Source of the DNA: Pseudomonas sp. MM213
GTDB taxonomy: Bacteria; Pseudomonadota; Gammaproteobacteria; Pseudomonadales; Pseudomonadaceae
Assembly (NCBI RefSeq): GCF_020423045.1
Contig: NZ_CP081943.1
Span: 868,001 to 932,000, forward strand
Reading direction: 5' to 3'
DNA length: 64,000 nucleotides
Shown here piece after piece: positions 1-64,000 of the stretch. Each line of letters begins with the position of its first letter. Within the stretch, counting starts at the first letter, position 1. Under the pieces are notes generated by a model. It was not told the DNA's origin, did not search any database, and saw nothing but the letters and a program-made list of their open reading frames with translations. Position numbers and translations under genes: made by a program.

Positions 1-584
1 AAGATCGCCGAAACGTGGGCCTTGACCGTGGTTTCAGCGATTTCCAGGGTGTAGGCGATCTGTTTGTTCGACTCGCCTTTGGTCATGCGCTCCAGCACCA
101 GCAACTGTTTGCGGGTCAGGGCCTGGAGCAGTTCCGGCGGGAAGCTCGGGGTGTCGTTCATCCGGCGGTGGGTGCCGCTTTTCTGCGTGCGGATGATGTC
201 CGGCGGCAGGTAGACGTTGCCATTGAGAATCTGCTGGATCGCCTCGGTCATCTGCACCCGTGGCGAGGACTTGGTGATGAAACCCACCGCGCCATAGGTG
301 ATGGCTTGCAGCACGATCTGCTTGTCCTGTTCCGCCGAGACGATCACCACTGGAATGGTCGGTGCCTCGTTGCGCAGGTTGATCAGGCCATTGAGACCGT
401 GCATGCCGGGCATGTTCAGGTCGAGCAGGATCAGGTCCAGGTCGTCGTGGTCCTGAGTCAGCGCCAGGGCGCTGTCGAGGTCGGCGGTTTCCATGACCTC
501 GCTGCCCGGGAATCCATCGCTGATGACGTTATGAATGGCTTCGCGAAACAGCGGGTGATCGTCGGCAATCAGAATTTTGTACAT
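1..584 (-). CDS. pedR1: LuxR-family response regulator, PedR1/ErbR (AgmR) type, 3'-truncated by window
   Basis: Translation from the ATG at 584 gives a receiver domain with the acidic pair at D8-D9 and phospho-acceptor D55 in a LLDLNMPG context. The C-terminal half carries a LuxR/NarL-type helix-turn-helix ending in [11 protein letters not shown]. The last residues lie outside the window; 194 codons are visible. Its place next to PQQ-associated transport genes matches the ErbR/AgmR/PedR1 activator of quinoprotein ethanol oxidation in P. aeruginosa and P. putida. Orthology is inferred from context and architecture; the family assignment is firm. Confidence 0.85.
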
Positions 585-640
585 AGCCTTTCACCTCATT
601 ATTTTGATTATGGTGTGGCAACAACACGCACGCGTAAAGG

Positions 641-1198
641 TCAGGGAAAAGGTTCGGGCAGGGCGGGTGTCACGGGCAGGTTCGCCGCTTGCCAGGCATC
701 CAGGCCATCGCGATACCAATACAGAGTCTTATAGCCCATGGCGGCGGCGCGTTTGACCGCATTCCAGCTCAACCAGCAATCGGACCGGCAGTAAAAGACC
801 AGCGGTTGCCGGGGATCGCCGGCGGTGAATTTTTGCAGATTGCGCGAGAAGTAATCCTGCCAGTCGGGTGTCAGGTCGCCATCGCCGGTGTTGGCCAGCC
901 AGTGGCTGCCGGGCAGGTTTTCGTGGGGCTGGTCTTCGATGAAACGCCCTTGCAGCCATTGGCGGCGGTAGACATCGATCAACACTGGGCGAGGCGTCTG
1001 GGTGAGCAGGGTTTGCAGGGCGGCGGTGTCGATGATGGTGGCCCCCTCGGCCTGATTCGGCGTGGGGCTGCGGTACAGGCCGATGCGGTAGCCATCAGCG
1101 GAGAACAGCGGTGTTTCGGCGTGTGCGACGCCCAGCAACAGGCTCAGCGATAACACAGCGAGGGAAGGGCGCAGCAGAACACGTCGGGCACGCGGCAT
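641..1198 (-). CDS. PQQ-dependent catabolism-associated CxxxCW-motif (rhodanese-like) protein
   Basis: A 185-aa protein. The ATG at 1198 is preferred to longer starts because it opens directly on a basic plus hydrophobic signal peptide ending near AHA. The body looks rhodanese-like: it has a LIDVYRR segment, and near the C-terminus a CRSDCW motif where the catalytic loop would be. This fits the PQQ-associated CXXCW family known from its neighbourhood to quinoprotein alcohol oxidation and its ABC transporter. It is probably periplasmic, with a redox or sulfur-handling role that remains unproven. A conserved box at 1279-1291 lies about 80 bp upstream. Confidence 0.85.
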   Translation of the reverse strand: MPRARRVLLRPSLAVLSLSLLLGVAHAETPLFSADGYRIGLYRSPTPNQAEGATIIDTAALQTLLTQTPRPVLIDVYRRQWLQGRFIEDQPHENLPGSHWLANTGDGDLTPDWQDYFSRNLQKFTAGDPRQPLVFYCRSDCWLSWNAVKRAAAMGYKTLYWYRDGLDAWQAANLPVTPALPEPFP

Positions 1199-1278
1199 GG
1201 GTTCAGTCCTTATAGTTATGAGCCCATTACATGCCAGTCGCGGTGCGTTGGGAATGCGACGATAGACAGGAAAACCAG

Positions 1279-1291
1279 TACTAAAGTAGTA
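1279..1291. promoter_or_regulatory. ped box 1 (TACTAAAGTAGTA)
   Basis: Inverted repeat TACTA-AAG-TAGTA lying 81 bp upstream of the CxxxCW gene start. The extended form is AGTACT-AAA-GTAGTA. Related boxes occur at 5199-5211 and 10197-10209. Regulator unknown; PedR1 is a guess. Confidence 0.5.
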
Positions 1292-1320
1292 ATTTTGCCA
1301 TGTTTGATGGAGATCCAATT

Positions 1321-1413
1321 GTGGGAGCGAGCCTGCTCGCGATGAAGCCATCACATCCGGCATTGATGTCGGCTGACACTCCGCCATCGCCGGCAAGCCG
1401 GTCTCGCTCCCAC
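1321..1413. repeat. REPIN (GTGGGAGC class)
   Basis: Two inverted REP arms: GTGGGAGCGAGCCTGCTCGC on the left and a diverged CGGCAAGCCGGTCTCGCTCCCAC on the right. They separate two minus-strand genes. Confidence 0.85.
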
Positions 1414-1429
1414 AGGGGGATTTGGGTGG

Positions 1430-2221
1430 TTAGTTGGCTTTGCGCAGGGCGGCATGCTGCGGGTTGAAGGTGAGTACCGCCAGCAGCGCGAACACCAGCG
1501 TCAGCCCCACACACACTGCCAGCGCCAATGGATTGAAGCGTTCATACAGCGCAAACCTCACCAGCTCCACTGCATGGGTAAACGGGTTCAACGCACACAA
1601 CCCGTACAACCACTCGCTCGACTCGCGCATCTTCCACAGCGGGTACAGCGCCGACGACAGGAAAAACAGCGGGAAGATCACGAAATTCATCACCCCGGCG
1701 AAGTTCTCCAGTTGGCGGATCGCGTTTGACAGCAACAACCCCAACGCACTGAGCATCAACGCCACCAGCAGCAACGCCGGCAAGGCGATCAACAGGCCCA
1801 TGGCCGGCGGCTGCACGCCGTACACCCAGGCAATCGCCAGAAAGGCATACACCTGCAACAGCGAAATCAGTGACGTGGCCAACAGTTTGCTGCACAGCAG
1901 AAACGTGCGGGGCAGGGGGCTGGTGAGCAGTACACGCATGCTGCCCATCTCCCGGTCGTAGACCATCGACAGCGAACCTTGCATGCCGTTGAACAACAGG
2001 ATCATGCAGGCCAGCCCCGGAATGATGTAGACCTCATACGGAATGTAGGTGTCGTAGGGCTCGATGATCGCGATGCCAAGTGCCGCGCGAAAGCCGGCGG
2101 CGAACACCAGCAGCCACAGCAGCGGGCGCACCAGTGCACTGAGAAACCGCGTGCGCTGCAACACGAAACGCAGCCATTCACGCAGCACGATGCCGCTGAA
2201 ACATTGCCAGTAAGCATTCAT
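1430..2221 (-). CDS. pedC: ABC transporter permease, PedC type (PQQ-dependent alcohol catabolism)
   Basis: A 263-aa ABC-2 type integral membrane protein with about six hydrophobic segments, including LVRPLLWLLVFAAGF, FVIFPLFFLSSALYPL and a C-terminal anchor. Its ATG overlaps the end of the upstream ATP-binding gene by 4 bp, so the two are translationally coupled. The family is the permease of the alcohol-associated ABC system that travels with quinoprotein dehydrogenases. The substrate has not been shown; the family name suggests alcohols or phenylethanol-type compounds, either as import or as solvent export. Confidence 0.88.
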   Translation of the reverse strand: MNAYWQCFSGIVLREWLRFVLQRTRFLSALVRPLLWLLVFAAGFRAALGIAIIEPYDTYIPYEVYIIPGLACMILLFNGMQGSLSMVYDREMGSMRVLLTSPLPRTFLLCSKLLATSLISLLQVYAFLAIAWVYGVQPPAMGLLIALPALLLVALMLSALGLLLSNAIRQLENFAGVMNFVIFPLFFLSSALYPLWKMRESSEWLYGLCALNPFTHAVELVRFALYERFNPLALAVCVGLTLVFALLAVLTFNPQHAALRKAN

Positions 2222-2949
2222 TGGACGGCTCCCGATGTCGTCAAGCGAGCGAAGGCCGAACCGAGGTCACCGCCGTGTTCCAGGCTCAACGCATCGGCCT
2301 GGCCACTGGCGACCAAACGACCCTGATGGAGAATCAGCAAGTCATCGCTCGGCTGCACCTCGTCCAGCAAGTGCGTGGTCCAGAGCACGCTGAGGCGGTG
2401 CTCGCGGCACAAGCTGCGGATGTGTTGATTGAGCGCCAGGCGACTGGCCGGATCGAGGCCGACACTGGCCTCGTCGAGCAGCAACAGGCGTGGCTCATGC
2501 AGCAGCGCGCGAGCGATTTCCACCCGGCGACGATGACCGCCATTCAGCTCGCGTACCCGCTCGCGACGGCGTTCGGTCAACGACTGACGAGCCAGTTCGG
2601 CATCGACCCGAATTGCGGTTTCACGCCGCGACATTCCGTGCAGCGCGGCGTGATAACGCAGGTTCTGTTCGACGCTGAGGTCAAGGTCCAGCGTACTTTG
2701 CTGAAACACCACACCCAACTGCTTGAGCGCCGGGCGCGGCGCATCCCGCAACGAACAAGCACCCACACGGATATCACCGCGTTGCACATCGTACAGCCGG
2801 GTCAGCAAGGCAATCAGCGTCGATTTGCCGGCGCCGTTCGGCCCCAGCAGCGCCGCAAAACGACCGGGCGCCAGGCTGAAACTCACTTGGCGCAACGCCT
2901 CCCGCGCACCGTAGGCGAAACTCAGGTCGCTGACTTCCAGTGCGTTCAT
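2218..2949 (-). CDS. ABC transporter ATP-binding protein, PQQ-alcohol system
   Basis: A 243-aa nucleotide-binding subunit. Walker A GPNGAGKST is at residues 36-44, a variant signature LNGGH (in place of LSGGQ) at 135-139, and Walker B LLLLDE at 155-160. The ATG at 2949 is chosen because it overlaps the TGA of the upstream beta-propeller gene (ATGA), which indicates coupling. A longer reading frame to 2970 exists but would lie inside that upstream gene. It partners with the PedC permease downstream and the binding protein encoded at 3935-5119. Confidence 0.9.
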   Translation of the reverse strand: MNALEVSDLSFAYGAREALRQVSFSLAPGRFAALLGPNGAGKSTLIALLTRLYDVQRGDIRVGACSLRDAPRPALKQLGVVFQQSTLDLDLSVEQNLRYHAALHGMSRRETAIRVDAELARQSLTERRRERVRELNGGHRRRVEIARALLHEPRLLLLDEASVGLDPASRLALNQHIRSLCREHRLSVLWTTHLLDEVQPSDDLLILHQGRLVASGQADALSLEHGGDLGSAFARLTTSGAVQ

Positions 2950-3905
2950 GGCGTCACCACCACGCCCCACGGATAGCGCCCGACCTTCACCGATTTGCTC
3001 ACTTTGAGGCTGTCGACATCAATCACCGACACATCGCCGCTGACGCCATTGGTGGCCAGCAATTGTTTCTGATCCGGGGTGAATGCCATCTGCCACACGC
3101 GACGGCCGACCAGCAGGTAATCGAGGATTTCGAAGGTTTTGGCGTCGATCACCGCGACGTGGTTGGCCGGGCCCAGCGCGACGAAACCGTACTTGCCATC
3201 GGCGCTGAGTTTGATGCCCACCGGTTGCACCTTGTCCGGGTGCACGCCCTTGATCTGGAAGGTCAGGGTCTTGAGGACCTGCCGGGTGGCGGTGTCAAGA
3301 ATGGTCACGGTGCCGCCGATTTCCGCCGAGGCCCACAACTGTTTGCCATCGGGTGCGAACTCGACGAAACGCGGGCGCTGATCCACCAGCGTGCTGTCGG
3401 CCAGGGTCTGGGTGCTGGTGTCGATCCAGTGCAGCATGTTGGTGGTTTCGCTGGTGTTCACCGCCCATTTGCCGTCCGGGCTGACGGCCATGCCTTCGGG
3501 CTCGACGCCGACGTTGATCTGACTCAGCACCTTGGAGGTTTCGGTGTCGATCACCGTCACCAGCGCATCGTCCTCGTTGGAAACGTAGAGCCAGCGATTG
3601 TTCGGGTGCAGGGCGAATTGCTCGGGGTCCTTGCCCGAAGGCAGTTCCTTGATGATCTTGCGCGTGGCCACGTCCATCACCTGCACCCGGTCCGAATCGC
3701 TGGCGCAGATGTACAGCAGCGTGTTGTCGTGGGACAGCAACAGACCGCGCGGGCGCTGGCCGACGGGCAGGGTGTCGGTGACTTGCAAGGTCTGCATGTC
3801 GATCAGGCTGAGGCTGTTGTCTTTTTCGTTGGAGACCCAGGCGGTGCTGGCCGCGGCGTGCCCGGCAGCGAGCAACAGGGCGCATGAAAGCAGGGTGCGG
3901 CGCAT
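2946..3905 (-). CDS. PQQ-dependent catabolism-associated YVTN beta-propeller protein
   Basis: A 319-aa exported protein. The start at 3905 opens on a signal peptide (MRRTLLSCALLLAAGHAAAS). The mature part is a run of about seven beta-propeller repeats with recurring YVSNE, VIDTET and PDGK motifs, as in YVTN/40-residue repeat proteins. It sits between the substrate-binding protein and the ABC ATPase of the same operon. Its role is probably periplasmic binding or scaffolding for the alcohol transport or oxidation system; the sequence shows no catalytic signature. Confidence 0.88.
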   Translation of the reverse strand: MRRTLLSCALLLAAGHAAASTAWVSNEKDNSLSLIDMQTLQVTDTLPVGQRPRGLLLSHDNTLLYICASDSDRVQVMDVATRKIIKELPSGKDPEQFALHPNNRWLYVSNEDDALVTVIDTETSKVLSQINVGVEPEGMAVSPDGKWAVNTSETTNMLHWIDTSTQTLADSTLVDQRPRFVEFAPDGKQLWASAEIGGTVTILDTATRQVLKTLTFQIKGVHPDKVQPVGIKLSADGKYGFVALGPANHVAVIDAKTFEILDYLLVGRRVWQMAFTPDQKQLLATNGVSGDVSVIDVDSLKVSKSVKVGRYPWGVVVTP

Positions 3906-3934
3906 GGCGGATTCCTTATTGTTGTTGTGGAAGA

Positions 3935-5119
3935 TCAGGGAAAGCGGCAGCTGACCTCGGGTTTGTCGTAACCGAGGCTGTCCATTTCGTTGAAGGGGTG
4001 CAGAAAGCCGTCCTGTGGCGAGGTGCTGACCAGCGCCCGCGGCTGCACAATGGGGATCGGCTGACGCAACTGGCCGTTCCACGGGCGATAACTGAGCTTG
4101 CGACCCTTGAAGCCATCGAGCGGCAATTGGTCGCTGACTTCCAGGTTGCGGATCGCCATCGGATCGGTCTGACGCAGTTTGCTCACCGCGCTGGCGATGC
4201 TGCGCACGGCCATCCACGCGGCAAAGTCGCGGTCGTTCATCCAGCGCCCGGCCATGGCTTCGAAGCGTTTCTGCAATTGGGCGGCGCCGTAGGTTTCCAC
4301 GGTCTTGTGCCAGCCCACCGGGGTCAGGCCTTGAGTGCCGGCCACCGGGCGCGGATACCAGGTCTGGTAGGGCACGTATTCGCCGAAGTCACCGCGTTCA
4401 TCGGCCACCAGTACCACATCGTACTCGGCGGTCTGGGTGAACAGCGGCATGTCGGCCTGGGCGCTGCGGCGTTGATCGTTATCGAAACTCCAGGTTTTTT
4501 CCGCCACCAGTTGCACGCCGAAGCGTTTCGCCGCGCGGCGCAGGGCGGCGGCATAGGCTTGATCGTCGGCGGTCGGGCCGACAATCAGCAGCGCCCGTTG
4601 CCATTTGCGCGCCACCAGAAACTGCGCCAAGGCATCAGCGAGCATCGCCCGGCTCGGCAGCGTGTGCAGCACGTTTGGCAAGCAATCGGTGGTGCGCAGG
4701 CTGTCATCCGGGCTGCCGGCGTTGATCAGCAAACTGTCGGGCAGGGCGGCGCTGAGTTGCCGCAGGCTGGCCACCGGTGCGTTCACCACAAACAGGCGCA
4801 GACCTTGCGCGTGTTGCGCCTTGGCCGCATCGAGCAAGGCCTGCGGGTTGTCGACGTTGGCGTTGGCCAGGCTGTAACTGTGATTGAGAAAGCGCCCGGT
4901 GCTGTTGCTGTCGGTGATCGCCAGTTCGGCACCACGCAGGCCGGCATCGACGGGCTCGGGAATGATGTTCGACAGCAAGGGCCCCGGGTCGGGGCGATAA
5001 CCCAGGTAACCGATCTGCACCTGCAGCGGTGCATCGGCCGCCTGACTTTGCGTCGCCAGCCCGGCGGCGCAGGCAATCGCCAACAGGTAGATCAGGGCGT
5101 AGGGGGCAAGCTGGCGCAT
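3935..5119 (-). CDS. ABC transporter substrate-binding protein, PQQ-alcohol system
   Basis: A 394-aa periplasmic binding protein of the Leu/Ile/Val-like fold. The start at 5119 is set by a GGAG Shine-Dalgarno nine bases upstream and by the signal peptide that follows (APYALIYLLAIACAAGLATQSQA). The body has alternating hydrophobic strands such as RALLIVGP and YDVVLVADE. First gene of the minus-strand ABC operon (binding protein, beta-propeller, ATPase, permease). The ped box at 5199-5211 lies 80 bp upstream, the same distance as for the CxxxCW gene. Confidence 0.87.
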   Translation of the reverse strand: MRQLAPYALIYLLAIACAAGLATQSQAADAPLQVQIGYLGYRPDPGPLLSNIIPEPVDAGLRGAELAITDSNSTGRFLNHSYSLANANVDNPQALLDAAKAQHAQGLRLFVVNAPVASLRQLSAALPDSLLINAGSPDDSLRTTDCLPNVLHTLPSRAMLADALAQFLVARKWQRALLIVGPTADDQAYAAALRRAAKRFGVQLVAEKTWSFDNDQRRSAQADMPLFTQTAEYDVVLVADERGDFGEYVPYQTWYPRPVAGTQGLTPVGWHKTVETYGAAQLQKRFEAMAGRWMNDRDFAAWMAVRSIASAVSKLRQTDPMAIRNLEVSDQLPLDGFKGRKLSYRPWNGQLRQPIPIVQPRALVSTSPQDGFLHPFNEMDSLGYDKPEVSCRFP

Positions 5120-5198
5120 AAGGCACTCCATCACGGGTAGCGCCAGCATAGGAAGCCTGAGGATGGGATGAAATATGCAGAAAGTACCAGTGAGGCAG

Positions 5199-5211
5199 TA
5201 CCAAGGTAGTA
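5199..5211. promoter_or_regulatory. ped box 2 (TACCAAGGTAGTA) in a divergent promoter
   Basis: Extended form AGTACC-AAG-GTAGTA. It lies 80 bp from the start of the ABC binding-protein gene on one side and 66 bp from the start of the 40-aa ORF on the other, so one site could serve both promoters. Confidence 0.5.
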
Positions 5212-5276
5212 ACTCGTCGAGGGCGGCGCGGTTTTAGCATGGGCAACAACGGCCATCACTCTGAAGGAGATCGACC

Positions 5277-5399
5277 ATGCGTATTCTCAAGGCGCTGCTC
5301 CTGCCGTTGTTGCTGATCCTGAGTCTGATCGGCGTCGACAAGCTCCACGGCCCGCGCCCCGCGTCGCTGCTGGTGATGCCTGCGACACCGGGGCGCTAG
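5277..5399 (+). CDS. 40-aa single-span membrane peptide upstream of the sensor kinase
   Basis: The ATG follows a good AAGGAG Shine-Dalgarno at 5263-5268 and the ORF ends in TAG, two bases before the GTG of the histidine kinase. The product begins with a basic residue pair, runs through a strongly hydrophobic stretch (LLLPLLLILSLIGV) and ends in a short polar tail. It therefore looks like a one-helix inner-membrane peptide or an uncleaved signal anchor. Tight spacing suggests co-translation with the kinase. I do not recognise a family. It could tune the kinase, or simply be a coupling leader. Confidence 0.65.
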   Translation: MRILKALLLPLLLILSLIGVDKLHGPRPASLLVMPATPGR

Positions 5400-5401
5400 G
5401 C

Positions 5402-6664
5402 GTGTCAGCCCTGTGGCGGATCAACCTGTGGGTCTGCGGATTTTTCGCGCTGGTCACTTTGGCGTGCATGGGCTTGCTGGTGCACCAGGCGCTGGCGGAT
5501 GTGGAGCGAGAGCTGCAATCCGCCGAGGCGGTGGTCGAGTACTTGAGCGAAACCGCCGCGCGCGATCCCGCCAGCCTGCAACTACGGTTGACGCAAAGTC
5601 TGCGTCACGTGCGGGTGCGCTGGCTCGAACCGGGCGAAGCGGCACAACCGCCAATGCAGGACGGGCTTGACGCCTGGCTCGGGCGATTGCTGTTTGCCGA
5701 GGCCAGGCACAGTGCGCGGGAGCTGGATCTGCAGGATGGCCGGCGTGTGCTGATTGCGGTCGATCCACGGGATGAAATCGATGAAGTCTGGGATTCCCTC
5801 CAGCAATTACTGAGCCTGTGTGGCCTGGCGTTGTTGTTGAGTCTGTTGACCATTCGCTGGGCCGTGCGCCGGGGCATGGGCCTGCTCGATGAGTTGCTGC
5901 GCGCATTGCGGCAGGTTTCCGGCGGCCAGCTCAAGGTGCGACTGCGCGCGCAAGGGCTGCCGGAAGCGCGGCAACTGGCAGTGCACTTCAATCGCATGAC
6001 CGAGGCACTGGAACAGGCGCGCGCCGACAACACGCAACTGACCAAGACCTTGCTGGCGGTGCAGGAACAGGAACGCACTCATCTGGCGCAGACCCTGCAC
6101 GACGACCTCGGTCAATACCTGGCGGGGATTCGCGCGCAGGCCTGTCTGTTGCGCCTGGTCGCCGATCAGCCGGACACCGTGGAGCGCACGGTGCGTGAGC
6201 TGGAACACAACTGCGAGCACCTGCAACAAGGTTTCAGAGCGCTGGTGCACGACCTCTATCCGGTGGTGCTGCAACACCTGCCGCTGGCCGAGGCTTTCGC
6301 GTTGCTGGTGGAGCAATGGCAAGGCCGACAGGGTGTCGATTGTCAGTTGCGCGTCAGCGCTTCGTTGCCGCCATTGTCTGCGCCGGCCAAAACCCATCTC
6401 TACCGCCTATTGCAGGAAGCCTTGACCAACGTCGCCCGCCACGCCGATGCAAGCCAGGTGCGGGTTCGCCTGCAACACTGCGGCGGGCAGTTGCGCTTAT
6501 TGATTCGTGACAACGGACGCGGCGCCCGCCAGCCACAGCGGCCGGGTGTCGGTTTGTATTCGATGTTCGAGCGCGCCCGCAGTCTGGGCGGTGAGTTACG
6601 CATCATCAGCCACCCCGGCGCCGGTTGGGCGCTGGCCTTGAGCATGCCTTTGGAGGCGTCATGA
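5402..6664 (+). CDS. pedS2: Sensor histidine kinase, PedS2 type
   Basis: A 420-aa membrane kinase starting at GTG 5402. Transmembrane helices lie at about residues 11-30 and 136-155, enclosing a periplasmic sensor loop. A HAMP region follows, then a HisKA_3 dimerisation domain with H233 (TLHDDLGQY) and a HATPase domain (LQEALTNVARHA, RDNGRGA). This is the NarX/DegS kinase class, paired with the LuxR-type regulator whose ATG overlaps its stop (ATGA). By synteny with P. putida it is PedS2, the kinase of the rare-earth switch between PedE and PedH. The sensed ligand cannot be read from the sequence. Confidence 0.87.
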   Translation: MSALWRINLWVCGFFALVTLACMGLLVHQALADVERELQSAEAVVEYLSETAARDPASLQLRLTQSLRHVRVRWLEPGEAAQPPMQDGLDAWLGRLLFAEARHSARELDLQDGRRVLIAVDPRDEIDEVWDSLQQLLSLCGLALLLSLLTIRWAVRRGMGLLDELLRALRQVSGGQLKVRLRAQGLPEARQLAVHFNRMTEALEQARADNTQLTKTLLAVQEQERTHLAQTLHDDLGQYLAGIRAQACLLRLVADQPDTVERTVRELEHNCEHLQQGFRALVHDLYPVVLQHLPLAEAFALLVEQWQGRQGVDCQLRVSASLPPLSAPAKTHLYRLLQEALTNVARHADASQVRVRLQHCGGQLRLLIRDNGRGARQPQRPGVGLYSMFERARSLGGELRIISHPGAGWALALSMPLEAS

Positions 6665-7299
6665 ATATTCTGCTGGTGGATGACCATGCGGTAGTCCGTC
6701 AGGGCTACGCGAGTTTGTTGCGCGCGTTGCTGCCGGCGATGGAAGTGCGTGAAGCCGCGACGGGTGAAGAAGCGCTGATCAGGGTTCAGGAGGCAGTGCC
6801 GAATCTGGTGATCATGGATTTCGGCCTGCCGGGGATCAGCGGGCTGGAAACCACGCGCCGGTTGCGACAGCGTCTGCCACAACTGCGCGTGCTGTTTTTC
6901 AGCATGCACGATGAGCTGCCGCTGGTGCGCCAGGCACTGGAGGCGGGCGCTTCGGGTTACCTGACCAAAAGCTCGGCGCCCGAAGTGCTGATCGAGGCGG
7001 TGCGGCGGATTCTCGCGGGCCACGCCTACATCGAACAGCCCCTGGCCACTCAACTGGTGTGTCACCCGCAACAGGACGCCAGCGACCCGCGTTTGCAGAG
7101 CATGACCCAGCGCGAACTGGAGATTTTCGTGATGCTCGCCAAAGGCACCCCGGCCCGTGTGATTGCCGAACAGCTGAGCATCAGCAGCAAGACCGTCTCC
7201 AATCACCTGACGTTGCTCAAGAGCAAATTGCAGGTGAGCTCCCATGCCGAGCTGGTGCATCTGGGGATTGATATGGGCTTGGTGCGAAAGGCGGGGTAG
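6661..7299 (+). CDS. pedR2: LuxR-family response regulator, PedR2 type
   Basis: A 212-aa regulator. The ATG at 6661 overlaps the kinase stop codon. The receiver has D7-D8 and phospho-acceptor D53 (IMDFGLPG), and the C-terminal NarL-type HTH reads LSISSKTVSNHLTLLKSKL. It is the cognate partner of the upstream kinase. In P. putida the PedS2/PedR2 pair activates pedE without lanthanides and represses pedH. Candidate DNA targets here are the GGGAAAATTTCCC palindromes in front of both dehydrogenase genes; that link is my inference. Confidence 0.88.
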   Translation: MNILLVDDHAVVRQGYASLLRALLPAMEVREAATGEEALIRVQEAVPNLVIMDFGLPGISGLETTRRLRQRLPQLRVLFFSMHDELPLVRQALEAGASGYLTKSSAPEVLIEAVRRILAGHAYIEQPLATQLVCHPQQDASDPRLQSMTQRELEIFVMLAKGTPARVIAEQLSISSKTVSNHLTLLKSKLQVSSHAELVHLGIDMGLVRKAG

Positions 7300-7320
7300 C
7301 TGAACTCACACATTCCCCTT

Positions 7321-7408
7321 GTAGGAGCCGGCTTGCTGGCGATAGCGGTGGATCAGTCGACATCAATGGTGCCTGACCCACCGCTATCGTCAGCAAGCCG
7401 GCTCCTAC
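7321..7408. repeat. REPIN (GTAGGAGCCGGC class)
   Basis: Inverted arms GTAGGAGCCGGCTTGCTGGC and its complement around a divergent loop, placed between the convergent pedR2 and pentapeptide genes. Confidence 0.9.
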
Positions 7409-7422
7409 AAAGAGGGGAGGTG

Positions 7423-8070
7423 TTATTTATCCCACGTCGTCGGGCAACCGATGCAGCCGTCCATATTCGCATCCTGAAAGTTCGCATAATGCTGGCGCGA
7501 GCCGCTGAGGTTTGCCTGTTCCAGGTTGCTTTCACCGAACTTGGCTTCCTGCAGATTGGCATCACTGAGATTCGCGCCTTTGAGGTCGGCTTTGCTCAAC
7601 CAGGTCATTTCCAGGTCGGCCGCCCGCAGGTTGGCGTTGTGCAGTTTGGCGCCGGAGAGGCGGGCGAACTGCAGGTAGGCGCCGCTGAGGTTGGCGTCCT
7701 GAAACTGCGCACCCTGGGCAAACAAGCCCCAGCCCTGGACTGCCATCAACGTAGCACCGCTGAAGTCGGCCAGGCGCAGGTTGCTTTGTTGCAGGCTGGC
7801 GCGGGTCAGGTTGGCGCCTTGCAGTTGGGCTTTTTCCAGGTTGGCGAGGTCGAGGCGGGCGTGACGCAAGTCGGCGTCGCGCAGGTCGGCGCCGCTGAGG
7901 TTCATGTTGCGCAGGTCCTGATTGCTCAGGTTGGCGCCTTTGAGATTGGCGCCGGGGCACTGGCTGTGTTCGGCGAGGGTGCAGCCGTTGATGATCAGCG
8001 GGGCGTCGTCGCCGTCATCCGCGAAAACCGGAAGGGCGGCGATAAACAGCATTAGAGGCAGGTATTTCAT
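7423..8070 (-). CDS. Pentapeptide-repeat protein, exported
   Basis: A 215-aa protein with a short signal peptide (start 8070, cleavage near VFA). Most of the mature part consists of pentapeptide repeats of the A(D/N)Lxx type (ANLSNQ, ADLRDADL, ANLTRASL, ADLKGANL), which should form a right-handed quadrilateral beta-helix. A single Cys pair near the end (CIGC) is visible. The gene is conserved beside pedE in P. putida. Function unknown; the location suggests a periplasmic accessory of quinoprotein oxidation. Confidence 0.85.
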   Translation of the reverse strand: MKYLPLMLFIAALPVFADDGDDAPLIINGCTLAEHSQCPGANLKGANLSNQDLRNMNLSGADLRDADLRHARLDLANLEKAQLQGANLTRASLQQSNLRLADFSGATLMAVQGWGLFAQGAQFQDANLSGAYLQFARLSGAKLHNANLRAADLEMTWLSKADLKGANLSDANLQEAKFGESNLEQANLSGSRQHYANFQDANMDGCIGCPTTWDK

Positions 8071-8098
8071 GGCGGAGTTCTCGTTGTCTGGGAGGGCG

Positions 8099-8161
8099 TT
8101 ATCGCCAGCAAGCCGGCTCCTACAGGTTGCGCACGTCTGTAGGAGCCGGCTTGCTGGCGAA
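8099..8161. repeat. REP doublet, outward arrangement
   Basis: Two inverted REP copies whose GTAGGAG ends face each other, opposite in layout to the element at 7321-7408. It ends 8 bp before the stop of pedE. Confidence 0.88.
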
Positions 8162-8168
8162 GGGGGCA

Positions 8169-10061
8169 TCAGCGTTTCGCGGTCTGGTTATCCCAGCTCG
8201 GAATCTTGAACACCCAGAACGACCCGCCCTGAGCCACCGGTTTGGTCAGCTCGGCCATGTCGCCGCCCCACAACGGCACCGCGCCGCCATAGCCGACGGT
8301 CACGCCGATGTACTGCTCGCCGTCCTGTTCCCAGGTGATCGGCGGCGAGACGATGCCGCTGCCGGTCTGGAACTTCCACAGCTCCTTGCCGGTTTTGGCG
8401 TCGAAGGCCTTGAAGAAACCGTCGCCGGTGCCGGTGAACACCAGGTTGCCCTTTGTCGCCAGCACGCCGGCCCACAACGGCAAGTGTTCCTTGTGCTCCC
8501 ACACCACTTTGCCCGTAGTCGGGTTCATCGCCCGCAAGGTGCCGACGTGATCGTCGTACATGCGCTTGATGCGGAAACCCATGCCCAGATAGGCCGAGCC
8601 TTTCTTGTAGTTGACCTCTTCGGTCCAGTATTCCTCTTTCCATTGGTTGCCCGGAATGTAGAACAGGCCGGTGTCCTGGCTGTAGGCCATCGGGTTCCAG
8701 TTCTTGCCACCGAGGAACGGCGGCGAAACCTCCACCGGTTTGCCCTTGGTTTCCCCCGGCAGCGGCTTGGCCGGACGCTGGCCTTCATTCTCGACCGGCC
8801 GCCCGGTCTTCAGGTCGATGTGGCTGGCCCAGGTGATGTTGTCTACGAAGGGGAAGGCGTTCTGCAATTTGCCGTTGTTGCGGTCGACCACGTAGAAGAA
8901 ACCGTTGCGGTCCGCATGGCCGGTGGCCTTGACCGTTTTGCCGTCCTTGTCCTTGTAGTCGAACAGCACCAGCTCGTTGTTGCCGGAGAAATCCCAGGCA
9001 TCGTTCGGGGTGTGTTGGTAGAACCATTTCACCTCGCCAGTGCTCGGATCGACGCCGACCTGGCCCGAGGTGTAGAGGCTGTCGTAATCGTGCGGGTTGC
9101 CGTCCTTGGAGGTGCGCGCCCAGGTGTTCCACGGGCCAGGGTTGCCGGCGCCGACAATGATGGTGTTGGTTTCCGCGTCGAAACTGGCGCTCTGCCAAGG
9201 GGCGCCGCCGCCGTGGCTCCAGGCTTCGACCTTGCCGGTTTCAGTGGTTGGATCGTTCGGCCAGGACGGCGCCTTGACGTCACCGGTCGGCGTACTGTCC
9301 TTGCCGTTCAAGCGGCCCATGTGGCCTTCGACGAAAGGTCGCATCCACACTTCTTCGCCGGTGTCCGGGTCGCGGGCATAGAGTTGCCCGACCACACCGA
9401 ACTCATCGCCGGAACTGCCATGGATCAACAGCACCTTGCCGCTGGTCTTGTCTTTGATCAGCACCGGGGCGCCGGTCATGGTGTAACCGGCGGCGTGGTC
9501 GCCGAATTTCTTGTTCCAGACCACTTTGCCGGTGTTCTTGTCCAGCGCGATCAGCCGCGCGTCGAGGGTGCCGAAGTAGATTTTGTCGCCATAAATCGCC
9601 GCGCCACGGTTGACCACATCGCAGCACGGACGAATGTTGTCCGGCAAGCGATGGTTGTAGGTCCACAGGCGCTTGCCGGTCTTGGCGTCGAGGGCAAATA
9701 CCCGCGAGTACGAACCGGTGACGTACACCACGCCGTCACTGACGATGGCTTGCGATTCCTGACCGCGCTGCTTCTCGTCGCCGAAGGAGTAGGACCAGGC
9801 CGGCGTCAACTTGAACACGTTCTTGTCATTGACCTGGGCCAAAGGGCTCCAGCGCTGGGCGTTGGTGCCCATGCCGTATTGCAGAACGTCCTTGGTGGTC
9901 AGGTGATCCTTGGCAATGTCTTCCCAGCTCACGTTGTGCGTCGGTGTGGCAGGCGCGGTTGCAGCTTGGCTGGCAGCGCTCAGGGACAGGCTGCTCACCA
10001 GCAAAAAGGCTTGCACGGCGAGGGTCAAAGGGGAAAGGGCGGGTAGCGATCTTATTGTCAT
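8169..10061 (-). CDS. pedE: PQQ-dependent alcohol dehydrogenase, Ca-type (PedE/ExaA)
   Basis: A 630-aa periplasmic quinoprotein. The start at 10061 gives a signal peptide ending near SQA. An eight-bladed propeller of tryptophan-docking motifs follows. The adjacent cysteines C146-C147 form the vicinal disulfide. Metal and catalytic residues are E220, N307 and D357. Two residues after D357 stands S359 (WDFSG), where lanthanide enzymes have Asp, so this is the calcium-dependent member of the pair. It oxidises ethanol and other primary alcohols, passing electrons to cytochrome c (pedF, divergently transcribed). Confidence 0.95.
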
Positions 10062-10147
10062 GGTTGCAGTTCCCAGTGGAGGTTTTGGCCTGCACAGGGT
10101 GGTGCGTCCGACGGGGTGGCGAATACGGAAAAAGTCCCGCTGTTGCC

Positions 10148-10160
10148 GGGAAAATTTCCC
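10148..10160. promoter_or_regulatory. Palindrome GGGAAAATTTCCC upstream of pedE
   Basis: Palindromic 13-mer in the pedE-pedF divergent region, about 90 bp upstream of the pedE start. The identical 13-mer sits 32 bp before pedH (13579-13591). Candidate operator for a shared regulator such as PedR2. Confidence 0.5.
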
Positions 10161-10196
10161 AGGCGGCACCTGATTTGGATGTGCGTCGCAAGCCCT

Positions 10197-10209
10197 ACTA
10201 CCAAGGTAC
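10197..10209. promoter_or_regulatory. ped box 3 between pedE and pedF
   Basis: Read on the minus strand it is AGTACC-TTG-GTAGTA, the same arms as boxes 1 and 2. It lies about 107 bp from pedF and 136 bp from pedE. Confidence 0.5.
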
Positions 10210-10315
10210 TGGGTGGCGGCCACCAAAGCAGCATGGGGCTTGTGCGAAGTGATTCCTAAGATGGCTGCCATAGCCTCTGTAAAGAGGTTTTGCGTGCAAT
10301 CCTGAGGGCATAACA

Positions 10316-10777
10316 ATGACAACAAAACGCAACGCCTTGCTCGTTGCCGGCCTGCTGGCCGGCTTCATCAGTGCAGGTTCGGTCTGGGCTCACGGCAATG
10401 TCGTGCCACAAGCCGTCGAAACCCAGGGACTGACCCCGATCAAGGACGCCGGCGTGCAACTCGATGGCGATGGATGGGCGGCGGTGAACCCTTACCGCAC
10501 TTCCCCGGAACACGATAAGGCCGTCGAGATCGGTTCATCGGCCTACAACCAGAACTGCGCGGCCTGTCATGGCCTGGAAGCCAAGTCCGGCGGCATCGCG
10601 CCTGATTTGCGCATGCTCGATGTCGGTGAGGCCGGTGATGAATGGTTCGTCGAACGGGTGCGCCATGGCGCGGTGCGTGACGGCCGGGTGTACATGCCGA
10701 AAATGTCGGATTACCTGAGCCAGGAAGCCCTGTGGGCGGTGCGCACTTACCTGGACAGCGTCCGCGTCGAGGAGTAA
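10316..10777 (+). CDS. pedF: Cytochrome c550-type electron acceptor (PedF/ExaB-like)
   Basis: A 153-aa exported class I c-type cytochrome. It has a signal peptide ending at VWA-H and a haem-binding motif CAACH at residues 81-85. Candidate Met axial ligands are M127/M130 (YMPKM). It is divergent from pedE and heads a plus-strand operon with the binding protein, SoxYZ-like carrier and metallohydrolase genes. In the ped/exa systems this cytochrome takes electrons from the quinoprotein alcohol dehydrogenase to the terminal oxidase. A small CCTCT-GTAA-AGAGG hairpin (10274-10287) precedes the Shine-Dalgarno. Confidence 0.92.
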
Positions 10778-10780
10778 TGC

Positions 10781-11659
10781 ATGCGCCTGCTCGCGGTGTT
10801 GATCAGCGCTGTGTTGCTGTGCTGCCAGACGGTGCAGGCGCAGGTCCGCAGCTATGACGAAATGATCGCTGCCGGGGAGCTGAAAGTGGCGGTCTACAAA
10901 AACTTCGCCCCCTACAGTTTCGACGACGCCGGCCAACCCCGTGGCGTCGATGTCGACCTCGCCGAGGCGCTGGCCAAAGCGCTTGGCGTGCGCCTGACGC
11001 TGATCTGGGCGCCCGCCGGCGAGAAGCTCGACGACGACCTGCGCGACTACATCTGGCGCGCCAGTCCGTTGCACGATCTGCAACTGGCCGACCTGATGAT
11101 GCGCGTGCCCTATGACCAGGATTACGCACGCAAACGCAACGAACTGGGCGAACTGGAAAACAGCCATGTGGTGATGTTCGGTCCGTATCAGAACGAACAA
11201 TGGCAAGTCGCCTACGACCGTCGTCGGCTGGAATCGGTGGCCAGCGTCGCCGTGTTCGAGCATCACCCGATCGGCGTCGAGGTCGACAGTGTGCCGTCGT
11301 TCTACCTGACCTCGGTGTTCAACGGCATGCTCGCCGGCAAAACCCATCACTACCCCGGCGTGCCCCAGGCATTCGCAGCGATGAAGGCAGGTGAAGTCGA
11401 CGCGGTCATGGCCATGCGCGGCGAGATCGACTGGCAGGTTCATGAAGCCGCCGACCCGCAAGTGGCGCTGGCGGAAAACGCCTACCCGAATATGGGCAAG
11501 CAACTCTGGGAGATCGGCATGGCCGTGCACGAGAGCAACCGACAATTGGCCTATGCCGTGGAAGAGGCGCTGGAAGCCATGATCCGCGAGGGTTCGGTGA
11601 AAGCCATTTATGCCCGTTATGGCCTGCGCTATGACGTCCCGGAGATGTATCAACAGTGA
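10781..11659 (+). CDS. Quinoprotein dehydrogenase-associated periplasmic binding protein (MoxJ-like)
   Basis: A 292-aa SBP_bac_3-type solute-binding fold with a signal peptide (start 10781, four bases after the pedF stop codon). Typical family features are ELKVAVYKNFAPYSF near the N-terminus, VDLAEALAKAL, and the C-terminal VDAVMAMRGEIDW. The family is the MoxJ-related binding protein found beside PQQ dehydrogenases. In methanol dehydrogenase systems MoxJ/XoxJ is thought to help mature the enzyme, possibly with PQQ or metal insertion. The next gene's GTG overlaps its TGA. Confidence 0.88.
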   Translation: MRLLAVLISAVLLCCQTVQAQVRSYDEMIAAGELKVAVYKNFAPYSFDDAGQPRGVDVDLAEALAKALGVRLTLIWAPAGEKLDDDLRDYIWRASPLHDLQLADLMMRVPYDQDYARKRNELGELENSHVVMFGPYQNEQWQVAYDRRRLESVASVAVFEHHPIGVEVDSVPSFYLTSVFNGMLAGKTHHYPGVPQAFAAMKAGEVDAVMAMRGEIDWQVHEAADPQVALAENAYPNMGKQLWEIGMAVHESNRQLAYAVEEALEAMIREGSVKAIYARYGLRYDVPEMYQQ

Positions 11660-12417
11660 ACTGGCGCACGTGTGGTCTGTTGGCCTGTTGGCTACCCTTG
11701 GCCGCGCACGCGGCAGATATCCCACCGGGCAAAGACCCGGTGCCGTCGGTGATGTGGGCCTTCTATCACAAGCAGATGCTTGGCGACGCGCCGTTCGTGT
11801 TTGATGAGCGGGTCAAGCTGCTGGCGCCGCCGTTCGCCGAAGACGCCCGGCAAGTGCCGCTGGAAATCGACGCCCGAGGGTTCAAGGGCGAGGTGGTGAA
11901 AATCCTCGCCTGGGCCGAGCTCAATCCTTTGCCGAAAATTGTCGATTTCCAGCCGCTGGATCGGGTGTTGCCCTGGCTGTCGATCCGCATTCGTGTCGAA
12001 CAAGCCACGCCGCTGCGCGCGGCCGTCCTGACTCGCGACGGTGTGTGGCATGTCGGCTCGACCCTGATCGATGCGGCGGGCGGTGGATGCACGGCGCCGA
12101 GCGTGGTGCGCACCCAGCCGGGCTGGGAAGAGCACATCGGCGAAGTGCTTGGCGGACGTTATCCCCGTGGCGAGTTCAGCCGCTTGCGTTTGCAGGTGGC
12201 GCACCCGATGGATAACGGCATGGTCGGCGGTATCCCGGAATTTTTCATCAACCATGCCGAGCTGCGGGATCAGAACGATCAAGTGCTGGCCCGCCTCGAA
12301 CTGTTTCCCGCCGTCAGCGAAAACCCCAACCTGGCCTTCGACATCGAAGGGGCAGGGCAGACGCGCCTGTTGCTGCGCGACAACAGCGGCAACGAATTTG
12401 ATGCGGCCATACCCTGA
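11656..12417 (+). CDS. Quinoprotein dehydrogenase-associated SoxYZ-like carrier
   Basis: A 253-aa exported protein starting at a GTG that overlaps the preceding TGA. Residues about 30-150 resemble SoxY and end in GGGCTAP with C145, the position of the swinging-arm cysteine of SoxY. The C-terminal part resembles SoxZ (HPMDNGMVGGIPEFFINHAEL), so this is a natural SoxY-SoxZ fusion. No other sulfur-oxidation genes are present. It is encoded with a metallohydrolase of the quinoprotein relay group; the chemistry carried on the cysteine is unknown. Confidence 0.88.
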   Translation: MNWRTCGLLACWLPLAAHAADIPPGKDPVPSVMWAFYHKQMLGDAPFVFDERVKLLAPPFAEDARQVPLEIDARGFKGEVVKILAWAELNPLPKIVDFQPLDRVLPWLSIRIRVEQATPLRAAVLTRDGVWHVGSTLIDAAGGGCTAPSVVRTQPGWEEHIGEVLGGRYPRGEFSRLRLQVAHPMDNGMVGGIPEFFINHAELRDQNDQVLARLELFPAVSENPNLAFDIEGAGQTRLLLRDNSGNEFDAAIP

Positions 12418-12433
12418 CTCAAAGGAGCGCGTG

Positions 12434-13375
12434 ATGCGCTGGATGCTGCTGTTGTTCATTAGCCTGAGCCTTCCGGCGTTGGCCGAACTCGACTATTCAC
12501 TCAAGCCCCGGCAGATCGCCGCCGACACCTGGCTGCTGGAAGGCAGCACCGACAATTTTGCCAAGGCCAACGGCGGCAACATCGTCAACACCGCCTTCAT
12601 CGTCACCGAACGCGGGGTGGTGGTGATCGACACCGGGCCGTCCAGGCGATACGGCGAAGCGATGCGCAAAGCCATTGCCGCGACCACCGACAAACCGGTG
12701 ATCCAGGTGTTGCTGACCCATCATCATCCCGATCATGTGCTGGGCAATCAGGCCTTCAGCGATGTGCCGATTGGCGCGCTCGCGGGCACCTGCGAGTTGT
12801 TGAAGCAGCAGGGTGACGCCATGGCCGAGAACATGTATCGGCTGGTGGGCGACTGGATGCGGGGCACCGAAGTGGTGTTGCCGACCGAGACGCTGACGCC
12901 CGGCGTGCGAAATTTTGGGGATCACGATCTGCGCCTGCTGAGCCTGGGTGGGCATACCGGCGCGGATCTGGCTATTCTCGACCAGCAAACCGGCGTGCTG
13001 TTTGCCGGGGATCTGGTGTTTTACCAGCGGGCGCTGACCACGCCCAACAGTCCGGGGTTGTCGGTGTGGCTGGCGGACATCGCCACGCTTCAGGGGTTGG
13101 CGTGGACGCTTATTATCCCCGGTCACGGCCCGATCTCCACGGATGCAAAACCGTTCGAGCAAATGCGTGACTACCTTGGCTGGCTCGACCAGTTGATGCG
13201 CGAGGGTGCGGCCAACGGCAGCGACATGGCCGAGATGATCCGCAGCCCGATTCCCGAACGCTTCGCCGGGATCAGCCTGAGTCGCTACGAACTGATCCGC
13301 AGCGTCAGCCATCTCTATCCGCGCTACGAGCGCACACAAATGAAACGCGTTGACTCCACCACCAACCAACGCTGA
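12434..13375 (+). CDS. Quinoprotein relay system zinc metallohydrolase (MBL fold)
   Basis: A 313-aa exported metallo-beta-lactamase-fold protein. The ATG at 12434 follows AAAGGAG and opens on a signal peptide ending at ALA. Zinc ligands are HHHPDH at residues 96-101; later metal-binding segments are GGHTGAD, FAGDLVF and IPGHGP. It is close to SoxH-type hydrolases and belongs to the group co-occurring with SoxYZ-like carriers next to PQQ enzymes, so its substrate may be a thioester or persulfide on C145 of the carrier. The function is untested as far as I know. Confidence 0.88.
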   Translation: MRWMLLLFISLSLPALAELDYSLKPRQIAADTWLLEGSTDNFAKANGGNIVNTAFIVTERGVVVIDTGPSRRYGEAMRKAIAATTDKPVIQVLLTHHHPDHVLGNQAFSDVPIGALAGTCELLKQQGDAMAENMYRLVGDWMRGTEVVLPTETLTPGVRNFGDHDLRLLSLGGHTGADLAILDQQTGVLFAGDLVFYQRALTTPNSPGLSVWLADIATLQGLAWTLIIPGHGPISTDAKPFEQMRDYLGWLDQLMREGAANGSDMAEMIRSPIPERFAGISLSRYELIRSVSHLYPRYERTQMKRVDSTTNQR

Positions 13376-13381
13376 TCCATT

Positions 13382-13467
13382 GTGGGAGCGAGCCTGCTCG
13401 CGATAGCGGTCTGTCTGTCACATTGATGCTGAATGTGCTGCGCCTTCGCGAGCAGGCTCGCTCCCAC
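13382..13467. repeat. REPIN (GTGGGAGCGAGC class)
   Basis: Arms GTGGGAGCGAGCCTGCTCGCG and its complement, between the metallohydrolase and the pedH promoter. Confidence 0.9.
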
Positions 13468-13576
13468 AGGGGATGTGTGTTGGTCAATAACACCCGACCC
13501 TGTACTAAGGAACTAGCAATCTCAGCACTGCGGGCAATTGTTGCAAGGGCGGCGGCGCCCAAGAATCTGCACCAGA

Positions 13577-13594
13577 CCGGGAAAATTTCCCGGG
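13577..13594. promoter_or_regulatory. Palindrome CCGGGAAAATTTCCCGGG upstream of pedH
   Basis: A near-perfect 18-bp palindrome (only the central A:A breaks symmetry) 29 bp from the pedH start. It is followed directly by TATAAC, a possible -10 element, so a bound protein would overlap the promoter. Its 13-bp core equals the pedE site at 10148-10160. A weak ped-box-like sequence, TGTACTAAGGAACTA, is at 13501-13515. Confidence 0.55.
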
Positions 13595-13622
13595 TATAAC
13601 AATAACCGCAGAGGCAGCCGTC

Positions 13623-15398
13623 ATGACCCAACCCGCACGTCGCCAACCCTTCGTCTTGAGCCTGTTGCTCAGTGCCATGCTGTTGTCCGGCACCGCATTG
13701 GCCGCCGTCACTGACCAGGACATTCTCCAGGACCCCAAGAACCCGGAGCAGGTCGTCACCAACGGTCTGGGCGTCCAGGGTCAGCGCTACAGCCCGCTCG
13801 ACACCCTCAACGTCAACAACGTGAAGGACTTGCGGCCGGTCTGGGCCTTCTCCTTCGGCGGCGAAAAACAACGCGGTCAGCAAGCGCAACCGATGATCAA
13901 GGACGGCGTGATGTACATGACCGGCTCCTACTCGCGGGTGTTTGCGGTGGATGCGCGCACCGGCAAGAAACTCTGGCAATACGATGCGCGTCTGCCCGAT
14001 GACATCCGCCCGTGCTGTGACGTGATCAACCGGGGCGTGGCGCTGTATGGCGACCTGGTGATTTTCGGCACCCTCGACGCCAAGCTCGTGGCCCTGAACA
14101 AAGACACCGGCAAAGTGGTGTGGAGCAAGAAGGTCGCCGACCACAAGGAAGGTTATTCGATCAGTGCCGCGCCGCTGGTGATCAACGGCAAACTGATTAC
14201 CGGCGTGGCGGGTGGCGAGTTCGGCGTGGTCGGCAAGATCGAAGCCTACGACCCGAAAAACGGTGATCTGTTGTGGACCCGGCCCACCGTCGAGGGCCAC
14301 ATGGGCTATGTCTACAAGGACGGCAAAGCGGTAGAGAACGGCATCTCCGGTGGCGAAGCAGGTAAGACCTGGCCCGGCGATCTGTGGAAAACCGGCGGCG
14401 CCGCCCCTTGGCTCGGCGGCTACTACGACCCGGAAACCAATCTGCTGCTGTTCGGCACCGGCAACCCGGCGCCGTGGAACTCGCACCTGCGCCCTGGCGA
14501 CAACCTTTACTCGTCGTCACGCCTGGCGCTGAACCCCGACGACGGCACCATCAAGTGGCACTTCCAGAGCACGCCCCACGACGGTTGGGACTATGACGGC
14601 GTGAACGAACTGGTGTCGTTCAACTACAGCGAAGGCGGCAAAGAAATCAAAGCCGCCGCGACCGCAGACCGTAACGGTTTCTTCTACGTGCTGGACCGCA
14701 CCAACGGCAAGTTCATTCGCGGCTTCCCCTTCGTCGACAAGATCACCTGGGCCACCGGCCTCGATAAACAAGGCCGGCCGATCTACAACGAAGCCAGCCG
14801 TCCCGGCGCACCGGGCACCGAAGCCAAGGGCAGTTCGGTGTTCGTCGCCCCGGCGTTCCTCGGCGCGAAAAACTGGATGCCGATGGCCTACAACAAGGAC
14901 ACCGGGTTGTTCTACGTACCGTCCAACGAGTGGGGCATGGACATCTGGAACGAAGGCATCGCCTACAAGAAAGGCGCGGCGTTCCTCGGTGCTGGTTTCA
15001 CCATCAAGCCCTTGAACGAAGACTACATCGGCGTGCTGCGCGCCATCGACCCGAAAACCGGCAAGGAAGTCTGGCGTCACAAGAACTTCGCGCCGCTGTG
15101 GGGCGGGGTGCTGACCACTAAAGGCAACCTGGTGTTCACCGGCACGCCGGAAGGTTTTCTCCAGGCATTCAATGCCAAGACCGGCGAGAAAGTCTGGGAA
15201 TTCCAGACTGGCTCCGGCGTACTTGGCTCGCCCGTGACTTGGGAAATGGATGGCGAGCAGTACGTCTCGGTGCTGTCCGGTTGGGGCGGCGCGGTGCCGC
15301 TGTGGGGCGGTGAAGTGGCCAAGCGCGTGAAGGACTTCAACCAGGGCGGCATGCTCTGGACCTTCAAGTTGCCGAAAGACCTGGTGGCCAAGCACTAA
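13623..15398 (+). CDS. pedH: PQQ-dependent alcohol dehydrogenase, lanthanide-type (PedH/ExaF)
   Basis: A 591-aa periplasmic quinoprotein with a signal peptide ending near ALA. It has the vicinal disulfide C131-C132, and metal and catalytic residues E199 (GGEF), N281 (GTGNPAP), D323 and D325 (WDYDG). The second Asp, two residues after the catalytic one, is the established mark of lanthanide-dependent PQQ dehydrogenases. In P. putida PedH is used when La, Ce, Pr, Nd or Sm are present. It is paralogous to pedE here. It is transcribed alone between a palindromic operator candidate and a REPIN. Confidence 0.95.
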
Positions 15399-15414
15399 CT
15401 CCGCCACACCCCCT

Positions 15415-15512
15415 GTAGGAGCGAGCTTGCTCGCGATGAACCTGAGGCCGACGCGGGGCACCAGACACCCCGCGTTATCGTTGACGACCATCGCGAGCAA
15501 GCTCGCTCCTAC
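15415..15512. repeat. REPIN (GTAGGAGCGAGC class)
   Basis: Inverted arms GTAGGAGCGAGCTTGCTCGC and its complement, between pedH and the aldehyde dehydrogenase promoter. A half ped box (CTACTACCAAATAAC) follows at 15530-15544. Confidence 0.9.
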
Positions 15513-15649
15513 AGGGGAATGCGTGAAACCTACTACCAAATAACGAGAGCCCCCCCTGCCAACGGCGCATTCGTCTGGCACGCGGGGCTCTCTACTATCG
15601 GTTCATCGCCTGTTTGCCCGACAGGCATCGACCCAGACAGAGGCCCATC

Positions 15650-17170
15650 ATGATCTACGCACAACCCGGAACACCCGGCGCCGTCGTTTCCTTCAAACCG
15701 CGCTACGGCAACTTCATCGGCGGCGAGTTCGTCGCACCGGTCAACGGCGAGTACTTCACCAACACCTCGCCGGTAACCGGTGAAGTGATCGCCGAGTTCC
15801 CGCGCTCCAGCGCCGCCGACATCGAAAGGGCGCTCGACGCCGCCCACGCCGCTGCCGATGCCTGGGGCAAAACCTCGGCGCAGGACCGCTCGCTGGTGCT
15901 GCTGAAAATCGCCGATCGCATCGAACAAAACCTCGAAATCCTTGCCGTCACCGAAACCTGGGACAACGGCAAGGCCGTGCGCGAAACCCTCAACGCCGAC
16001 GTGCCGCTGGCCGCCGACCACTTCCGTTACTTCGCCGGTTGCATCCGCGCACAGGAAGGTGGCGCCGCCGAAATCAACGAGCTGACCACCGCCTATCATT
16101 TTCACGAGCCATTGGGCGTGGTCGGGCAGATCATCCCGTGGAACTTCCCGCTGCTGATGGCCGCGTGGAAACTCGCCCCGGCCCTGGCGGCCGGCAACTG
16201 CATCGTGCTCAAGCCTGCCGAGCAGACACCACTGTCGATCATGGTCTTCGCCGAACTGATCGCCGACTTGCTGCCGGCCGGCGTGCTCAACATCGTGCAA
16301 GGTTTCGGTCGCGAAGCCGGTGAGGCACTGGCCACCAGCAAGCGCATCGCCAAGATCGCCTTCACCGGCTCCACCCCAGTGGGCGCGCACATCATGCATT
16401 GCGCCGCCGAAAACATTATTCCGAGCACCGTCGAACTGGGCGGCAAGTCGCCGAACATCTTCTTCGAAGACATCATGAACGCCGAGCCACAGTTCATCGA
16501 GAAAGCCGCCGAAGGCCTGGTGCTCGCCTTCTTCAACCAGGGCGAAGTCTGCACCTGCCCGTCGCGTGCGCTGGTGCAAGAGTCGATCTACGAACCGTTC
16601 ATGGCCGAGGTGATGAAGAAGATCGTCAAGATCAAACGCGGCAACCCGCTGGACACCGACACCATGGTCGGCGCCCAGGCGTCCGAGCAGCAATACGACA
16701 AGATTCTCTCGTACCTGAAAATTGCCCAGGAGGAGGGCGCCGAGCTGCTCACCGGTGGTGCGGCGGAACGTCTTGAAGGCGACTTGTCGAGCGGCTATTA
16801 CATCCAGCCGACCTTGCTCAAGGGCCACAACAAGATGCGCGTGTTCCAGGAAGAAATCTTCGGCCCGGTGGTGGGCATCACCACGTTCAAAGACGAAGCC
16901 GAAGCCCTGGCGATTGCCAACGACAGCGAGTTCGGCCTCGGTGCCGGCCTGTGGACCCGCGACATCAACCGCGCGTACCGCATGGGCCGGGCGATCAAGG
17001 CCGGTCGCGTCTGGACCAACTGCTACCACCTGTACCCGGCGCATGCCGCGTTCGGTGGCTACAAGAAGTCCGGTGTCGGCCGTGAGAACCACAAGATGAT
17101 GCTCGACCATTATCAGCAGACCAAAAACCTGCTGGTGAGCTACGACATCAATCCGCTGGGGTTCTTCTAA
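15650..17170 (+). CDS. pedI: NAD-dependent acetaldehyde/aldehyde dehydrogenase (PedI/ExaC, AldB-like)
   Basis: A 506-aa ALDH superfamily enzyme. The start at 15650 gives the usual MIYAQPG N-terminus. Catalytic residues are E262 (ELGGKSPN) and C301 ([11 protein letters not shown]); the NAD-binding FTGST motif lies at 238-242. It converts the aldehyde made by PedE or PedH to the acid in the cytoplasm, as ExaC does in P. aeruginosa. It lies directly between pedH and pqqA, the same order as exaC-pqqA in P. aeruginosa. Confidence 0.93.
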
Positions 17171-17195
17171 CCTCGCGCGAAACCGTGTGATGGCT

Positions 17196-17257
17196 TTCGC
17201 GGGCAAGCCTCGCTCCTACAGGTCAGGTGATCTGTAGGAGCGAGGCTTGCCCGCGAA
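17196..17257. repeat. REP doublet (GAGGCTTGCCCGCG class)
   Basis: TTCGCGGGCAAGCCTCGCTC and its complement with GTAGGAG ends facing inward, between the aldehyde dehydrogenase and pqqA. Confidence 0.9.
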
Positions 17258-17393
17258 TGGCCGTGTCTGACACCCCGAAACACCCCCTACCAACGCACCC
17301 CACAACCTCCTTCGAAAGTAGCATTCGGGCGCCTGCCGCCACGTGCATTAATGGCTTTACCGGAATCGTCCGGCACAAGAAGAGGAATGACCC

Positions 17394-17465
17394 ATGTGGA
17401 CTAAACCCGCGTTTACCGATCTGCGCATTGGCTTCGAAGTGACGATGTATTTCGCCAACCGCTGA
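17394..17465 (+). CDS. pqqA: Coenzyme PQQ precursor peptide PqqA
   Basis: A 23-aa ribosomal peptide, the substrate from which PQQ is built. The required Glu and Tyr are at E15 and Y19 with the conserved three-residue spacing ([11 protein letters not shown]). The N-terminal MWTKPAF is typical of pseudomonads. A purine-rich AGAGGAATGA region precedes the ATG. It is first gene of pqqABCDE. PqqE, with PqqD as chaperone, cross-links E15 to Y19. A weak ped-box half (CTACCAACGCAC) lies about 100 bp upstream at 17287-17298. Confidence 0.97.
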
Positions 17466-17520
17466 TCGTCCACCCGGCCAGCCGCTGCGTTGGCCGGGCC
17501 TGCCTTCTGGAGCATCGCCC

Positions 17521-18435
17521 ATGCACATTCGCGTTCTCGGTTCCGCCGCTGGCGGTGGTTTTCCGCAGTGGAACTGCAACTGTCGCCAGTGCGCCGGTAT
17601 GCGCAATGGCAGCCTGCGTGCGCAACGTCGCACGCAATCCTCCATTGCCCTGAGCGACAACGGTGTGGACTGGGTGCTGTGCAATGCCTCCCCGGATATT
17701 CGCGCGCAACTCGAGAGTTTCGCGCCGCTGCAACCGGCACGTCGCTTGCGCGACACGGCCATTGCCGGCGTGGTCCTGATGGACAGCCAGATCGACCATT
17801 GCACCGGCCTGTTGAGCCTGCGCGAAGGCTGCCCGCATTCGGTGTGGTGCACCGAGCGGGTTCATGAAGACCTGAGCAGCGGCTTTCCATTGTTCACCAT
17901 GCTCAAGCACTGGAATGGCGGTTTGCAGTGGCAACCGATCGGACTCGATCGCCAGCCGTTCAGCATCGCGGCCTGCGAACAGTTGCAGTTTCGGGCCATT
18001 CCGCTGGTCAGCAATGCTCCGCCGTATTCACCGAATCGGGGTAACCCACAGCCAGGCGACACCATTGGCCTGTTCATCGAAGACCGGCGCACGGGCGCTT
18101 CGTTGTTCTATGCGCCGGGCCTCGGGCAAATCGATGACGAGGTGTTGAGCTGGATGCAGCGTGCCGATTGCCTGTTGCTGGATGGCACGTTGTGGCGCGA
18201 TGACGAAATGCGCGTCTGTGAAGTCGGCCAGAGCCTGGGCAGCGAGATGGGGCATCTGCCGCAGAGTGGGGCAGGCGGGATGCTGGAGGTGTTGGAGGGT
18301 TTTACTCGTCAGCGCAAGGTGCTGATCCACATTAACAACACCAACCCGATCCTCGACGAAGACTCGGCTGAGCGGGCGTTGCTGGAGCGGCGCGGGATCG
18401 AGGTGGCCTATGACGGCATGGGCATCGTGCTGTAG
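17521..18435 (+). CDS. pqqB: PQQ biosynthesis protein PqqB
   Basis: A 304-aa cytoplasmic metallo-beta-lactamase-fold protein of standard length. It opens with [21 protein letters not shown], the PqqB signature carrying the zinc-binding cysteines, and has [11 protein letters not shown] and GHLPQSG in place of the usual MBL ligands. PqqB is thought to be the hydroxylase acting on the cross-linked Glu-Tyr intermediate. It is second in the pqq operon. Confidence 0.97.
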
Positions 18436-18443
18436 CGGATGAC

Positions 18444-18530
18444 GCCTTCGCGGGCAAGTCGGATCGCCGCACCGCTCGCTCCTACAAGGTTCGCGCATCG
18501 CCTGTAGGAGCGAGGCTCGCCCGCGAAGGC
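18444..18530. repeat. REP doublet with extended arm
   Basis: The left arm contains an inserted TCGGATCGCCGCACCGC segment inside the REP; the right arm is the ordinary GTAGGAGCGAGGC type. The 37-bp left arm is identical to that at 58073-58109. Confidence 0.85.
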
Positions 18531-18568
18531 GCCAGACCAGACACCGCAAATCCTCCAGGAGACCTGCA

Positions 18569-19321
18569 ATGACTGATACAGCGATGAACCCCACCGAATT
18601 CGAACAGGCCCTGCGCGCCAAAGGCGCGTACTACCACATCCATCACCCGTTCCACCAAGCCATGTACGCCGGTCGCGCCAGTCGCGAGCAGATTCAAGGC
18701 TGGGTCGCCAACCGCTTCTACTACCAGATCAACATTCCGCTCAAGGACGCCGCCATCCTCGCCAACTGCCCGGAGCGCGACGTGCGCCGCGAATGGCTGC
18801 AACGGATTCTCGACCATGACGGCGTGCCTGGCAGCGAAGGCGGTATCGAAGCCTGGCTGCGGTTGGGCGAAGCTGTGGGCCTGGATCGTGAGCAAATTCT
18901 GTCCCAGGAACTGGTATTGCCCGGCGTACGTTTCGCCGTGGACGCCTACGTCAATTTCGCCCGGCGCGCCTGCTGGCAGGAAGCGGCCAGCAGCTCGCTG
19001 ACCGAGCTGTTCGCCCCGCAGATCCACCAGTCGCGGCTGGACGCCTGGCCCGCGCATTACCCGTGGATCGACGTCGCCGGTTACGACTATTTCCGCACGC
19101 GCCTGAGTCAGGCGCGGCGCGATGTCGAGCACGGTTTGCGCATTACCCTGGCGCACTACGTCACCGTCGAAGCCAAGCAGCGCATGCTGGAAATCCTCCA
19201 GTTCAAGCTCGACGTGCTGTGGAGCATGCTCGACGCCATGAGCATGGCCTACGAGCTGGAACGCCCGCCGTATCACACGGTGACCACCGAACGCGTCTGG
19301 CATCGGGGGATCGCCTTGTGA
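18569..19321 (+). CDS. pqqC: Pyrroloquinoline-quinone synthase PqqC
   Basis: A 250-aa cofactorless oxidase of the haem-oxygenase-like helical fold. It performs the final ring closure and eight-electron oxidation that yields PQQ. Family segments visible are YYHIHHPFH near the N-terminus, [23 protein letters not shown] and [15 protein letters not shown]. Its stop codon overlaps the GTG of pqqD. A REP doublet separates it from pqqB without breaking gene order. Confidence 0.97.
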
Positions 19322-19590
19322 GCCCGATCAATCGTGCGCAGTCACCGGCATTGCGCCGGGGGTTTCGCCTGCAGTGGGAACCTCGTCAGGACTGCCACGT
19401 GCTGCTGTACCCCGAAGGCATGATCAAACTCAACGCCAGTGCCGGGCAGATTCTCGACCTGCTGGACGGTCAACGCAGTGTGGCGGCGATCATCGATTTG
19501 CTCTCCGCGAGTTTTCCCGGTGTGCCGGGGATCGACGAGGATGTGCTGGCGTTTCTGGAGGTGGCCCATGCTCAATTCTGGATCGAATGA
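19318..19590 (+). CDS. pqqD: PQQ peptide chaperone PqqD
   Basis: A 90-aa RRE-fold protein that binds PqqA and delivers it to PqqE. It starts at GTG 19318, overlapping the pqqC stop (GTGA). Conserved pieces are [28 protein letters not shown] and a C-terminal acidic helix. It overlaps pqqE by 23 bp, so PqqD and PqqE are likely made together. Confidence 0.95.
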
Positions 19591-20710
19591 TGCGCCTCCG
19601 GGGCCACCGCTGTGGCTGTTGGCGGAGCTGACTTATCGCTGCCCGTTGCAATGCCCCTATTGCTCCAATCCACTGGATTTCGCCCAGCAAGGCGCAGAGC
19701 TGAGCACTGAGGAATGGATTCGCGTGTTCCGCGAGGCGCGTGCGATGGGCGCTGCGCAACTGGGGTTTTCCGGCGGTGAGCCGCTGGTGCGCCAGGACCT
19801 GGCGGAGCTGATAAAAGCCGCACGGGACATGGGTTACTACACCAACCTGATCACCTCGGGCATCGGCCTGACCGAGCAGAAAGTCCATGATTTCAAAGTC
19901 GCCGGACTCGACCATATCCAGATCAGCTTCCAGGCGGCCGACGAAGCGGTCAACAACATGCTCGCCGGCTCGCGCAAGGCGTTCGCGCAGAAACTCGCCA
20001 TGGCCCGCGCGGTGAAAGCCCAGGGTTATCCGATGGTGCTGAACTTCGTCACCCATCGGCACAACATCGATCGCATCGACCGCATCATCGACTTGTGCCT
20101 GGAGCTGGAAGCGGATTTTGTCGAGCTGGCCACGTGTCAGTTTTATGGGTGGGCCGAGCTCAATCGCGTGGGCCTGTTGCCGACCCGCGAGCAATTGCAG
20201 CGCGCCGAACGCATCACCAATGAATACCGCGAACGGCTTGAGGCGCAGGGGCATCCGTGCAAGTTGATCTTCGTCACCCCGGATTACTACGAAGAACGCC
20301 CCAAGACCTGCATGAACGGCTGGGCCAATCTGTTTCTCGACATCACCCCGGACGGCACGGCGTTGCCCTGTCATAGCGCCCGGCAATTGCCGGTGACATT
20401 CCCCAATGTGCGCGAACACAGCATCGAGCACATCTGGAACGACTCCTTCGGTTTCAACCGCTTCCGTGGCGACGACTGGATGAAGGAGCCATGCCGCTCC
20501 TGCGATGAAAAACACAAGGACCTGGGTGGCTGCCGCTGCCAGGCATTCATGCTGACTGGCGATGCCGCCAATGCCGACCCGGTGTGCAGCAAGTCACCGC
20601 ACCATGGCGCGATCCTCAAGGCTCGCGAGGAGGCCGATGCGCCGGGGCAGGGCATGGAACACCTGACCTTGCGCAATGAGAAGGCTTCCCGCTTGATCTA
20701 CCGCGGATAA
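19568..20710 (+). CDS. pqqE: PqqA peptide cyclase PqqE (radical SAM/SPASM)
   Basis: A 380-aa radical SAM enzyme. The ATG at 19568 is selected by the GGAGG six bases upstream inside pqqD. The [4Fe-4S]-SAM motif CPLQCPYC places C25, C29 and C32. The C-terminal SPASM region has [16 protein letters not shown] and PVCSKSPHH. It forms the Glu-Tyr C-C bond in PqqA. No pqqF protease gene adjoins the operon, so processing must rely on a protease encoded elsewhere. Confidence 0.97.
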
Positions 20711-20731
20711 CCCACCCTGCACACACCCCCT

Positions 20732-20813
20732 GTAGGAGCCGGCTTGCTGGCGATGGCGGCCGCACTGGCGACGCATAACTCGCGGGCCTCATCGCCAGCA
20801 AGCCGGCTCCTAC
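20732..20813. repeat. REPIN (GTAGGAGCCGGC class)
   Basis: Inverted arms GTAGGAGCCGGCTTGCTGGCG and its complement, between pqqE and ercA. Confidence 0.9.
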
Positions 20814-20925
20814 AGGGGATCGTCAGTGAGTTTGGAATCTGACTACCCATTGGTCTGATTGCATTCACAGCCGGATGGGTTAGTGTGGTTCTTACCTTCC
20901 AAAACAATAAAAACAGGCTTTTCCA

Positions 20926-22089
20926 ATGAGCCAGAGTCTCAGCCAGCTGCGTAAATTCGTTTCGCCTGAAATCATCTTCGGTGCCGGTTGCCGGCACAAC
21001 GTCGGCAACTATGCCAAGACCTTTGGCGCGCGCAAGGTCCTGGTGGTCAGCGACCCCGGCGTCATTGCCGCCGGGTGGGTTGCCGATGTCGAGGCCAGCC
21101 TGCAGGCCCAGGGCATCGATTACTTTTTGTATAGCGACGTTTCGCCCAACCCGCGTGTCGAGGAAGTCATGCTCGGTGCCGAGTTGTACCGGGAAAACCA
21201 CTGCGACGTGATCGTCGCCGTTGGTGGCGGCAGCCCGATGGATTGCGGCAAGGGCATCGGCATTGTCGTCGCTCACGGGCGCAGCATCCTCGAGTTCGAA
21301 GGGGTGGACACCATCAGCGTGCCCAGCCCGCCATTGATCCTGATCCCGACCACCGCCGGCACCTCGGCGGACGTCTCGCAATTCGTGATCATCTCCAACC
21401 AGCAAGAACGCATGAAATTCTCCATCGTCAGTAAAGCGGTGGTGCCGGACGTGTCTCTGATCGACCCGGAAACCACCCTGAGCATGGACCCGTTCCTGTC
21501 GGCCTGTACCGGCATCGACGCGTTGGTGCATGCCATCGAAGCCTTCGTCTCCACGGGCCACGGGCCACTGACCGACCCCCACGCGCTGGAAGCCATGCGC
21601 CTGATCAACGGCAACCTGGTGCAGATGATCGCCAACCCGACGGACATCGCCCTGCGCGAGAAAATCATGCTCGGCAGCATGCAGGCCGGGCTGGCGTTCT
21701 CCAACGCGATCCTCGGCGCGGTGCACGCCATGTCTCACAGCCTCGGTGGCTTCCTCGATTTGCCCCATGGCCTGTGCAACGCGGTGTTGGTGGAGCACGT
21801 GGTGGCCTTCAATTACAGCTCGGCGCCGGAACGCTTCAAGGTGATTGCCGAGACGTTCGGCATCGATTGCCGTGGCCTCAATCACCGGCAGATCTGCGGG
21901 CGGCTGGTTGAACATCTGATCGCGTTGAAACACGCCATCGGCTTCCACGAAACCCTTGGCTTGCACGGCGTCAGCACGGCGGACATCCCGTTCCTGTCGC
22001 AACATGCCATGCACGATCCGTGCATCCTGACCAACCCGCGTGAATCCAGTCAGCGTGATGTCGAGGTCGTCTATGGCGAAGCCCTCTGA
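20926..22089 (+). CDS. ercA: Iron-containing alcohol dehydrogenase ErcA
   Basis: A 387-aa group III Fe-ADH. It has the dinucleotide site GGGSPMDCGK and the iron ligand region (HAIEAF, HAMSHSLGGFLDLPHGLCN). In P. aeruginosa ercA (PA1991) follows the pqq genes and is needed for ethanol growth as part of a regulatory chain with ErcS, suggesting a sensing or signal-modifying role rather than bulk catabolism. Its last 17 bp overlap the kinase gene ercS. Confidence 0.92.
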   Translation: MSQSLSQLRKFVSPEIIFGAGCRHNVGNYAKTFGARKVLVVSDPGVIAAGWVADVEASLQAQGIDYFLYSDVSPNPRVEEVMLGAELYRENHCDVIVAVGGGSPMDCGKGIGIVVAHGRSILEFEGVDTISVPSPPLILIPTTAGTSADVSQFVIISNQQERMKFSIVSKAVVPDVSLIDPETTLSMDPFLSACTGIDALVHAIEAFVSTGHGPLTDPHALEAMRLINGNLVQMIANPTDIALREKIMLGSMQAGLAFSNAILGAVHAMSHSLGGFLDLPHGLCNAVLVEHVVAFNYSSAPERFKVIAETFGIDCRGLNHRQICGRLVEHLIALKHAIGFHETLGLHGVSTADIPFLSQHAMHDPCILTNPRESSQRDVEVVYGEAL

Positions 22090-23800
22090 CGAGCAACAGG
22101 CGGCGCTGGCCGGCTTGCTCGGATTGGGCAGCCATTCGGCGCGCAAGAGCCATTACCCGGAACTGGCCGCCCGCCTGGAAGACCTGGAAACCGAGCGCAA
22201 TCGCTACAAGTGGTTGTTCGAGCACGCGGTCTACGGGATTTTCCAGGCCAGCCTCGACGGCGGCATGCGGGCAGCCAACACGGCGCTGGCACGCATGCTC
22301 GGCTATCAGGACCCGCAAGACGTGATGTTTTCCAAGGCAGACCTGGCCAGCCAGCTGTTCGTCGGCGGTGAGCAGGAGCTGGAAAACATCGGCGAGATCC
22401 TTCGGCATCAAGGCAGCCTGCATGGTTACGAAACCCAGTTGCGCCGCCAGGACGGCAGCAGCGTCGATGTGCTGATGAACCTGTTGCTCAGGCCCGATAA
22501 GGAACAGCTGGTGGAAGGTTTTGTCGCTGACATCACCGAGCGCAAACAGGCCCAGCAACGGTTGCAACAGCTCAATGACGAACTGGAGCAACGCGTCACC
22601 GCGCGCACCGACGAATTGCTCGAAGCCAACCGCAACCTGCAGCAACAGATCACCCAGCGTAAACAGATCGCCGAAGCCTTGCGCGATGCCCGTGATGCCG
22701 CCGAGGCCGCCAATCGCAGCAAGGACAAATACCTCGCCGCCGCCAGTCATGACCTGCTGCAACCGCTGAACGCTGCGCGTTTGCTGATTTCGACCTTGCG
22801 TGAGCGCAAACTCCCGGACGTCGAACAGGTGCTGGTCGAACGCACGCATCAGGCCCTGGAAGGGGCGGAAGACTTGCTCACCGATTTGCTGGACATCTCC
22901 CGGCTCGATCAAGCGGCAGTCAAACCGGATGTCGCGTTGTACCGCCTCGATGAATTGCTCGGGCCGCTGGTGTCGGAATTCCAGTCAGTGGCCGACGCGG
23001 CCGGGCTGCGCTTGCGTGTGCACATGGGCGATTACGCCATTCGCACCGACCTGCGCCTGATGACGCGCATCCTGCGCAATTTCCTCAGCAACGCCTGTCG
23101 CTATACCGACGAGGGCAGCATCCTGCTCGGCGCCCGGCGTCGCGGTGACAGGTTGCGTCTTGAAGTCTGGGACACCGGGCGCGGGATCCCGGCGGATCGC
23201 CTCGACTCGATCTTCCTTGAGTTCAATCAACTGGACGTCGGCCGCGCCGCCGACCGCAAAGGTGTGGGGCTGGGATTGGCGATCGTCGAGCGCATCGCCA
23301 AGATTCTCGATTACCGGGTCCAGGTGCATTCGCTGCCGGGACGCGGCTCGATGTTCAGCATTGAGGTGCCGATTTCCCGTGAGGTTCCGTTACCCATCAG
23401 CCTCGCGGCGCCCCAGCCGGGCACGGGCAATCCGCTGCCGGGCCGGCGTTTGCTGGTGCTGGACAACGAGGTCAGCATTCTGCAAAGCATGAGCGCGCTG
23501 CTCGGGCAATGGGGTTGCGAAGTGGTCACCGCCACCGACGAGGCCTCGGCGCTGGCCGCGTTGCAGGGCCACGCGCCGGAGCTGATTCTGGCGGATTACC
23601 ACCTCGATCATGGGGTGGTGGGGTGCGAGGTGGTCCGGCATTTGCGCGAGCATTTCAGCCAGACGATTCCGGCGGTGATCATCACCGCCGACCGCACCGA
23701 TCAGTGCCGCCGCTCCTTGCAGCGACTGGATGCGCCGTTGCTGAACAAGCCGGTGAAACCCGGCAAGTTGCGCGCAGTGCTGAGTCAGCTGTTGGGGTAG
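22073..23800 (+). CDS. ercS: PAS-containing hybrid histidine kinase ErcS
   Basis: A 575-aa cytoplasmic kinase with no transmembrane segment. The start at 22073 (MAKPSDEQ) lies inside the end of ercA. The order is: PAS domain at about 45-155, a coiled coil at about 160-215 rich in Gln and Leu, HisKA with H226 (AAASHDLLQPL), HATPase (NACRYTDEG, GVGLGLAI), and a C-terminal receiver with D508 (LILADYHLD). The overlap with ercA argues for coupled expression; together they resemble the PA1991-PA1992 pair that controls the exa regulon. Confidence 0.92.
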   Translation: MAKPSDEQQAALAGLLGLGSHSARKSHYPELAARLEDLETERNRYKWLFEHAVYGIFQASLDGGMRAANTALARMLGYQDPQDVMFSKADLASQLFVGGEQELENIGEILRHQGSLHGYETQLRRQDGSSVDVLMNLLLRPDKEQLVEGFVADITERKQAQQRLQQLNDELEQRVTARTDELLEANRNLQQQITQRKQIAEALRDARDAAEAANRSKDKYLAAASHDLLQPLNAARLLISTLRERKLPDVEQVLVERTHQALEGAEDLLTDLLDISRLDQAAVKPDVALYRLDELLGPLVSEFQSVADAAGLRLRVHMGDYAIRTDLRLMTRILRNFLSNACRYTDEGSILLGARRRGDRLRLEVWDTGRGIPADRLDSIFLEFNQLDVGRAADRKGVGLGLAIVERIAKILDYRVQVHSLPGRGSMFSIEVPISREVPLPISLAAPQPGTGNPLPGRRLLVLDNEVSILQSMSALLGQWGCEVVTATDEASALAALQGHAPELILADYHLDHGVVGCEVVRHLREHFSQTIPAVIITADRTDQCRRSLQRLDAPLLNKPVKPGKLRAVLSQLLG

Positions 23801-24663
23801 GCGCGGTATTGCAGGCTGAAACCCAGCTCGGCGGATTGACCTTGTTCCAGCAGCACCAGTCCCGGCCGACCGGGCAAGTGGTGCGCATTGACTGGATGGC
23901 TCACCGGTTCGATGCAGAAAAACCCCAGGTCCACCGGGCAGTACAGCAGGAAGTAATCGCTGCCGCTGGCCTGGCATTCCAGTTCATAACCGAGGTCGGG
24001 TTGCTGGATCAGGCAATGGCCATCCCATCCGCAGAAACCATTGTCGACCAGCGTGTCGGGCAGGGCCTTGAGCTGGCGAAAATCCCACTCGGCAGGCAAC
24101 GAACCGAGTCGGGTCGGCAGTTTCGAGGCGTCGCACCACCACACCTGCTCAGCCTTGGTCTGTAACCGAGTGCCGGCGGTACGGGGCAAGTACGGGTGCA
24201 GCCCCAAACCATGCCACGCGGCGCGCTCGGCCAGATGCGTGACGTGCAGTTCGATGCTCAGTTTGCCCTGGCTCAACTGAAAACGCTGCCGGGCGCGATA
24301 GGCGAACGGCCTGGTGCTGTCGAGTTGCAGGACGACTTCATCACGGGTCTGCGAAACCACCTGCCATGGTTGTTGCCAGGCGCTGCCGTGAATCGGCAGG
24401 GGATCGGTGAGGCTGTTGGGCTCGAGCGCGAGCCAGCCGTCAGGGCGATCGAAACCGCCGTCGGAAATACGGTTGGACCATGGCACCAGCGGAAAACAGC
24501 CGAGCTTGCCCGGCAGACCGGTGTTCAGCGCGTGCGCGTCACTGTGGCGCAACAGCGGCTGCCCCGAACTGTTGACGGTCCAGTTGACGATGCTGCCACC
24601 GGTTTCGGGGGCGAGGGTGAGGTGGGTGAATTCGTCTTCGAGTTCGAGCAGTGTTGGCGTCAT
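23785..24663 (-). CDS. Aldose 1-epimerase family protein
   Basis: A 292-aa galactose-mutarotase-like beta-sandwich protein. The ATG at 24663 is preferred over a TTG at 24681 because of a suitably placed AGGT sequence. Visible family elements are ETGGSIVNW, FPLVPWSNRISDGGF, HGSAWQQPWQV and GLGLHPYLPR. It is last gene of the uronate operon and overlaps ercS convergently by 16 bp. Placed with uronate dehydrogenase, it most likely interconverts uronate anomers so that the dehydrogenase gets its preferred form; specificity is inferred. Confidence 0.85.
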   Translation of the reverse strand: MTPTLLELEDEFTHLTLAPETGGSIVNWTVNSSGQPLLRHSDAHALNTGLPGKLGCFPLVPWSNRISDGGFDRPDGWLALEPNSLTDPLPIHGSAWQQPWQVVSQTRDEVVLQLDSTRPFAYRARQRFQLSQGKLSIELHVTHLAERAAWHGLGLHPYLPRTAGTRLQTKAEQVWWCDASKLPTRLGSLPAEWDFRQLKALPDTLVDNGFCGWDGHCLIQQPDLGYELECQASGSDYFLLYCPVDLGFFCIEPVSHPVNAHHLPGRPGLVLLEQGQSAELGFSLQYRAYPNS

Positions 24664-24699
24664 GGTGACCTGCGAAATCAATGAATGCGTGGACTATCC

Positions 24700-24765
24700 G
24701 TAGGAGCCAGGCTTGCCGGCGAAGGCGATCTCAAGGACGCCTTCGCCGGCAAGCCTGGCTCCTAC
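24700..24765. repeat. REPIN (GTAGGAGCCAGGC class)
   Basis: Short inverted pair GTAGGAGCCAGGCTTGCCGGCG and its complement inside the presumed uronate operon, between the epimerase and lactonase genes. Confidence 0.88.
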
Positions 24766-24792
24766 AGGTACAGCGTTGTCTGGCGAATTCGG

Positions 24793-25680
24793 TCAGTGGC
24801 TGAAAAGGGGTTCGGGCAAGCCTTTTACCCCAGGATCAAGGGCGAACACACCGCCCGCCAGTGACTGTTCGTCATGGTCGTCGCCGGGGCGGATCGAGGT
24901 CACGAACAGGGTGTCCAGTCGACTGCCGCCGAAGGCGCACATGGTCGGCTTTTTCACCGGTACGGTGAGGGAGCGGTCCAGGCGTCCGTCGGGGGTGAAA
25001 CGGTGAATCAGCCCGGCATCGTTGGCGCAAATCCAATAGCAGCCTTCGGCATCCACGGCAGCGCCGTCGGGGCGACCGCAGAAGTGATTCATGTCGACGA
25101 ACAGCCGGCGGTTTGTCGGCGTGCCGCTGTCGATGTCGTAATCGAAGGCCCAGATTTGCTGGGCCAGGGGATGCGAGTCAGACAGGTACATCGTGCGCCC
25201 GTCCGGGCTGAAGCCCAGGCCGTTGGGGACGATGAATCCTGACAGTAGCGCGTCGAGCGGCCCGCGCTGCCCGTCGGCGTAGCGATACAGCGCACCGTCG
25301 GCCGCGTTGGCGCCCATGTTCAACACCATGCTGCCGGCCCAGAAACGCCCCTGACGGTCGCAGCGACCATCGTTGAGGCGCATGTCGGTACGCGGGTGAT
25401 CGACGTGGGCCAGCAGTTCGCTGTCGAGGCTGCCGTCATTGTGCGGCTGGAGGCGGAAGAATCCGCTTTCCATCCCGCCGACCCAGCTGCCATCGCGGTG
25501 ACGCGCGATGCAGGCGAGCATCTCCGGCGCCGTCCAGGCCTCGACATGCCCGGTTTCGGCGCTCCAGCGTTGCAGGCCCCCGGCGGGAATGTCGACCCAG
25601 TACAGGGCGTTTTCTTCCGGGACCCAGACCGGGCTTTCACCGACCGTGTTGCGGGCATCGACAATCAATTCGGCTTGCAT
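24793..25680 (-). CDS. gli: SMP-30/gluconolactonase family lactonase (probable aldarolactonase)
   Basis: A 295-aa six-bladed propeller of the SMP-30/regucalcin family. The metal-binding Glu lies in the N-terminal GESPVW motif, and NDGRCD, NGLGFSPDGRTMYLSDS and DGAAVDAEGCYW supply the other conserved positions. It is directly downstream of uronate dehydrogenase. In P. syringae the neighbouring lactonase Gli opens the galactaro- or glucarolactone made by Udh. The symbol is by context. Confidence 0.85.
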   Translation of the reverse strand: MQAELIVDARNTVGESPVWVPEENALYWVDIPAGGLQRWSAETGHVEAWTAPEMLACIARHRDGSWVGGMESGFFRLQPHNDGSLDSELLAHVDHPRTDMRLNDGRCDRQGRFWAGSMVLNMGANAADGALYRYADGQRGPLDALLSGFIVPNGLGFSPDGRTMYLSDSHPLAQQIWAFDYDIDSGTPTNRRLFVDMNHFCGRPDGAAVDAEGCYWICANDAGLIHRFTPDGRLDRSLTVPVKKPTMCAFGGSRLDTLFVTSIRPGDDHDEQSLAGGVFALDPGVKGLPEPLFSH

Positions 25681-25732
25681 GGCAACTCATTCCCTGGGTT
25701 TTTGTTGTGGGGATCAAGTGAACAGCGCTGAC

Positions 25733-26551
25733 TCAATCGCCGAACGGACCGGACGCGACAAACGCGCCACCCTGGTAAACCATCGCCGGGTCATCAGCGG
25801 CCGGCATCGGCTGGGCGTCGATTTTTGCACGGAACACTTCAGAGGTGTCCTGCGGTGCATAACCCAGCGCGGTGGCGTAGCGGTTGTCCCACCAGAGTTT
25901 TTTGTTGTCGGAAGCGCCATAGACCACGGTGTGGCCGACGTTCGGCGCGTACAGGGAGCGTTCGATCAGTTGGGTCAGGTCGCCGAAGCTCAGCCAGGTG
26001 CTCATCATTCGACGGTTTAGCGGTTCCGGGAACGAGGAGCCGATACGGATGCTGACGGTCTCGATGCCGTAGCGATCGAAGTAGAAGCTGGCCATGTCTT
26101 CGCCGTAGGACTTGGACAAACCGTAGTAGCTGTCCGGGCGGCGAGGGGATCGGCCGTCAATCACTTCATCCTGTTTGTAGAAACCGATGACGTGGTTGGA
26201 ACTGGCGAAAATCACCCGCTTGACGCCATGACGGCGCGCCGCTTCGTAGATGTGGAACACGCCGCAAATGTTGGCGCCGAGGATGTCTTCGAACGAATGC
26301 TCTGTCGACACACCGCCGAAGTGCAGGATCGCGTCCACGCCTTCGACCAGGTGATGCACGGCTTGCTTGTCCGCGAGGTCGCAGGTCACGACTTCTTCGC
26401 GGTCATCAATGGCGGGGGCGATGTCGGCGATGTCCGACAGGCGAATGACCTTGGCGTAAGGCCGCAGGCGTTCGCGCAGCACTTTACCGAGGCCACCGGC
26501 GGCACCGGTCAGCAGCAGGCGATTGAAAGGGGCTTGGGAAGTGGTGGTCAT
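25733..26551 (-). CDS. udh: NAD-dependent uronate dehydrogenase
   Basis: A 272-aa extended-type short-chain dehydrogenase, the length of characterised Udh enzymes. It has the NAD-binding TGAAGGLG at residues 15-22, SSNHVIGFY, and the catalytic Y143-x3-K147 (YGLSK). It oxidises D-glucuronate or D-galacturonate to the aldarolactone. The gene follows the porin and precedes the lactonase on the same strand. A GTCGTACGAC palindrome at 26599-26608 is 48 bp upstream. Confidence 0.92.
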   Translation of the reverse strand: MTTTSQAPFNRLLLTGAAGGLGKVLRERLRPYAKVIRLSDIADIAPAIDDREEVVTCDLADKQAVHHLVEGVDAILHFGGVSTEHSFEDILGANICGVFHIYEAARRHGVKRVIFASSNHVIGFYKQDEVIDGRSPRRPDSYYGLSKSYGEDMASFYFDRYGIETVSIRIGSSFPEPLNRRMMSTWLSFGDLTQLIERSLYAPNVGHTVVYGASDNKKLWWDNRYATALGYAPQDTSEVFRAKIDAQPMPAADDPAMVYQGGAFVASGPFGD

Positions 26552-26598
26552 GGAAGTTCCTGGGCGCGAAATTATTGTTGTTGAGTTCGTTGTAGGTT

Positions 26599-26608
26599 GT
26601 CGTACGAC
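26599..26608. promoter_or_regulatory. GTCGTACGAC palindrome upstream of udh
   Basis: Perfect 10-bp palindrome in the udh leader. The porin promoter has GTCGTACAAC at 28161-28170, so both may bind one regulator; FadR-type GntR proteins use sites of this kind. Confidence 0.45.
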
Positions 26609-26699
26609 TGTGCCGAAGTATCGTTAGGGTTTCCGGGTCTTGTCAACGCAACTTTGGTCAAAAAAGACGGAGGGTTACCTGGCAAGAACGTTATCCCCT

Positions 26700-26799
26700 G
26701 TAGGAGCGAAGCTTGCTCGCGAAGGACTTCAGGGCAACGCGTTTATCCAGAAAACATGCGTTATCGTTGACGTCTTTCGCGAGCAAGCTTCGCTCCTAC
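26700..26799. repeat. REPIN (GTAGGAGCGAAGC class)
   Basis: Arms GTAGGAGCGAAGCTTGCTCGCG and its complement between porin and udh genes. Confidence 0.9.
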
Positions 26800-26815
26800 A
26801 GGTCAGTAGCGCGTA

Positions 26816-28114
26816 TTACAACAACGAAATCGGGTAGTTGATGATAATGCGGTTTTCATCGAACTCGTTGTTGCTGAAGTCTTTGCGAATGCTCGCGTTG
26901 CGCCATTTGACGTTGAGGTTCTTCAGCACGCCGCTCTGTATGGTGTAGGCCAGTTCCGATTCGCGGCCCCATTCCTTGCCGTCGGTGATAGCGCCGGTGT
27001 GCACGTTATCGCCGCTGATGTAGCGGTTCATCATCGTCAGGCCGGGAATGCCCAGGGCGACGAAGTTGTAGTCATGACGCAGTTGCCAGGATTTTTCCCT
27101 GGCGTTGTCGTAGCTGGAGTTGTAGCTGTCGTTGGCCAGGGTGCCGCCGCTGGTGCCGTTGACGCGCATCCAGGCATTGTCGCCGGTGAGCTTTTGCAGG
27201 CCGACGTAAAAGGTGTTGCCGCCGTATTTGGCAGACAGCATGGCGAACGTGGTTTTGTTGTCCAGGTCACCGGCCAGGGCACTGCCATCTTCCTTGCCGT
27301 TGAAGAAGCCGAGGTTGGCGCCGAGGGTCCAGTCGCCGATGGGTTGGCTGTGGCTCAGGTTGAAATACTGCTGCTGATAAATGTCAGTGAGTTCCGCGTA
27401 CCAGACGCCGACCTGCGTGCGCTTCTCGTTGAACAGGTATTCACCACCACCGAAGTTGAAACGGTCCGAGGTGAACGCCGCTTTGCCGTTCATGGACATG
27501 TCTTCCATGCTCGCATCGTTGCGCGGGCTGTTCTGCCGGAACTGGCCGCCGTAGAGCGTCAGGCCGCTGATCTCGGTAGAGGTCACCTGGCCACCGCGGA
27601 AGGTTTGCGGCAGGGAGCGGCCGTCATCCGAACGCAGGATCGGCAGTATCGGCATCCATTCGCCGACCTTCAATTCGGTTTTCGAGATTTTGCCTTTGAG
27701 CGCCACTCCCATCCGGCCGAAGTTGTCGGCAGGGCGACCGTCATCGTGGATCGGCAGCAGTTGTGTACCGCCGGTGCCTTTGCCGCCATCGAGCTTTTGC
27801 GAGTACAGGCCCAGCACATCCACACCAAAACCGACCGGGCCTGGGGTGAAGCCTGACTTGGCGTCGAGGATGAAGTTTTGCGTCCACTCTTCGGCCTTGC
27901 CTTGTGGGTAGGTCGGGTTGGTGAAGTTGCGGTTGATGTAGAAGTTGCGCAGGTTCAGCGTGGCCTTGGCGTCATCGACGAAACCTTCGGCGTGGCCGAT
28001 CACAGGCATGGCGAGTACGGCCAGGCTGCTGCAACCGATCAGGCTCAGGGTATGCCGGCGTGCGAAGACAGGGCGAGAAGTGCGGCTGGAGGAATTGCGG
28101 GCGAGTTTGCTCAC
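26816..28114 (-). CDS. OprD-family outer membrane porin
   Basis: A 432-aa outer-membrane barrel protein. A long basic signal sequence ends near GHA. The mature start GFVDDAKATLNLRNFYINRNF is the OprD-family opening, followed by LDAKSGFTPGPVGFGVDVLGLYS. The C-terminus ends in an aromatic/aliphatic strand. It is first gene of the uronate operon, so its likely cargo is hexuronate or aldarate; OprD members take up small carboxylates and basic amino acids. Confidence 0.9.
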   Translation of the reverse strand: MSKLARNSSSRTSRPVFARRHTLSLIGCSSLAVLAMPVIGHAEGFVDDAKATLNLRNFYINRNFTNPTYPQGKAEEWTQNFILDAKSGFTPGPVGFGVDVLGLYSQKLDGGKGTGGTQLLPIHDDGRPADNFGRMGVALKGKISKTELKVGEWMPILPILRSDDGRSLPQTFRGGQVTSTEISGLTLYGGQFRQNSPRNDASMEDMSMNGKAAFTSDRFNFGGGEYLFNEKRTQVGVWYAELTDIYQQQYFNLSHSQPIGDWTLGANLGFFNGKEDGSALAGDLDNKTTFAMLSAKYGGNTFYVGLQKLTGDNAWMRVNGTSGGTLANDSYNSSYDNAREKSWQLRHDYNFVALGIPGLTMMNRYISGDNVHTGAITDGKEWGRESELAYTIQSGVLKNLNVKWRNASIRKDFSNNEFDENRIIINYPISLL

Positions 28115-28150
28115 TGTGACGTTCCCTGGGTATTTGTTGTTTTTATTTTT

Positions 28151-28170
28151 GTCATACGTCGTCGTACAAC
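28151..28170. promoter_or_regulatory. Operator-like GTCATACGTC-GTCGTACAAC in the porin promoter
   Basis: Two tandem GTCrTAC elements 37-56 bp upstream of the porin start, related to the perfect GTCGTACGAC in front of udh. An AT-rich stretch (TTTTTATTTTTG) adjoins it. Confidence 0.42.
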
Positions 28171-28251
28171 ATCGGGGCGATTATTTGCGAGTGTTTCAGG
28201 GTATGTCAATCAGAAGTTATACGATGACTCGAATGGCCCCACACGATCCTT

Positions 28252-28336
28252 GTAGGAGCCGGCTTGCTGGCGATCCAGGCACCGCGGTGTATCAGGAAGA
28301 CCGCGTCGCCTGGATCGCCAGCAAGCCGGCTCCTAC
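28252..28336. repeat. REPIN (GTAGGAGCCGGC class)
   Basis: Inverted arms GTAGGAGCCGGCTTGCTGGCGA and its complement between the porin promoter and copD. Confidence 0.9.
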
Positions 28337-28347
28337 AAAAACGGTGT

Positions 28348-29205
28348 TTATCCGGTAATCATCGGGGGCATGGTGCCCAGGAGGGAGACTGCCGCCACAG
28401 CGCCAATGCCCAGCAGCCACTCCATAATCACACTGGTTTTGAGCGTCGCCATGCGCTGCTCGCAATCCTTGATCCGCTGCCGATTGAACAGCGCCAACCC
28501 CAGCATCGCACTCACCAGCAGCACCTTGATCAGCAGAATCAACGCAAACCCGGACAGCAACGGGGTCGGCCAGAACTGCCCGGTCAACACCCGCACATTG
28601 ATCAGCCCGGTAATCACCAGTCCCGCCACCAGCGCATAACCGACACCGCTGAAGCGTTGCAGTATTTCGCGGACAGCATGGCCAGCCGGTTGCCGCAGGA
28701 TCATCACCAGCAGCAACAACCCACCGAGCCAGGCCCCGACGCAGGTCAGGTGAATGATTTGATTGAGGATCAGCAACTGGCCGCTGAGGCCATCGAGCAT
28801 CGCGCCGTGACCGACCGGTGCCAACGTCGCCAGCAGCAGGCCGCCGAGGACCAGGCGCAAGGGCAGGCTGGTGTGAAGCGGTGTCAGCAGCACAACCATC
28901 AGCAAGCCATTGAGCAGCAGATGCCAGCGCCAGACCTGGCCGAAAAACGTATTGCCCAGCACCAGGCGCAAGGTCGACGGATCGAACGCCGCCTCCCACG
29001 CACCGGCCATGCTGACGGTGATCAGCAGCAGCCAGGCGATGCCGCTGACCAATGCGACCGAGGCGAGCCAGCGGCTGACTCGTGCCAGCGTTTTGTCCAG
29101 CAACGCCTCATGACCCAACAGCAGCGGCCTGAATACCCAGCCCCCGAACAGCATCAGCACCACGGTGAAATGCAGGAAGCGGCACAGCACCATCGCGCTC
29201 GTCAT
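28348..29205 (-). CDS. copD: Copper resistance/homeostasis membrane protein CopD
   Basis: A 285-aa inner-membrane protein with about eight hydrophobic segments (for example WLASVALVSGIAWLLLITVSMAG and a C-terminal LLGIGAVAAVSLLGTMPPM). His residues occur in the first helix (RFLHFTVV) and in WRWHLLLNG. It starts three bases after copC. CopD family members work with periplasmic CopC in copper import. Confidence 0.9.
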   Translation of the reverse strand: MTSAMVLCRFLHFTVVLMLFGGWVFRPLLLGHEALLDKTLARVSRWLASVALVSGIAWLLLITVSMAGAWEAAFDPSTLRLVLGNTFFGQVWRWHLLLNGLLMVVLLTPLHTSLPLRLVLGGLLLATLAPVGHGAMLDGLSGQLLILNQIIHLTCVGAWLGGLLLLVMILRQPAGHAVREILQRFSGVGYALVAGLVITGLINVRVLTGQFWPTPLLSGFALILLIKVLLVSAMLGLALFNRQRIKDCEQRMATLKTSVIMEWLLGIGAVAAVSLLGTMPPMITG

Positions 29206-29208
29206 GAA

Positions 29209-29574
29209 TTACTGGCCAACCTTGAAGCTGTAAGCGCCTTCGCTTTTGTGGGTATCGACCGACACCGCATGCCATTCGACTTTGTAGGCGCCCGCCGCCA
29301 GTGGCGCAGCCGGGGTCACGACCAGGGTCTTTTTATCGCTGCCTTCGGTGGCCAGGCTTTTTACCTCAACGTTGGCGCCGTCCTTGCTGATCGTGACTTT
29401 GGTGAATGCCGCTTCGACACCTTCGGAGAACACCAGGCGCAAATCCGACGGTGCACTGACGGTGCTGTCGGCAGCCGGCGTCTGGCTTTTCAGATGGGCA
29501 TGGGCAAACACCGACGAAGCGGCGAGCAGCGAGCCGAGCAGGGCGGCGGCGGTCAGGGTTTTCTTGAAAAGCAT
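29209..29574 (-). CDS. copC: Periplasmic copper-binding protein CopC
   Basis: A 121-aa exported beta-barrel protein. The signal peptide ends at VFA and the mature protein starts HAHLKSQTP, supplying the N-terminal His ligand. The C-terminal DTHKSEGAYSF supplies the Asp-x-His part of the Cu(II) site. There is no Met-rich loop, so this is a Cu(II)-only CopC. A palindrome ACAGTT-T-AACTGT at 29610-29622 lies 36 bp upstream and could be an operator. Confidence 0.93.
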   Translation of the reverse strand: MLFKKTLTAAALLGSLLAASSVFAHAHLKSQTPAADSTVSAPSDLRLVFSEGVEAAFTKVTISKDGANVEVKSLATEGSDKKTLVVTPAAPLAAGAYKVEWHAVSVDTHKSEGAYSFKVGQ

Positions 29575-29609
29575 CGTGGGTACCTCAGAGGCAGGTTCGA
29601 AGAAGGGCG

Positions 29610-29622
29610 ACAGTTTAACTGT
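29610..29622. promoter_or_regulatory. ACAGTTTAACTGT palindrome between copC and the TetR gene
   Basis: Perfect arms ACAGTT/AACTGT in the 146-bp divergent gap. It is closer to copC (36 bp) than to the TetR gene (99 bp). No regulator assigned. Confidence 0.35.
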
Positions 29623-29720
29623 GAGCGTCGGCGGGTGGGTGTACGAAGTTTCGTTTTCCGCTGTCGCCGCGATGTAGGGCGGATGCTAGTCTTGAGCAAC
29701 GCTGTTGTCAGGGAGCCCTC

Positions 29721-30341
29721 ATGGGCAATCACAAGATCGAGATTCGCCGCAGTAACGTCGAAAAAATTCTGCTCGGGGCCGAAAAGGTCTTTGCCGAAAA
29801 AGGTTTCGGCGGCACCGCCATGGCCGACATCGCCGCCGAAGTGCAACTGCCGCGCTCCAATCTGCATTACTACTTCAGCACCAAGACCGAGCTCTACAGC
29901 GCCGTGCTGTTCGATTTACTTGAAGTGTGGAAGCAGGATGCGCTGTGCTTCGAGATGTTCGATGACCCGCGCGTGGTGCTCAGCAGCTACATCCGCGCCA
30001 AGATGAACCACTCGCGCAGCCGGCCTTACGGTTCGAAAGTCTGGGCCAACGAAATCATCCACGGCGCGCCGACGCTGGGTGAGAAACTCGACGCCAGCCT
30101 GTACGACTGGGCCAAGATGAAAGAAGCGAAAATTCGCCAGTGGGTGGACGACAAACGCATCCTGCCGGTGGAGCCTTCCAGCCTGCTGTACATGATCTGG
30201 GCGTCGACTCAGCATTACGCCGACTTTGATCACCAGGTGAATATTCTGAACGACCACCAGCCGCTGTCGGACATGCAGTTTGAGCGGGCGGTGCAGACGG
30301 TGACGAGCGTGATTTTGCGGGGGATCGGGTTGGAGCCCTGA
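29721..30341 (+). CDS. TetR-family regulator, RutR-like
   Basis: A 206-aa regulator. The N-terminal HTH covers about residues 14-60 (FAEKGFGGTAMADIAAEVQLPRSNLHYYFSTK). The C-terminal half matches the RutR/YcdC-type ligand domain (RSRPYGSKVWANEIIHGAPTLGEKL, ASTQHYADF). RutR senses uracil or thymine in E. coli, and here the gene adjoins the preA-preT-hydA cluster. It is the best candidate to bind the ACTGA-N6-TCAGT sites in the hydA/transporter region. Confidence 0.85.
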   Translation: MGNHKIEIRRSNVEKILLGAEKVFAEKGFGGTAMADIAAEVQLPRSNLHYYFSTKTELYSAVLFDLLEVWKQDALCFEMFDDPRVVLSSYIRAKMNHSRSRPYGSKVWANEIIHGAPTLGEKLDASLYDWAKMKEAKIRQWVDDKRILPVEPSSLLYMIWASTQHYADFDHQVNILNDHQPLSDMQFERAVQTVTSVILRGIGLEP

Positions 30342-30361
30342 TATCTCGGGTGTTGCTGATG

Positions 30362-30435
30362 GCCTCTTCGCGGGCAAGCCTCGCTCCTACAGGTACCGCG
30401 CTGTACCTGTAGGAGCGAGGCTTGCCCGCGAAGGC
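30362..30435. repeat. REP doublet (GAGGCTTGCCCGCG class)
   Basis: GCGGGCAAGCCTCGCTCCTAC and its complement, inward GTAGGAG ends, between the convergent TetR and preA genes. Confidence 0.9.
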
Positions 30436-30457
30436 GTCAGATCAGGCGCAGCAGATT

Positions 30458-31732
30458 TTAGACGGCGACATGATACGGATTCCTCGGATCATGATTCCAA
30501 TCCAGAAACGGCTTCCCGTTCTCCATCGGCACCATCTCGATGCAGTCCTGCACCGGGCAAGTGATCTGGCACAAATTGCAGCCCACACACTCGTCATCGA
30601 TCACTTCATATTTGTGCGTCCCATCCGCCTGCCTGAGGCTGGCCACCGCCTGGTGCGAGGTGTCTTCGCAAGCGATATGGCAGCGACCGCAACCGATACA
30701 CGCCTCCTGGTCAATTTTCGCGATCACCTGATAGTTGATGTCCAGGTACTTCCAGTCCGTGGTATTGCCCACCGCGCGCCCGGAAAATTCCGACACGCTG
30801 GCGTAGCCCTGACTGTCCATCCAGCGTGACAAACCGTCCTTCATGTCCTCGACAATCCGGAAACCATGCAGCATCGCCGCCGTGCACACCTGCACCGAGC
30901 CGCTGCCCAACGCGATGAATTCCGCCGCGTCGCGCCAGTTGCCGATGCCGCCAATACCGGAGATCGGCAAGCCTTGAGTCTGCGGGTCGCGTGCAATCTC
31001 GGCGACCATGTTCAACGCAATCGGCTTCACCGCCGAGCCGCAATAACCACCGTGAGTGCTTTGGCTGCCGACGATGGGATTGGCGACCATGCGTTCCAGG
31101 TTAACGCTGGTGATCGAGTTGATCGTGTTGATCAGCGACACCGCATCGGCACCGCCGCGATGGGCCGCGCGGGCGGCGACGCGGATGTCGGTGATGTTCG
31201 GTGTGAGCTTGACGATTACCGGCAGCGAGCAATACGTCTTGCACCAGCGGGTGACCTGCTCGACATACTCCGGCACCTGACCGACGGCCGCGCCCATGCC
31301 CCGTTCCGGCATGCCGTGAGGGCAGCCGAAGTTCAGCTCGATGCCGTCGGCGCCGGTGGCTTCCACCAGCGGCAGGATGTGTTTCCAGGATTCTTCGACG
31401 CAGGGCACCATCAGCGACACGATCAAGGCGCGGTCCGGCCAATCCTTTTTCACCTGGGTGATTTCCCGCAGGTTGATCTCCAGCGAGCGGTCGGTGATCA
31501 GCTCGATGTTATTGAAGCCCAGCACTTCACGGTTGGCGCCGAAATGCGCCGAGTAGCGCGACGACACGTTGACCGCCGCCGGGTCTTCACCCAGGGTTTT
31601 CCAGACCACGCCACCCCAGCCGGCCTCAAAGGCGCGGACCACGTTGTAGGCCTTGTCAGTCGGCGGCGCAGAGGCCAGCCAGAACGGGTTGGGGGATTTG
31701 ATGCCGGCGAAGACAATCGAAAGATCGGCCAT
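30458..31732 (-). CDS. preA: NAD-dependent dihydropyrimidine dehydrogenase subunit PreA
   Basis: A 424-aa protein with an FMN-binding dihydroorotate-dehydrogenase-like barrel (NPFWLASAPPT, ELNFGCPHGM, KLTPNITDI, GIGGIGNW). A C-terminal ferredoxin domain has two cluster motifs, CIGCGRCHIAC and CVGCNLCQITC. With PreT it reduces uracil and thymine to the dihydro forms, the first step of the reductive pathway. It is also called PydX in pseudomonads. It starts directly after the preT stop. Confidence 0.95.
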   Translation of the reverse strand: MADLSIVFAGIKSPNPFWLASAPPTDKAYNVVRAFEAGWGGVVWKTLGEDPAAVNVSSRYSAHFGANREVLGFNNIELITDRSLEINLREITQVKKDWPDRALIVSLMVPCVEESWKHILPLVEATGADGIELNFGCPHGMPERGMGAAVGQVPEYVEQVTRWCKTYCSLPVIVKLTPNITDIRVAARAAHRGGADAVSLINTINSITSVNLERMVANPIVGSQSTHGGYCGSAVKPIALNMVAEIARDPQTQGLPISGIGGIGNWRDAAEFIALGSGSVQVCTAAMLHGFRIVEDMKDGLSRWMDSQGYASVSEFSGRAVGNTTDWKYLDINYQVIAKIDQEACIGCGRCHIACEDTSHQAVASLRQADGTHKYEVIDDECVGCNLCQITCPVQDCIEMVPMENGKPFLDWNHDPRNPYHVAV

Positions 31733-33100
31733 TTACGCAGCCTCCACGTTGAGCATCAATTGAGCGTTGATCGCCTCGGCAGCCAGCTTGCCGTGCTGCA
31801 CGGCTTGCACGGTGAGGTCCTGATCGAGGCTGGTGCAGTCGCCGCCGGCATACACGCCGGGGATGCTGGTGCGCAGCTGTTCATCGACGGCAATCCGATC
31901 GCCCTGACGCTTGAGTTCACGGGCCAGCGGGTCGCTGAGGGCGCTTGAGTCAAAGGCCTGGCCGATGGCTTTGAAGATCGCATCGGCGACCAGTTCGAAG
32001 GTTTCGCCAGTGGTTTGCAGGCGACCTTCTACCAAGTGTGTGCGGGCGAAGCGCATGCCGCGCACGTGGCCCTGAGCATCGAGCAACACTTCTTCGGGTT
32101 GCGCCCACGTCAGCAAGCGCACCTGATTGGCTTTGGCGATGTCTTGTTCATGGTGGGTGGCGCCCATGTCCTCGACACCGCGGCGGTACACCAGATTCAC
32201 GTCATGCGCGCCGAGGCGGGCCATTTGCACGGCCATGTCGATGGCGGTGTTGCCGGCGCCGAGGACGATGCAATGGTCGGCCAAAGGCAGTTGTGTCAGG
32301 TCATCGGCCTGGCGTAACTCGCGGATGTATTCGGTGGCGGCGAGCAGGCCGGGTGCGTCCTCGTGATTCAGTCCAAGCTGTTTGCTGGCATTGAGACCGA
32401 GGCCGAGGAACACCGCGTCGAATTGCTGATGCAGGTCGCTCAAGGTCAGGTTTTCACCGAGCTTTTGCCCGTGACGGATTTCGATGCCACCGATCTGCAA
32501 CAGGAAATCCAGCTCCTTCTGTGCGTAATCGTCCACCAGTTTGTACTTGGCGATCCCGTACTCGTTGAGGCCGCCAGCCTTTTCCCGCGCTTCGAAAATC
32601 ACCACGTCATGCCCATGCATGGCACTGCGATGAGCGCAGGACAAACCGGCCGGGCCGGCCCCTACCACCGCGATGCGTTTACCGGTTGCGGCGGCGCGCG
32701 GGAAGGGGTGTTCGCTAAAGTGCGCATTGTCCACGGCGTAACGTTGCAACAGGCCGATCAAGACGGGCGCGCATTCATGGTCGTTGTTGCGCACACACGC
32801 TTGCTGGCAGAGGATTTCGGTCGGACAGACCCGGGCGCAACTGCCGCCGAGGATGTTCGCCGAGAGGATTTTCTGCGCCGCGCCTTGCACGTTGTCCTGA
32901 TGGATATTGCGGATGAACGAGGGAATGTCGATGTCGCTCGGACAGGCGTTCACGCACGGCGCGTCGTAGCAATACAGGCAGCGCGAGGCTTCCAGGTGCG
33001 CCTGGCGATCGTTGAGCGGCGGCGCCAGATCGGTGAAGTGGCCGGCGAGGGCGGCCGCATTCTCAACGGGATGCGGGAGGTGGGTCAGGGTCTTGATCAC
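31733..33100 (-). CDS. preT: NAD-dependent dihydropyrimidine dehydrogenase subunit PreT
   Basis: A 455-aa flavoprotein. The GTG at 33100 is taken as start because the family N-terminus begins MIKTLTHLPH; upstream codons run into a REP doublet. N-terminal cysteine sets CLYCYDAPCVNACP and CARVCPTEILCQQAC bind iron-sulfur clusters. GAGPAGLSC and GAGNTAIDMA bind FAD and NAD(P)H. It passes electrons from NADH to PreA. Also known as PydA. Confidence 0.94.
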   Translation of the reverse strand: MIKTLTHLPHPVENAAALAGHFTDLAPPLNDRQAHLEASRCLYCYDAPCVNACPSDIDIPSFIRNIHQDNVQGAAQKILSANILGGSCARVCPTEILCQQACVRNNDHECAPVLIGLLQRYAVDNAHFSEHPFPRAAATGKRIAVVGAGPAGLSCAHRSAMHGHDVVIFEAREKAGGLNEYGIAKYKLVDDYAQKELDFLLQIGGIEIRHGQKLGENLTLSDLHQQFDAVFLGLGLNASKQLGLNHEDAPGLLAATEYIRELRQADDLTQLPLADHCIVLGAGNTAIDMAVQMARLGAHDVNLVYRRGVEDMGATHHEQDIAKANQVRLLTWAQPEEVLLDAQGHVRGMRFARTHLVEGRLQTTGETFELVADAIFKAIGQAFDSSALSDPLARELKRQGDRIAVDEQLRTSIPGVYAGGDCTSLDQDLTVQAVQHGKLAAEAINAQLMLNVEAA

Positions 33101-33168
33101 GGTGTTGGCCTCACGGTTATTTGAGGTAACTGCCTCTGATGGGCATTGGTTTTTTTGTTGTCTGGGCC

Positions 33169-33246
33169 GGCCTCTTCGCGGGCAAGCCTCGCTCCTACAG
33201 TTTGAAATGCGATCCACCGTAGGAGCGAGGCTTGCCCGCGAAGGCC
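33169..33246. repeat. REP doublet (GAGGCTTGCCCGCG class)
   Basis: Near-perfect inverted pair of 25-bp arms between hydA and preT, so preT probably has its own promoter or reads through. Confidence 0.9.
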
Positions 33247-33259
33247 GAAGGCCTCGATC

Positions 33260-34737
<1,478 letters not shown>

Positions 34738-35120
34738 TCTAACTGTTTTATATGCAGCTGGCGTCAACGGTCGTATTCCTGTCAACGCTGTCAGGATTAG
34801 AAGCTAGTATGAGTTCAAGGATTGAGCAAGAATATTTTTTATAAGCATATAACCGTTTTAAGCTATTGATAAATAATAACTAAATCGATTAATCACCAAA
34901 ATGGTGAGGCCTCTCACCATTTTGACGCACTTGACAGGTTCCAAAAATAGACGAGATTTCTTATGTGAAATCAGCCGCTTGAGAATGGTCTATGGTTGAT
35001 GCGCAACTTTGAAAAAAAGATCGACGCACCAGATTGAGTCCTGACGGTTCGGACAACTTGCCTGGCCTTTAGCCTGAGAGAACAGACACGTCGCCGAGTA
35101 CTCACTGGAGATAGATATAA
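34738..35120. other. AT-rich intergenic core between hydA and the NCS1 gene
   Basis: No ORF of note. It is markedly richer in A/T than its flanks around 34800-34900. It holds a perfect hairpin at 34897-34924 and an imperfect stem-loop at 35043-35092 (GACGGTTC against GAAC and CGTC, enclosing GGC-CTTTA-GCC). Promoters of both divergent genes must lie here. Confidence 0.6.
34897..34924. promoter_or_regulatory. Perfect 12-bp inverted repeat (CAAAATGGTGAG arms)
   Basis: CAAAATGGTGAG, four-base centre GCCT, then CTCACCATTTTG. No T-tract follows on either strand, so a terminator is unlikely. Midway between hydA and the transporter; possible operator or RNA hairpin. Confidence 0.5.
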
Positions 35121-35138
35121 AACTGATCAACATCAGTT
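35121..35138. promoter_or_regulatory. Operator-like AACTGATCAACATCAGTT, transporter side
   Basis: 7-bp inverted arms AACTGAT/ATCAGTT containing ACTGA-N6-TCAGT, 114 bp upstream of the transporter start. Confidence 0.5.
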
Positions 35139-35251
35139 AGTTGCAAAGCTTTTATGGAACTGCCCGATGCGTATTCGGAGTGCCCGGCACGTTTATTGAT
35201 GCCGCCAGCCCCCGATGAGCAAAAAATAATTCAAAGAACAGTGGAGCGGCC

Positions 35252-36736
35252 ATGCAACAGATCAGATCGCAAGTGACCGAACGCGACGGCTTGTTCGAGC
35301 TCGAAGCCGGCAGCGATGTCCTCGACAGTCCCCGATACAACCACGACATGGCACCGACCAAGGTGCGCGAACGAACCTGGAACAAATGGCACATCACCGC
35401 GCTATGGGTCGGCATGGCGATCTGCGTGCCGACCTACACCCTCGGCGGTGTGCTGACCGCCTATTTCGGCCTGACGGTGGGCGAGGCGCTGGTGGCAATT
35501 CTGCTTGCCAACATCATTGTGTTGATCCCGCTGACCCTGAATGCTTTCCCCGGCACTAAATACGGCATTCCGTTCCCGGTGTTGCTGCGTTCGTCCTTCG
35601 GCATCCTCGGTTCCAATATTCCCTGCCTGATCCGTGCGCTGGTGGCGTGTGGCTGGTTCGGCATCCAGACGATGTTTGGCGGGCTGGCGATTCACCTGTT
35701 TCTGGGCTCGGTGTTTGAGGGCTGGAAATCCCTCGGTGGCACCGGTGAAGTCATCGGTTTCATGGTCTTCTGGGCGCTGAACCTGTGGGTGGTGATTCGC
35801 GGCGCCGACTCGATCAAATGGCTTGAAACGCTGTCTGCGCCGCTGCTGGTGCTGGTGGGTGTCGGTCTGCTGGTGTGGGCGATGCCGAACGTGTCGATGA
35901 CCGAGTTGCTGGCGATCCCGGCCAAGCGTCCGGAAGGCGCCAGTGTGGTCAGCTATTTCGCCGCAGGGCTGACCGCGATGGTCGGGTTCTGGGCGACGTT
36001 GTCGCTGAATATTCCCGACTTCAGCCGCTATGCGAAGAGCCAGAAAGACCAGATTGTCGGGCAGATCATCGGCTTGCCGCTGACCATGTTCCTGTTCGCC
36101 TCGCTGGGCGTGGTGATGACTGCCGCGTCGGTGAAACTGGTGGGCGTGACCGTCTCCGATCCCGTGACGTTGATCGGCCATATCCAGAGCCCGGTCTGGG
36201 TGGCGCTGGCCATGGCGTTGATCATCATTGCCACGCTGTCCACCAACACCGCGGCCAACATCGTGTCGCCGACCAACGACTTCCAGAACATCGCGCCGAA
36301 GGTGATCAACCGCACCAAGGCGGTGTTGCTGACCGGGCTGGTGGGGTTGTTGCTGATGGGCCATGAGTTGCTGAAGAAGCTTGGGCTGATTGTCTCGGAC
36401 CTGAGCCTGGAAACGGTCTATTCGAACTGGCTGCTGGGTTATTCGAGCCTGCTCGGGCCGATCGCCGGGATCATGGTGGTGGACTATTTCCTGATCAAGA
36501 AACAGCAACTGGACCTGGCCGGGTTGTATCGCGATGACGTGTACCCGGCGTGGAACTGGTATGGATTTATCGCGTTCGGCGTGCCGGTGGTGCTGACGTT
36601 GCTGTCGTTGGGCAGCGATGCGTTCAGCTGGTTTTACAGTTATGGCTGGTTCACTGGCTCGGCGCTGGGCGGGTTGATTTATTACGGGTTGTGCTCGGTG
36701 CGGCCCAGCCCGTCTATCGCGAAATCTCCGGTGTGA
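35252..36736 (+). CDS. NCS1-family nucleobase transporter (probable uracil/pyrimidine permease)
   Basis: A 494-aa membrane protein with about 12 hydrophobic segments and the NCS1 opening SPRYNHDMAP...RTWNKWHITALWVGMAICVPTY. Further family hallmarks are GWFGIQ, NIPDFSRYA and the polar helix FAAGLTAMVGFWATLSLNIPDF. Members move uracil, cytosine, allantoin or hydantoins with Na+ or H+. Its place between hydA and the carbamoyl-beta-alanine hydrolase points to pyrimidine or dihydropyrimidine uptake. Confidence 0.92.
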   Translation: MQQIRSQVTERDGLFELEAGSDVLDSPRYNHDMAPTKVRERTWNKWHITALWVGMAICVPTYTLGGVLTAYFGLTVGEALVAILLANIIVLIPLTLNAFPGTKYGIPFPVLLRSSFGILGSNIPCLIRALVACGWFGIQTMFGGLAIHLFLGSVFEGWKSLGGTGEVIGFMVFWALNLWVVIRGADSIKWLETLSAPLLVLVGVGLLVWAMPNVSMTELLAIPAKRPEGASVVSYFAAGLTAMVGFWATLSLNIPDFSRYAKSQKDQIVGQIIGLPLTMFLFASLGVVMTAASVKLVGVTVSDPVTLIGHIQSPVWVALAMALIIIATLSTNTAANIVSPTNDFQNIAPKVINRTKAVLLTGLVGLLLMGHELLKKLGLIVSDLSLETVYSNWLLGYSSLLGPIAGIMVVDYFLIKKQQLDLAGLYRDDVYPAWNWYGFIAFGVPVVLTLLSLGSDAFSWFYSYGWFTGSALGGLIYYGLCSVRPSPSIAKSPV

Positions 36737-36741
36737 ACACT

Positions 36742-36815
36742 GGCCTCTTCGCGAGCAAGCTTCGCTCCTACAAGGAATACGCAAACCTGTAGGAGCGAGG
36801 CTTGCCCGCGAAGGC
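36742..36815. repeat. REP doublet, mixed arms
   Basis: Left arm CGCGAGCAAGCTTCGCTCCTAC, right arm GTAGGAGCGAGGCTTGCCCGCG: two sequence variants paired together. Confidence 0.87.
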
Positions 36816-36876
36816 GGCGCCACAAACACCAAAGAATTGCCTGAAAAACCTATAAAAACTGCCTGAGGAGATCACC

Positions 36877-38160
36877 ATGAACGCGGCCACAGACGTTCTG
36901 CAATCCACCCATCAGCACATCAACCGCGACCGCCTGTGGCAGTCGCTCATGGACCTGGCCCGGCTTGGCGCCACGGTCAAGGGCGGCGTGTGTCGCCTGG
37001 CCCTGACCGACCTCGATCGCCAGGCCCGGGACATTTTCGTCAGGTGGTGCGAGGAGGCTGGGTGCACCGTCAGCATCGACGCCGTCGGCAATATCTTCGC
37101 CCGTCGCCCCGGCCGCAACCCGAACCTGCCGCCGGTGATGACCGGCAGCCACATCGACACCCAACCCACCGGCGGCAAGTTCGACGGCTGCTTCGGCGTA
37201 CTGGCCGGGGTCGAAGTGCTGCGCACCCTCAACGACCTGGGCGTGGAAACCGAAGCGCCATTGGAAGTGGTGGTCTGGACCAACGAAGAAGGCTCGCGTT
37301 TCGCCCCGTGCATGATGGGCTCTGGCGTGTTTGCGGAAAAATTCACCCTTGAAGAAACCCTCGCCAAGGTCGACGCCGAAGGCATTACCGTCGGTGAAGC
37401 GCTGAACGCCATCGGCTATGCCGGGCCACGCAAAGTCAGCGGTCACGCGGTCGGCGCGTATTTCGAAGCCCACATCGAGCAAGGCCCGATCCTTGAGGAC
37501 GAACACAAAACCATCGGTGTGGTGATGGGCGCCCTCGGGCAGAAATGGTTCGACCTGAAACTGCGCGGTGTCGAAGCCCATGCCGGCCCGACCCCGATGC
37601 ACCTGCGCAAGGATGCACTGGTCGGCGCCGCCGTGATCGTCGGTGCGGTCAACCGCGCCGCCCTCGGCCATCAACCCCACGCGTGTGGCACCGTCGGTTG
37701 TCTGCAAGCCTATCCCGGCTCACGCAACGTCATCCCCGGTGAAGTGCGCATGACCCTCGATTTCCGTCACCTGGAACCGGTGAGGCTGGACTCGATGATC
37801 GCTGAAGTCCGTGAAGTGATCGAAACCACTTGCGAAGAACACGGCCTGACCTACGAACTGACCCCCACCGCCGACTTCCCGCCGCTGTACTTCGACAAGG
37901 GCTGCGTCGAAGCGGTACGCGGTGCCGCGCAGGGGCTTGGCTTGTCGCACATGGACATCGTCAGCGGAGCAGGGCACGACGCAATCTTCCTCGCGGAACT
38001 CGGCCCGGCCGGGATGATCTTCGTCCCGTGCGAAGGCGGCATCAGCCACAACGAAATCGAAAACGCCGCGCCGGATGACCTGGCGGCGGGGTGTGCGGTG
38101 TTGTTGCGGGCGATGCTGGCGGCTTCGGCGGCGATTGCCGGGGGGCAGCTCGCGGCATAA
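36877..38160 (+). CDS. pydC: Zn-dependent N-carbamoyl-beta-alanine amidohydrolase (hydantoinase/carbamoylase family)
   Basis: A 427-aa M20-type amidohydrolase. Metal ligands fall in GSHIDTQPTGGKFDG, TNEEGSRF and AHIEQGP; the dimerisation lid has GVEAHAGPTPM. It cleaves N-carbamoyl-beta-alanine (or the beta-aminoisobutyrate analogue) to the beta-amino acid, CO2 and NH3, the third step of reductive pyrimidine breakdown. Pathway context separates it from allantoate and L-carbamoylase relatives. Confidence 0.9.
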   Translation: MNAATDVLQSTHQHINRDRLWQSLMDLARLGATVKGGVCRLALTDLDRQARDIFVRWCEEAGCTVSIDAVGNIFARRPGRNPNLPPVMTGSHIDTQPTGGKFDGCFGVLAGVEVLRTLNDLGVETEAPLEVVVWTNEEGSRFAPCMMGSGVFAEKFTLEETLAKVDAEGITVGEALNAIGYAGPRKVSGHAVGAYFEAHIEQGPILEDEHKTIGVVMGALGQKWFDLKLRGVEAHAGPTPMHLRKDALVGAAVIVGAVNRAALGHQPHACGTVGCLQAYPGSRNVIPGEVRMTLDFRHLEPVRLDSMIAEVREVIETTCEEHGLTYELTPTADFPPLYFDKGCVEAVRGAAQGLGLSHMDIVSGAGHDAIFLAELGPAGMIFVPCEGGISHNEIENAAPDDLAAGCAVLLRAMLAASAAIAGGQLAA

Positions 38161-38185
38161 ACGTCAGAAATTCGCGTAAGCCCAT

Positions 38186-38275
38186 GCAGGAGCGAAGCTT
38201 GCTCGCGAAGGCGCCCGTTCAATCGACAGTGATAGTGAAGTCGATGGCCCCTTCGCGAGCACGCTTCGCTCCTAC
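38186..38275. repeat. REPIN, slightly decayed (GCAGGAGCGAAGC)
   Basis: Arms GCAGGAGCGAAGCTTGCTCGCG and CGCGAGCACGCTTCGCTCCTAC, each with a mismatch to the consensus. Confidence 0.85.
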
Positions 38276-38368
38276 GGATTCGGATGTTTGCCGCACGATC
38301 CCTACCCCTCGCGGTCGTAATCTTCACAGAGCGCCACACGTTGGCGCGGCCGCCATTGTGGAGATCCA

Positions 38369-39865
38369 ATGAGCCAGGACGTCCTGAGCACCGAAACCAA
38401 TCGCCGCCAGTTGCAGCAGATCATCGCCGGTTTGTCCGACGGGGTGATTCTGCTGGAGCTCGACCAGACCATTGTGTGGGCCAATGATGCTGCGCTGGCC
38501 ATGCACGGCGTCAGCCGGATCAGCGAGTTGGGCGCGAACGCCAGGGAATATGCCCGGCGTTTCGCGTTGCGCTATCGCAATAACCACCCGGTGGCGGCCG
38601 ACAATTACCCGATCAACCGGGTTGCCCGGGGCGAGACCTTCAGCGATGTGTTGGTGGAGGTGACACCGACCGCCGACGAGGATCGCACCTGGGTTCACAA
38701 CGTGCGCAGCATGGTCCTGGCCGACAGTGCCGGGGCGCCGGAGTCGCTGGTGCTGATCATGGACGATGTCACCGAGTGGGCCAGCGCCGAACAGCGCTTC
38801 GAAAAGACCTTCAACGCCAACCCGGCCCCGGCGGTGATCTGCCGCCTCAGCGATTTGCGCTACATCAAGGTCAACTCGGGTTTTCTGGAAATGACCGGGT
38901 ATGTCCGCGATCAAGTCATCGGTGTTTCGACCTACGAGCTGGACGTCCTTGAAGGCGCCGAGAAGAAAGACCTGGCGATCGAGCGTTTGCGCGAACACAC
39001 CACCATTCCCCAAATGCAGGCCGAGCTGAAGTTGGCCGACGGCAGCAGCAAACAGGTCATCGTCGCAGGCCAGCCGCTGGAGCTGAACGACGAAGACTGC
39101 ATGCTGTTTTCTTTCGTCGACATGGAGCCACGGCACAAGGCCGAAGTTGCCCTGCGCCAGAGCGAGGAACGTTTCGCCAAGGCCTTTCGATTGACCCCGG
39201 TGCCCACCCTCGTGTGCGGTGCTGGCGATCAGGTGGTGATCGACGTCAACGAAGCCTTCCTTGATACGCTCGCTTACCCCAGCGAAGACGTATTGGGCAA
39301 GACCCTCGCGGAGATCGATTTTATCCACGATCAAGGCGACCGCACTCGGCTGTTTGCGGCGCTGGAGAAAACCGGCCGCCTGGATCGCATCGATGTGCGT
39401 ATCCGAAAAAAAGACGCTCAACTGATCGATTGCGCGATTTGCGCCGACACCGTGAGCATTCAGGACAACCCTTGTTACCTGTTGGTGTTGATGGACATTA
39501 CCGAGCGCAAACGCACTGAACTGGAGTTGGTGGCGGCCATCGAAGAAGTGATGCAAGACGCGTCCTGGTTCAGCCGTACGCTGATCGAAAAACTCGCCAA
39601 TGTGAAAAGCGTCAATTCGCCGAAATTGCCCAGTGTGTCGTTTACCGACCTGACGGCCCGGGAGCGTGATGTGCTTGGCCTGATCTGCGAAGGCCTGGCC
39701 GACAAGGAAATCGCCGCGCGCCTGAAACTGGCCCCCAATACGGTGCGCAATCACGTATCGACGGTTTACTCCAAACTCGATGTGCACAGTCGCAGCGAGG
39801 CGATTGTCTGGGCACGCGAGCGGGGATTGTTTTCCGGTGAGTGGCGATCCAAAGGGCAGCGGTAA
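38369..39865 (+). CDS. PAS-domain LuxR-type transcriptional regulator
   Basis: A 498-aa soluble protein with three PAS-like domains (about residues 10-135, 150-260 and 270-385; linkers read VTEWASAEQ and ITERKRTELEL). A C-terminal LuxR HTH reads LTARERDVLGLICEGLADKEIAARLKLAPNTVRNHVSTVYSKL. There is no kinase domain or receiver, so ligand sensing and DNA binding are in one chain. It lies downstream of the pyrimidine genes on the same strand; any link to them is by position only. Confidence 0.85.
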   Translation: MSQDVLSTETNRRQLQQIIAGLSDGVILLELDQTIVWANDAALAMHGVSRISELGANAREYARRFALRYRNNHPVAADNYPINRVARGETFSDVLVEVTPTADEDRTWVHNVRSMVLADSAGAPESLVLIMDDVTEWASAEQRFEKTFNANPAPAVICRLSDLRYIKVNSGFLEMTGYVRDQVIGVSTYELDVLEGAEKKDLAIERLREHTTIPQMQAELKLADGSSKQVIVAGQPLELNDEDCMLFSFVDMEPRHKAEVALRQSEERFAKAFRLTPVPTLVCGAGDQVVIDVNEAFLDTLAYPSEDVLGKTLAEIDFIHDQGDRTRLFAALEKTGRLDRIDVRIRKKDAQLIDCAICADTVSIQDNPCYLLVLMDITERKRTELELVAAIEEVMQDASWFSRTLIEKLANVKSVNSPKLPSVSFTDLTARERDVLGLICEGLADKEIAARLKLAPNTVRNHVSTVYSKLDVHSRSEAIVWARERGLFSGEWRSKGQR

Positions 39866-39866
39866 G

Positions 39867-39898
39867 GTGCAAATGCACTAGTTGAGGCAGTGCAAATG
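39867..39898. promoter_or_regulatory. Direct repeats of GTGCAAATG
   Basis: GTGCAAATGCAC (palindromic, 39867-39878) and GTGCAAATG (39890-39898), 23 bp apart, directly after the PAS-LuxR stop codon. Possible regulator sites for the DUF1652 transcript. Confidence 0.35.
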
Positions 39899-39988
39899 GA
39901 TGTTCTGATCGGGCTCGGCGGTTTTTAGGCTGTAAGGGTGAGATACGAGTCTTCGCGTCCCCCTCGATACAGGAAAAGGAACCGTCAC

Positions 39989-40045
39989 ATGGTCACGTTC
40001 AGAGCGCACGGGTTTATGCGCCGTCGCCAAGGTGAATCGCAATGA
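39989..40045 (+). CDS. 18-codon leader ORF overlapping DUF1652
   Basis: ATG 39989 follows AGGAAAAGGA and encodes MVTFRAHGFMRRRQGESQ. The stop TGA shares two bases with the ATG of the next gene. This is the layout of a translationally coupled leader peptide; expression is unproven. Confidence 0.4.
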   Translation: MVTFRAHGFMRRRQGESQ

Positions 40046-40293
40046 TTTCCCTGGCGCAATTACGCTTGCAACTGGAACGCAGTTTTTCGCCGCTGGCCTG
40101 TGAGTGCACGCTTACGGGGGATCATTCGCTGACGGTGAAACTCTATCACCCGGTGTCGGGGCAGGTAGATCTGGTGGTCAGCGGGTTGAGCTTGACAACG
40201 CTCGGAACGCCGGACGCTGTGCAGGCGCTGGTCGAAGAACTGCGTTATGAGCTTGAAAGCAATAGTCTGGGTCGACCGAATGCGATCCTGTAG
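40042..40293 (+). CDS. DUF1652 family protein
   Basis: An 83-aa small soluble protein, standard for this Pseudomonas family. It begins MISLAQLRLQLERSFSPLACECTL and contains the SLTVKLYHP strand. Function unknown. It overlaps an 18-codon ORF at its 5' end and is followed by two hairpins in front of an uncharacterised gene. Confidence 0.85.
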   Translation: MISLAQLRLQLERSFSPLACECTLTGDHSLTVKLYHPVSGQVDLVVSGLSLTTLGTPDAVQALVEELRYELESNSLGRPNAIL

Positions 40294-40340
40294 GGGATTA
40301 TCAAAAGTGAAGGGGTGCTATAGCATTTTGTTCTAGTTGA

Positions 40341-40417
40341 ACTGTCATGTTTGACAGTAGCTCTCTTGCCCGATCTTTCTGATAGTGGGCCGTGTCTTTT
40401 TAACACGGCGTTATCAG
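40341..40417. promoter_or_regulatory. Two tandem hairpins in the leader of the 40430 gene
   Basis: Hairpin A: ACTGTCA-TGTT-TGACAGT (40341-40358). Hairpin B: inner stem GCCGTGT/ACACGGC with outer stem CTGATA/TATCAG (40379-40417). B ends at the AGAGGGG Shine-Dalgarno, so it could control access to the start codon. Confidence 0.45.
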
Positions 40418-40429
40418 AGGGGTTTCATA

Positions 40430-41146
40430 ATGGAAATCGAAACGAGCCGAAGTTTTTCAGAGCCTGAGTCGTGGGAGGGCTCAAAGATATATGTAGATGA
40501 CGTCGAGCATCTGCCGGGCTCGCCGATTGCGCTGAAGGCGCCTGATTCACATGTTTTGAAGATCGTTTCGAACTTGTTGGACGGTAAACAAATCAGGCTG
40601 GAGGTGGTCGACGTCGAACTGGCCAATATCCATATAGCCCCGATGGGTTGGGTGACAGTGAGCGGCGGCATCGCGGAGTTTACAATCACTCCACAATCCA
40701 TTATCGGAAAAGCCACGTTGATATTGTTCGCGATGGACTTTACTGAGGTTTTGACGTTTCCATGTATTGTCACGCCGCCTTCTCACCCTTGGTATTCGGT
40801 TTCTTCAATTTACGTGGAGTCATCGTCTTGGAGCGGACTAGTACCGCACGCAGGGCTTATACCCGGTGTAAAGGCTGGCAGTAGTTTTAAAATTACGTTG
40901 ATGCCGGTAGGGGATAGTTTGCTTGGCAAACAGGTGGAGATGAAAACGTTGGATTCATGGCTTCCACCGGTTGTGACGCCGACGGAACCTCAGGTGATGG
41001 TAAAAGAAGGTGTTACCTGGCGTGTTGTGTTCGCAACGCCTGCGTTCGTAACGGCAAGAATTTTTTCCCCTGATGTTCCATCGTGGACCGGAATCACCTT
41101 CGTACCCTCCGGGTACAAAGTAGGAATAGCTTCTTCTGAAGAGTAG
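40430..41146 (+). CDS. Uncharacterised protein with two apparent beta-sandwich repeats
   Basis: A 238-aa protein; the ATG at 40430 follows AGAGGGG. No signal peptide or membrane helix. Two segments look related: about residues 17-118 (IYV, LLDGKQIRLEVVD, VSGGIAEFTI, GKATLILF) and about 124-235 (IYV, LLGKQVEMKTLD, VKEGVTWRVVF, VTARIF). This suggests a tandem Ig-like or other all-beta domain. Codon use is richer in A/T-ending codons than neighbouring genes, a possible sign of acquisition. I do not recognise the family. Confidence 0.7.
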   Translation: MEIETSRSFSEPESWEGSKIYVDDVEHLPGSPIALKAPDSHVLKIVSNLLDGKQIRLEVVDVELANIHIAPMGWVTVSGGIAEFTITPQSIIGKATLILFAMDFTEVLTFPCIVTPPSHPWYSVSSIYVESSSWSGLVPHAGLIPGVKAGSSFKITLMPVGDSLLGKQVEMKTLDSWLPPVVTPTEPQVMVKEGVTWRVVFATPAFVTARIFSPDVPSWTGITFVPSGYKVGIASSEE

Positions 41147-41415
41147 GGCTGCGCATCAGTATCAAGGGGGTTAATACACGCAGAGACTGGAACAACGATT
41201 GAGTCGGCATTCCAGGATTACTGCATGGCGTGACCTCTCTAATGGTCGTAGGCATTTGCACTGGCGGATTGGGCAAGAAACATCGATGCAGGGTGGCAGA
41301 AGCGGTCGAGTGGGCTATAAGCAATAAGTGGGTAAAACTCTGTGACCGGACCGTGAATAGGCGGAAATCCATTTGTTTCACAGATATCTGACAATCAGTT
41401 GCCGCGGGCCTACCT
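41147..41415. other. Intergenic stretch without recognisable features
   Basis: 269 bp. I see no credible ORF, hairpin with T-tract or repeat; a minus-strand frame across it overlaps two real genes and has no family features. Confidence 0.5.
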
Positions 41416-41637
41416 ATGAACATTCTTGGGAAATGCACGTTTGCGCCTTTGTCGCTTGCCTTCTGCATAACGATACTCAGCGGTTGCGCCAGTCCACCGC
41501 CGCCACCTCCTGCCGCCCCACCTCCGATACCTCAACGCACGTGTGACACGTCTGAAAAAACCGATGTGTTGGGTGACGCAAGGGCTGAAGGGCAGGTGAC
41601 AAGGGAGACCACTTTGACTCGGTGCGTGACTCAATAG
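41416..41637 (+). CDS. Small proline-rich lipoprotein
   Basis: A 73-aa protein with a lipoprotein signal peptide ending in the lipobox LSGC (lipidated Cys at residue 24). A run of prolines and alanines follows (ASPPPPPPAAPPPIP), then a short polar tail with two cysteines. The acylated protein would be an outer- or inner-membrane-anchored peptide. Family not recognised. Confidence 0.65.
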   Translation: MNILGKCTFAPLSLAFCITILSGCASPPPPPPAAPPPIPQRTCDTSEKTDVLGDARAEGQVTRETTLTRCVTQ

Positions 41638-41704
41638 CTCCCTGTACCTGAGTTGTGGGTGAAAATTATCCCGGCTGAAAAGACGTAATTTTACATTTGG
41701 GTAT

Positions 41705-41763
41705 GCAAGGCTTACCGCGATGGCGTTCTCGAGATTGCCATCGCCGGCAAGCCGGGCTCCTAC
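41705..41763. repeat. Decayed REPIN
   Basis: The right arm CATCGCCGGCAAGCCGGGCTCCTAC is intact; the left arm is only recognisable as GCAAGGCTTACCGCGATGGC. Confidence 0.65.
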
Positions 41764-41778
41764 AATTGACGGACTTCC

Positions 41779-42546
41779 TCAGGAAAGAAAACCTCCGTCC
41801 ACATTCAACGAAACCCCCGTCGTATAACTGGAAGCATCACTCGCCAGATACAACACCGCCCCCGCCATCTCGCTCGGATCCGCCACGCGTTTCAGCGGAA
41901 TCTGCGCCAGTGCGGTTTTCAAAATCGCATCATTCTTCACCAGCGCCGAGGCAAACTTGGTATCGGTCAGGCCCGGCAGCAGGGCGTTGCAGCGAATCCC
42001 GAACTGCGCACATTCCTTGGCAAACACCTTGGTCATGTTGATAACCGCAGCCTTGGTCACCGAGTAGATGCCCTGGAAAATCCCCGGCGAGATGCCGTTG
42101 ATCGATGCCACGTTGATGATGCTGCCACCACCGTTGTCGCGCATCAGCTTGCCCGCTTCCACGGACATGAAGAAGTAGCCGCGGATGTTGACATCGACGG
42201 TTTTCTGGAAGGCGCTGAGGTCGGTGTCCAGCACGTTGCAGAACTGTGGGTTGGTCGCGGCGTTGTTGACCAGGATGTCCAGGCGGCCGAACTGTTCGCG
42301 GATGCCGGCGAAGACCTGGCTGATCTGTTCCATTTCACCAATGTGGCACGCGACGGCAGTGGCTTTGCCGCCGGCAGCGATGATGGCGTCGGCGACGTGC
42401 TGGCAGCCCTCGAGTTTACGACTCGAGACGATGACGTGGGCGCCTTGCTGGGCCAGGAGTTTGGCGATGGCTTCACCGATACCGCGGCTGGCGCCGGAGA
42501 CGAAAGCGATCTTGCCGTCGAGGTCGAACAATTGAGTCTTGGACAT
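41779..42546 (-). CDS. SDR-family NAD(P)-dependent oxidoreductase
   Basis: A 255-aa classical short-chain dehydrogenase. The cofactor loop is GASRGIG, followed by NNAATN and the catalytic set S/Y/K in ASINGISPG...YSVTKAAVINMTK. The C-terminus TTGVSLNVDGG is usual. The substrate is unknown. The phosphotransferase-like gene upstream on the same strand is a common neighbour of such dehydrogenases in pseudomonads, in loci thought to handle acyl-CoA or carboxylic acid breakdown. Confidence 0.9.
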   Translation of the reverse strand: MSKTQLFDLDGKIAFVSGASRGIGEAIAKLLAQQGAHVIVSSRKLEGCQHVADAIIAAGGKATAVACHIGEMEQISQVFAGIREQFGRLDILVNNAATNPQFCNVLDTDLSAFQKTVDVNIRGYFFMSVEAGKLMRDNGGGSIINVASINGISPGIFQGIYSVTKAAVINMTKVFAKECAQFGIRCNALLPGLTDTKFASALVKNDAILKTALAQIPLKRVADPSEMAGAVLYLASDASSYTTGVSLNVDGGFLS

Positions 42547-42580
42547 TGGAGTTCCTTGTTATAGGCCTGACATTTGTACC

Positions 42581-42698
42581 GTGGGAGCCAGCGATGCGGC
42601 GACCCGACTTGCCGGCGAAGAGCGATTACGCGGTATTACAGATACACCGCAGTGTCCAATTCGCCGGCAAGTCGGGTCGCCGCATCGCTGGCTCCTAC
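42581..42698. repeat. REPIN with both arms of the extended type
   Basis: Arms read GTGGGAGCCAGCGATGCGGC then GACCCGACTTGCCGGCG, and the complement. Compared with ordinary REPs they carry the inserted CGATGCGGCGACCCG block also seen in single arms at 18444 and 58067. Confidence 0.85.
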
Positions 42699-42713
42699 AA
42701 GTGGTGTGTTGTA

Positions 42714-43781
42714 TCAGAGGCTGGATTTCTGGATGACCTGCAAACTCATCTGCTCCAGCAGTTTGTTCATGTGAATGAACTGCGCGAAGCGTTTGTCCTG
42801 GGTCTGACCATGGAAGAAGCGGTAGTAGATCTGCTGCACGATGCCGGCCAGGCGAAACAGGCCGTAGGTGTAGTAGAAGTCGAAGTTGTCGATCTGGATG
42901 CCCGAACGCTGGGCGTAGTAATCGACGAATTCGCGACGGGTCAGCATGCCCGGTGCGTGGCTCGGTTGGCGGCGCATCATTTGCACCGGGGCCGGGTCGC
43001 CGGCTTCGATCCAGTAGGCGAGGGTGTTGCCCAGGTCCATCAGCGGATCGCCGAGGGTGGTGAGTTCCCAATCGAGTACGCCGATGATCTGCATCGGGTT
43101 GTTCGGGTCGAGGATCACGTTATCGAAGCGGTAGTCGTTGTGCACGATGCTTGAGATCGGGTGATCGGCCGGCATTTTGTCGTTGAGCCAGGCTTTGACC
43201 ACGTCCCATTGCGGGGCGTCCGGGGTCAGGGCTTTTTCGTAGCGGTCGCTCCAGCCTTTGATCTGCCGCGCGACGTAACCTTCGGGTTTGCCCAGATCAC
43301 CGAGGCCATAGGCCTTGTAGTCGACCTGGTGCAGTTCAACGAACTTGTCGATGAAGCTTTTGCACAGGGCTTCGGTTTTCGCCGAATCCAGGCCCAGTTC
43401 CGGCGGCAGTTCGGAGCGCAGGATGATCCCGTTGACCCGTTCCATCACATAGAACTCGGCACCGATCACCGATTCGTCGGTGCAGTGCACGTAGGCTTTG
43501 GGGCAGTACGGAAAACCGTCGCGCAGTTGATTGAGGATGCGGAATTCGCGACCCATGTCATGGGCGGATTTGGCCTTGTGGCCAAACGGTGGCCGGCGCA
43601 GGACAAATTCCTGCTCGGGGTATTCCAGCAGGTAGGTGAGGTTCGACGCACCGCCGGGAAACTGGCTGATTTGCGGCAAACCGCTGAGGCCCGGAATGTG
43701 CGCCTTGAGGTACGGATCGATCAGGCTGGCATCGAGTTCTTCGCCGGAGCGGATACGGGTGGACTGGTCAGTAAGCGCCAT
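42714..43781 (-). CDS. APH-type phosphotransferase family protein
   Basis: A 355-aa kinase-fold protein. It has FPGGASNLTYLL near the N-terminus in place of a P-loop, the catalytic VHNDYRFDNVILD and the metal-binding GVLDWELTTLGDPLMDLG. It resembles the bacterial protein matching the kinase-like domain of ACAD10/11, which phosphorylates 4-hydroxy fatty acyl-CoAs. No acyl-CoA dehydrogenase lies in view, so the role is inferred from family only. Confidence 0.85.
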   Translation of the reverse strand: MALTDQSTRIRSGEELDASLIDPYLKAHIPGLSGLPQISQFPGGASNLTYLLEYPEQEFVLRRPPFGHKAKSAHDMGREFRILNQLRDGFPYCPKAYVHCTDESVIGAEFYVMERVNGIILRSELPPELGLDSAKTEALCKSFIDKFVELHQVDYKAYGLGDLGKPEGYVARQIKGWSDRYEKALTPDAPQWDVVKAWLNDKMPADHPISSIVHNDYRFDNVILDPNNPMQIIGVLDWELTTLGDPLMDLGNTLAYWIEAGDPAPVQMMRRQPSHAPGMLTRREFVDYYAQRSGIQIDNFDFYYTYGLFRLAGIVQQIYYRFFHGQTQDKRFAQFIHMNKLLEQMSLQVIQKSSL

Positions 43782-43924
43782 GCTTATCCCTTCTGCTTAT
43801 TCTGGAGGCCTGAGACTATTGGCTAATCTAATGTGCACACCCGGCACCGACAACCACGATCAGCCCTTATAGGTGAGCGTGTTGCCGGGCAATCATTGCT
43901 TTTGATACACCTGTTTGAATGTTG

Positions 43925-44890
43925 TCACAGCGCTGCCTGATTCGCATTGGCCGGCAGGGCGACGGGGGTGAGCACCGGTTCACCGGAAAAGAACGCCATC
44001 AGGTTGCGCCCGACCAGTTCGACCGTGCCCTGGGTCGCTTCCGGAGACAGTCCCGCGACGTGCGGCGTGAGGATGACGTTGCTCAAGGCTTTCAAGGCCT
44101 CCGGCACCTGAGGTTCGTGATCGAAGACATCCAGTGCCGCGCCGGCGATACGTCGCTGTTCCAGTGCGCCGATCAGATCGGCGGTTACCACGACACTGGC
44201 CCGAGCGATGTTGACGAGAAAACCGTTGGGACCCAGCGCGTCCAGCACCGGGCGATTGATCAGGTTTCGGGTGCCGATTCCGCCGGGCGTGGCCACCACC
44301 AGGAAATCCGAGACGCGGGCCAGTTCGGTCGGCGTCGAACAGAAGCTGTATGGCACATCGCTGCGATGTTGGCGGTTGTGGTAGCTGACCGTCATGTCGA
44401 AACCGTTGGCCGCGCGCCTGGAGATGGCCATGCCGACCGCGCCGAGGCCGAGGATGCCCAGGCGTTTGCCGGCGAGGGAAGGGCGCATGATCTTCGGCCA
44501 CTCGCCCCGTCTTACGGCGGCGTCGCAGCGCGGGATATCACGCACCAGCGAGAGTAGCATCGCCATCGCGTGGTCGGCGACCGAAGACGCGTTGACGCCG
44601 GCGCCGTTGGTGACGGTCAGGCCCCGGTCGGCGGCGGCTTGCAGGTCGACGTGTTCGTAGCCGGCACCGATCACGCAAATGATCTTCAGCGCCGGCAGCG
44701 CGGCTATTTCGTCAGCGTACAAACCTAACGGGCCACGGGTCAGGACCGCATCGATCCGGGCGCCGTGGGTGGCAATGGCCTCGGCGCGTTCGGCGGGGGT
44801 CGGTGCCAGAATCAGGTGAAACCCCTGATGCTCCAGAATCGGCAAGTAATCATTGATTGTTTCAACCAGTACCAGAACGGTTGCGGGCAT
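43925..44890 (-). CDS. D-2-hydroxyacid dehydrogenase family protein
   Basis: A 321-aa NAD(P)-dependent enzyme of the GyaR/glyoxylate-hydroxypyruvate reductase class. Rossmann motif LGLGAVG; catalytic Arg in VNIARAS, Glu in DHEPQVP and His in LTPHVAG. It reduces 2-oxoacids such as glyoxylate, hydroxypyruvate or 2-ketogluconate. A TetR regulator gene lies just upstream on the same strand. Confidence 0.9.
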   Translation of the reverse strand: MPATVLVLVETINDYLPILEHQGFHLILAPTPAERAEAIATHGARIDAVLTRGPLGLYADEIAALPALKIICVIGAGYEHVDLQAAADRGLTVTNGAGVNASSVADHAMAMLLSLVRDIPRCDAAVRRGEWPKIMRPSLAGKRLGILGLGAVGMAISRRAANGFDMTVSYHNRQHRSDVPYSFCSTPTELARVSDFLVVATPGGIGTRNLINRPVLDALGPNGFLVNIARASVVVTADLIGALEQRRIAGAALDVFDHEPQVPEALKALSNVILTPHVAGLSPEATQGTVELVGRNLMAFFSGEPVLTPVALPANANQAAL

Positions 44891-45001
44891 GCTGGGCTCC
44901 TGTGACTTGAAAATCCCTAGAGATTGCTGGCTTCAAAGTGCATTGGCAACGATCAAGGTCGCAGCGCTACCAGATGATCATAGCGGAACAGGAGGGAGAG
45001 G

Positions 45002-45586
45002 TTATGGCGCTGTCAAAAAGCTGCGCGCCGCGTCCAGAATCTCATCGGACAACGGTTCGCCACGGGTGGCGCGGGCCAGCGTCAGGGCGCCGACCATCAA
45101 CGAGAACTGCACCAGCGCCTGCTGTCGATCGCGGGCGTCATCGCCGGTATCCATCAGGGGGGCGAACGTGCCGAGCAATGAGTCGAGACCGTCCATGAAC
45201 GTTTGGCGCAGGCCGCTTTCGGCGGTTTCGTGGCACATGTCACCGGCAAACGCCGTCACCGGGCAGCTGTCGCCCGGATTATCGCGGCTGGCTGCCGACA
45301 GGTAGGGTTTGATCAAGGCCTGACGGGCGGCGTTCTTGTCTTCATTGGCGGCGATCCAGTCTTTCCAGCGGTCAGCCGATTGCTGGAATGCGCGGCTACT
45401 GGCCTCCTGGGCCAAGGCTTCCTTGGACTCGAAATGCCCATAGAAACCGCCATGGGTCAGGCCTGCTGCCGCCATGACGTCGATGACGCTGATGCCATGC
45501 ACGCCCCGTTCGCGAAACAGCCGCGTGGCCGCCTCGACAATAATCTCGCGGTTGAGTTCGGCTTGTTTGCGGGAAACACGGGGCAT
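45002..45586 (-). CDS. TetR-family transcriptional regulator
   Basis: A 194-aa regulator. N-terminal HTH over about residues 12-58 (VEAATRLFRERGVHGISVIDVMAAAGLTHGGFYGHFESKEAL). The C-terminal domain has CPVTAFAGDMCHE, as in TetR regulators next to oxidoreductases. It could control the hydroxyacid dehydrogenase downstream or the tautomerase upstream; neither is shown. Confidence 0.9.
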   Translation of the reverse strand: MPRVSRKQAELNREIIVEAATRLFRERGVHGISVIDVMAAAGLTHGGFYGHFESKEALAQEASSRAFQQSADRWKDWIAANEDKNAARQALIKPYLSAASRDNPGDSCPVTAFAGDMCHETAESGLRQTFMDGLDSLLGTFAPLMDTGDDARDRQQALVQFSLMVGALTLARATRGEPLSDEILDAARSFLTAP

Positions 45587-45615
45587 TGGCGGCTCACATA
45601 GATAAAGGATGGCGA

Positions 45616-45999
45616 TCAGAGGGCGTACTGGGCAATTCCGTTGCCGAACGACCAGTTCTCTTTTTTCACTTCGACCAGATTAATGAAAACGTCCTCGAGG
45701 CGCACCGCCAGTTCAGCGTTAAGGCTCTCGGCGATGGTTTTATAGAGCAGTTTCTTCTGCTCGACGGTGCGGCCTTCGCTCAGGGTGATCTGAATCACCA
45801 CCAGTTTGTCGCTGCGGTTGATCCCCAGGTATTGCGGGTCAAAGATGAAGTGCTGCTCGTCGTGTTCGGCGAGGATCTGGAAGTTATCGTTTTCCGGCAC
45901 GCCGATGGCGCTGTGCATGGCGGCGTAGATCAACTGCCCGATGCGTTTGGCGTGGGTGGGGTCCTGATGCTTTTTGATGTCGATGCGAACCAGTGGCAT
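45616..45999 (-). CDS. Tautomerase family protein
   Basis: A 127-aa 4-oxalocrotonate-tautomerase-like protein with the catalytic N-terminal proline (MPLVRIDI). It is long enough to be a fused pair of about 60-residue beta-alpha-beta units. FDPQYLGINRSDKLVVIQITLSEGRTVEQKKLLY is typical of the tautomerase_2 type. The substrate is unknown. Confidence 0.88.
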   Translation of the reverse strand: MPLVRIDIKKHQDPTHAKRIGQLIYAAMHSAIGVPENDNFQILAEHDEQHFIFDPQYLGINRSDKLVVIQITLSEGRTVEQKKLLYKTIAESLNAELAVRLEDVFINLVEVKKENWSFGNGIAQYAL

Positions 46000-46116
46000 G
46001 GAAGGTCTCCGGAAGGGATGCGGGTTTACTTAAAATACATGATGGCAAACCTTTATCAAGTCGAAGCTGGCTTTGGCGATGAAGCGTTTGTGCGTGATTG
46101 AGGTTCACCCGACATT

Positions 46117-46196
46117 GTAGGAGCCGGCTTGCCGGCGAAAGATTTTGGATATTGCGGTGTTCTTCCGATCGCCATCGCTGGCAAGCCAGCTCCTAC
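46117..46196. repeat. REPIN (GTAGGAGCCGGC class)
   Basis: Arms GTAGGAGCCGGCTTGCCGGCG and CGCTGGCAAGCCAGCTCCTAC in the gap before the amino acid permease. Confidence 0.87.
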
Positions 46197-46281
46197 AGGG
46201 TTGTGTTCGCTCCAGATTTGCTGATCCGCACAACCATTCCTCAGCTAAGTCTTTGCTTCTGTTCATTAATCCCGGAGAATC

Positions 46282-46326
46282 GCGCCCCTGTTTCGGCCAG
46301 GGCGCTGCCTGTCGGATTTTTCCGAC
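46282..46326. promoter_or_regulatory. Paired stem-loops in the permease leader
   Basis: GCGCCC...GGGCGC (46282-46305) and GTCGGA-TTTT-TCCGAC (46311-46326), 48 bp before the permease start. Possible 5'UTR structure; nothing further to classify it. Confidence 0.35.
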
Positions 46327-46373
46327 TCGTCCTGACCGGGTAGCAACTGACCGGAATGTGGAGATCCCACCGG

Positions 46374-47654
46374 ATGAATGATCAGGCCAATAGCGTTAAC
46401 GAACGCTATGTAGCGGCGAACCCTGTCAGCCTTGAGGGCTGGAATCGTCATGACACCACCTGGATGCTTGGCCTGTTTGGCACGGCCATCGGGGCCGGTA
46501 CCCTGTTTTTGCCGATCAATGCGGGTCTGGGCGGTTTCTGGCCGTTGCTGGTCCTGGCGCTGCTGGCGTTCCCCATGACGTTTTACGCGCACCGTGGCCT
46601 GACCCGCTTCGTGTTGTCCGGTCGCGAAGGCGCGGACATCACAGAAGTGGTGGAAGAGCATTTCGGCATCAAGGCCGGTGCGCTGATCACCTTGCTGTAC
46701 TTCTTCGCGATCTTCCCGATCCTGCTGATCTACAGCGTGGCCCTGACCAACACCGTGGGCAGCTTCCTTGAGCATCAACTGCACATCATGCCGCCACCGC
46801 GCGCCGTGCTGTCGTTTGTTCTGATCCTCGGCCTGCTGGCGGTGGTGCGTTGCGGCGAGCAGGTGATCGTCAAGGCGATGAGCCTGATGGTGTATCCGTT
46901 CATCGTGGCGTTGCTGTTTCTGGCGGTGTTCCTGATTCCGCACTGGAACGGCGGCATCCTCACCACGGCATCGACGCTGCCTGAACCGTCGGCGCTGCTG
47001 CACACCTTGTGGCTGGCGATTCCGGTGATGGTGTTCTCGTTCAACCACTCGCCGATCATCTCGGCGTTCGCGGTGGACCAGAAGCGTCGCTACGGCGAGC
47101 ATGCGGAAGAGCGCAGCTCGCAGATTCTGTCCCGCGCCCATGTGTTGATGGTGGTGATGGTGCTGTTCTTCGTGTTCAGCTGCGTGCTGACCCTGTCGCC
47201 GGCGCAACTGGCGGAAGCGAAGGCGCAGAACCTGTCGATCCTGTCGTACCTGGCCAACCACTTCAGCAACCCGACCATCGCGTTTGCGGCGCCGTTGATT
47301 GCGTTTGTGGCGATTTCCAAGTCGTTCCTCGGGCATTACATCGGTGCCAGTGAAGGTCTGAAAGGTCTGATCGTGAAGAGCGGCAAGCGTCCGGCACCGA
47401 AGACGCTGGACCGTATGACCGCGGCGTTCATGCTGGTGGTGTGCTGGATTGTGGCGACGCTGAATCCGAGCATTCTGGGGATGATCGAGACCCTCGGTGG
47501 CCCGATCATTGCGGCGATTCTGTTCCTGATGCCGATGTATGCGATCCGCAAGGTGCCGGCGATGGCACGTTTCCGTGGTCAAGCGTCGAATGTGTTTGTG
47601 ACGGCGGTTGGTTTGGTGGCTATTTCGGCGTTGATTTATTCGCTGAGTGCTTGA
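46374..47654 (+). CDS. Hydroxy/aromatic amino acid permease (SdaC-like serine/threonine transporter)
   Basis: A 426-aa protein with about 11 hydrophobic segments. The start at 46374 (MNDQANSV) has a GGAG upstream; another in-frame ATG is at 46356. Family marks are WNRHDTTWMLGLFGTAIGAGTLFLPI at helix 1, EGADITEVVEEHFG and FSFNHSPIISAF. HAAAP members import serine, threonine or aromatic amino acids with protons. No serine deaminase lies nearby. Confidence 0.88.
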   Translation: MNDQANSVNERYVAANPVSLEGWNRHDTTWMLGLFGTAIGAGTLFLPINAGLGGFWPLLVLALLAFPMTFYAHRGLTRFVLSGREGADITEVVEEHFGIKAGALITLLYFFAIFPILLIYSVALTNTVGSFLEHQLHIMPPPRAVLSFVLILGLLAVVRCGEQVIVKAMSLMVYPFIVALLFLAVFLIPHWNGGILTTASTLPEPSALLHTLWLAIPVMVFSFNHSPIISAFAVDQKRRYGEHAEERSSQILSRAHVLMVVMVLFFVFSCVLTLSPAQLAEAKAQNLSILSYLANHFSNPTIAFAAPLIAFVAISKSFLGHYIGASEGLKGLIVKSGKRPAPKTLDRMTAAFMLVVCWIVATLNPSILGMIETLGGPIIAAILFLMPMYAIRKVPAMARFRGQASNVFVTAVGLVAISALIYSLSA

Positions 47655-47683
47655 TTGCTGTTGTTTGCTTGATTGGTTGAGAT

Positions 47684-47721
47684 GACGGCTGATCCGCTTT
47701 GCGGGTTGGCCGTTTTTTTTT
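47684..47721 (+). terminator. Rho-independent terminator after the permease
   Basis: ACGGCTGATCCGC stem, TTT loop, GCGGGTTGGCCGT, then a run of T residues. Confidence 0.85.
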
Positions 47722-47742
47722 GTGCGCTGGTTTTTTTAGGGG

Positions 47743-47993
47743 GGGCATATCCGTTGCTGCGGTAACGGCGGCTATTGGTTTCGCCCTTACGGCGAGTCAC
47801 TTGGAAGAGCCCCAAGTAACCAAGGGCTCTTGCCCCTTTCGTTCGGTGGCTCGCTGTGGCTCGCCATGCCCTCGCTCCGGTCCTGCTCCGTGGGCCCGCC
47901 GCCATCGGCCATCCCTGGCCGGGGGCGGCTAACCCGGCATCCATGCCGGGTTGCCCACTGCGCAGAACCTCCACTCGGCCTCTCGAGGGGGCG
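47743..47993. repeat. 251-bp repeat, copy 1
   Basis: Starts GGGCATATCCG and ends CTCGAGGGGGCG. The reverse complement of 48394-48644 matches it over the full 251 bp with scattered differences. Contains no convincing gene. Confidence 0.85.
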
Positions 47994-48068
47994 CTCAGAT
48001 CAATAGCGGAAGGCGAGCTAACGCTCGGCCTGATGAGTGGTGAAGATCAAAAGCAAACGCGACTCCCT

Positions 48069-48166
48069 GTAGGAGCCGGCTTGCCGGCGAAAATCGTCTG
48101 GACAACGCGTTCATTCAGACAGCCCTCGTTATCGTTGACGCCCATCGCCAGCAAGCTGGCTCCTAC
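48069..48166. repeat. REPIN inside the inverted duplication (first)
   Basis: Arms GTAGGAGCCGGCTTGCCGGCG and CGCCAGCAAGCTGGCTCCTAC. Confidence 0.87.
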
Positions 48167-48196
48167 AATTTTGAGTCGTGTGAACCCAATCCCCGT

Positions 48197-48284
48197 GTAG
48201 GAGCCGGCTTGCTGGCGATAGCGTCCATCCAATCAATAAATGCGTCGACTGACCCACCGCCATCGCCAGCAAGCCGGCTCCTAC
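48197..48284. repeat. REPIN inside the inverted duplication (second)
   Basis: Arms GTAGGAGCCGGCTTGCTGGCG and its complement, 30 bp from the first. Confidence 0.88.
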
Positions 48285-48393
48285 AGGGGATCGGTGTACA
48301 TGTCCGGAATGAGTGAGCGCATCAGAGAAGGACAACGCGTACGCAAATGAGCCAGGTCGGCTTTCAGGCCGCCTCGGCGGCTGTGGCGGTAGT

Positions 48394-48644
48394 CGCCCCC
48401 TCGAGAGGCCGAGTGGAGGTTCTGCGCAGTGGGCAACCCGGCATGGATGCCGGGTTAGCCGCCCCCGGCCATGGATGGCCGATGGCGGCGGGCCCACGGA
48501 GCAGGACCGGAGCGAGGGCATGCCGAGCCTAGGCGAGGCACCGAACGAAAGGGGCAAGAGCCCTTGGTTACTTGGGGCTTTTCCAAGTGACTCGCCGTAA
48601 GGGCGAAACCGCCAGCCGCCGTTACCAAAAAAACGGATATGCCC
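48394..48644. repeat. 251-bp repeat, copy 2 (inverted)
   Basis: Same length as copy 1 and in the opposite orientation, 400 bp apart. Both copies share the internal palindrome GGCATCCATGCCGGG-type segment and the GTCACTTGGAA/GCCCCAAGTAACC region. Confidence 0.85.
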
Positions 48645-48758
48645 AAGGCCAGCGTTTTTATGACATGGCACCTGATCCAGAACACCTGTCCCCAAGGATA
48701 AACAGCTAAGCTGCGGCTGCATCGGCGCGCCGTAAAGCGCCGTCTCTGGAGACGCTAC

Positions 48759-50420
48759 ATGGCTCGTACCCCCGGCGCATCGGCGCAACCCCGTGCCGAT
48801 ACACCTGACCGTTGGCTGGACGTACTGGCTGGCCTGTCGATTGCCGGGTTGTTGCTGCCCGAGGCGGTCGCCTATTCCAGCATTGCCGCGTTGCCGCCAC
48901 AGGCCGGGGTGATTGCCTTGTTTGCCGGGCTGCTGTGTTACGGACTGTTCGGCACCAGCCGGTTTGCCATCGTGTCCGCGACCTCGTCGTCAGCGGCCGT
49001 TCTGGCTGCCGCCACCGCCACGCTGGCCAATGGCGATCCGGCCTTGCGCATGAGTCTGGCGATCGGTCTGGTGCTGATGACCGGAGGTTTCTTCCTGTTG
49101 GCCGGGTTATTCAAGCTCGGCAGCGTCACCTCATTCATCGCCAAACCAGTGCTGCGCGGCTTTGCGGTGGGGCTGGCCGTGACCATCATCCTCAAACAAG
49201 TGGCGAGCATCGTCGACGTCCACTTGAGCACCGGCAACCTGATCCGTTTCCTGCCGCAACTGCTGGAGCAGTGGCCGCAGTGGAATAAAGTCGGGGCATT
49301 GGTCGGGGCGGTGGCGTTGCTGGTGTTGTGGCTGTGCGCACGGGTCAGGCGTTTGCCTGGCGGTTTGCTGGTGGTGACGCTCGGCATCGCGGCGGGCCAA
49401 TGGCTGAACCTGCCAGCCTACGGGGTCAAGTTGATCGGCGTCATCGATCTGAGTCTCGAAGTGCCGCAGCTCCCGGTGTTGCCGTTCACTGACTGGTTGC
49501 GCCTGGGGGAACTGGCGTTCGCCATGGTGATGATCCTGTATGCCGAGTCTTACGGCTCGATCAGCTCGTTTGCGCTCAAACACGGCGACCGGGTGTCTTC
49601 CAACCGCGATCTGCTGGCCCTCGGTGCGGCCAATCTTTTATCGGGACTGTTTCATGGCATGCCCGCAGGCGCTGGTTATTCTGCGACATCGGCCAATGAA
49701 GCGGCGGGGGCCGGTTCGCGTCTGGCCGGGACTGTGGCGGCGGGGGTGGTGCTGCTCATCGTCCTGACGGTGTTGCCGTGGATCGCCCTGACTCCCGAGC
49801 CGGTGCTGGCCGCCATCGTCATTCATGCCTTGGCCCGTGGCTTGAGCCTTCAACCGTTGGGCCGGTATTTCATCTGGCGTCGCGACCGCCTGCTGGTGAT
49901 TTGCGCGGTGGCGGCGGTGCTGGTGCTGGGCGTGCTGGACGGCTTGCTGCTGGCAGTGGCAATCAGCGTGGTGCTGATGCTCAAGCAGATGTCGTCGGCG
50001 GACATCCAGGTGTTGGGGCAAATGGCCGGAGGTCACGATTTTATTGACCTGCAACGACATCCCGACGCGAAGGAAATCCCCGGTGTGCTGATCGTGCGGC
50101 CCAGCGAGGCGCTGTTTTTCGCCAATGTGGAGCGCATTCTCGGTGGTGCGTTGCGTCTGGCGCGGCACGCGGAGCCGCCGGTGCATACGGTTATCCTCAG
50201 TCTCGAAGAGTCGCCCGATCTGGACGGCACCAGCATCGAAGCGCTGGAAGCGTTCTTTTTGCAGGTGCGCGCCGAGGACAAACTGCTGATCCTGGCGCGG
50301 CTCAAGCATCAGGCAAAAGCAGCGCTGTCGAAGTTGCCGGCGCAAGAACTGGAGCAGGTGATTCTCAGCGGCTTGAGTGTCGATGTTGCCGTCCAGCAAG
50401 CCCTTAAGCCAACCACATAA
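48759..50420 (+). CDS. SulP-family anion transporter with STAS domain
   Basis: A 553-aa protein. The SLC26/SulP transport domain covers about residues 15-410 with many helices and the family pieces AGLLLPEAVAYSSIAALPPQAG, FGTSRFAIVSATSSSAAV and AGYSATSANEAAGA. The cytoplasmic STAS domain follows (about 440-545; PGVLIVRPSEALFFAN, LDGTSIEALEAF). Likely substrates are sulfate, bicarbonate or dicarboxylates. The start at 48759 lacks a strong Shine-Dalgarno. Confidence 0.9.
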   Translation: MARTPGASAQPRADTPDRWLDVLAGLSIAGLLLPEAVAYSSIAALPPQAGVIALFAGLLCYGLFGTSRFAIVSATSSSAAVLAAATATLANGDPALRMSLAIGLVLMTGGFFLLAGLFKLGSVTSFIAKPVLRGFAVGLAVTIILKQVASIVDVHLSTGNLIRFLPQLLEQWPQWNKVGALVGAVALLVLWLCARVRRLPGGLLVVTLGIAAGQWLNLPAYGVKLIGVIDLSLEVPQLPVLPFTDWLRLGELAFAMVMILYAESYGSISSFALKHGDRVSSNRDLLALGAANLLSGLFHGMPAGAGYSATSANEAAGAGSRLAGTVAAGVVLLIVLTVLPWIALTPEPVLAAIVIHALARGLSLQPLGRYFIWRRDRLLVICAVAAVLVLGVLDGLLLAVAISVVLMLKQMSSADIQVLGQMAGGHDFIDLQRHPDAKEIPGVLIVRPSEALFFANVERILGGALRLARHAEPPVHTVILSLEESPDLDGTSIEALEAFFLQVRAEDKLLILARLKHQAKAALSKLPAQELEQVILSGLSVDVAVQQALKPTT

Positions 50421-50425
50421 CCCCT

Positions 50426-50513
50426 GTGGGAGTGAGCCTGCTCGCGATAGCGGTGGATCAGTTAATACCTGTGTTGGCTGACCCACCGCTATCGCGAGCA
50501 GGCTCACTCCTAC
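50426..50513. repeat. REPIN (GTGGGAGTGAGCC class)
   Basis: Arms GTGGGAGTGAGCCTGCTCGCG and CGCGAGCAGGCTCACTCCTAC: a fourth arm variant. Confidence 0.87.
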
Positions 50514-50540
50514 AAAGGGAAGTGTCAGCTTTTCAGGCAT

Positions 50541-50580
50541 AAAAAAACGCCGCTCATCTCACGATGGGCGGCGTTTTTTA
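50541..50580. terminator. Bidirectional terminator between SulP and acnB
   Basis: AAAAAAACGCCGC...GCGGCGTTTTTT: a GC-rich stem flanked by A and T runs, so it can stop the SulP transcript and acnB. Confidence 0.85.
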
Positions 50581-50593
50581 CAGCGTTGTAACG

Positions 50594-53203
50594 TTAGGCT
50601 TGAACGACCGGGATATTGGCGTTCGCAGCAACTTCACGGAACTCGGCGATCTGGTCGAAGGACAGGTAGCGGTAAACATCAGCCGCCATGCTGTCGATCT
50701 TGCCAGCGTATTCCATGTACTCCTCGACGGTCGGCAGGCGACCCAGGATGGACGCAACGGACGCCAGCTCGGCCGAAGCCAGGTAGACGTTCGCGCCGTC
50801 ACCCAGACGGTTCGGGAAGTTACGGGTCGAAGTCGACACAACAGTCGAGTTCGGCTCTACACGTGCCTGGTTACCCATGCACAGCGAGCAGCCTGGCATT
50901 TCCATGCGTGCGCCAGCCTTGCCGTAGATGCCGTAGTAGCCTTCTTCGGTCAGTTGGTGAGCGTCCATCTTGGTCGGCGGCGACAGCCACAGACGGGTTG
51001 GCAGCTGACCCTTGACCTGATCCAGCAGTTTACCGGCAGCGCGGAAGTGACCGATGTTGGTCATGCACGAACCGATGAACACTTCGTCGATCTTCTCGCC
51101 AGCAACGCTGGACAGCAGACGGGCGTCGTCCGGATCGTTCGGCGCGCAGAGCACAGGCTCTTTGATGTCGGCCAGGTCGATTTCGATGACTTCAGCGTAT
51201 TCGGCGTCAGCATCGGCAACCATCAACTCTGGGTTGGCAACCCAGGCTTCCATCGCTTGAGCGCGACGTTCCAGGGTACGTGCATCGCCGTAGCCTTCGC
51301 CGATCATCCAGCGCAGCAGGGTGATGTTGGAGTTCAGGTACTCGGTGATCGACTCTTTCGACAGCTTGATGGTGCAACCGGCAGCCGAACGTTCAGCCGA
51401 GGCGTCGGACAGCTCGAAAGCCTGTTCGATGCTCAGGTTGTCCAGGCCTTCGATTTCCAGGATGCGGCCGGAGAAGGCGTTCTTCTTGCCTTTCTTCTCG
51501 ACGGTCAGCAGGCCAGCCTGAATCGCGAAGTAAGGAATGGCGTGAACCAGGTCACGCAGGGTGACGCCCGGTTGCATTTTGCCTTTGAAGCGCACCAGGA
51601 TCGATTCCGGCATGTCCAGCGGCATAACGCCAGTGGCGGCGGCGAACGCTACCAGACCGGAACCGGCCGGGAACGAAATGCCCATCGGGAAACGGGTGTG
51701 CGAGTCACCACCGGTACCGACGGTGTCCGGCAGCAGCATGCGGTTCAGCCAGCTGTGGATGATGCCGTCGCCCGGACGCAGGGAAACGCCGCCGCGGGTC
51801 ATGATGAAGTCTGGCAGGGTGTGGTGGGTGGTCACGTCGATCGGCTTTGGATAGGCCGCGGTGTGGCAGAAGGACTGCATTACCAGATCGGTCGAGAAGC
51901 CCAGGCACGCCAGGTCTTTCAGTTCGTCACGGGTCATCGGACCGGTGGTGTCCTGAGAGCCGACGGTGGTCATTTTCGGTTCGCAGTAGGTGCCAGGACG
52001 AACGCCTTTGCCTTCTGGCAGACCGCACGCCTTGCCGACCATTTTCTGTGCCAGGGTGTAGCCCTTGCCAGTGTCGACAGGTGCTTCAGGCAGTTTGAAC
52101 AGGTCGGTAGGGCCCAGGCCCAGTTCAGCACGAGCCTTGTCGGTCAGACCGCGACCGATGATCAGCGGAATACGGCCGCCGGCACGAACTTCGTCCAACA
52201 GGACCGGGGTCTTCATTTCGAAGGTGGTCAGGACTTCGTCGGTGCCGTGTTTGCAGACTTTGCCAGCATGCGGGTACAGGTCGATCACGTCGCCCATGTT
52301 CATGTTGGTAACGTCGAATTCGATCGGCAGTGCGCCGGCATCTTCCATGGTGTTGTAGAAGATCGGAGCGATTTTGCTGCCGAAGCAGAAACCGCCGGCA
52401 CGCTTGTTCGGCACGTAAGGAACGTCGTCGCCGAAGAACCACAGCACCGAGTTGGTGGCGGATTTACGCGAAGAACCGGTACCGACCACGTCACCGACGT
52501 AGGCGATAGGGAAGCCTTGACCGCGCATTTCTTCGATCTGCTTCATCGGGCCGGTGACACCCTGGACGTCAGGCACGATGCCTTCGCGGGCCATTTTCAG
52601 CATGGCGAGGGCGTGCAGCGGGATGTCCGGGCGGGACCAGGCGTCCGGAGCAGGGGACAGGTCGTCGGTGTTGGTTTCGCCGGTGACCTTGAACACGCGC
52701 AGGCTGATCTTGTCGGCCAGGACAGGGCGGTTGCGGAACCACTCGCCGTCAGCCCAGGACTGGATCACGCCTTTGGCGTGTTCGTTGCCGTTGCGGGCTT
52801 TTTCCGCGACGTCGTGGAACGCATCGAACATCAGCAGGGTGTGCTTGAGCTGAGCGGCAGCGACAGCAGCCAGTTCGGCGTTGTCGAGCAGGTCAACCAG
52901 GGTCACGATGTTGTAGCCGCCCTGCATGGTGCCGAGCAGTTCTACAGCGCGTTTCTTGTCGATCAGAGGGGAAGTGGCTTCGCCTTTGGCCAGGGCAGAC
53001 AGGAAACCTGCCTTTACATAGGCCGCTTCGTCCACGCCAGGCGGAATGCGATTGGTGATCAGGTCAACGAGGAAAGCTTCTTCGCCAGCCGGGGGATTCT
53101 TCAGCAGCTCAACCAGGCCTGCAGTTTGTTCGGCGTTAAGCGGCTGGGGAACGATACCCAGTGCTGCACGCTCTTCGATATGTTTGCGGTAGGCTTCAAG
53201 CAC
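50594..53203 (-). CDS. acnB: Aconitate hydratase B / 2-methylisocitrate dehydratase
   Basis: An 869-aa enzyme of the TCA cycle. The GTG at 53203 ([16 protein letters not shown]) is chosen because it yields the usual AcnB length and N-terminus and has GAGG upstream; the frame runs on to an ATG at 53251. The N-terminal HEAT-like domain is followed by the swivelling and catalytic domains. The [4Fe-4S] ligands lie in [11 protein letters not shown] and CSLCMGNQA, with the third Cys in the [11 protein letters not shown] region. The upstream region is strongly structured. Confidence 0.96.
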
Positions 53204-53611
53204 AGTTATTACCCTCATCAGTGGTCCCAAATGGGTGTCCGGGACGCTCATCCCGAAATTGCCGTACTCATGCGCTGCGTGGCGTTGTGGGCCACTTAGC
53301 CAGAATTACCGACAATTCCTTACAGAAGCTGCTTTCAAAGTTTTACGCCTGCAGAACGGGGAGCTGATGAGGGTTGGCGTTGGGCTTTTCCCCGCTGGAA
53401 AAACCCTTCGCCAACACCGCTCTGAAGGAACGACTGTGCTCGTGACGCTTTGAAAACAGCTTCTAACGGACATTGGCGCCTTAAAAGGCTGGCTGATTCT
53501 ACGGCAAAAAAAATTTAAAGGTAAGTTGGGCTCTCAACTTTGAGGGGTGATGAATGTTAGACAAAGGGCTAACATGCCCGCCTGTTCTGCTTTCCCGTGC
53601 TTTGTTGACCT
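53204..53611. other. acnB/DUF1289 divergent region
   Basis: 408 bp with no gene. Besides the folded element it has an A/T-rich stretch at about 53500-53520 (AAAAAAAATTTAAAGG) suited to a promoter. Confidence 0.5.
53324..53464. promoter_or_regulatory. Long folded element upstream of acnB
   Basis: Outer arms AGAAGCTGCTTTCAAAG (53324-53340) and CTTTGAAAACAGCTTCT (53448-53464) pair at 16 of 17 positions. Inside, GTTGGCG/CGCCAAC (53373-53379 and 53409-53415) enclose a further stem GGGCTTTTCC/GGAAAAACCC around CCGCT. It lies 121 bp upstream of the acnB start and 148 bp from the DUF1289 gene. It could be the acnB leader or a small RNA. Confidence 0.5.
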
Positions 53612-54082
53612 ATGCCCAATCAGACCATCAAGACCCCCTGCGTCGGCCTTTGCTCCACTGTTTACGGTGACTTGGTCTGCCGTGGCTGCAAGCGTTTCCA
53701 CCATGAAGTGATCAACTGGAACGGTTACAACGAAGACGAAAAACGCGCGGTATGGCTGCGGCTGGAGCAACTGTTGTCCCAGGTGATGGCCAGCAAACTG
53801 GAGGTTTTCGATCCCCAGCGCCTGCGTTTGCAACTGGAGCAGCGCAAGATTCGCTTCGTGCCGCATCAGTCGGAATATTGCTGGGCCTATCAGTTGATCG
53901 CCCGAGGCGCGCGGGTGATCAACAATCTGGAAGCCTACGGGATGGTGTTGATGCCGGAGTTCCGCGACTGGAACCTGCCGGAGCTGCGGGATGCGATTGA
54001 TCGGGAGTTCTTTTTGCTCTCCGAGGCGCATTACCAGCGTTACATCGCGCCCGGGTTCCTCAAGGATGTGTTCGGTGGTTAA
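53612..54082 (+). CDS. DUF1289 domain protein
   Basis: A 156-aa protein. The N-terminal DUF1289 motif TPCVGLCSTVYGDLVCRGCKRFHHEVINWNGY has four cysteines able to bind a metal. The remainder is helical and charged with no known domain. Members of this family lack a firm function. Confidence 0.88.
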   Translation: MPNQTIKTPCVGLCSTVYGDLVCRGCKRFHHEVINWNGYNEDEKRAVWLRLEQLLSQVMASKLEVFDPQRLRLQLEQRKIRFVPHQSEYCWAYQLIARGARVINNLEAYGMVLMPEFRDWNLPELRDAIDREFFLLSEAHYQRYIAPGFLKDVFGG

Positions 54083-54090
54083 CCTTTAAA

Positions 54091-54162
54091 AGCTTCGCGG
54101 GCAAGCCTCGCTCCTACAGGTGAACACGTAACCCTGTAGGAGCGAGGCTTGCCCGCGAAGGC
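54091..54162. repeat. REP doublet (GAGGCTTGCCCGCG class)
   Basis: TTCGCGGGCAAGCCTCGCTC and its complement between the convergent DUF1289 and stress protein genes. Confidence 0.9.
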
Positions 54163-54184
54163 GCCCTGATGGGCTCCGCAAATC

Positions 54185-55048
54185 TCAATGATGAGACACC
54201 ATCTCTTCCAGATGATCCTCAATCTCCTGCGGCTTCAACACCAGCACATCGCTCTCCACCGCATCCAGCACCACCTCCGCCGTATTGCCGATCAACGCGC
54301 CGGATATCCCGGACCGCGCCACCGTGCCAATCACGGTCACCGATGCGCCCAACGTGTGGGCCATGTACGGAATCAACACATCCGCCGGACCTTCCGCGAT
54401 ATGCAGGTGCTCATTGTCGATGTCGAACTCGGCTTGAAACGCTATGCACTGTTCGCGGTAACGCGCCTCGATGGTTTCGCTGAGCTGCAACGTAGGGTCC
54501 GCCGCCGACAACATCGGTGAAGGGTGGGCGCTGACCACATGCAGATGTGCCTTGGCCAGGCTGGCGATGTCATAACCGTGATCGATGATGATGTTATGCA
54601 GATGGCGATGTTCGTCATCGGTATTGCCCACGTCGATCGCCGCCAGAATCACACCGCCTGCCCAGGGTTTCGAGGTTTTCACCAGCAGCACCGGCGTCGG
54701 GCAGGAGCGCAGCAGTTTCCAATCCGCCGGGGTCAGCAGGGCTTTTTTCAATGAGCTGTCGGGGTAATGCTGCTTGATTACCAACCCGCAACCTTCGGCC
54801 TGCTGCACATCGACGATGGTTTCGTGCAGGCTTTCGTTCCAGGCCTGCTCGGTGGTCACGCTGTAGCCATCCGCGAGCAGCGCTGCCTTGAGCACGCCAA
54901 GCATGCCGCTATGGTCATGCTTGCGGTCGCACACCAGCAGATGCAGATGAGCCTGGGTTACCCCGGCAATCAGCTTGGCCCGTTTGAGCGCCAGGCTTTC
55001 CGAGTGTTCGGGTTCGATGACCACCAGAATGCTGCGAATGGCTTGCAT
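54185..55048 (-). CDS. Tandem universal stress protein (UspE type)
   Basis: A 287-aa protein with two Usp domains (about residues 1-145 and 150-280). The start at 55048 follows GGAG. The first domain has SILVVIEPEHSESLALKRA, the second VILAAIDVGN and the ATP-loop-like VIGTVARSGISGALIGNTAEVVLD. Cytoplasmic. Divergent from miaE. Confidence 0.9.
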   Translation of the reverse strand: MQAIRSILVVIEPEHSESLALKRAKLIAGVTQAHLHLLVCDRKHDHSGMLGVLKAALLADGYSVTTEQAWNESLHETIVDVQQAEGCGLVIKQHYPDSSLKKALLTPADWKLLRSCPTPVLLVKTSKPWAGGVILAAIDVGNTDDEHRHLHNIIIDHGYDIASLAKAHLHVVSAHPSPMLSAADPTLQLSETIEARYREQCIAFQAEFDIDNEHLHIAEGPADVLIPYMAHTLGASVTVIGTVARSGISGALIGNTAEVVLDAVESDVLVLKPQEIEDHLEEMVSHH

Positions 55049-55194
55049 GATCGGGATCTCCAGAGGGAAAAAAAGCATGGCGTTGCACAACTATAGTTGC
55101 TGGTCGCGCATCCGGGACTTGATACATATCAACGGTCGTGGCTGGTGGTCTGGCGGCGGGCCGGTATAATCGGCGCCCTTCGTTTTGAACCTTT

Positions 55195-55818
55195 ATGTCC
55201 GTGAGCCCCATGATCCTTCCCGAAATTCACGAGTTCCTCGGTTGCCGCACCCCGGACGGCTGGGTCCAGGCTGCACTGGCCGATCAGGAAACCTTGCTGA
55301 TCGACCACAAGAACTGCGAATTCAAGGCGGCCAGCACGGCATTGAGCCTGATCGCCAAGTATCACTCCCACGTCGATCTGATCAACCTGATGTCGCGGCT
55401 CGCCCGGGAAGAACTGGTGCACCACGAACAAGTCATGCGCCTGATGAAGAAGCGCAAGATCGAGCTGCGCCAGCTGTCCGCCGGGCGGTACGCCTCTGGC
55501 TTGCGCAAAGTAGTGCGCAGCCATGAACCGGTCAAGCTGGTCGATACCCTGGTAGTCGGTGCGTTTATCGAAGCCCGCAGCTGCGAGCGGTTCGAGGCGC
55601 TGGTGCCGCACCTGGACGAGGAACTCGGCAAGTTCTACTTCGGTCTGCTGAAAAGCGAGGCGCGGCACTTCCAGGGTTACCTGAAACTGGCGTACCAGTA
55701 CGGTGACGCCAAGGACATCGCTCAGGTGATCGAGCGGGTCCGCGCTGCCGAGCAGGAACTGATCGAATCGCCGGACGTGGAGTTCCGCTTCCACAGCGGT
55801 GTTCCAGCCGCCGCATAA
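55195..55818 (+). CDS. miaE: tRNA-(ms2io6A)-hydroxylase MiaE
   Basis: A 207-aa ferritin-like non-haem di-iron monooxygenase. Metal-binding Glu/His pairs sit in REELVHHEQV and in EARSCERFEAL with SEARHFQGYL. It hydroxylates the ms2i6A37 side chain in tRNAs reading U-initial codons. An alternative ATG is at 55210. Confidence 0.95.
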   Translation: MSVSPMILPEIHEFLGCRTPDGWVQAALADQETLLIDHKNCEFKAASTALSLIAKYHSHVDLINLMSRLAREELVHHEQVMRLMKKRKIELRQLSAGRYASGLRKVVRSHEPVKLVDTLVVGAFIEARSCERFEALVPHLDEELGKFYFGLLKSEARHFQGYLKLAYQYGDAKDIAQVIERVRAAEQELIESPDVEFRFHSGVPAAA

Positions 55819-55821
55819 CCC

Positions 55822-55887
55822 GTAGGAGCACGGCTTGCCGGCGAAGGCGTCCTTGAGATCGCCTTCGCCGGCAAGCCGTGCTCCTAC
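55822..55887. repeat. REPIN (GTAGGAGCACGGC class)
   Basis: Arms GTAGGAGCACGGCTTGCCGGCG and its complement, four bases after the miaE stop. Confidence 0.88.
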
Positions 55888-55947
55888 AGTTAGTTGCGAT
55901 CTTTTGCAGCGCAATTGTTAAAAACTCTTAAGAGTATGAAAGATCAC

Positions 55948-55976
55948 TGAAAACCGGCCCCAGAGGCCGGTTTTTG
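55948..55976 (+). terminator. Terminator after miaE
   Basis: AAAACCGGCC-CCAGA-GGCCGGTTTTT. A 12-bp perfect palindrome ACTCTTAAGAGT lies just before it at 55924-55935. Confidence 0.85.
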
Positions 55977-56054
55977 CTGCCTGCAATCGCCGCCCCGACG
56001 CTGATTGACGCCATAATGCCGTCCACTTCACACAAGAGTTGGCACGCGTTCGTT

Positions 56055-56762
56055 ATGGATAACCTGGGTTTTGGCAAAGTTCTGCTGGTGGAAGACGACG
56101 AAAGGCTTGCCGGGCTGATCGCGCACTTCCTGTCCCAACATGGCTTTGAAGTGTTACAGGTGCATCGCGGCGACCTCGCGTTGGCCGCGTTCCTCGACTT
56201 CAAACCGAAAATCGTTGTACTCGACCTGATGCTGCCGGGTCAGAGTGGCCTGCACGTGTGTCGCGAAATTCGCAGCGTGTCCGATACGCCGATCGTCATC
56301 CTCACCGCCAAGGAAGACGACCTCGATCACATCCTCGGCCTGGAATCCGGCGCCGACGACTACGTGATCAAGCCGATCAAGCCGCCGGTATTGCTAGCCC
56401 GTCTGCGTGCGTTGCAACGCCGGCAAACGCCGGACAGCACAGTCTGCAGCTCGCTGGAATTCGGCCATCTGAGCATCGACCGCAGCTGTCGCGAAGTACG
56501 CCTGGCGGGTGAGGGCATCGAGCTGACCACCATGGAATTCGAATTGCTGTGGTTGCTGGCCAGCGCGGCGGGCAAGATTTTGTCCCGCGACGACATCCTC
56601 AACCGCATGCGCGGGATCGCCTTCGACGGTCTCAACCGCAGCGTCGACGTCTACATCAGCAAGTTGCGCGGCAAGCTCAAGGACAACCCGCGTGAACCGG
56701 TGTGCATCAAGACCATCTGGGGCAAGGGTTACCTGTTCAATCCGTTCGCGTGGGAGCTGTAA
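56055..56762 (+). CDS. OmpR-family response regulator (RstA-like)
   Basis: A 235-aa regulator. ATG 56055 (MDNLGFGKVLLVEDDE) is preferred because longer frames run into the terminator at 55948; an ATG at 56016 is possible. Receiver with D57 (VLDLMLPG); winged-helix output with ELTTMEFELLWLLAS and SVDVYISKLRGKL. The kinase ATG directly follows its stop codon. It resembles RstA of enterobacteria. Confidence 0.9.
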   Translation: MDNLGFGKVLLVEDDERLAGLIAHFLSQHGFEVLQVHRGDLALAAFLDFKPKIVVLDLMLPGQSGLHVCREIRSVSDTPIVILTAKEDDLDHILGLESGADDYVIKPIKPPVLLARLRALQRRQTPDSTVCSSLEFGHLSIDRSCREVRLAGEGIELTTMEFELLWLLASAAGKILSRDDILNRMRGIAFDGLNRSVDVYISKLRGKLKDNPREPVCIKTIWGKGYLFNPFAWEL

Positions 56763-58049
56763 ATGCTGCGGTTATTTCTCGGTCTGTTTGTGATGATGAC
56801 GGTTGGCCTGGTACTGGGGTTGCAAACCGTCGAGCGCACGTTCGATGCGCTGCTCGCCGGTCAAATGCAGAGCTACAACCGCGAGGCGGTGCGAGGTCAG
56901 GCCTGGTCGCTGGTGGAGCAGTTGCGCGGCCTGGACGGTCCGGCACGGGAACGCCAATTGGAAACCGTGCGCCCTCACTACGGTTTGGGCCTGAGCCTGG
57001 TCGAAACGGATCAACTGGCCCTGACCGATCAGGAAAAAGCCGAGTTGGCCCAAGGCCTGCTGGTGCTGCGTGACAAGTACACGCAGTTCATCTCGCGCAT
57101 TGACGACGGTTCGCAGTTGCTCAGCATCAAGCTGCCGGCCGAGCCGAGTCTGATGCCGTTCTACATTGCCGCGGCCTATTTGATGATCGCGGTGATGATC
57201 GGTTTCGTGTTGTTATTCTGGGTGCGCCCACACTGGCGAGATCTGGAGAAACTGCGCCTCGCTGCCGAACGCTTTGGCGACAACAACCTGTCGGCGCGGA
57301 TCCAGCTGTCCAAGCGTTCGAACATTCGCGACTTGTCCGAGCATTTCAACCTGATGGCTGCGCGCATCGAAGGCCTGATCGCCAATCAGCGTGAGCTGAC
57401 CAACGCGGTATCCCATGAATTGCGCACGCCGATTGCCCGGCTGTCGTTCGAACTCGATCAGCTCAAGCAACAATCCGATCCGAGCCAGCGTCGCGAACTG
57501 ATTGCCGACATGTACGCCGACCTCGGCGAACTGGAAGAAATGGTCTCGGAGCTGCTGACCTACGCCAGCCTTGAGCGCGGTGCCACGGTCATTACCCGGG
57601 AGAATATTCAGGCCAACAGTTGGCTCGACAGCGTGGTCGGCAGCGTGGCGCTGGAGGCCGAGGCGGCCGGGGTGCAACTGTTGATTGTCGAGTGCCGGGT
57701 CGATGAGGTGCGCATCGAGCCACGCTTCATGGCGCGCGCGGTGATCAACCTGCTGCGCAATGCCATTCGCTATGCCGAAGAGCGAGTGGAGGTGTCGTTG
57801 GTGCGCACCGGTGATCATTACGAAGTCCAGGTCAACGACGACGGGCCGGGCGTGCCGGTGGACGGGCGGGAGAAAATCTTCGAACCGTTCTCGCGCCTGG
57901 ACGCCAGTCGGGATCGCCGCACAGGTGGCTTCGGCCTGGGCCTGGCCTTGGTGCGGCGGGTGTCGCAGTCCCATGGCGGGCAAGTGCAAGTGGCGGATTC
58001 GCCGTGGGGCGGGGCGTCGTTTCGCATGACCTGGGTGCATCAGGATTAG
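56763..58049 (+). CDS. Sensor histidine kinase (RstB-like)
   Basis: A 428-aa membrane kinase. TM1 at about 3-20, a periplasmic segment to about 130, TM2 at about 133-153, then HAMP. HisKA with H218 (NAVSHELRTPIARL), N box in NLLRNAIRYAEE, G boxes DDGPGVP and GGFGLGLALV. It is the partner of the regulator immediately upstream. Confidence 0.92.
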   Translation: MLRLFLGLFVMMTVGLVLGLQTVERTFDALLAGQMQSYNREAVRGQAWSLVEQLRGLDGPARERQLETVRPHYGLGLSLVETDQLALTDQEKAELAQGLLVLRDKYTQFISRIDDGSQLLSIKLPAEPSLMPFYIAAAYLMIAVMIGFVLLFWVRPHWRDLEKLRLAAERFGDNNLSARIQLSKRSNIRDLSEHFNLMAARIEGLIANQRELTNAVSHELRTPIARLSFELDQLKQQSDPSQRRELIADMYADLGELEEMVSELLTYASLERGATVITRENIQANSWLDSVVGSVALEAEAAGVQLLIVECRVDEVRIEPRFMARAVINLLRNAIRYAEERVEVSLVRTGDHYEVQVNDDGPGVPVDGREKIFEPFSRLDASRDRRTGGFGLGLALVRRVSQSHGGQVQVADSPWGGASFRMTWVHQD

Positions 58050-58066
58050 TTGTGTGTTGCCGACGA

Positions 58067-58172
58067 CCCCTTCGCGGGCAAGTCGGATCGCCGCACCGCT
58101 CGCTCCTACAGGTTATCGGTGTTTTTATGATCGACGCATAACCCGTAGGAGCGAGGCTTGCCCGCGAAGGGG
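58067..58172. repeat. REP doublet with extended arm
   Basis: Left arm identical over 37 bp to that at 18450-18486, including the inserted TCGGATCGCCGCACC block; right arm ordinary GTAGGAGCGAGGC. Confidence 0.87.
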
Positions 58173-58192
58173 CCTTCAGCAACACCCTCAAA

Positions 58193-58981
58193 TCAAAAGC
58201 TGTAAACGACCTGCCCAGCCACCGAAGTCTGCATCCGACGCTCGACAATCGGACTGTCCGCCGCTTTACCACCCAGGTACTGCACCGCCAGCACCGTGGT
58301 AAAACTCCATTCATCGTTGATCGGCAGCGACCAGGTCAGATCCGCCCCCCGACTCACCAGGCCACCTTTGGTGTCATACGCCTTGAACTTGCTGCGCGAC
58401 GCCTGAGCGCTGCTCACGCCATACCAGGTGCGCATGTAATTGCTGTCGCCGAACTGACTGTTCAGGCTGCCGACGACCTTGCCGTAGTCACCTTCATAAA
58501 ACGGCGCGCTGATGCTCAGTTTCAATCGGTTCCAGGCTGAGCCGGTGTCGTGTTCGTCCTCGTCTTCTTCAAGCGCATGTTCATAACTGGCGCCGAGAAT
58601 GATCGGCCCCATGTGATAGGTTCCGTCCAGCCCCAGCAAGGGACGCGACTTGATCGAGCCCATACCGTTGAGCTCATCCGAGCCCTTGAAACCGCTTTTA
58701 CGGTCCTTGCGCACATCACTTGCGCCGACGTAGACGCTGAGGCCGAAGTCCTCTTCGTCAAACGCCCAGCCAAGACCCTTTTGCGTGTCGAGAAAGAAAC
58801 CATAAGGGCTGACGATTTCGCCGCCCAGCAACGGCGCGACTACGCGTTCATCACTGCCGCTGTAACGCGGCGCACTGGCAGCGCCGGCGCGCAGGCTGTA
58901 GTGCCAGTCTTCGGCATACAAGGAGGTGGAGGGGAGGAGCAGGCAAAAAGAGGTCAACGGCAAATACAGCGAACGAAACAT
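58193..58981 (-). CDS. MipA/OmpV family outer membrane protein
   Basis: A 262-aa outer-membrane beta-barrel. Signal peptide ends at LYA and the mature form starts EDWHYSLRAGAASAPRYSGSDE. The last residues (VAGQVVYSF) form a C-terminal strand with terminal Phe, the signal for barrel assembly. MipA was named for interaction with MltA; relatives are induced by antibiotics or polyamines. It is convergent with the RstAB-like kinase. Confidence 0.9.
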   Translation of the reverse strand: MFRSLYLPLTSFCLLLPSTSLYAEDWHYSLRAGAASAPRYSGSDERVVAPLLGGEIVSPYGFFLDTQKGLGWAFDEEDFGLSVYVGASDVRKDRKSGFKGSDELNGMGSIKSRPLLGLDGTYHMGPIILGASYEHALEEDEDEHDTGSAWNRLKLSISAPFYEGDYGKVVGSLNSQFGDSNYMRTWYGVSSAQASRSKFKAYDTKGGLVSRGADLTWSLPINDEWSFTTVLAVQYLGGKAADSPIVERRMQTSVAGQVVYSF

Positions 58982-59139
58982 GGGAGCACCCTGGGTGATA
59001 GTGGATGCGCCCATGCTAGGCGGGTGCCGCCCGGCAATCTTTGGCAGCTTTGTCGCAAAACTGTCAAAGACTGTGAACGGGGTTGGCGAGCGGTGAGTCG
59101 CCTGTGGCGAGGGCGTAAATCCCTCGCCACAGAATCAGC

Positions 59140-61389
59140 TTAGAAGTCCCACTTGGTGGTCAGCATCAGGTTGCGCGGCTCGCCGTAGAACGTGGTGTCG
59201 AAGTTGCCCAGGCCGGTCAGGTACTTCTTGTCGAAGATGTTGTTGGCGTTGGCGGTGAAGCTCAGGTGCTCGTTGTACTGGTAACGGGTCATCAGGTCCA
59301 CGAGGGTGTAGCCGCCCTGTTTGATCCGGGTGTAGTCGCCAGCGGGAGCGCTGTAGATTTTGCCGTAGGAGGCACTCTGCCAACTGATGCCGCCGCCGAC
59401 GGTCACTTTGTCCAGGGCGCCAGGCAGGCGATAGGTGGTAAACGTCCGTACCACGTGCTCAGGCTTTGTGGTGGACAGCGGGTAACCAAAGATCCGCTGT
59501 TCGTCTTTATCACGGGTGCGTGCGTACGTGTAACCGGCCGTCAGGTTCCAGCCCTCGGTCAGCTCGCCGGCCAGTTCCAGTTCCACGCCTTTGGTGGTGG
59601 TGCCGTCGACGGCTTTGAAGATGCCTTCGTTGGTGATCGCGTTGGTACCGGTTTGCTCGGCGACGCCGTCCTGCTCGATGCGGAACAACGCCAGGCTGGC
59701 ATTCAGCCGGCCATCGAAGTAAGCGGCTTTCAGGCCGGTTTCATAGCTGTCGCCCTCAACCGGTGCCAGGGTCACGCCACTGGCATCCTTGTAGGTCTGT
59801 GGCTGATAGATCGAGGTGTAGCTGGCGTATACCGAGTACACGTCGTTCAGGTCATAGACCACGCCGGCGTAAGGCGTGACGACGCCGTGTTCCTTGTAGC
59901 TCGCGTGGGTGTCGTCCAGCGGTGAACCCACGTTGTAGCGGTAGTCTTCGTTGTACTTGAAGGTGCTCAGGCGGCTGCCGAGGATGACCGACAGATCATC
60001 GGTCGGGCGCAGGCGAGTGGCGAGGTACGCACCGTTCTGGCTCTGGGTGCGTTCGTACTTGCCGTTGACCGGGAACTCCTGTTTCGCCACATGACCTTCC
60101 CAATCGTAGATGCTCCCCGGGATACTTTCGAAGGCGCTGATGTCGTAGGTGGAACCGGTCTGGCGGGAGTGGGACGTCATGACGCCGGCCACCAGTTCAT
60201 GCTCGCGACCGCCCAGCGTGAAGGGGCCGGAGACGTTCACGTCGGCCGTGTCCTGCACGCGATGTCCTTCGAAACGACCCCAGAAGAAGGACATGCCATC
60301 GCCGGTAGCGCGGTCCGGATTGCCGTAGCTGGCCGAGGCCAGTTGGGTGTCGTGATCGGTGGTTTTCTCGCTGAGGCTGGCCTTGAATTTCCAGTCGTTG
60401 GCCAGCGCTTGTTCCAGCGAGGCAAAGTAGGTGATTTCGTCGAAATCGCGGCGGCTCCAGTCGGCCGCCGGGTTGAAGCTGCGGGAGAAGTCGGTACGGC
60501 CGCCGTCGGAGAAATACGTCGGGTTGCCGGTCCAGGAACTGCCGCGAGGTGTGGCGCTGGACTTGTCGATGCCGAATGTCAGCAGGGTATCGTCGGTCAG
60601 GTCGGCTTCGAGGATGCCGTAGTACAGGTCTTTCTTCTGGCTGTAGTGGTCAATGTAGGAATCCTTGTCCTGGTACACGCCGACAAAGCGCCCGCGCACG
60701 TTGCCCGAGTCAGTCAGCGAACCGGAAATATCGCCAGTGGTGCGGTAATTGTCCCAGGAACCGACGGTGCCGCTGATCGAGGCCTTGAACTCTTTGGTCG
60801 GCTTCTTGCGGATCAGGTTGACGGTGGCGGACGGGTCGCCAGCGCCGGTCATCAGGCCGGTCGCGCCTTTGACGACCTCGATGCGGTCGAGGCTGGCGGA
60901 GTCGTCGCTGTTGTTCGGGTTTTCCCCATAAACACCGTCGTACGGCTGGTTGACCCCGTCGTACTGGAAGTTGGTGATGGCAAAGCCGCGGGCGGAAAAC
61001 TCGGTACGGTCGCTGTCGTATTTCTGCGTCGAAACACCGGGGGTGTTACGCAACGCATCGCTGATGCTTTGCACACCGCGATCGTCCATTTGCTGGCGGG
61101 TGATCACCGTGACCGATTGCGGTGTTTCACGCAGCGACAACGGCAGGCCGGTGGCCGAAGACGTTGAGCCGGTGGTGTAGGAATGGGTGTCCTCGGTGGT
61201 CGCGCCCAAGGCGACACCATTGATGTTCGTCGCACCCAGTTGCAGCACGCCATCGTCCTTGGCTGCCGTTTTGCCGGTGGCCGTTTCGGCGGCATGGGCG
61301 GTGGAGGCAAGGCTCAGCAGAGCGGCCGGAAGGGCCAGCGCCAAGGGGCACAGGGCAAAACGAAAACGCGCAGCAATTGGGTGCGACAT
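59140..61389 (-). CDS. TonB-dependent siderophore receptor
   Basis: A 749-aa outer-membrane receptor. The start at 61389 precedes a signal peptide ending AHA. A plug domain begins near LSLRETPQSVTVITRQQMDDRG; a 22-strand barrel follows and ends in LMLTTKWDF. No STN signalling domain is evident after the signal peptide, and no sigma/anti-sigma pair lies alongside, so it should not do surface signalling. It resembles hydroxamate-type receptors (FhuA/FiuA/FoxA group); ligand unknown. I see no classical Fur box in the 106 bp upstream. Confidence 0.92.
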   Translation of the reverse strand: MSHPIAARFRFALCPLALALPAALLSLASTAHAAETATGKTAAKDDGVLQLGATNINGVALGATTEDTHSYTTGSTSSATGLPLSLRETPQSVTVITRQQMDDRGVQSISDALRNTPGVSTQKYDSDRTEFSARGFAITNFQYDGVNQPYDGVYGENPNNSDDSASLDRIEVVKGATGLMTGAGDPSATVNLIRKKPTKEFKASISGTVGSWDNYRTTGDISGSLTDSGNVRGRFVGVYQDKDSYIDHYSQKKDLYYGILEADLTDDTLLTFGIDKSSATPRGSSWTGNPTYFSDGGRTDFSRSFNPAADWSRRDFDEITYFASLEQALANDWKFKASLSEKTTDHDTQLASASYGNPDRATGDGMSFFWGRFEGHRVQDTADVNVSGPFTLGGREHELVAGVMTSHSRQTGSTYDISAFESIPGSIYDWEGHVAKQEFPVNGKYERTQSQNGAYLATRLRPTDDLSVILGSRLSTFKYNEDYRYNVGSPLDDTHASYKEHGVVTPYAGVVYDLNDVYSVYASYTSIYQPQTYKDASGVTLAPVEGDSYETGLKAAYFDGRLNASLALFRIEQDGVAEQTGTNAITNEGIFKAVDGTTTKGVELELAGELTEGWNLTAGYTYARTRDKDEQRIFGYPLSTTKPEHVVRTFTTYRLPGALDKVTVGGGISWQSASYGKIYSAPAGDYTRIKQGGYTLVDLMTRYQYNEHLSFTANANNIFDKKYLTGLGNFDTTFYGEPRNLMLTTKWDF

Positions 61390-61495
61390 GGAGATCCCTT
61401 TGTATCGAATCGATCGGTAAGTGAAAGGCTTCTGAGGGTTAACCGAACGAAAAACGCAAAGGGGAACTGCCGTGTGAAAAAAATCGAAGTTTTGA

Positions 61496-61984
61496 TTAGT
61501 GAGCCAGACCCAGTCGCTCGTGCCACTGTGCGATGGACTCCTCGGGCCAGATCTCGCACTGCCGATCACCGGCATGCGCCGCAACCTCCACCCACGGCGC
61601 TTTCGAATTGAGCATCACGTGCGTGTACTCGGGTGGCACCGGCAACGCCGTATCAATGGCCGAGGCGAACGGGTGAATCAGTTCCGGCCATTCAGGGCTG
61701 AACAGCCACAAGCCCGAGCCACACACCGAGCAGAAGTGCCGCTCTGCCGTGCTGCGGTGTGCGCGTTTGGCATCTTCGTCCTTGAGTCGTGCGTGATAGA
61801 TCGCGATGGATTTGCGACCGCGCACCTTGAGGCTGGCGGCATCACCCGCGATGTTGACCGAGTAACCGCCACCGCCCTGGGTCTTGCGACAGATCGAGCA
61901 ATAGCAACGTTGGTAAGGGTAGGGGTGGGCGCTGGTCAGACTGAACGACACGGCGCCGCAGTGGCAGGAGCCTTCGAGTCGCAT
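61496..61984 (-). CDS. GFA family protein (glutathione-dependent formaldehyde-activating type)
   Basis: A 162-aa zinc protein. Cysteine sets CHCG, CYCSIC and CSVCGSG bind structural and catalytic zinc. Many members have no proven role; only some act on S-hydroxymethylglutathione formation. Confidence 0.9.
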   Translation of the reverse strand: MRLEGSCHCGAVSFSLTSAHPYPYQRCYCSICRKTQGGGGYSVNIAGDAASLKVRGRKSIAIYHARLKDEDAKRAHRSTAERHFCSVCGSGLWLFSPEWPELIHPFASAIDTALPVPPEYTHVMLNSKAPWVEVAAHAGDRQCEIWPEESIAQWHERLGLAH

Positions 61985-62041
61985 GGCAGAACCTCCAAAT
62001 GATTGGCTGTTACTTCCCTGACCGCCCCGAAAACCGGTGGT

Positions 62042-62443
62042 TCATTGCTGGATCGGCACCAGGATCGCATCGCCGGTTGCCACCAGCTTCAACTGATCCC
62101 CTGTTTGTGCGAACAGCTCGGCACGGGCAAACACCTGCTTCTTGCCGGACTTCACCACCTGGCCGCGCGCAATGAACACTTCACCGATGGCGGGTGCAAG
62201 GCAATTCACCGAAAAATGCGATGCCAGGACATTGCCAGCGACCGTTCCGGCCGCAAACCCACAGGCGGTATCGAGCAGCGCGCCAATCAGGCCGGCATGC
62301 AGAAAGCCTGCGTATTGCGCCATGTCCGCCTCGCGAAAAGCCAGGGTCAGTTCCACCTCGCCCGGCTCGGTGCGAGTGACCTCAAAACCGGCCCAACGGT
62401 TGAAGGCGGACGTTGAATTAATCTTTTTGAGAGCATCAAGCAT
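62042..62443 (-). CDS. PaaI/YdiI-type hotdog thioesterase
   Basis: A 133-aa hotdog-fold protein; ATG 62443 follows GGAGG. HAGLIGALLDTACGFAA holds the catalytic segment. Probably hydrolyses acyl-CoA esters; substrate not apparent. Confidence 0.88.
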   Translation of the reverse strand: MLDALKKINSTSAFNRWAGFEVTRTEPGEVELTLAFREADMAQYAGFLHAGLIGALLDTACGFAAGTVAGNVLASHFSVNCLAPAIGEVFIARGQVVKSGKKQVFARAELFAQTGDQLKLVATGDAILVPIQQ

Positions 62444-62549
62444 GGCGAATCCCTCCGGTTGAGGTATCAACATGCGCCGGGTTTTGGGGGATGTCATGGT
62501 GGATAAAGAAGGGTGATGGGCGGGTGGCTTGGTGGTGAATATTCAGGCC

Positions 62550-62626
62550 TTATCGCTAGCAGGCTAGCTCCCACAGTGGTCTCCTGAACACTGGAGATCC
62601 AATGTGGGAGCTAGCCTGCTAGCGAT
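62550..62626. repeat. REP doublet (GCTAGCCTGCTAGCG class)
   Basis: TCGCTAGCAGGCTAGCTCCCAC and its complement with GTGGGAG ends inward: the only copies here with CTAGC in the arms. Confidence 0.87.
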
Positions 62627-62701
62627 GAACGATAACGCGGTCCCTCTGGACGCCCACCGTTCACCCGGTCAGCATGAGCACCTCGAATCGGGAACCGACT
62701 C

Positions 62702-63586
62702 ATGCGACGACTACCTTCCCTTGCAGCCCTCAAAACCTTCGAATGCGCCGCTCGCCACGCCCACTTCGGCCGGGCCGCCGCAGAGCTGTGCGTCACCGAC
62801 AGCGCCGTCAGCCATCAGATCCGCCAGCTCGAAGAACAACTGGGCGTGTCGCTGTTCATCCGCGAAGGCCGGCAAATCCGTCCGACCATGGCCGCCGGGC
62901 GCCTGATGCAAAGCCTGCAGCAAGCCTTCGAACTGATTGGTGAAGCCTGCGATGAACTGCGCGATCCGTCGTCGCTGGCGGTGTTGCGCCTGGCGGTGAC
63001 GGCCGAGCTGGCGCAAAAGTGGTTGATGCGTCGCCTCACGGATTTCTACGCGCGCTATCCGCATATCACCTTGCACCTCTACGAACAGCCCATCGACGCC
63101 ACCGCGCCGGGGGAAGACATCGACCTGGCCATCACCTACGGCACCGGCCCGGTGGACAGCAGCGCGTACTTCGTTCGACCGTTGCCGGCATTGCAGTTTT
63201 TCCCGGTGTGCAGCCCCGGCCTGTTCAACCAGGGCGCCCTGAAAACCCCGAAGGACCTGGCGCGCCACTGCCTGCTGCACGACGATCAGGACGGCAAGAC
63301 CTGGACCGCCTGGCTCACCAGTCATGCCGGCGATCTACGCCCCGAACGACAGTTGTATTTCGCCCATGCCGGCCTGGCGCTGGAAGCCGCGGCCCAAGGA
63401 CAGGGCGTGGCCATGGGCGATAACCTCACGGCGCAGGAAGACTTGCTCAGCGGTCGACTGGTCCGGCCGTTTACCTCAAGCATGACTGCGCTGGGCCAAT
63501 ACGCGCTGGTGTGTGAACGAGTGCGCCTGGAGCGTCCGGCTGTGGCGCAGATGCTCGAATGGTTCAACGATCAGCTGATCGATTGA
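62702..63586 (+). CDS. LysR-family transcriptional regulator (GcvA-like)
   Basis: A 294-aa regulator. N-terminal winged HTH (LAALKTFECAARHAHFGRAAAELCVTDSAVSHQIRQLEEQLG) and a C-terminal type 2 periplasmic-binding-like effector domain. It lies 100 bp upstream of, and in the same direction as, agmatine deiminase, so it may regulate agmatine use; unproven. Confidence 0.9.
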   Translation: MRRLPSLAALKTFECAARHAHFGRAAAELCVTDSAVSHQIRQLEEQLGVSLFIREGRQIRPTMAAGRLMQSLQQAFELIGEACDELRDPSSLAVLRLAVTAELAQKWLMRRLTDFYARYPHITLHLYEQPIDATAPGEDIDLAITYGTGPVDSSAYFVRPLPALQFFPVCSPGLFNQGALKTPKDLARHCLLHDDQDGKTWTAWLTSHAGDLRPERQLYFAHAGLALEAAAQGQGVAMGDNLTAQEDLLSGRLVRPFTSSMTALGQYALVCERVRLERPAVAQMLEWFNDQLID

Positions 63587-63686
63587 TGAGTTGAATTCAA
63601 GTATTCCGCAATAATCATCGTTGGCGAGGAGGGCGCCGACGACCTTAGCCTGTGGTCATTCCAATCCCCGTCAACGAGGTTTGACC

Positions 63687-64000
63687 ATGGCACGTTCGCT
63701 CGACACCACCCCAAAACAAGACGGCTTCCGCCTGCCCGGCGAATTCGAAACCAAGGCCGGTTGCTGGCTCGGCTGGCCGGAGCGCACCGATGTCTGGCGC
63801 AACGGGGCCAAGCCGGCGCAGAAAGTCTGGGTGCAGATCGTCACCGCCATCTCTCAAAGTGAACCGGTCACCGTGTGTGCCTCCGCCGCGCAATTCGCCA
63901 CGGCGCGCCGGCAGTTGCCGCCGCAAGTGCGCGTGGTGGAAATGACCTGCAACGACACCTGGTTCCGGGACAGCGGTCCATGCTTTGTGGTGAATGACGC
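63687..64000 (+). CDS. aguA: Agmatine deiminase, 3'-truncated by window
   Basis: The first 104 codons are visible, starting MARSLDTTPKQDGFRLPGEFE. The motif CWLGWPERTDVWRNGAKPAQ and the segment NDTWFRDSGP are diagnostic of AguA in the guanidino-group modifying fold; the catalytic Cys lies beyond the window. It converts agmatine to N-carbamoylputrescine. A GAGG Shine-Dalgarno lies at 63676-63679. Confidence 0.95.
   Translation, partial: MARSLDTTPKQDGFRLPGEFETKAGCWLGWPERTDVWRNGAKPAQKVWVQIVTAISQSEPVTVCASAAQFATARRQLPPQVRVVEMTCNDTWFRDSGPCFVVND

Follow-up and report, generated by a model that had tools for sequence, protein, structure and literature searches.

How can one response regulator switch one alcohol dehydrogenase gene on and another off, and which DNA sequence does it read? 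In Pseudomonas putida KT2440, PedR2 is required for pedE, and pedH is repressed via PedR2 when PedS2 is locked on, as reported in the main text of Wehrmann et al. (2018; PMC6115532). That study concerns the same genes, regulator and inverse pedE/pedH control as examined here, but it is genetic, and its main text makes no mention of a binding site, motif, palindrome or inverted repeat. The literature we searched likewise describes the rare-earth switch via mutants and reporters rather than via a binding site, and we found no published PedR2 site in it; the operator is the addition of the present analysis. We analyzed a stretch of 64,000 nucleotides from Pseudomonas sp. MM213, hereafter the window (Table 1). 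Its sequence and that of its relatives make it very probable that CGGGAA-N3-TTCCCG is the operator of PedR2, a LuxR/NarL-type response regulator, activating pedE and repressing pedH.

Table 1. Features of the ped region, in positions of the window
Feature	Position	Strand	Basis or remark
PedR1/AgmR-like response regulator, runs off left window edge	1..584	-	size and position, no family model
Candidate PedR1/AgmR box TACTACCTTGGTACT before pedS2	5197..5211	-	sequence
pedS2, sensor histidine kinase	5402..6664	+	Pfam HAMP, HisKA_3, HATPase_c
pedR2, LuxR/NarL-type response regulator	6625..7299	+	Pfam Response_reg, GerE
pedE, Ca-type PQQ alcohol dehydrogenase	8169..10061	-	TIGR03075; WDFS motif
pedE box 2 (degenerate), 22 bp from box 1; reads GGGACTTTTTCCG on the strand of pedE	10126..10138	-	fuzzy match
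pedE box 1 GGGAAAATTTCCC	10148..10160	.	GGG-N7-CCC in 30/30 pedE promoters
Candidate PedR1/AgmR box TACTACCAAGGTACT, pedE-pedF region	10196..10210	+	function inferred
pedF, cytochrome c-550	10316..10777	+	TIGR04494
Predicted pedH promoter: TTGTTG 13538-13543, 17-bp spacer, AAGAAT 13561-13566	13538..13566	+	columns unchanged on tree
Candidate pedH operator: 17-bp palindrome CCGGGAAAATTTCCCGG (13-mer 13579-13591)	13577..13593	.	core conservation
pedH, lanthanide-type PQQ alcohol dehydrogenase	13623..15398	+	TIGR03075; WDYD motif

PedR2 has the Response_reg and GerE domains of a NarL-type regulator, and its relatives in the PDB are NarL (the best), VraR and DevR; the true start of its gene is probably the ATG near 6661. 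Inverted repeats suited to a dimer are present at both promoters, as one palindrome at pedH and as pairs at pedE. We take the WDFS motif of pedE as the mark of the Ca type and the WDYD motif of pedH as that of the Ln type, and the name PedR1/AgmR for the regulator at the left edge is our assignment.

The original prediction, that the same 13-mer precedes pedE and pedH, was borne out by exact copies of GGGAAAATTTCCC at 10148-10160 and 13579-13591. Measured from its near edge, the first site is 86 bases from the pedE ATG (rather than about 90), and the pedH ATG is 31 bases past the second (rather than 32). At pedH the symmetry extends to 17 bp around a central A, not to 18 bp as had been proposed. 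The first site lies between divergent genes, 155 bases ahead of the pedF ATG, which makes pedF a further possible target. Only three exact copies occur in the 6.75-Mb genome, two being the pedE and pedH sites and the third falling within an unrelated ORF; the reversed control has none. Among 99 Pseudomonas genomes, 36 carry the 13-mer, at 39 places in all, and two carry the reversed control, at 2 places. PedH orthologues (82-100% identity) are likewise found in 36 of the 99. Compared by eye, 27 of these have the 13-mer no more than about 50 bases upstream of pedH and 9 lack it there; 7 of the 63 genomes without a PedH orthologue have it anywhere.

What is conserved is the core GGGAA-N3-TTCCC. 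We rejected the exact 13-mer as the unit, as its centre is variable and pedE sites are seldom exact: 2 of 33 pedE intergenic regions (the window and L059) have the full 13-mer, and 32 of 33, judged by eye, have the core. The palindrome thus withstands both objections raised with the original prediction, since the core is kept before pedE and pedH in relatives and the exact 13-mer is rare at other genome positions.

The site at pedE is one of two. Box 1 is the upstream member of a pair of like boxes that together lie 65-99 bases before the ATG, which upholds the upstream position predicted for activation and refines it from one box to two. Box 2 was located by a fuzzy match allowing up to 6 of 19 substitutions. 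All 30 pedE promoters compared have the paired boxes at constant spacing, although box 1 matches the strict core in only 15. Nine of these promoters come from genomes with PedE but without PedH, and all nine have GGG-N7-CCC plus box 2 (four strict). Across six genera, 29 of 30 family loci have GGG-N7-CCC at box 1, 19 of them strict and one without a recognisable box 2. Because box 2 is a perfect-core palindrome in two genomes (G454 and G421), we consider the pedE boxes to be of one kind.

If PedR2 reads this sequence, the pedH site should depend on its presence. Our search pattern requires that the flanks be conserved and overlooks sites such as those of G002 and G060 (PedR2 absent, core broken) and G049 (PedR2 present, exact). 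With it, we found the pedH core intact in 72/72 Pseudomonas genomes with PedR2, versus 23/36 without, the remaining 13 having a broken core (Fisher p 1.1e-7, uncorrected for relatedness). G336 was left out of this count as a chance pattern match. PedR2 status was scored from up to 7 candidates per genome, and scoring with 29 candidates agreed for the first 99 genomes; plasmid records gave no match to PedR2. By eye, PedE and PedR2 are both present in 35 of 99 genomes, with PedE only in G035 and PedR2 only in G076. There are exceptions to the association: genus g12, where 6 of 7 PedR2-less genomes keep the core, and also g5, g18 and G406. In other groups, 7 of 38 genomes with PedE miss the strict pedH core by one base, although these seven have PedR2. 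Survival of the core in PedR2-less genomes would reflect recent loss only if those losses are young. Loci with a leftover pedE box 1 keep the pedH core in 4/4 cases versus 17/39 other loci, which fits recent loss, but such loci are few.

A tree built from 102 pedH genes also showed the association. Where the pedE/pedR2 block is present (branch length 3.33), none of the ten core positions changed; where it is absent (branch length 2.07), they changed 25 times, which equals the rate of the neighbouring spacer. Over the block-containing branches, twelve spacer columns changed 104 times. Of the other conserved columns, 17 in the promoter had no changes with the block and one without, and 28 further columns unchanged on block-containing branches had only 8 changes on the others. 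At least one broken site was present in 13 of 20 loss clades. Close relatives dominate this tree because it draws on the best 80 of 267 loci. Block status came from PedR2 for L028-L056; for L057-L136 it was read from pedE within the 5-kb flank, and pedR2 itself was observed at 29 of 34 such pedE loci, the window included. We left out L027 (the window's own genome), L045 (PedR2 status ambiguous), L067 (the second copy on the contig that carries L063) and any locus lacking a complete pedH. In the parsimony counts, gaps made up a fifth state, and loss was taken to be irreversible.

The palindrome thus often decays in relatives without PedR2, and conservation of its core depends on the pedE/pedR2 block, not on PedR1. 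Since pedE, pedD, pedS2 and pedR2 are lost together, what the data single out is the block; PedR2 is implicated only as the member that binds DNA, and by annotation it is the sole DNA-binding protein there. This supports PedR2, the candidate named at the outset, as does the finding that PedR1/AgmR is retained in 35 of 36 PedR2-less genomes. The core occurs at each of the two promoters on which PedR2 has opposite effects. It is missing from the PedR2-independent ped promoter, that of pedS2R2, and present at pedE even without pedH. The predicted roles, with the pedE site serving activation and the pedH site repression, are in line with the genetics in the main text of PMC6115532.

Another regulator might instead bind the palindrome and be of use only in genomes with both enzymes, so that the site decays once the pedE block is lost. 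Such a reading draws on the separate route of lanthanide-dependent pedH activation proposed in the main text of PMC6115532 and on the many PedR2-less genomes that retain the core. Yet the boxes are kept at pedE in the nine PedH-less genomes, which means that the site does not require the presence of both enzymes; this and the single DNA-binding protein in the lost block make such a regulator very unlikely.

As master activator of the ped cluster, PedR1 (AgmR) also controls pedE and pedF and is likewise of LuxR type, and in the text available from PMC13390443 the pedE promoter requires both PedR1 and PedR2, whereas the pedS2R2 promoter requires PedR1 only. The pedS2R2 promoter has a candidate PedR1/AgmR box, TACTACCTTGGTACT, whereas the core was not found in it, either at 5140-5420 or elsewhere before pedS2. 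This box (TACTACC-N2-GGTACT) differs from the palindrome and is kept where PedR2 is lost: before pedF, TACTACCAAGG is exact in 33 of 34 loci with pedE and 41 of 47 without, unlike box 1 (34 of 34 and 5 of 47), although box 1 at pedE-less loci may have gone with the deletion itself. Near 13503, ahead of pedH, a PedR1-like box was discarded for having too many mismatches. The 13 PedR2-less genomes with a broken pedH core all still have PedR1, so the core is not kept wherever PedR1 is. PedR1 is therefore not what maintains the palindrome, and we rejected it, as a very unlikely ligand.

How PedR2 would act at pedH depends on where transcription starts. The original prediction had the site overlapping a -10 element. 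We did not adopt this, since TATAAC, which comes after the palindrome, ends in C instead of T and has a variable first base, and promoter-like elements upstream of the palindrome are better conserved. These upstream elements match consensus weakly, and a promoter scan found no pedH promoter. They predict a start near 13573, and the operator is more likely located just past this start than over the -10; in the literature searched for the start site, the one paper listed concerns a different promoter. A start there would place the palindrome in the transcript, foldable as a short hairpin, and it could then work as a leader RNA element rather than an operator. We consider this highly improbable: the same sequence stands well before the ATG at pedE as one of a degenerate pair, and no paired changes occurred on block-containing branches, where the core is wholly unchanged, though with a start that is only predicted these arguments are weak. 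Chance palindromes or generic promoter conservation might be suspected from the looser core being just twice as frequent genome-wide as its reversed control, but the unchanged core columns beside the fast-changing spacer, and the box pairs conserved at pedE across six genera, make this barely credible.

With PedR2 as the ligand, the switch would work as follows. PedR2 would bind CGGGAA-N3-TTCCCG as a dimer. When lanthanides are missing, PedR2 is phosphorylated by PedS2, a published step, and PedR2-P on the two pedE boxes, about two helical turns apart, would activate pedE, while PedR2-P on the single near-perfect palindrome just past the predicted pedH start would repress pedH, presumably sterically. 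With lanthanides, PedR2-P would drop, so that pedE activation is lost and pedH freed. A more speculative extension, which we hold only tentatively, is that a single operator sequence accounts for the entire inverse switch, with its symmetry providing the gradation. The near-perfect pedH palindrome would be fixed by selection, and the two weaker pedE boxes would need cooperative binding. As PedR2-P falls, pedE might then shut off first and pedH be released afterwards, a break-before-make hand-over, and lineages that lost the block would be permanently derepressed for the lanthanide enzyme.

The core resembles sites of related regulators to a degree. PedR2 is related to DevR (PDB 3c3w, E 6.7e-25), and DosR sites are inverted repeats with GGG/CCC ends. 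AGGGCCGATCGGCCCT, the site of OsdR, is said in the text available from PMC5069765 to match the DosR-type repeat. Inner bases and signal differ from those of the PedR2 core, so this is resemblance only. In methylotrophs, MxaY and XoxF take part in inverse control of Ca- and Ln-type dehydrogenases. These lanthanide switches likewise govern quinoprotein dehydrogenases (main text of PMC6115532) but use sensors different from PedS2/PedR2. The P. aeruginosa orthologue of PedR2 is EraR, whose in vitro specificity was evidently determined by HT-SELEX (PMC8041468); in the portion of that text searched we found neither the EraR motif nor a tie to the lanthanide switch, and the main text of PMC13086498 does not mention EraR or ErbR.

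With a 13-bp core defined and a distinct prediction for either promoter, direct binding by PedR2 and the switch logic become testable by a few point mutations. It is also a source of parts for lanthanide-responsive promoters, and for the study of regulatory evolution the repeated loss of pedE-pedS2-pedR2 with operator decay is a clean natural experiment. The core further serves as a motif for finding more PedR2 targets. Genome-wide its looser form is only modestly enriched (8 places versus 4 for the reversed pattern). We rejected the other genomic copies as a PedR2 regulon. Three of the six further places (L003, L004 and L006) are inside ORFs. The other three (L172, L173 and L008) have no covering ORF by a crude filter.

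The window holds the Pseudomonas ped cluster, with the same palindromic 13-mer found, as the original prediction stated, before both pedE (Ca-type PQQ alcohol dehydrogenase) and pedH (lanthanide-type). The first copy sits within the divergent pedE–pedF region; the pedH palindrome, previously given as 18 bp, measures 17 bp. The expected rarity of the 13-mer was borne out by three copies in the 6,746,355-base genome, the third inside an ORF elsewhere.

Features of the ped cluster and candidate regulatory sites (window coordinates)
Feature	Position	Strand	Context
13-mer (box 1)	10148-10160		before pedE
Box 2	10126-10138		before pedE
13-mer	13579-13591		before pedH
TACTACC-N2-GGTACT, candidate PedR1/AgmR box	10196-10210	+	before pedF/pedE
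TACTACC-N2-GGTACT, candidate PedR1/AgmR box	5197-5211	-	before pedS2
PedR1/AgmR-like regulator			left edge of window
Periplasmic-binding and beta-propeller proteins			transporter region of ped cluster
pedS2, pedR2		+	
pedD, pedE		-	
pedF, pedG, SoxYZ-like gene, SoxH-like gene, pedH			further ped cluster members
Aldehyde dehydrogenase gene, pqqB, pqqC			other cluster genes

Among 36 PedH-orthologue genomes from a sample of 99, the exact 13-mer lay, by eye, at most about 50 bases upstream of pedH in 27 and not in the other 9. Aligned pedH promoters read CCGGGAA-N3-TTCCCGG, with other conserved elements on its flanks. A palindrome-blind pattern applied to 398 genomes gave 109 promoters, 108 of which were kept (one was a chance hit). 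The core was intact in all 72 from PedR2-containing genomes (62 exact) and in 23 of the 36 from PedR2-less genomes (19 exact), being broken by several different changes in the other 13. At the pedE–pedF site, GGGA-N2-A-N-TTCCC was seen by eye in 33/33 regions, window included, and the strict core GGGAA-N3-TTCCC in 32; conservation before both genes in related Pseudomonas held up. In 32/33 of these regions (by eye; exception, L135) there is also TACGGAAAA-N2-TCCCG, a second element 22 bp closer to pedE. GGG-N7-CCC and box 2 kept constant spacing in 30/30 pedE promoters, nine from PedH-less genomes, box 1 having the strict core in 15. A family-level draw from six genera, whose 30 loci partly overlap these promoters, showed both boxes in 29 (19 strict) and yielded no recognisable box 2 in the remaining one. 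Box 2 carries the perfect palindrome in G454 and G421, where box 1 is degenerate. Besides the window, locus L059:4833 has the exact 13-mer before both genes. A GGGAAAACTTCCC copy at L008:1501-1513 (G000:C1:4865173-4865185), without a covering ORF by a crude filter, is possibly a further target or chance.

Changes were mapped on a tree of 102 pedH genes, 50 with the pedS2-pedR2-pedD-pedE block and 52 without; its loci come partly from the best 80 of 267, and close relatives dominate. The ten core columns showed no change on block-containing branches (length 3.33) versus 25 on block-less branches (2.07). Corresponding counts were 104 and 30 for spacer columns -36 to -25, and 330 and 129 for the 98 columns outside the palindrome. 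On block-less branches, core and spacer rates per column and length were equal (1.21). For 17 promoter columns chosen for their conservation, the counts were 0 and 1. The 28 columns outside the palindrome that stayed unchanged on block-containing branches, a less strictly selected control, changed 8 times on block-less branches, versus 25 for the ten core columns. At least one broken site occurred in 13 of 20 loss clades. The core was intact in 50/50 block-containing and 28/52 block-less loci. It persists in 4/4 block-less loci with leftover box 1 and in 17/39 others. AATTG at 13536-13540, in the pedH promoter, was unchanged on both branch classes.

Which regulator is involved? PedE and PedR2 co-occur, both being present in 35/99 genomes (by eye); PedE stands without PedR2 in G035 and PedR2 without PedE in G076, both fragmented assemblies. 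Of the 36 genomes lacking PedR2, 35 keep PedR1; the one that does not, G273, is an assembly of about 1,200 contigs. Before pedF, among the best 80 of 267 loci plus the window, box 1 is present at all 34 loci that have pedE and at 5 of the 47 that lack it, a loss that may partly reflect the deletion itself. The candidate PedR1-type box before pedF, TACTACCAAGG, is exact in 33/34 and 41/47, respectively, the remainder being one base off; this TACTACC-N2-GGTACT box is retained in loci without pedE and pedR2. It also stands before pedS2, whose promoter in KT2440 requires PedR1 alone, according to the available part of PMC13390443. The block is missing from 47 of these 81 pedF loci; only one of the 47 keeps any of pedR2, a 46-residue remnant beside pedF (L061:4638-4775).

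PedH-like genes were also compared across 57 genomes of nine genera, three of these genomes belonging to the same genus as the window. Among genomes with PedE, 31/38 had the strict core, versus 10/19 among those without; PedR2 was found in 0/19 of the latter and in 9/9 PedE-containing genomes checked, including all seven without the strict core, each one base off. With versus without PedE, the core was present in 5/5 versus 1/7 in genus g9 and 6/6 versus 1/3 in g15. The g12 split, 7/7 versus 6/7, goes against a simple rule.

As concluded in the accessible passages of PMC6115532, phosphorylated PedR2 activates pedE and represses pedH; there, a PedS2 S178P allele lowered pedH promoter activity 45- and 30-fold. 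The pedE boxes lie 65–99 bases ahead of the start codon ATG, an upstream location appropriate for activation. At pedH, TTGTTG-17 bp-AAGAAT would set the transcription start near 13573, so the putative operator would span roughly +7 to +19, as befits a repressor site. This pair is a weak consensus match, and a promoter scan at pedH found no promoter. Judged from sequence comparison, the palindrome is a real, strongly constrained putative operator, very probably that of PedR2.

No published statement of the palindrome as a PedR2 site was found in the accessible portions of open-licence literature on PedR2, EraR/ErbR, ExaE, exaA/ErdR and the pedH promoter. Term searches of the available main texts of PMC12997753, PMC6115532, PMC13390443, PMC5487730, PMC7188995 and PMC6839425 did not return the site. 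EraR is among the factors with predicted targets in the available passage of PMC8041468, where its motif is not visible. The comparative evidence is good, and the palindrome is ready for direct test as a PedR2 operator.

Between the SoxH-like gene and pedH, 13381-13470 forms a long imperfect inverted repeat (GTGGGAGCGAGCCTGCTCGCG ... CGCGAGCAGGCTCGCTCCCAC), which we take to resemble the REP elements of Pseudomonas. A short way downstream of pedH are pqqB and pqqC (17521-19321), whereas the accessible part of a review (PMC12997753) places the pqq operon of P. putida far from ped.
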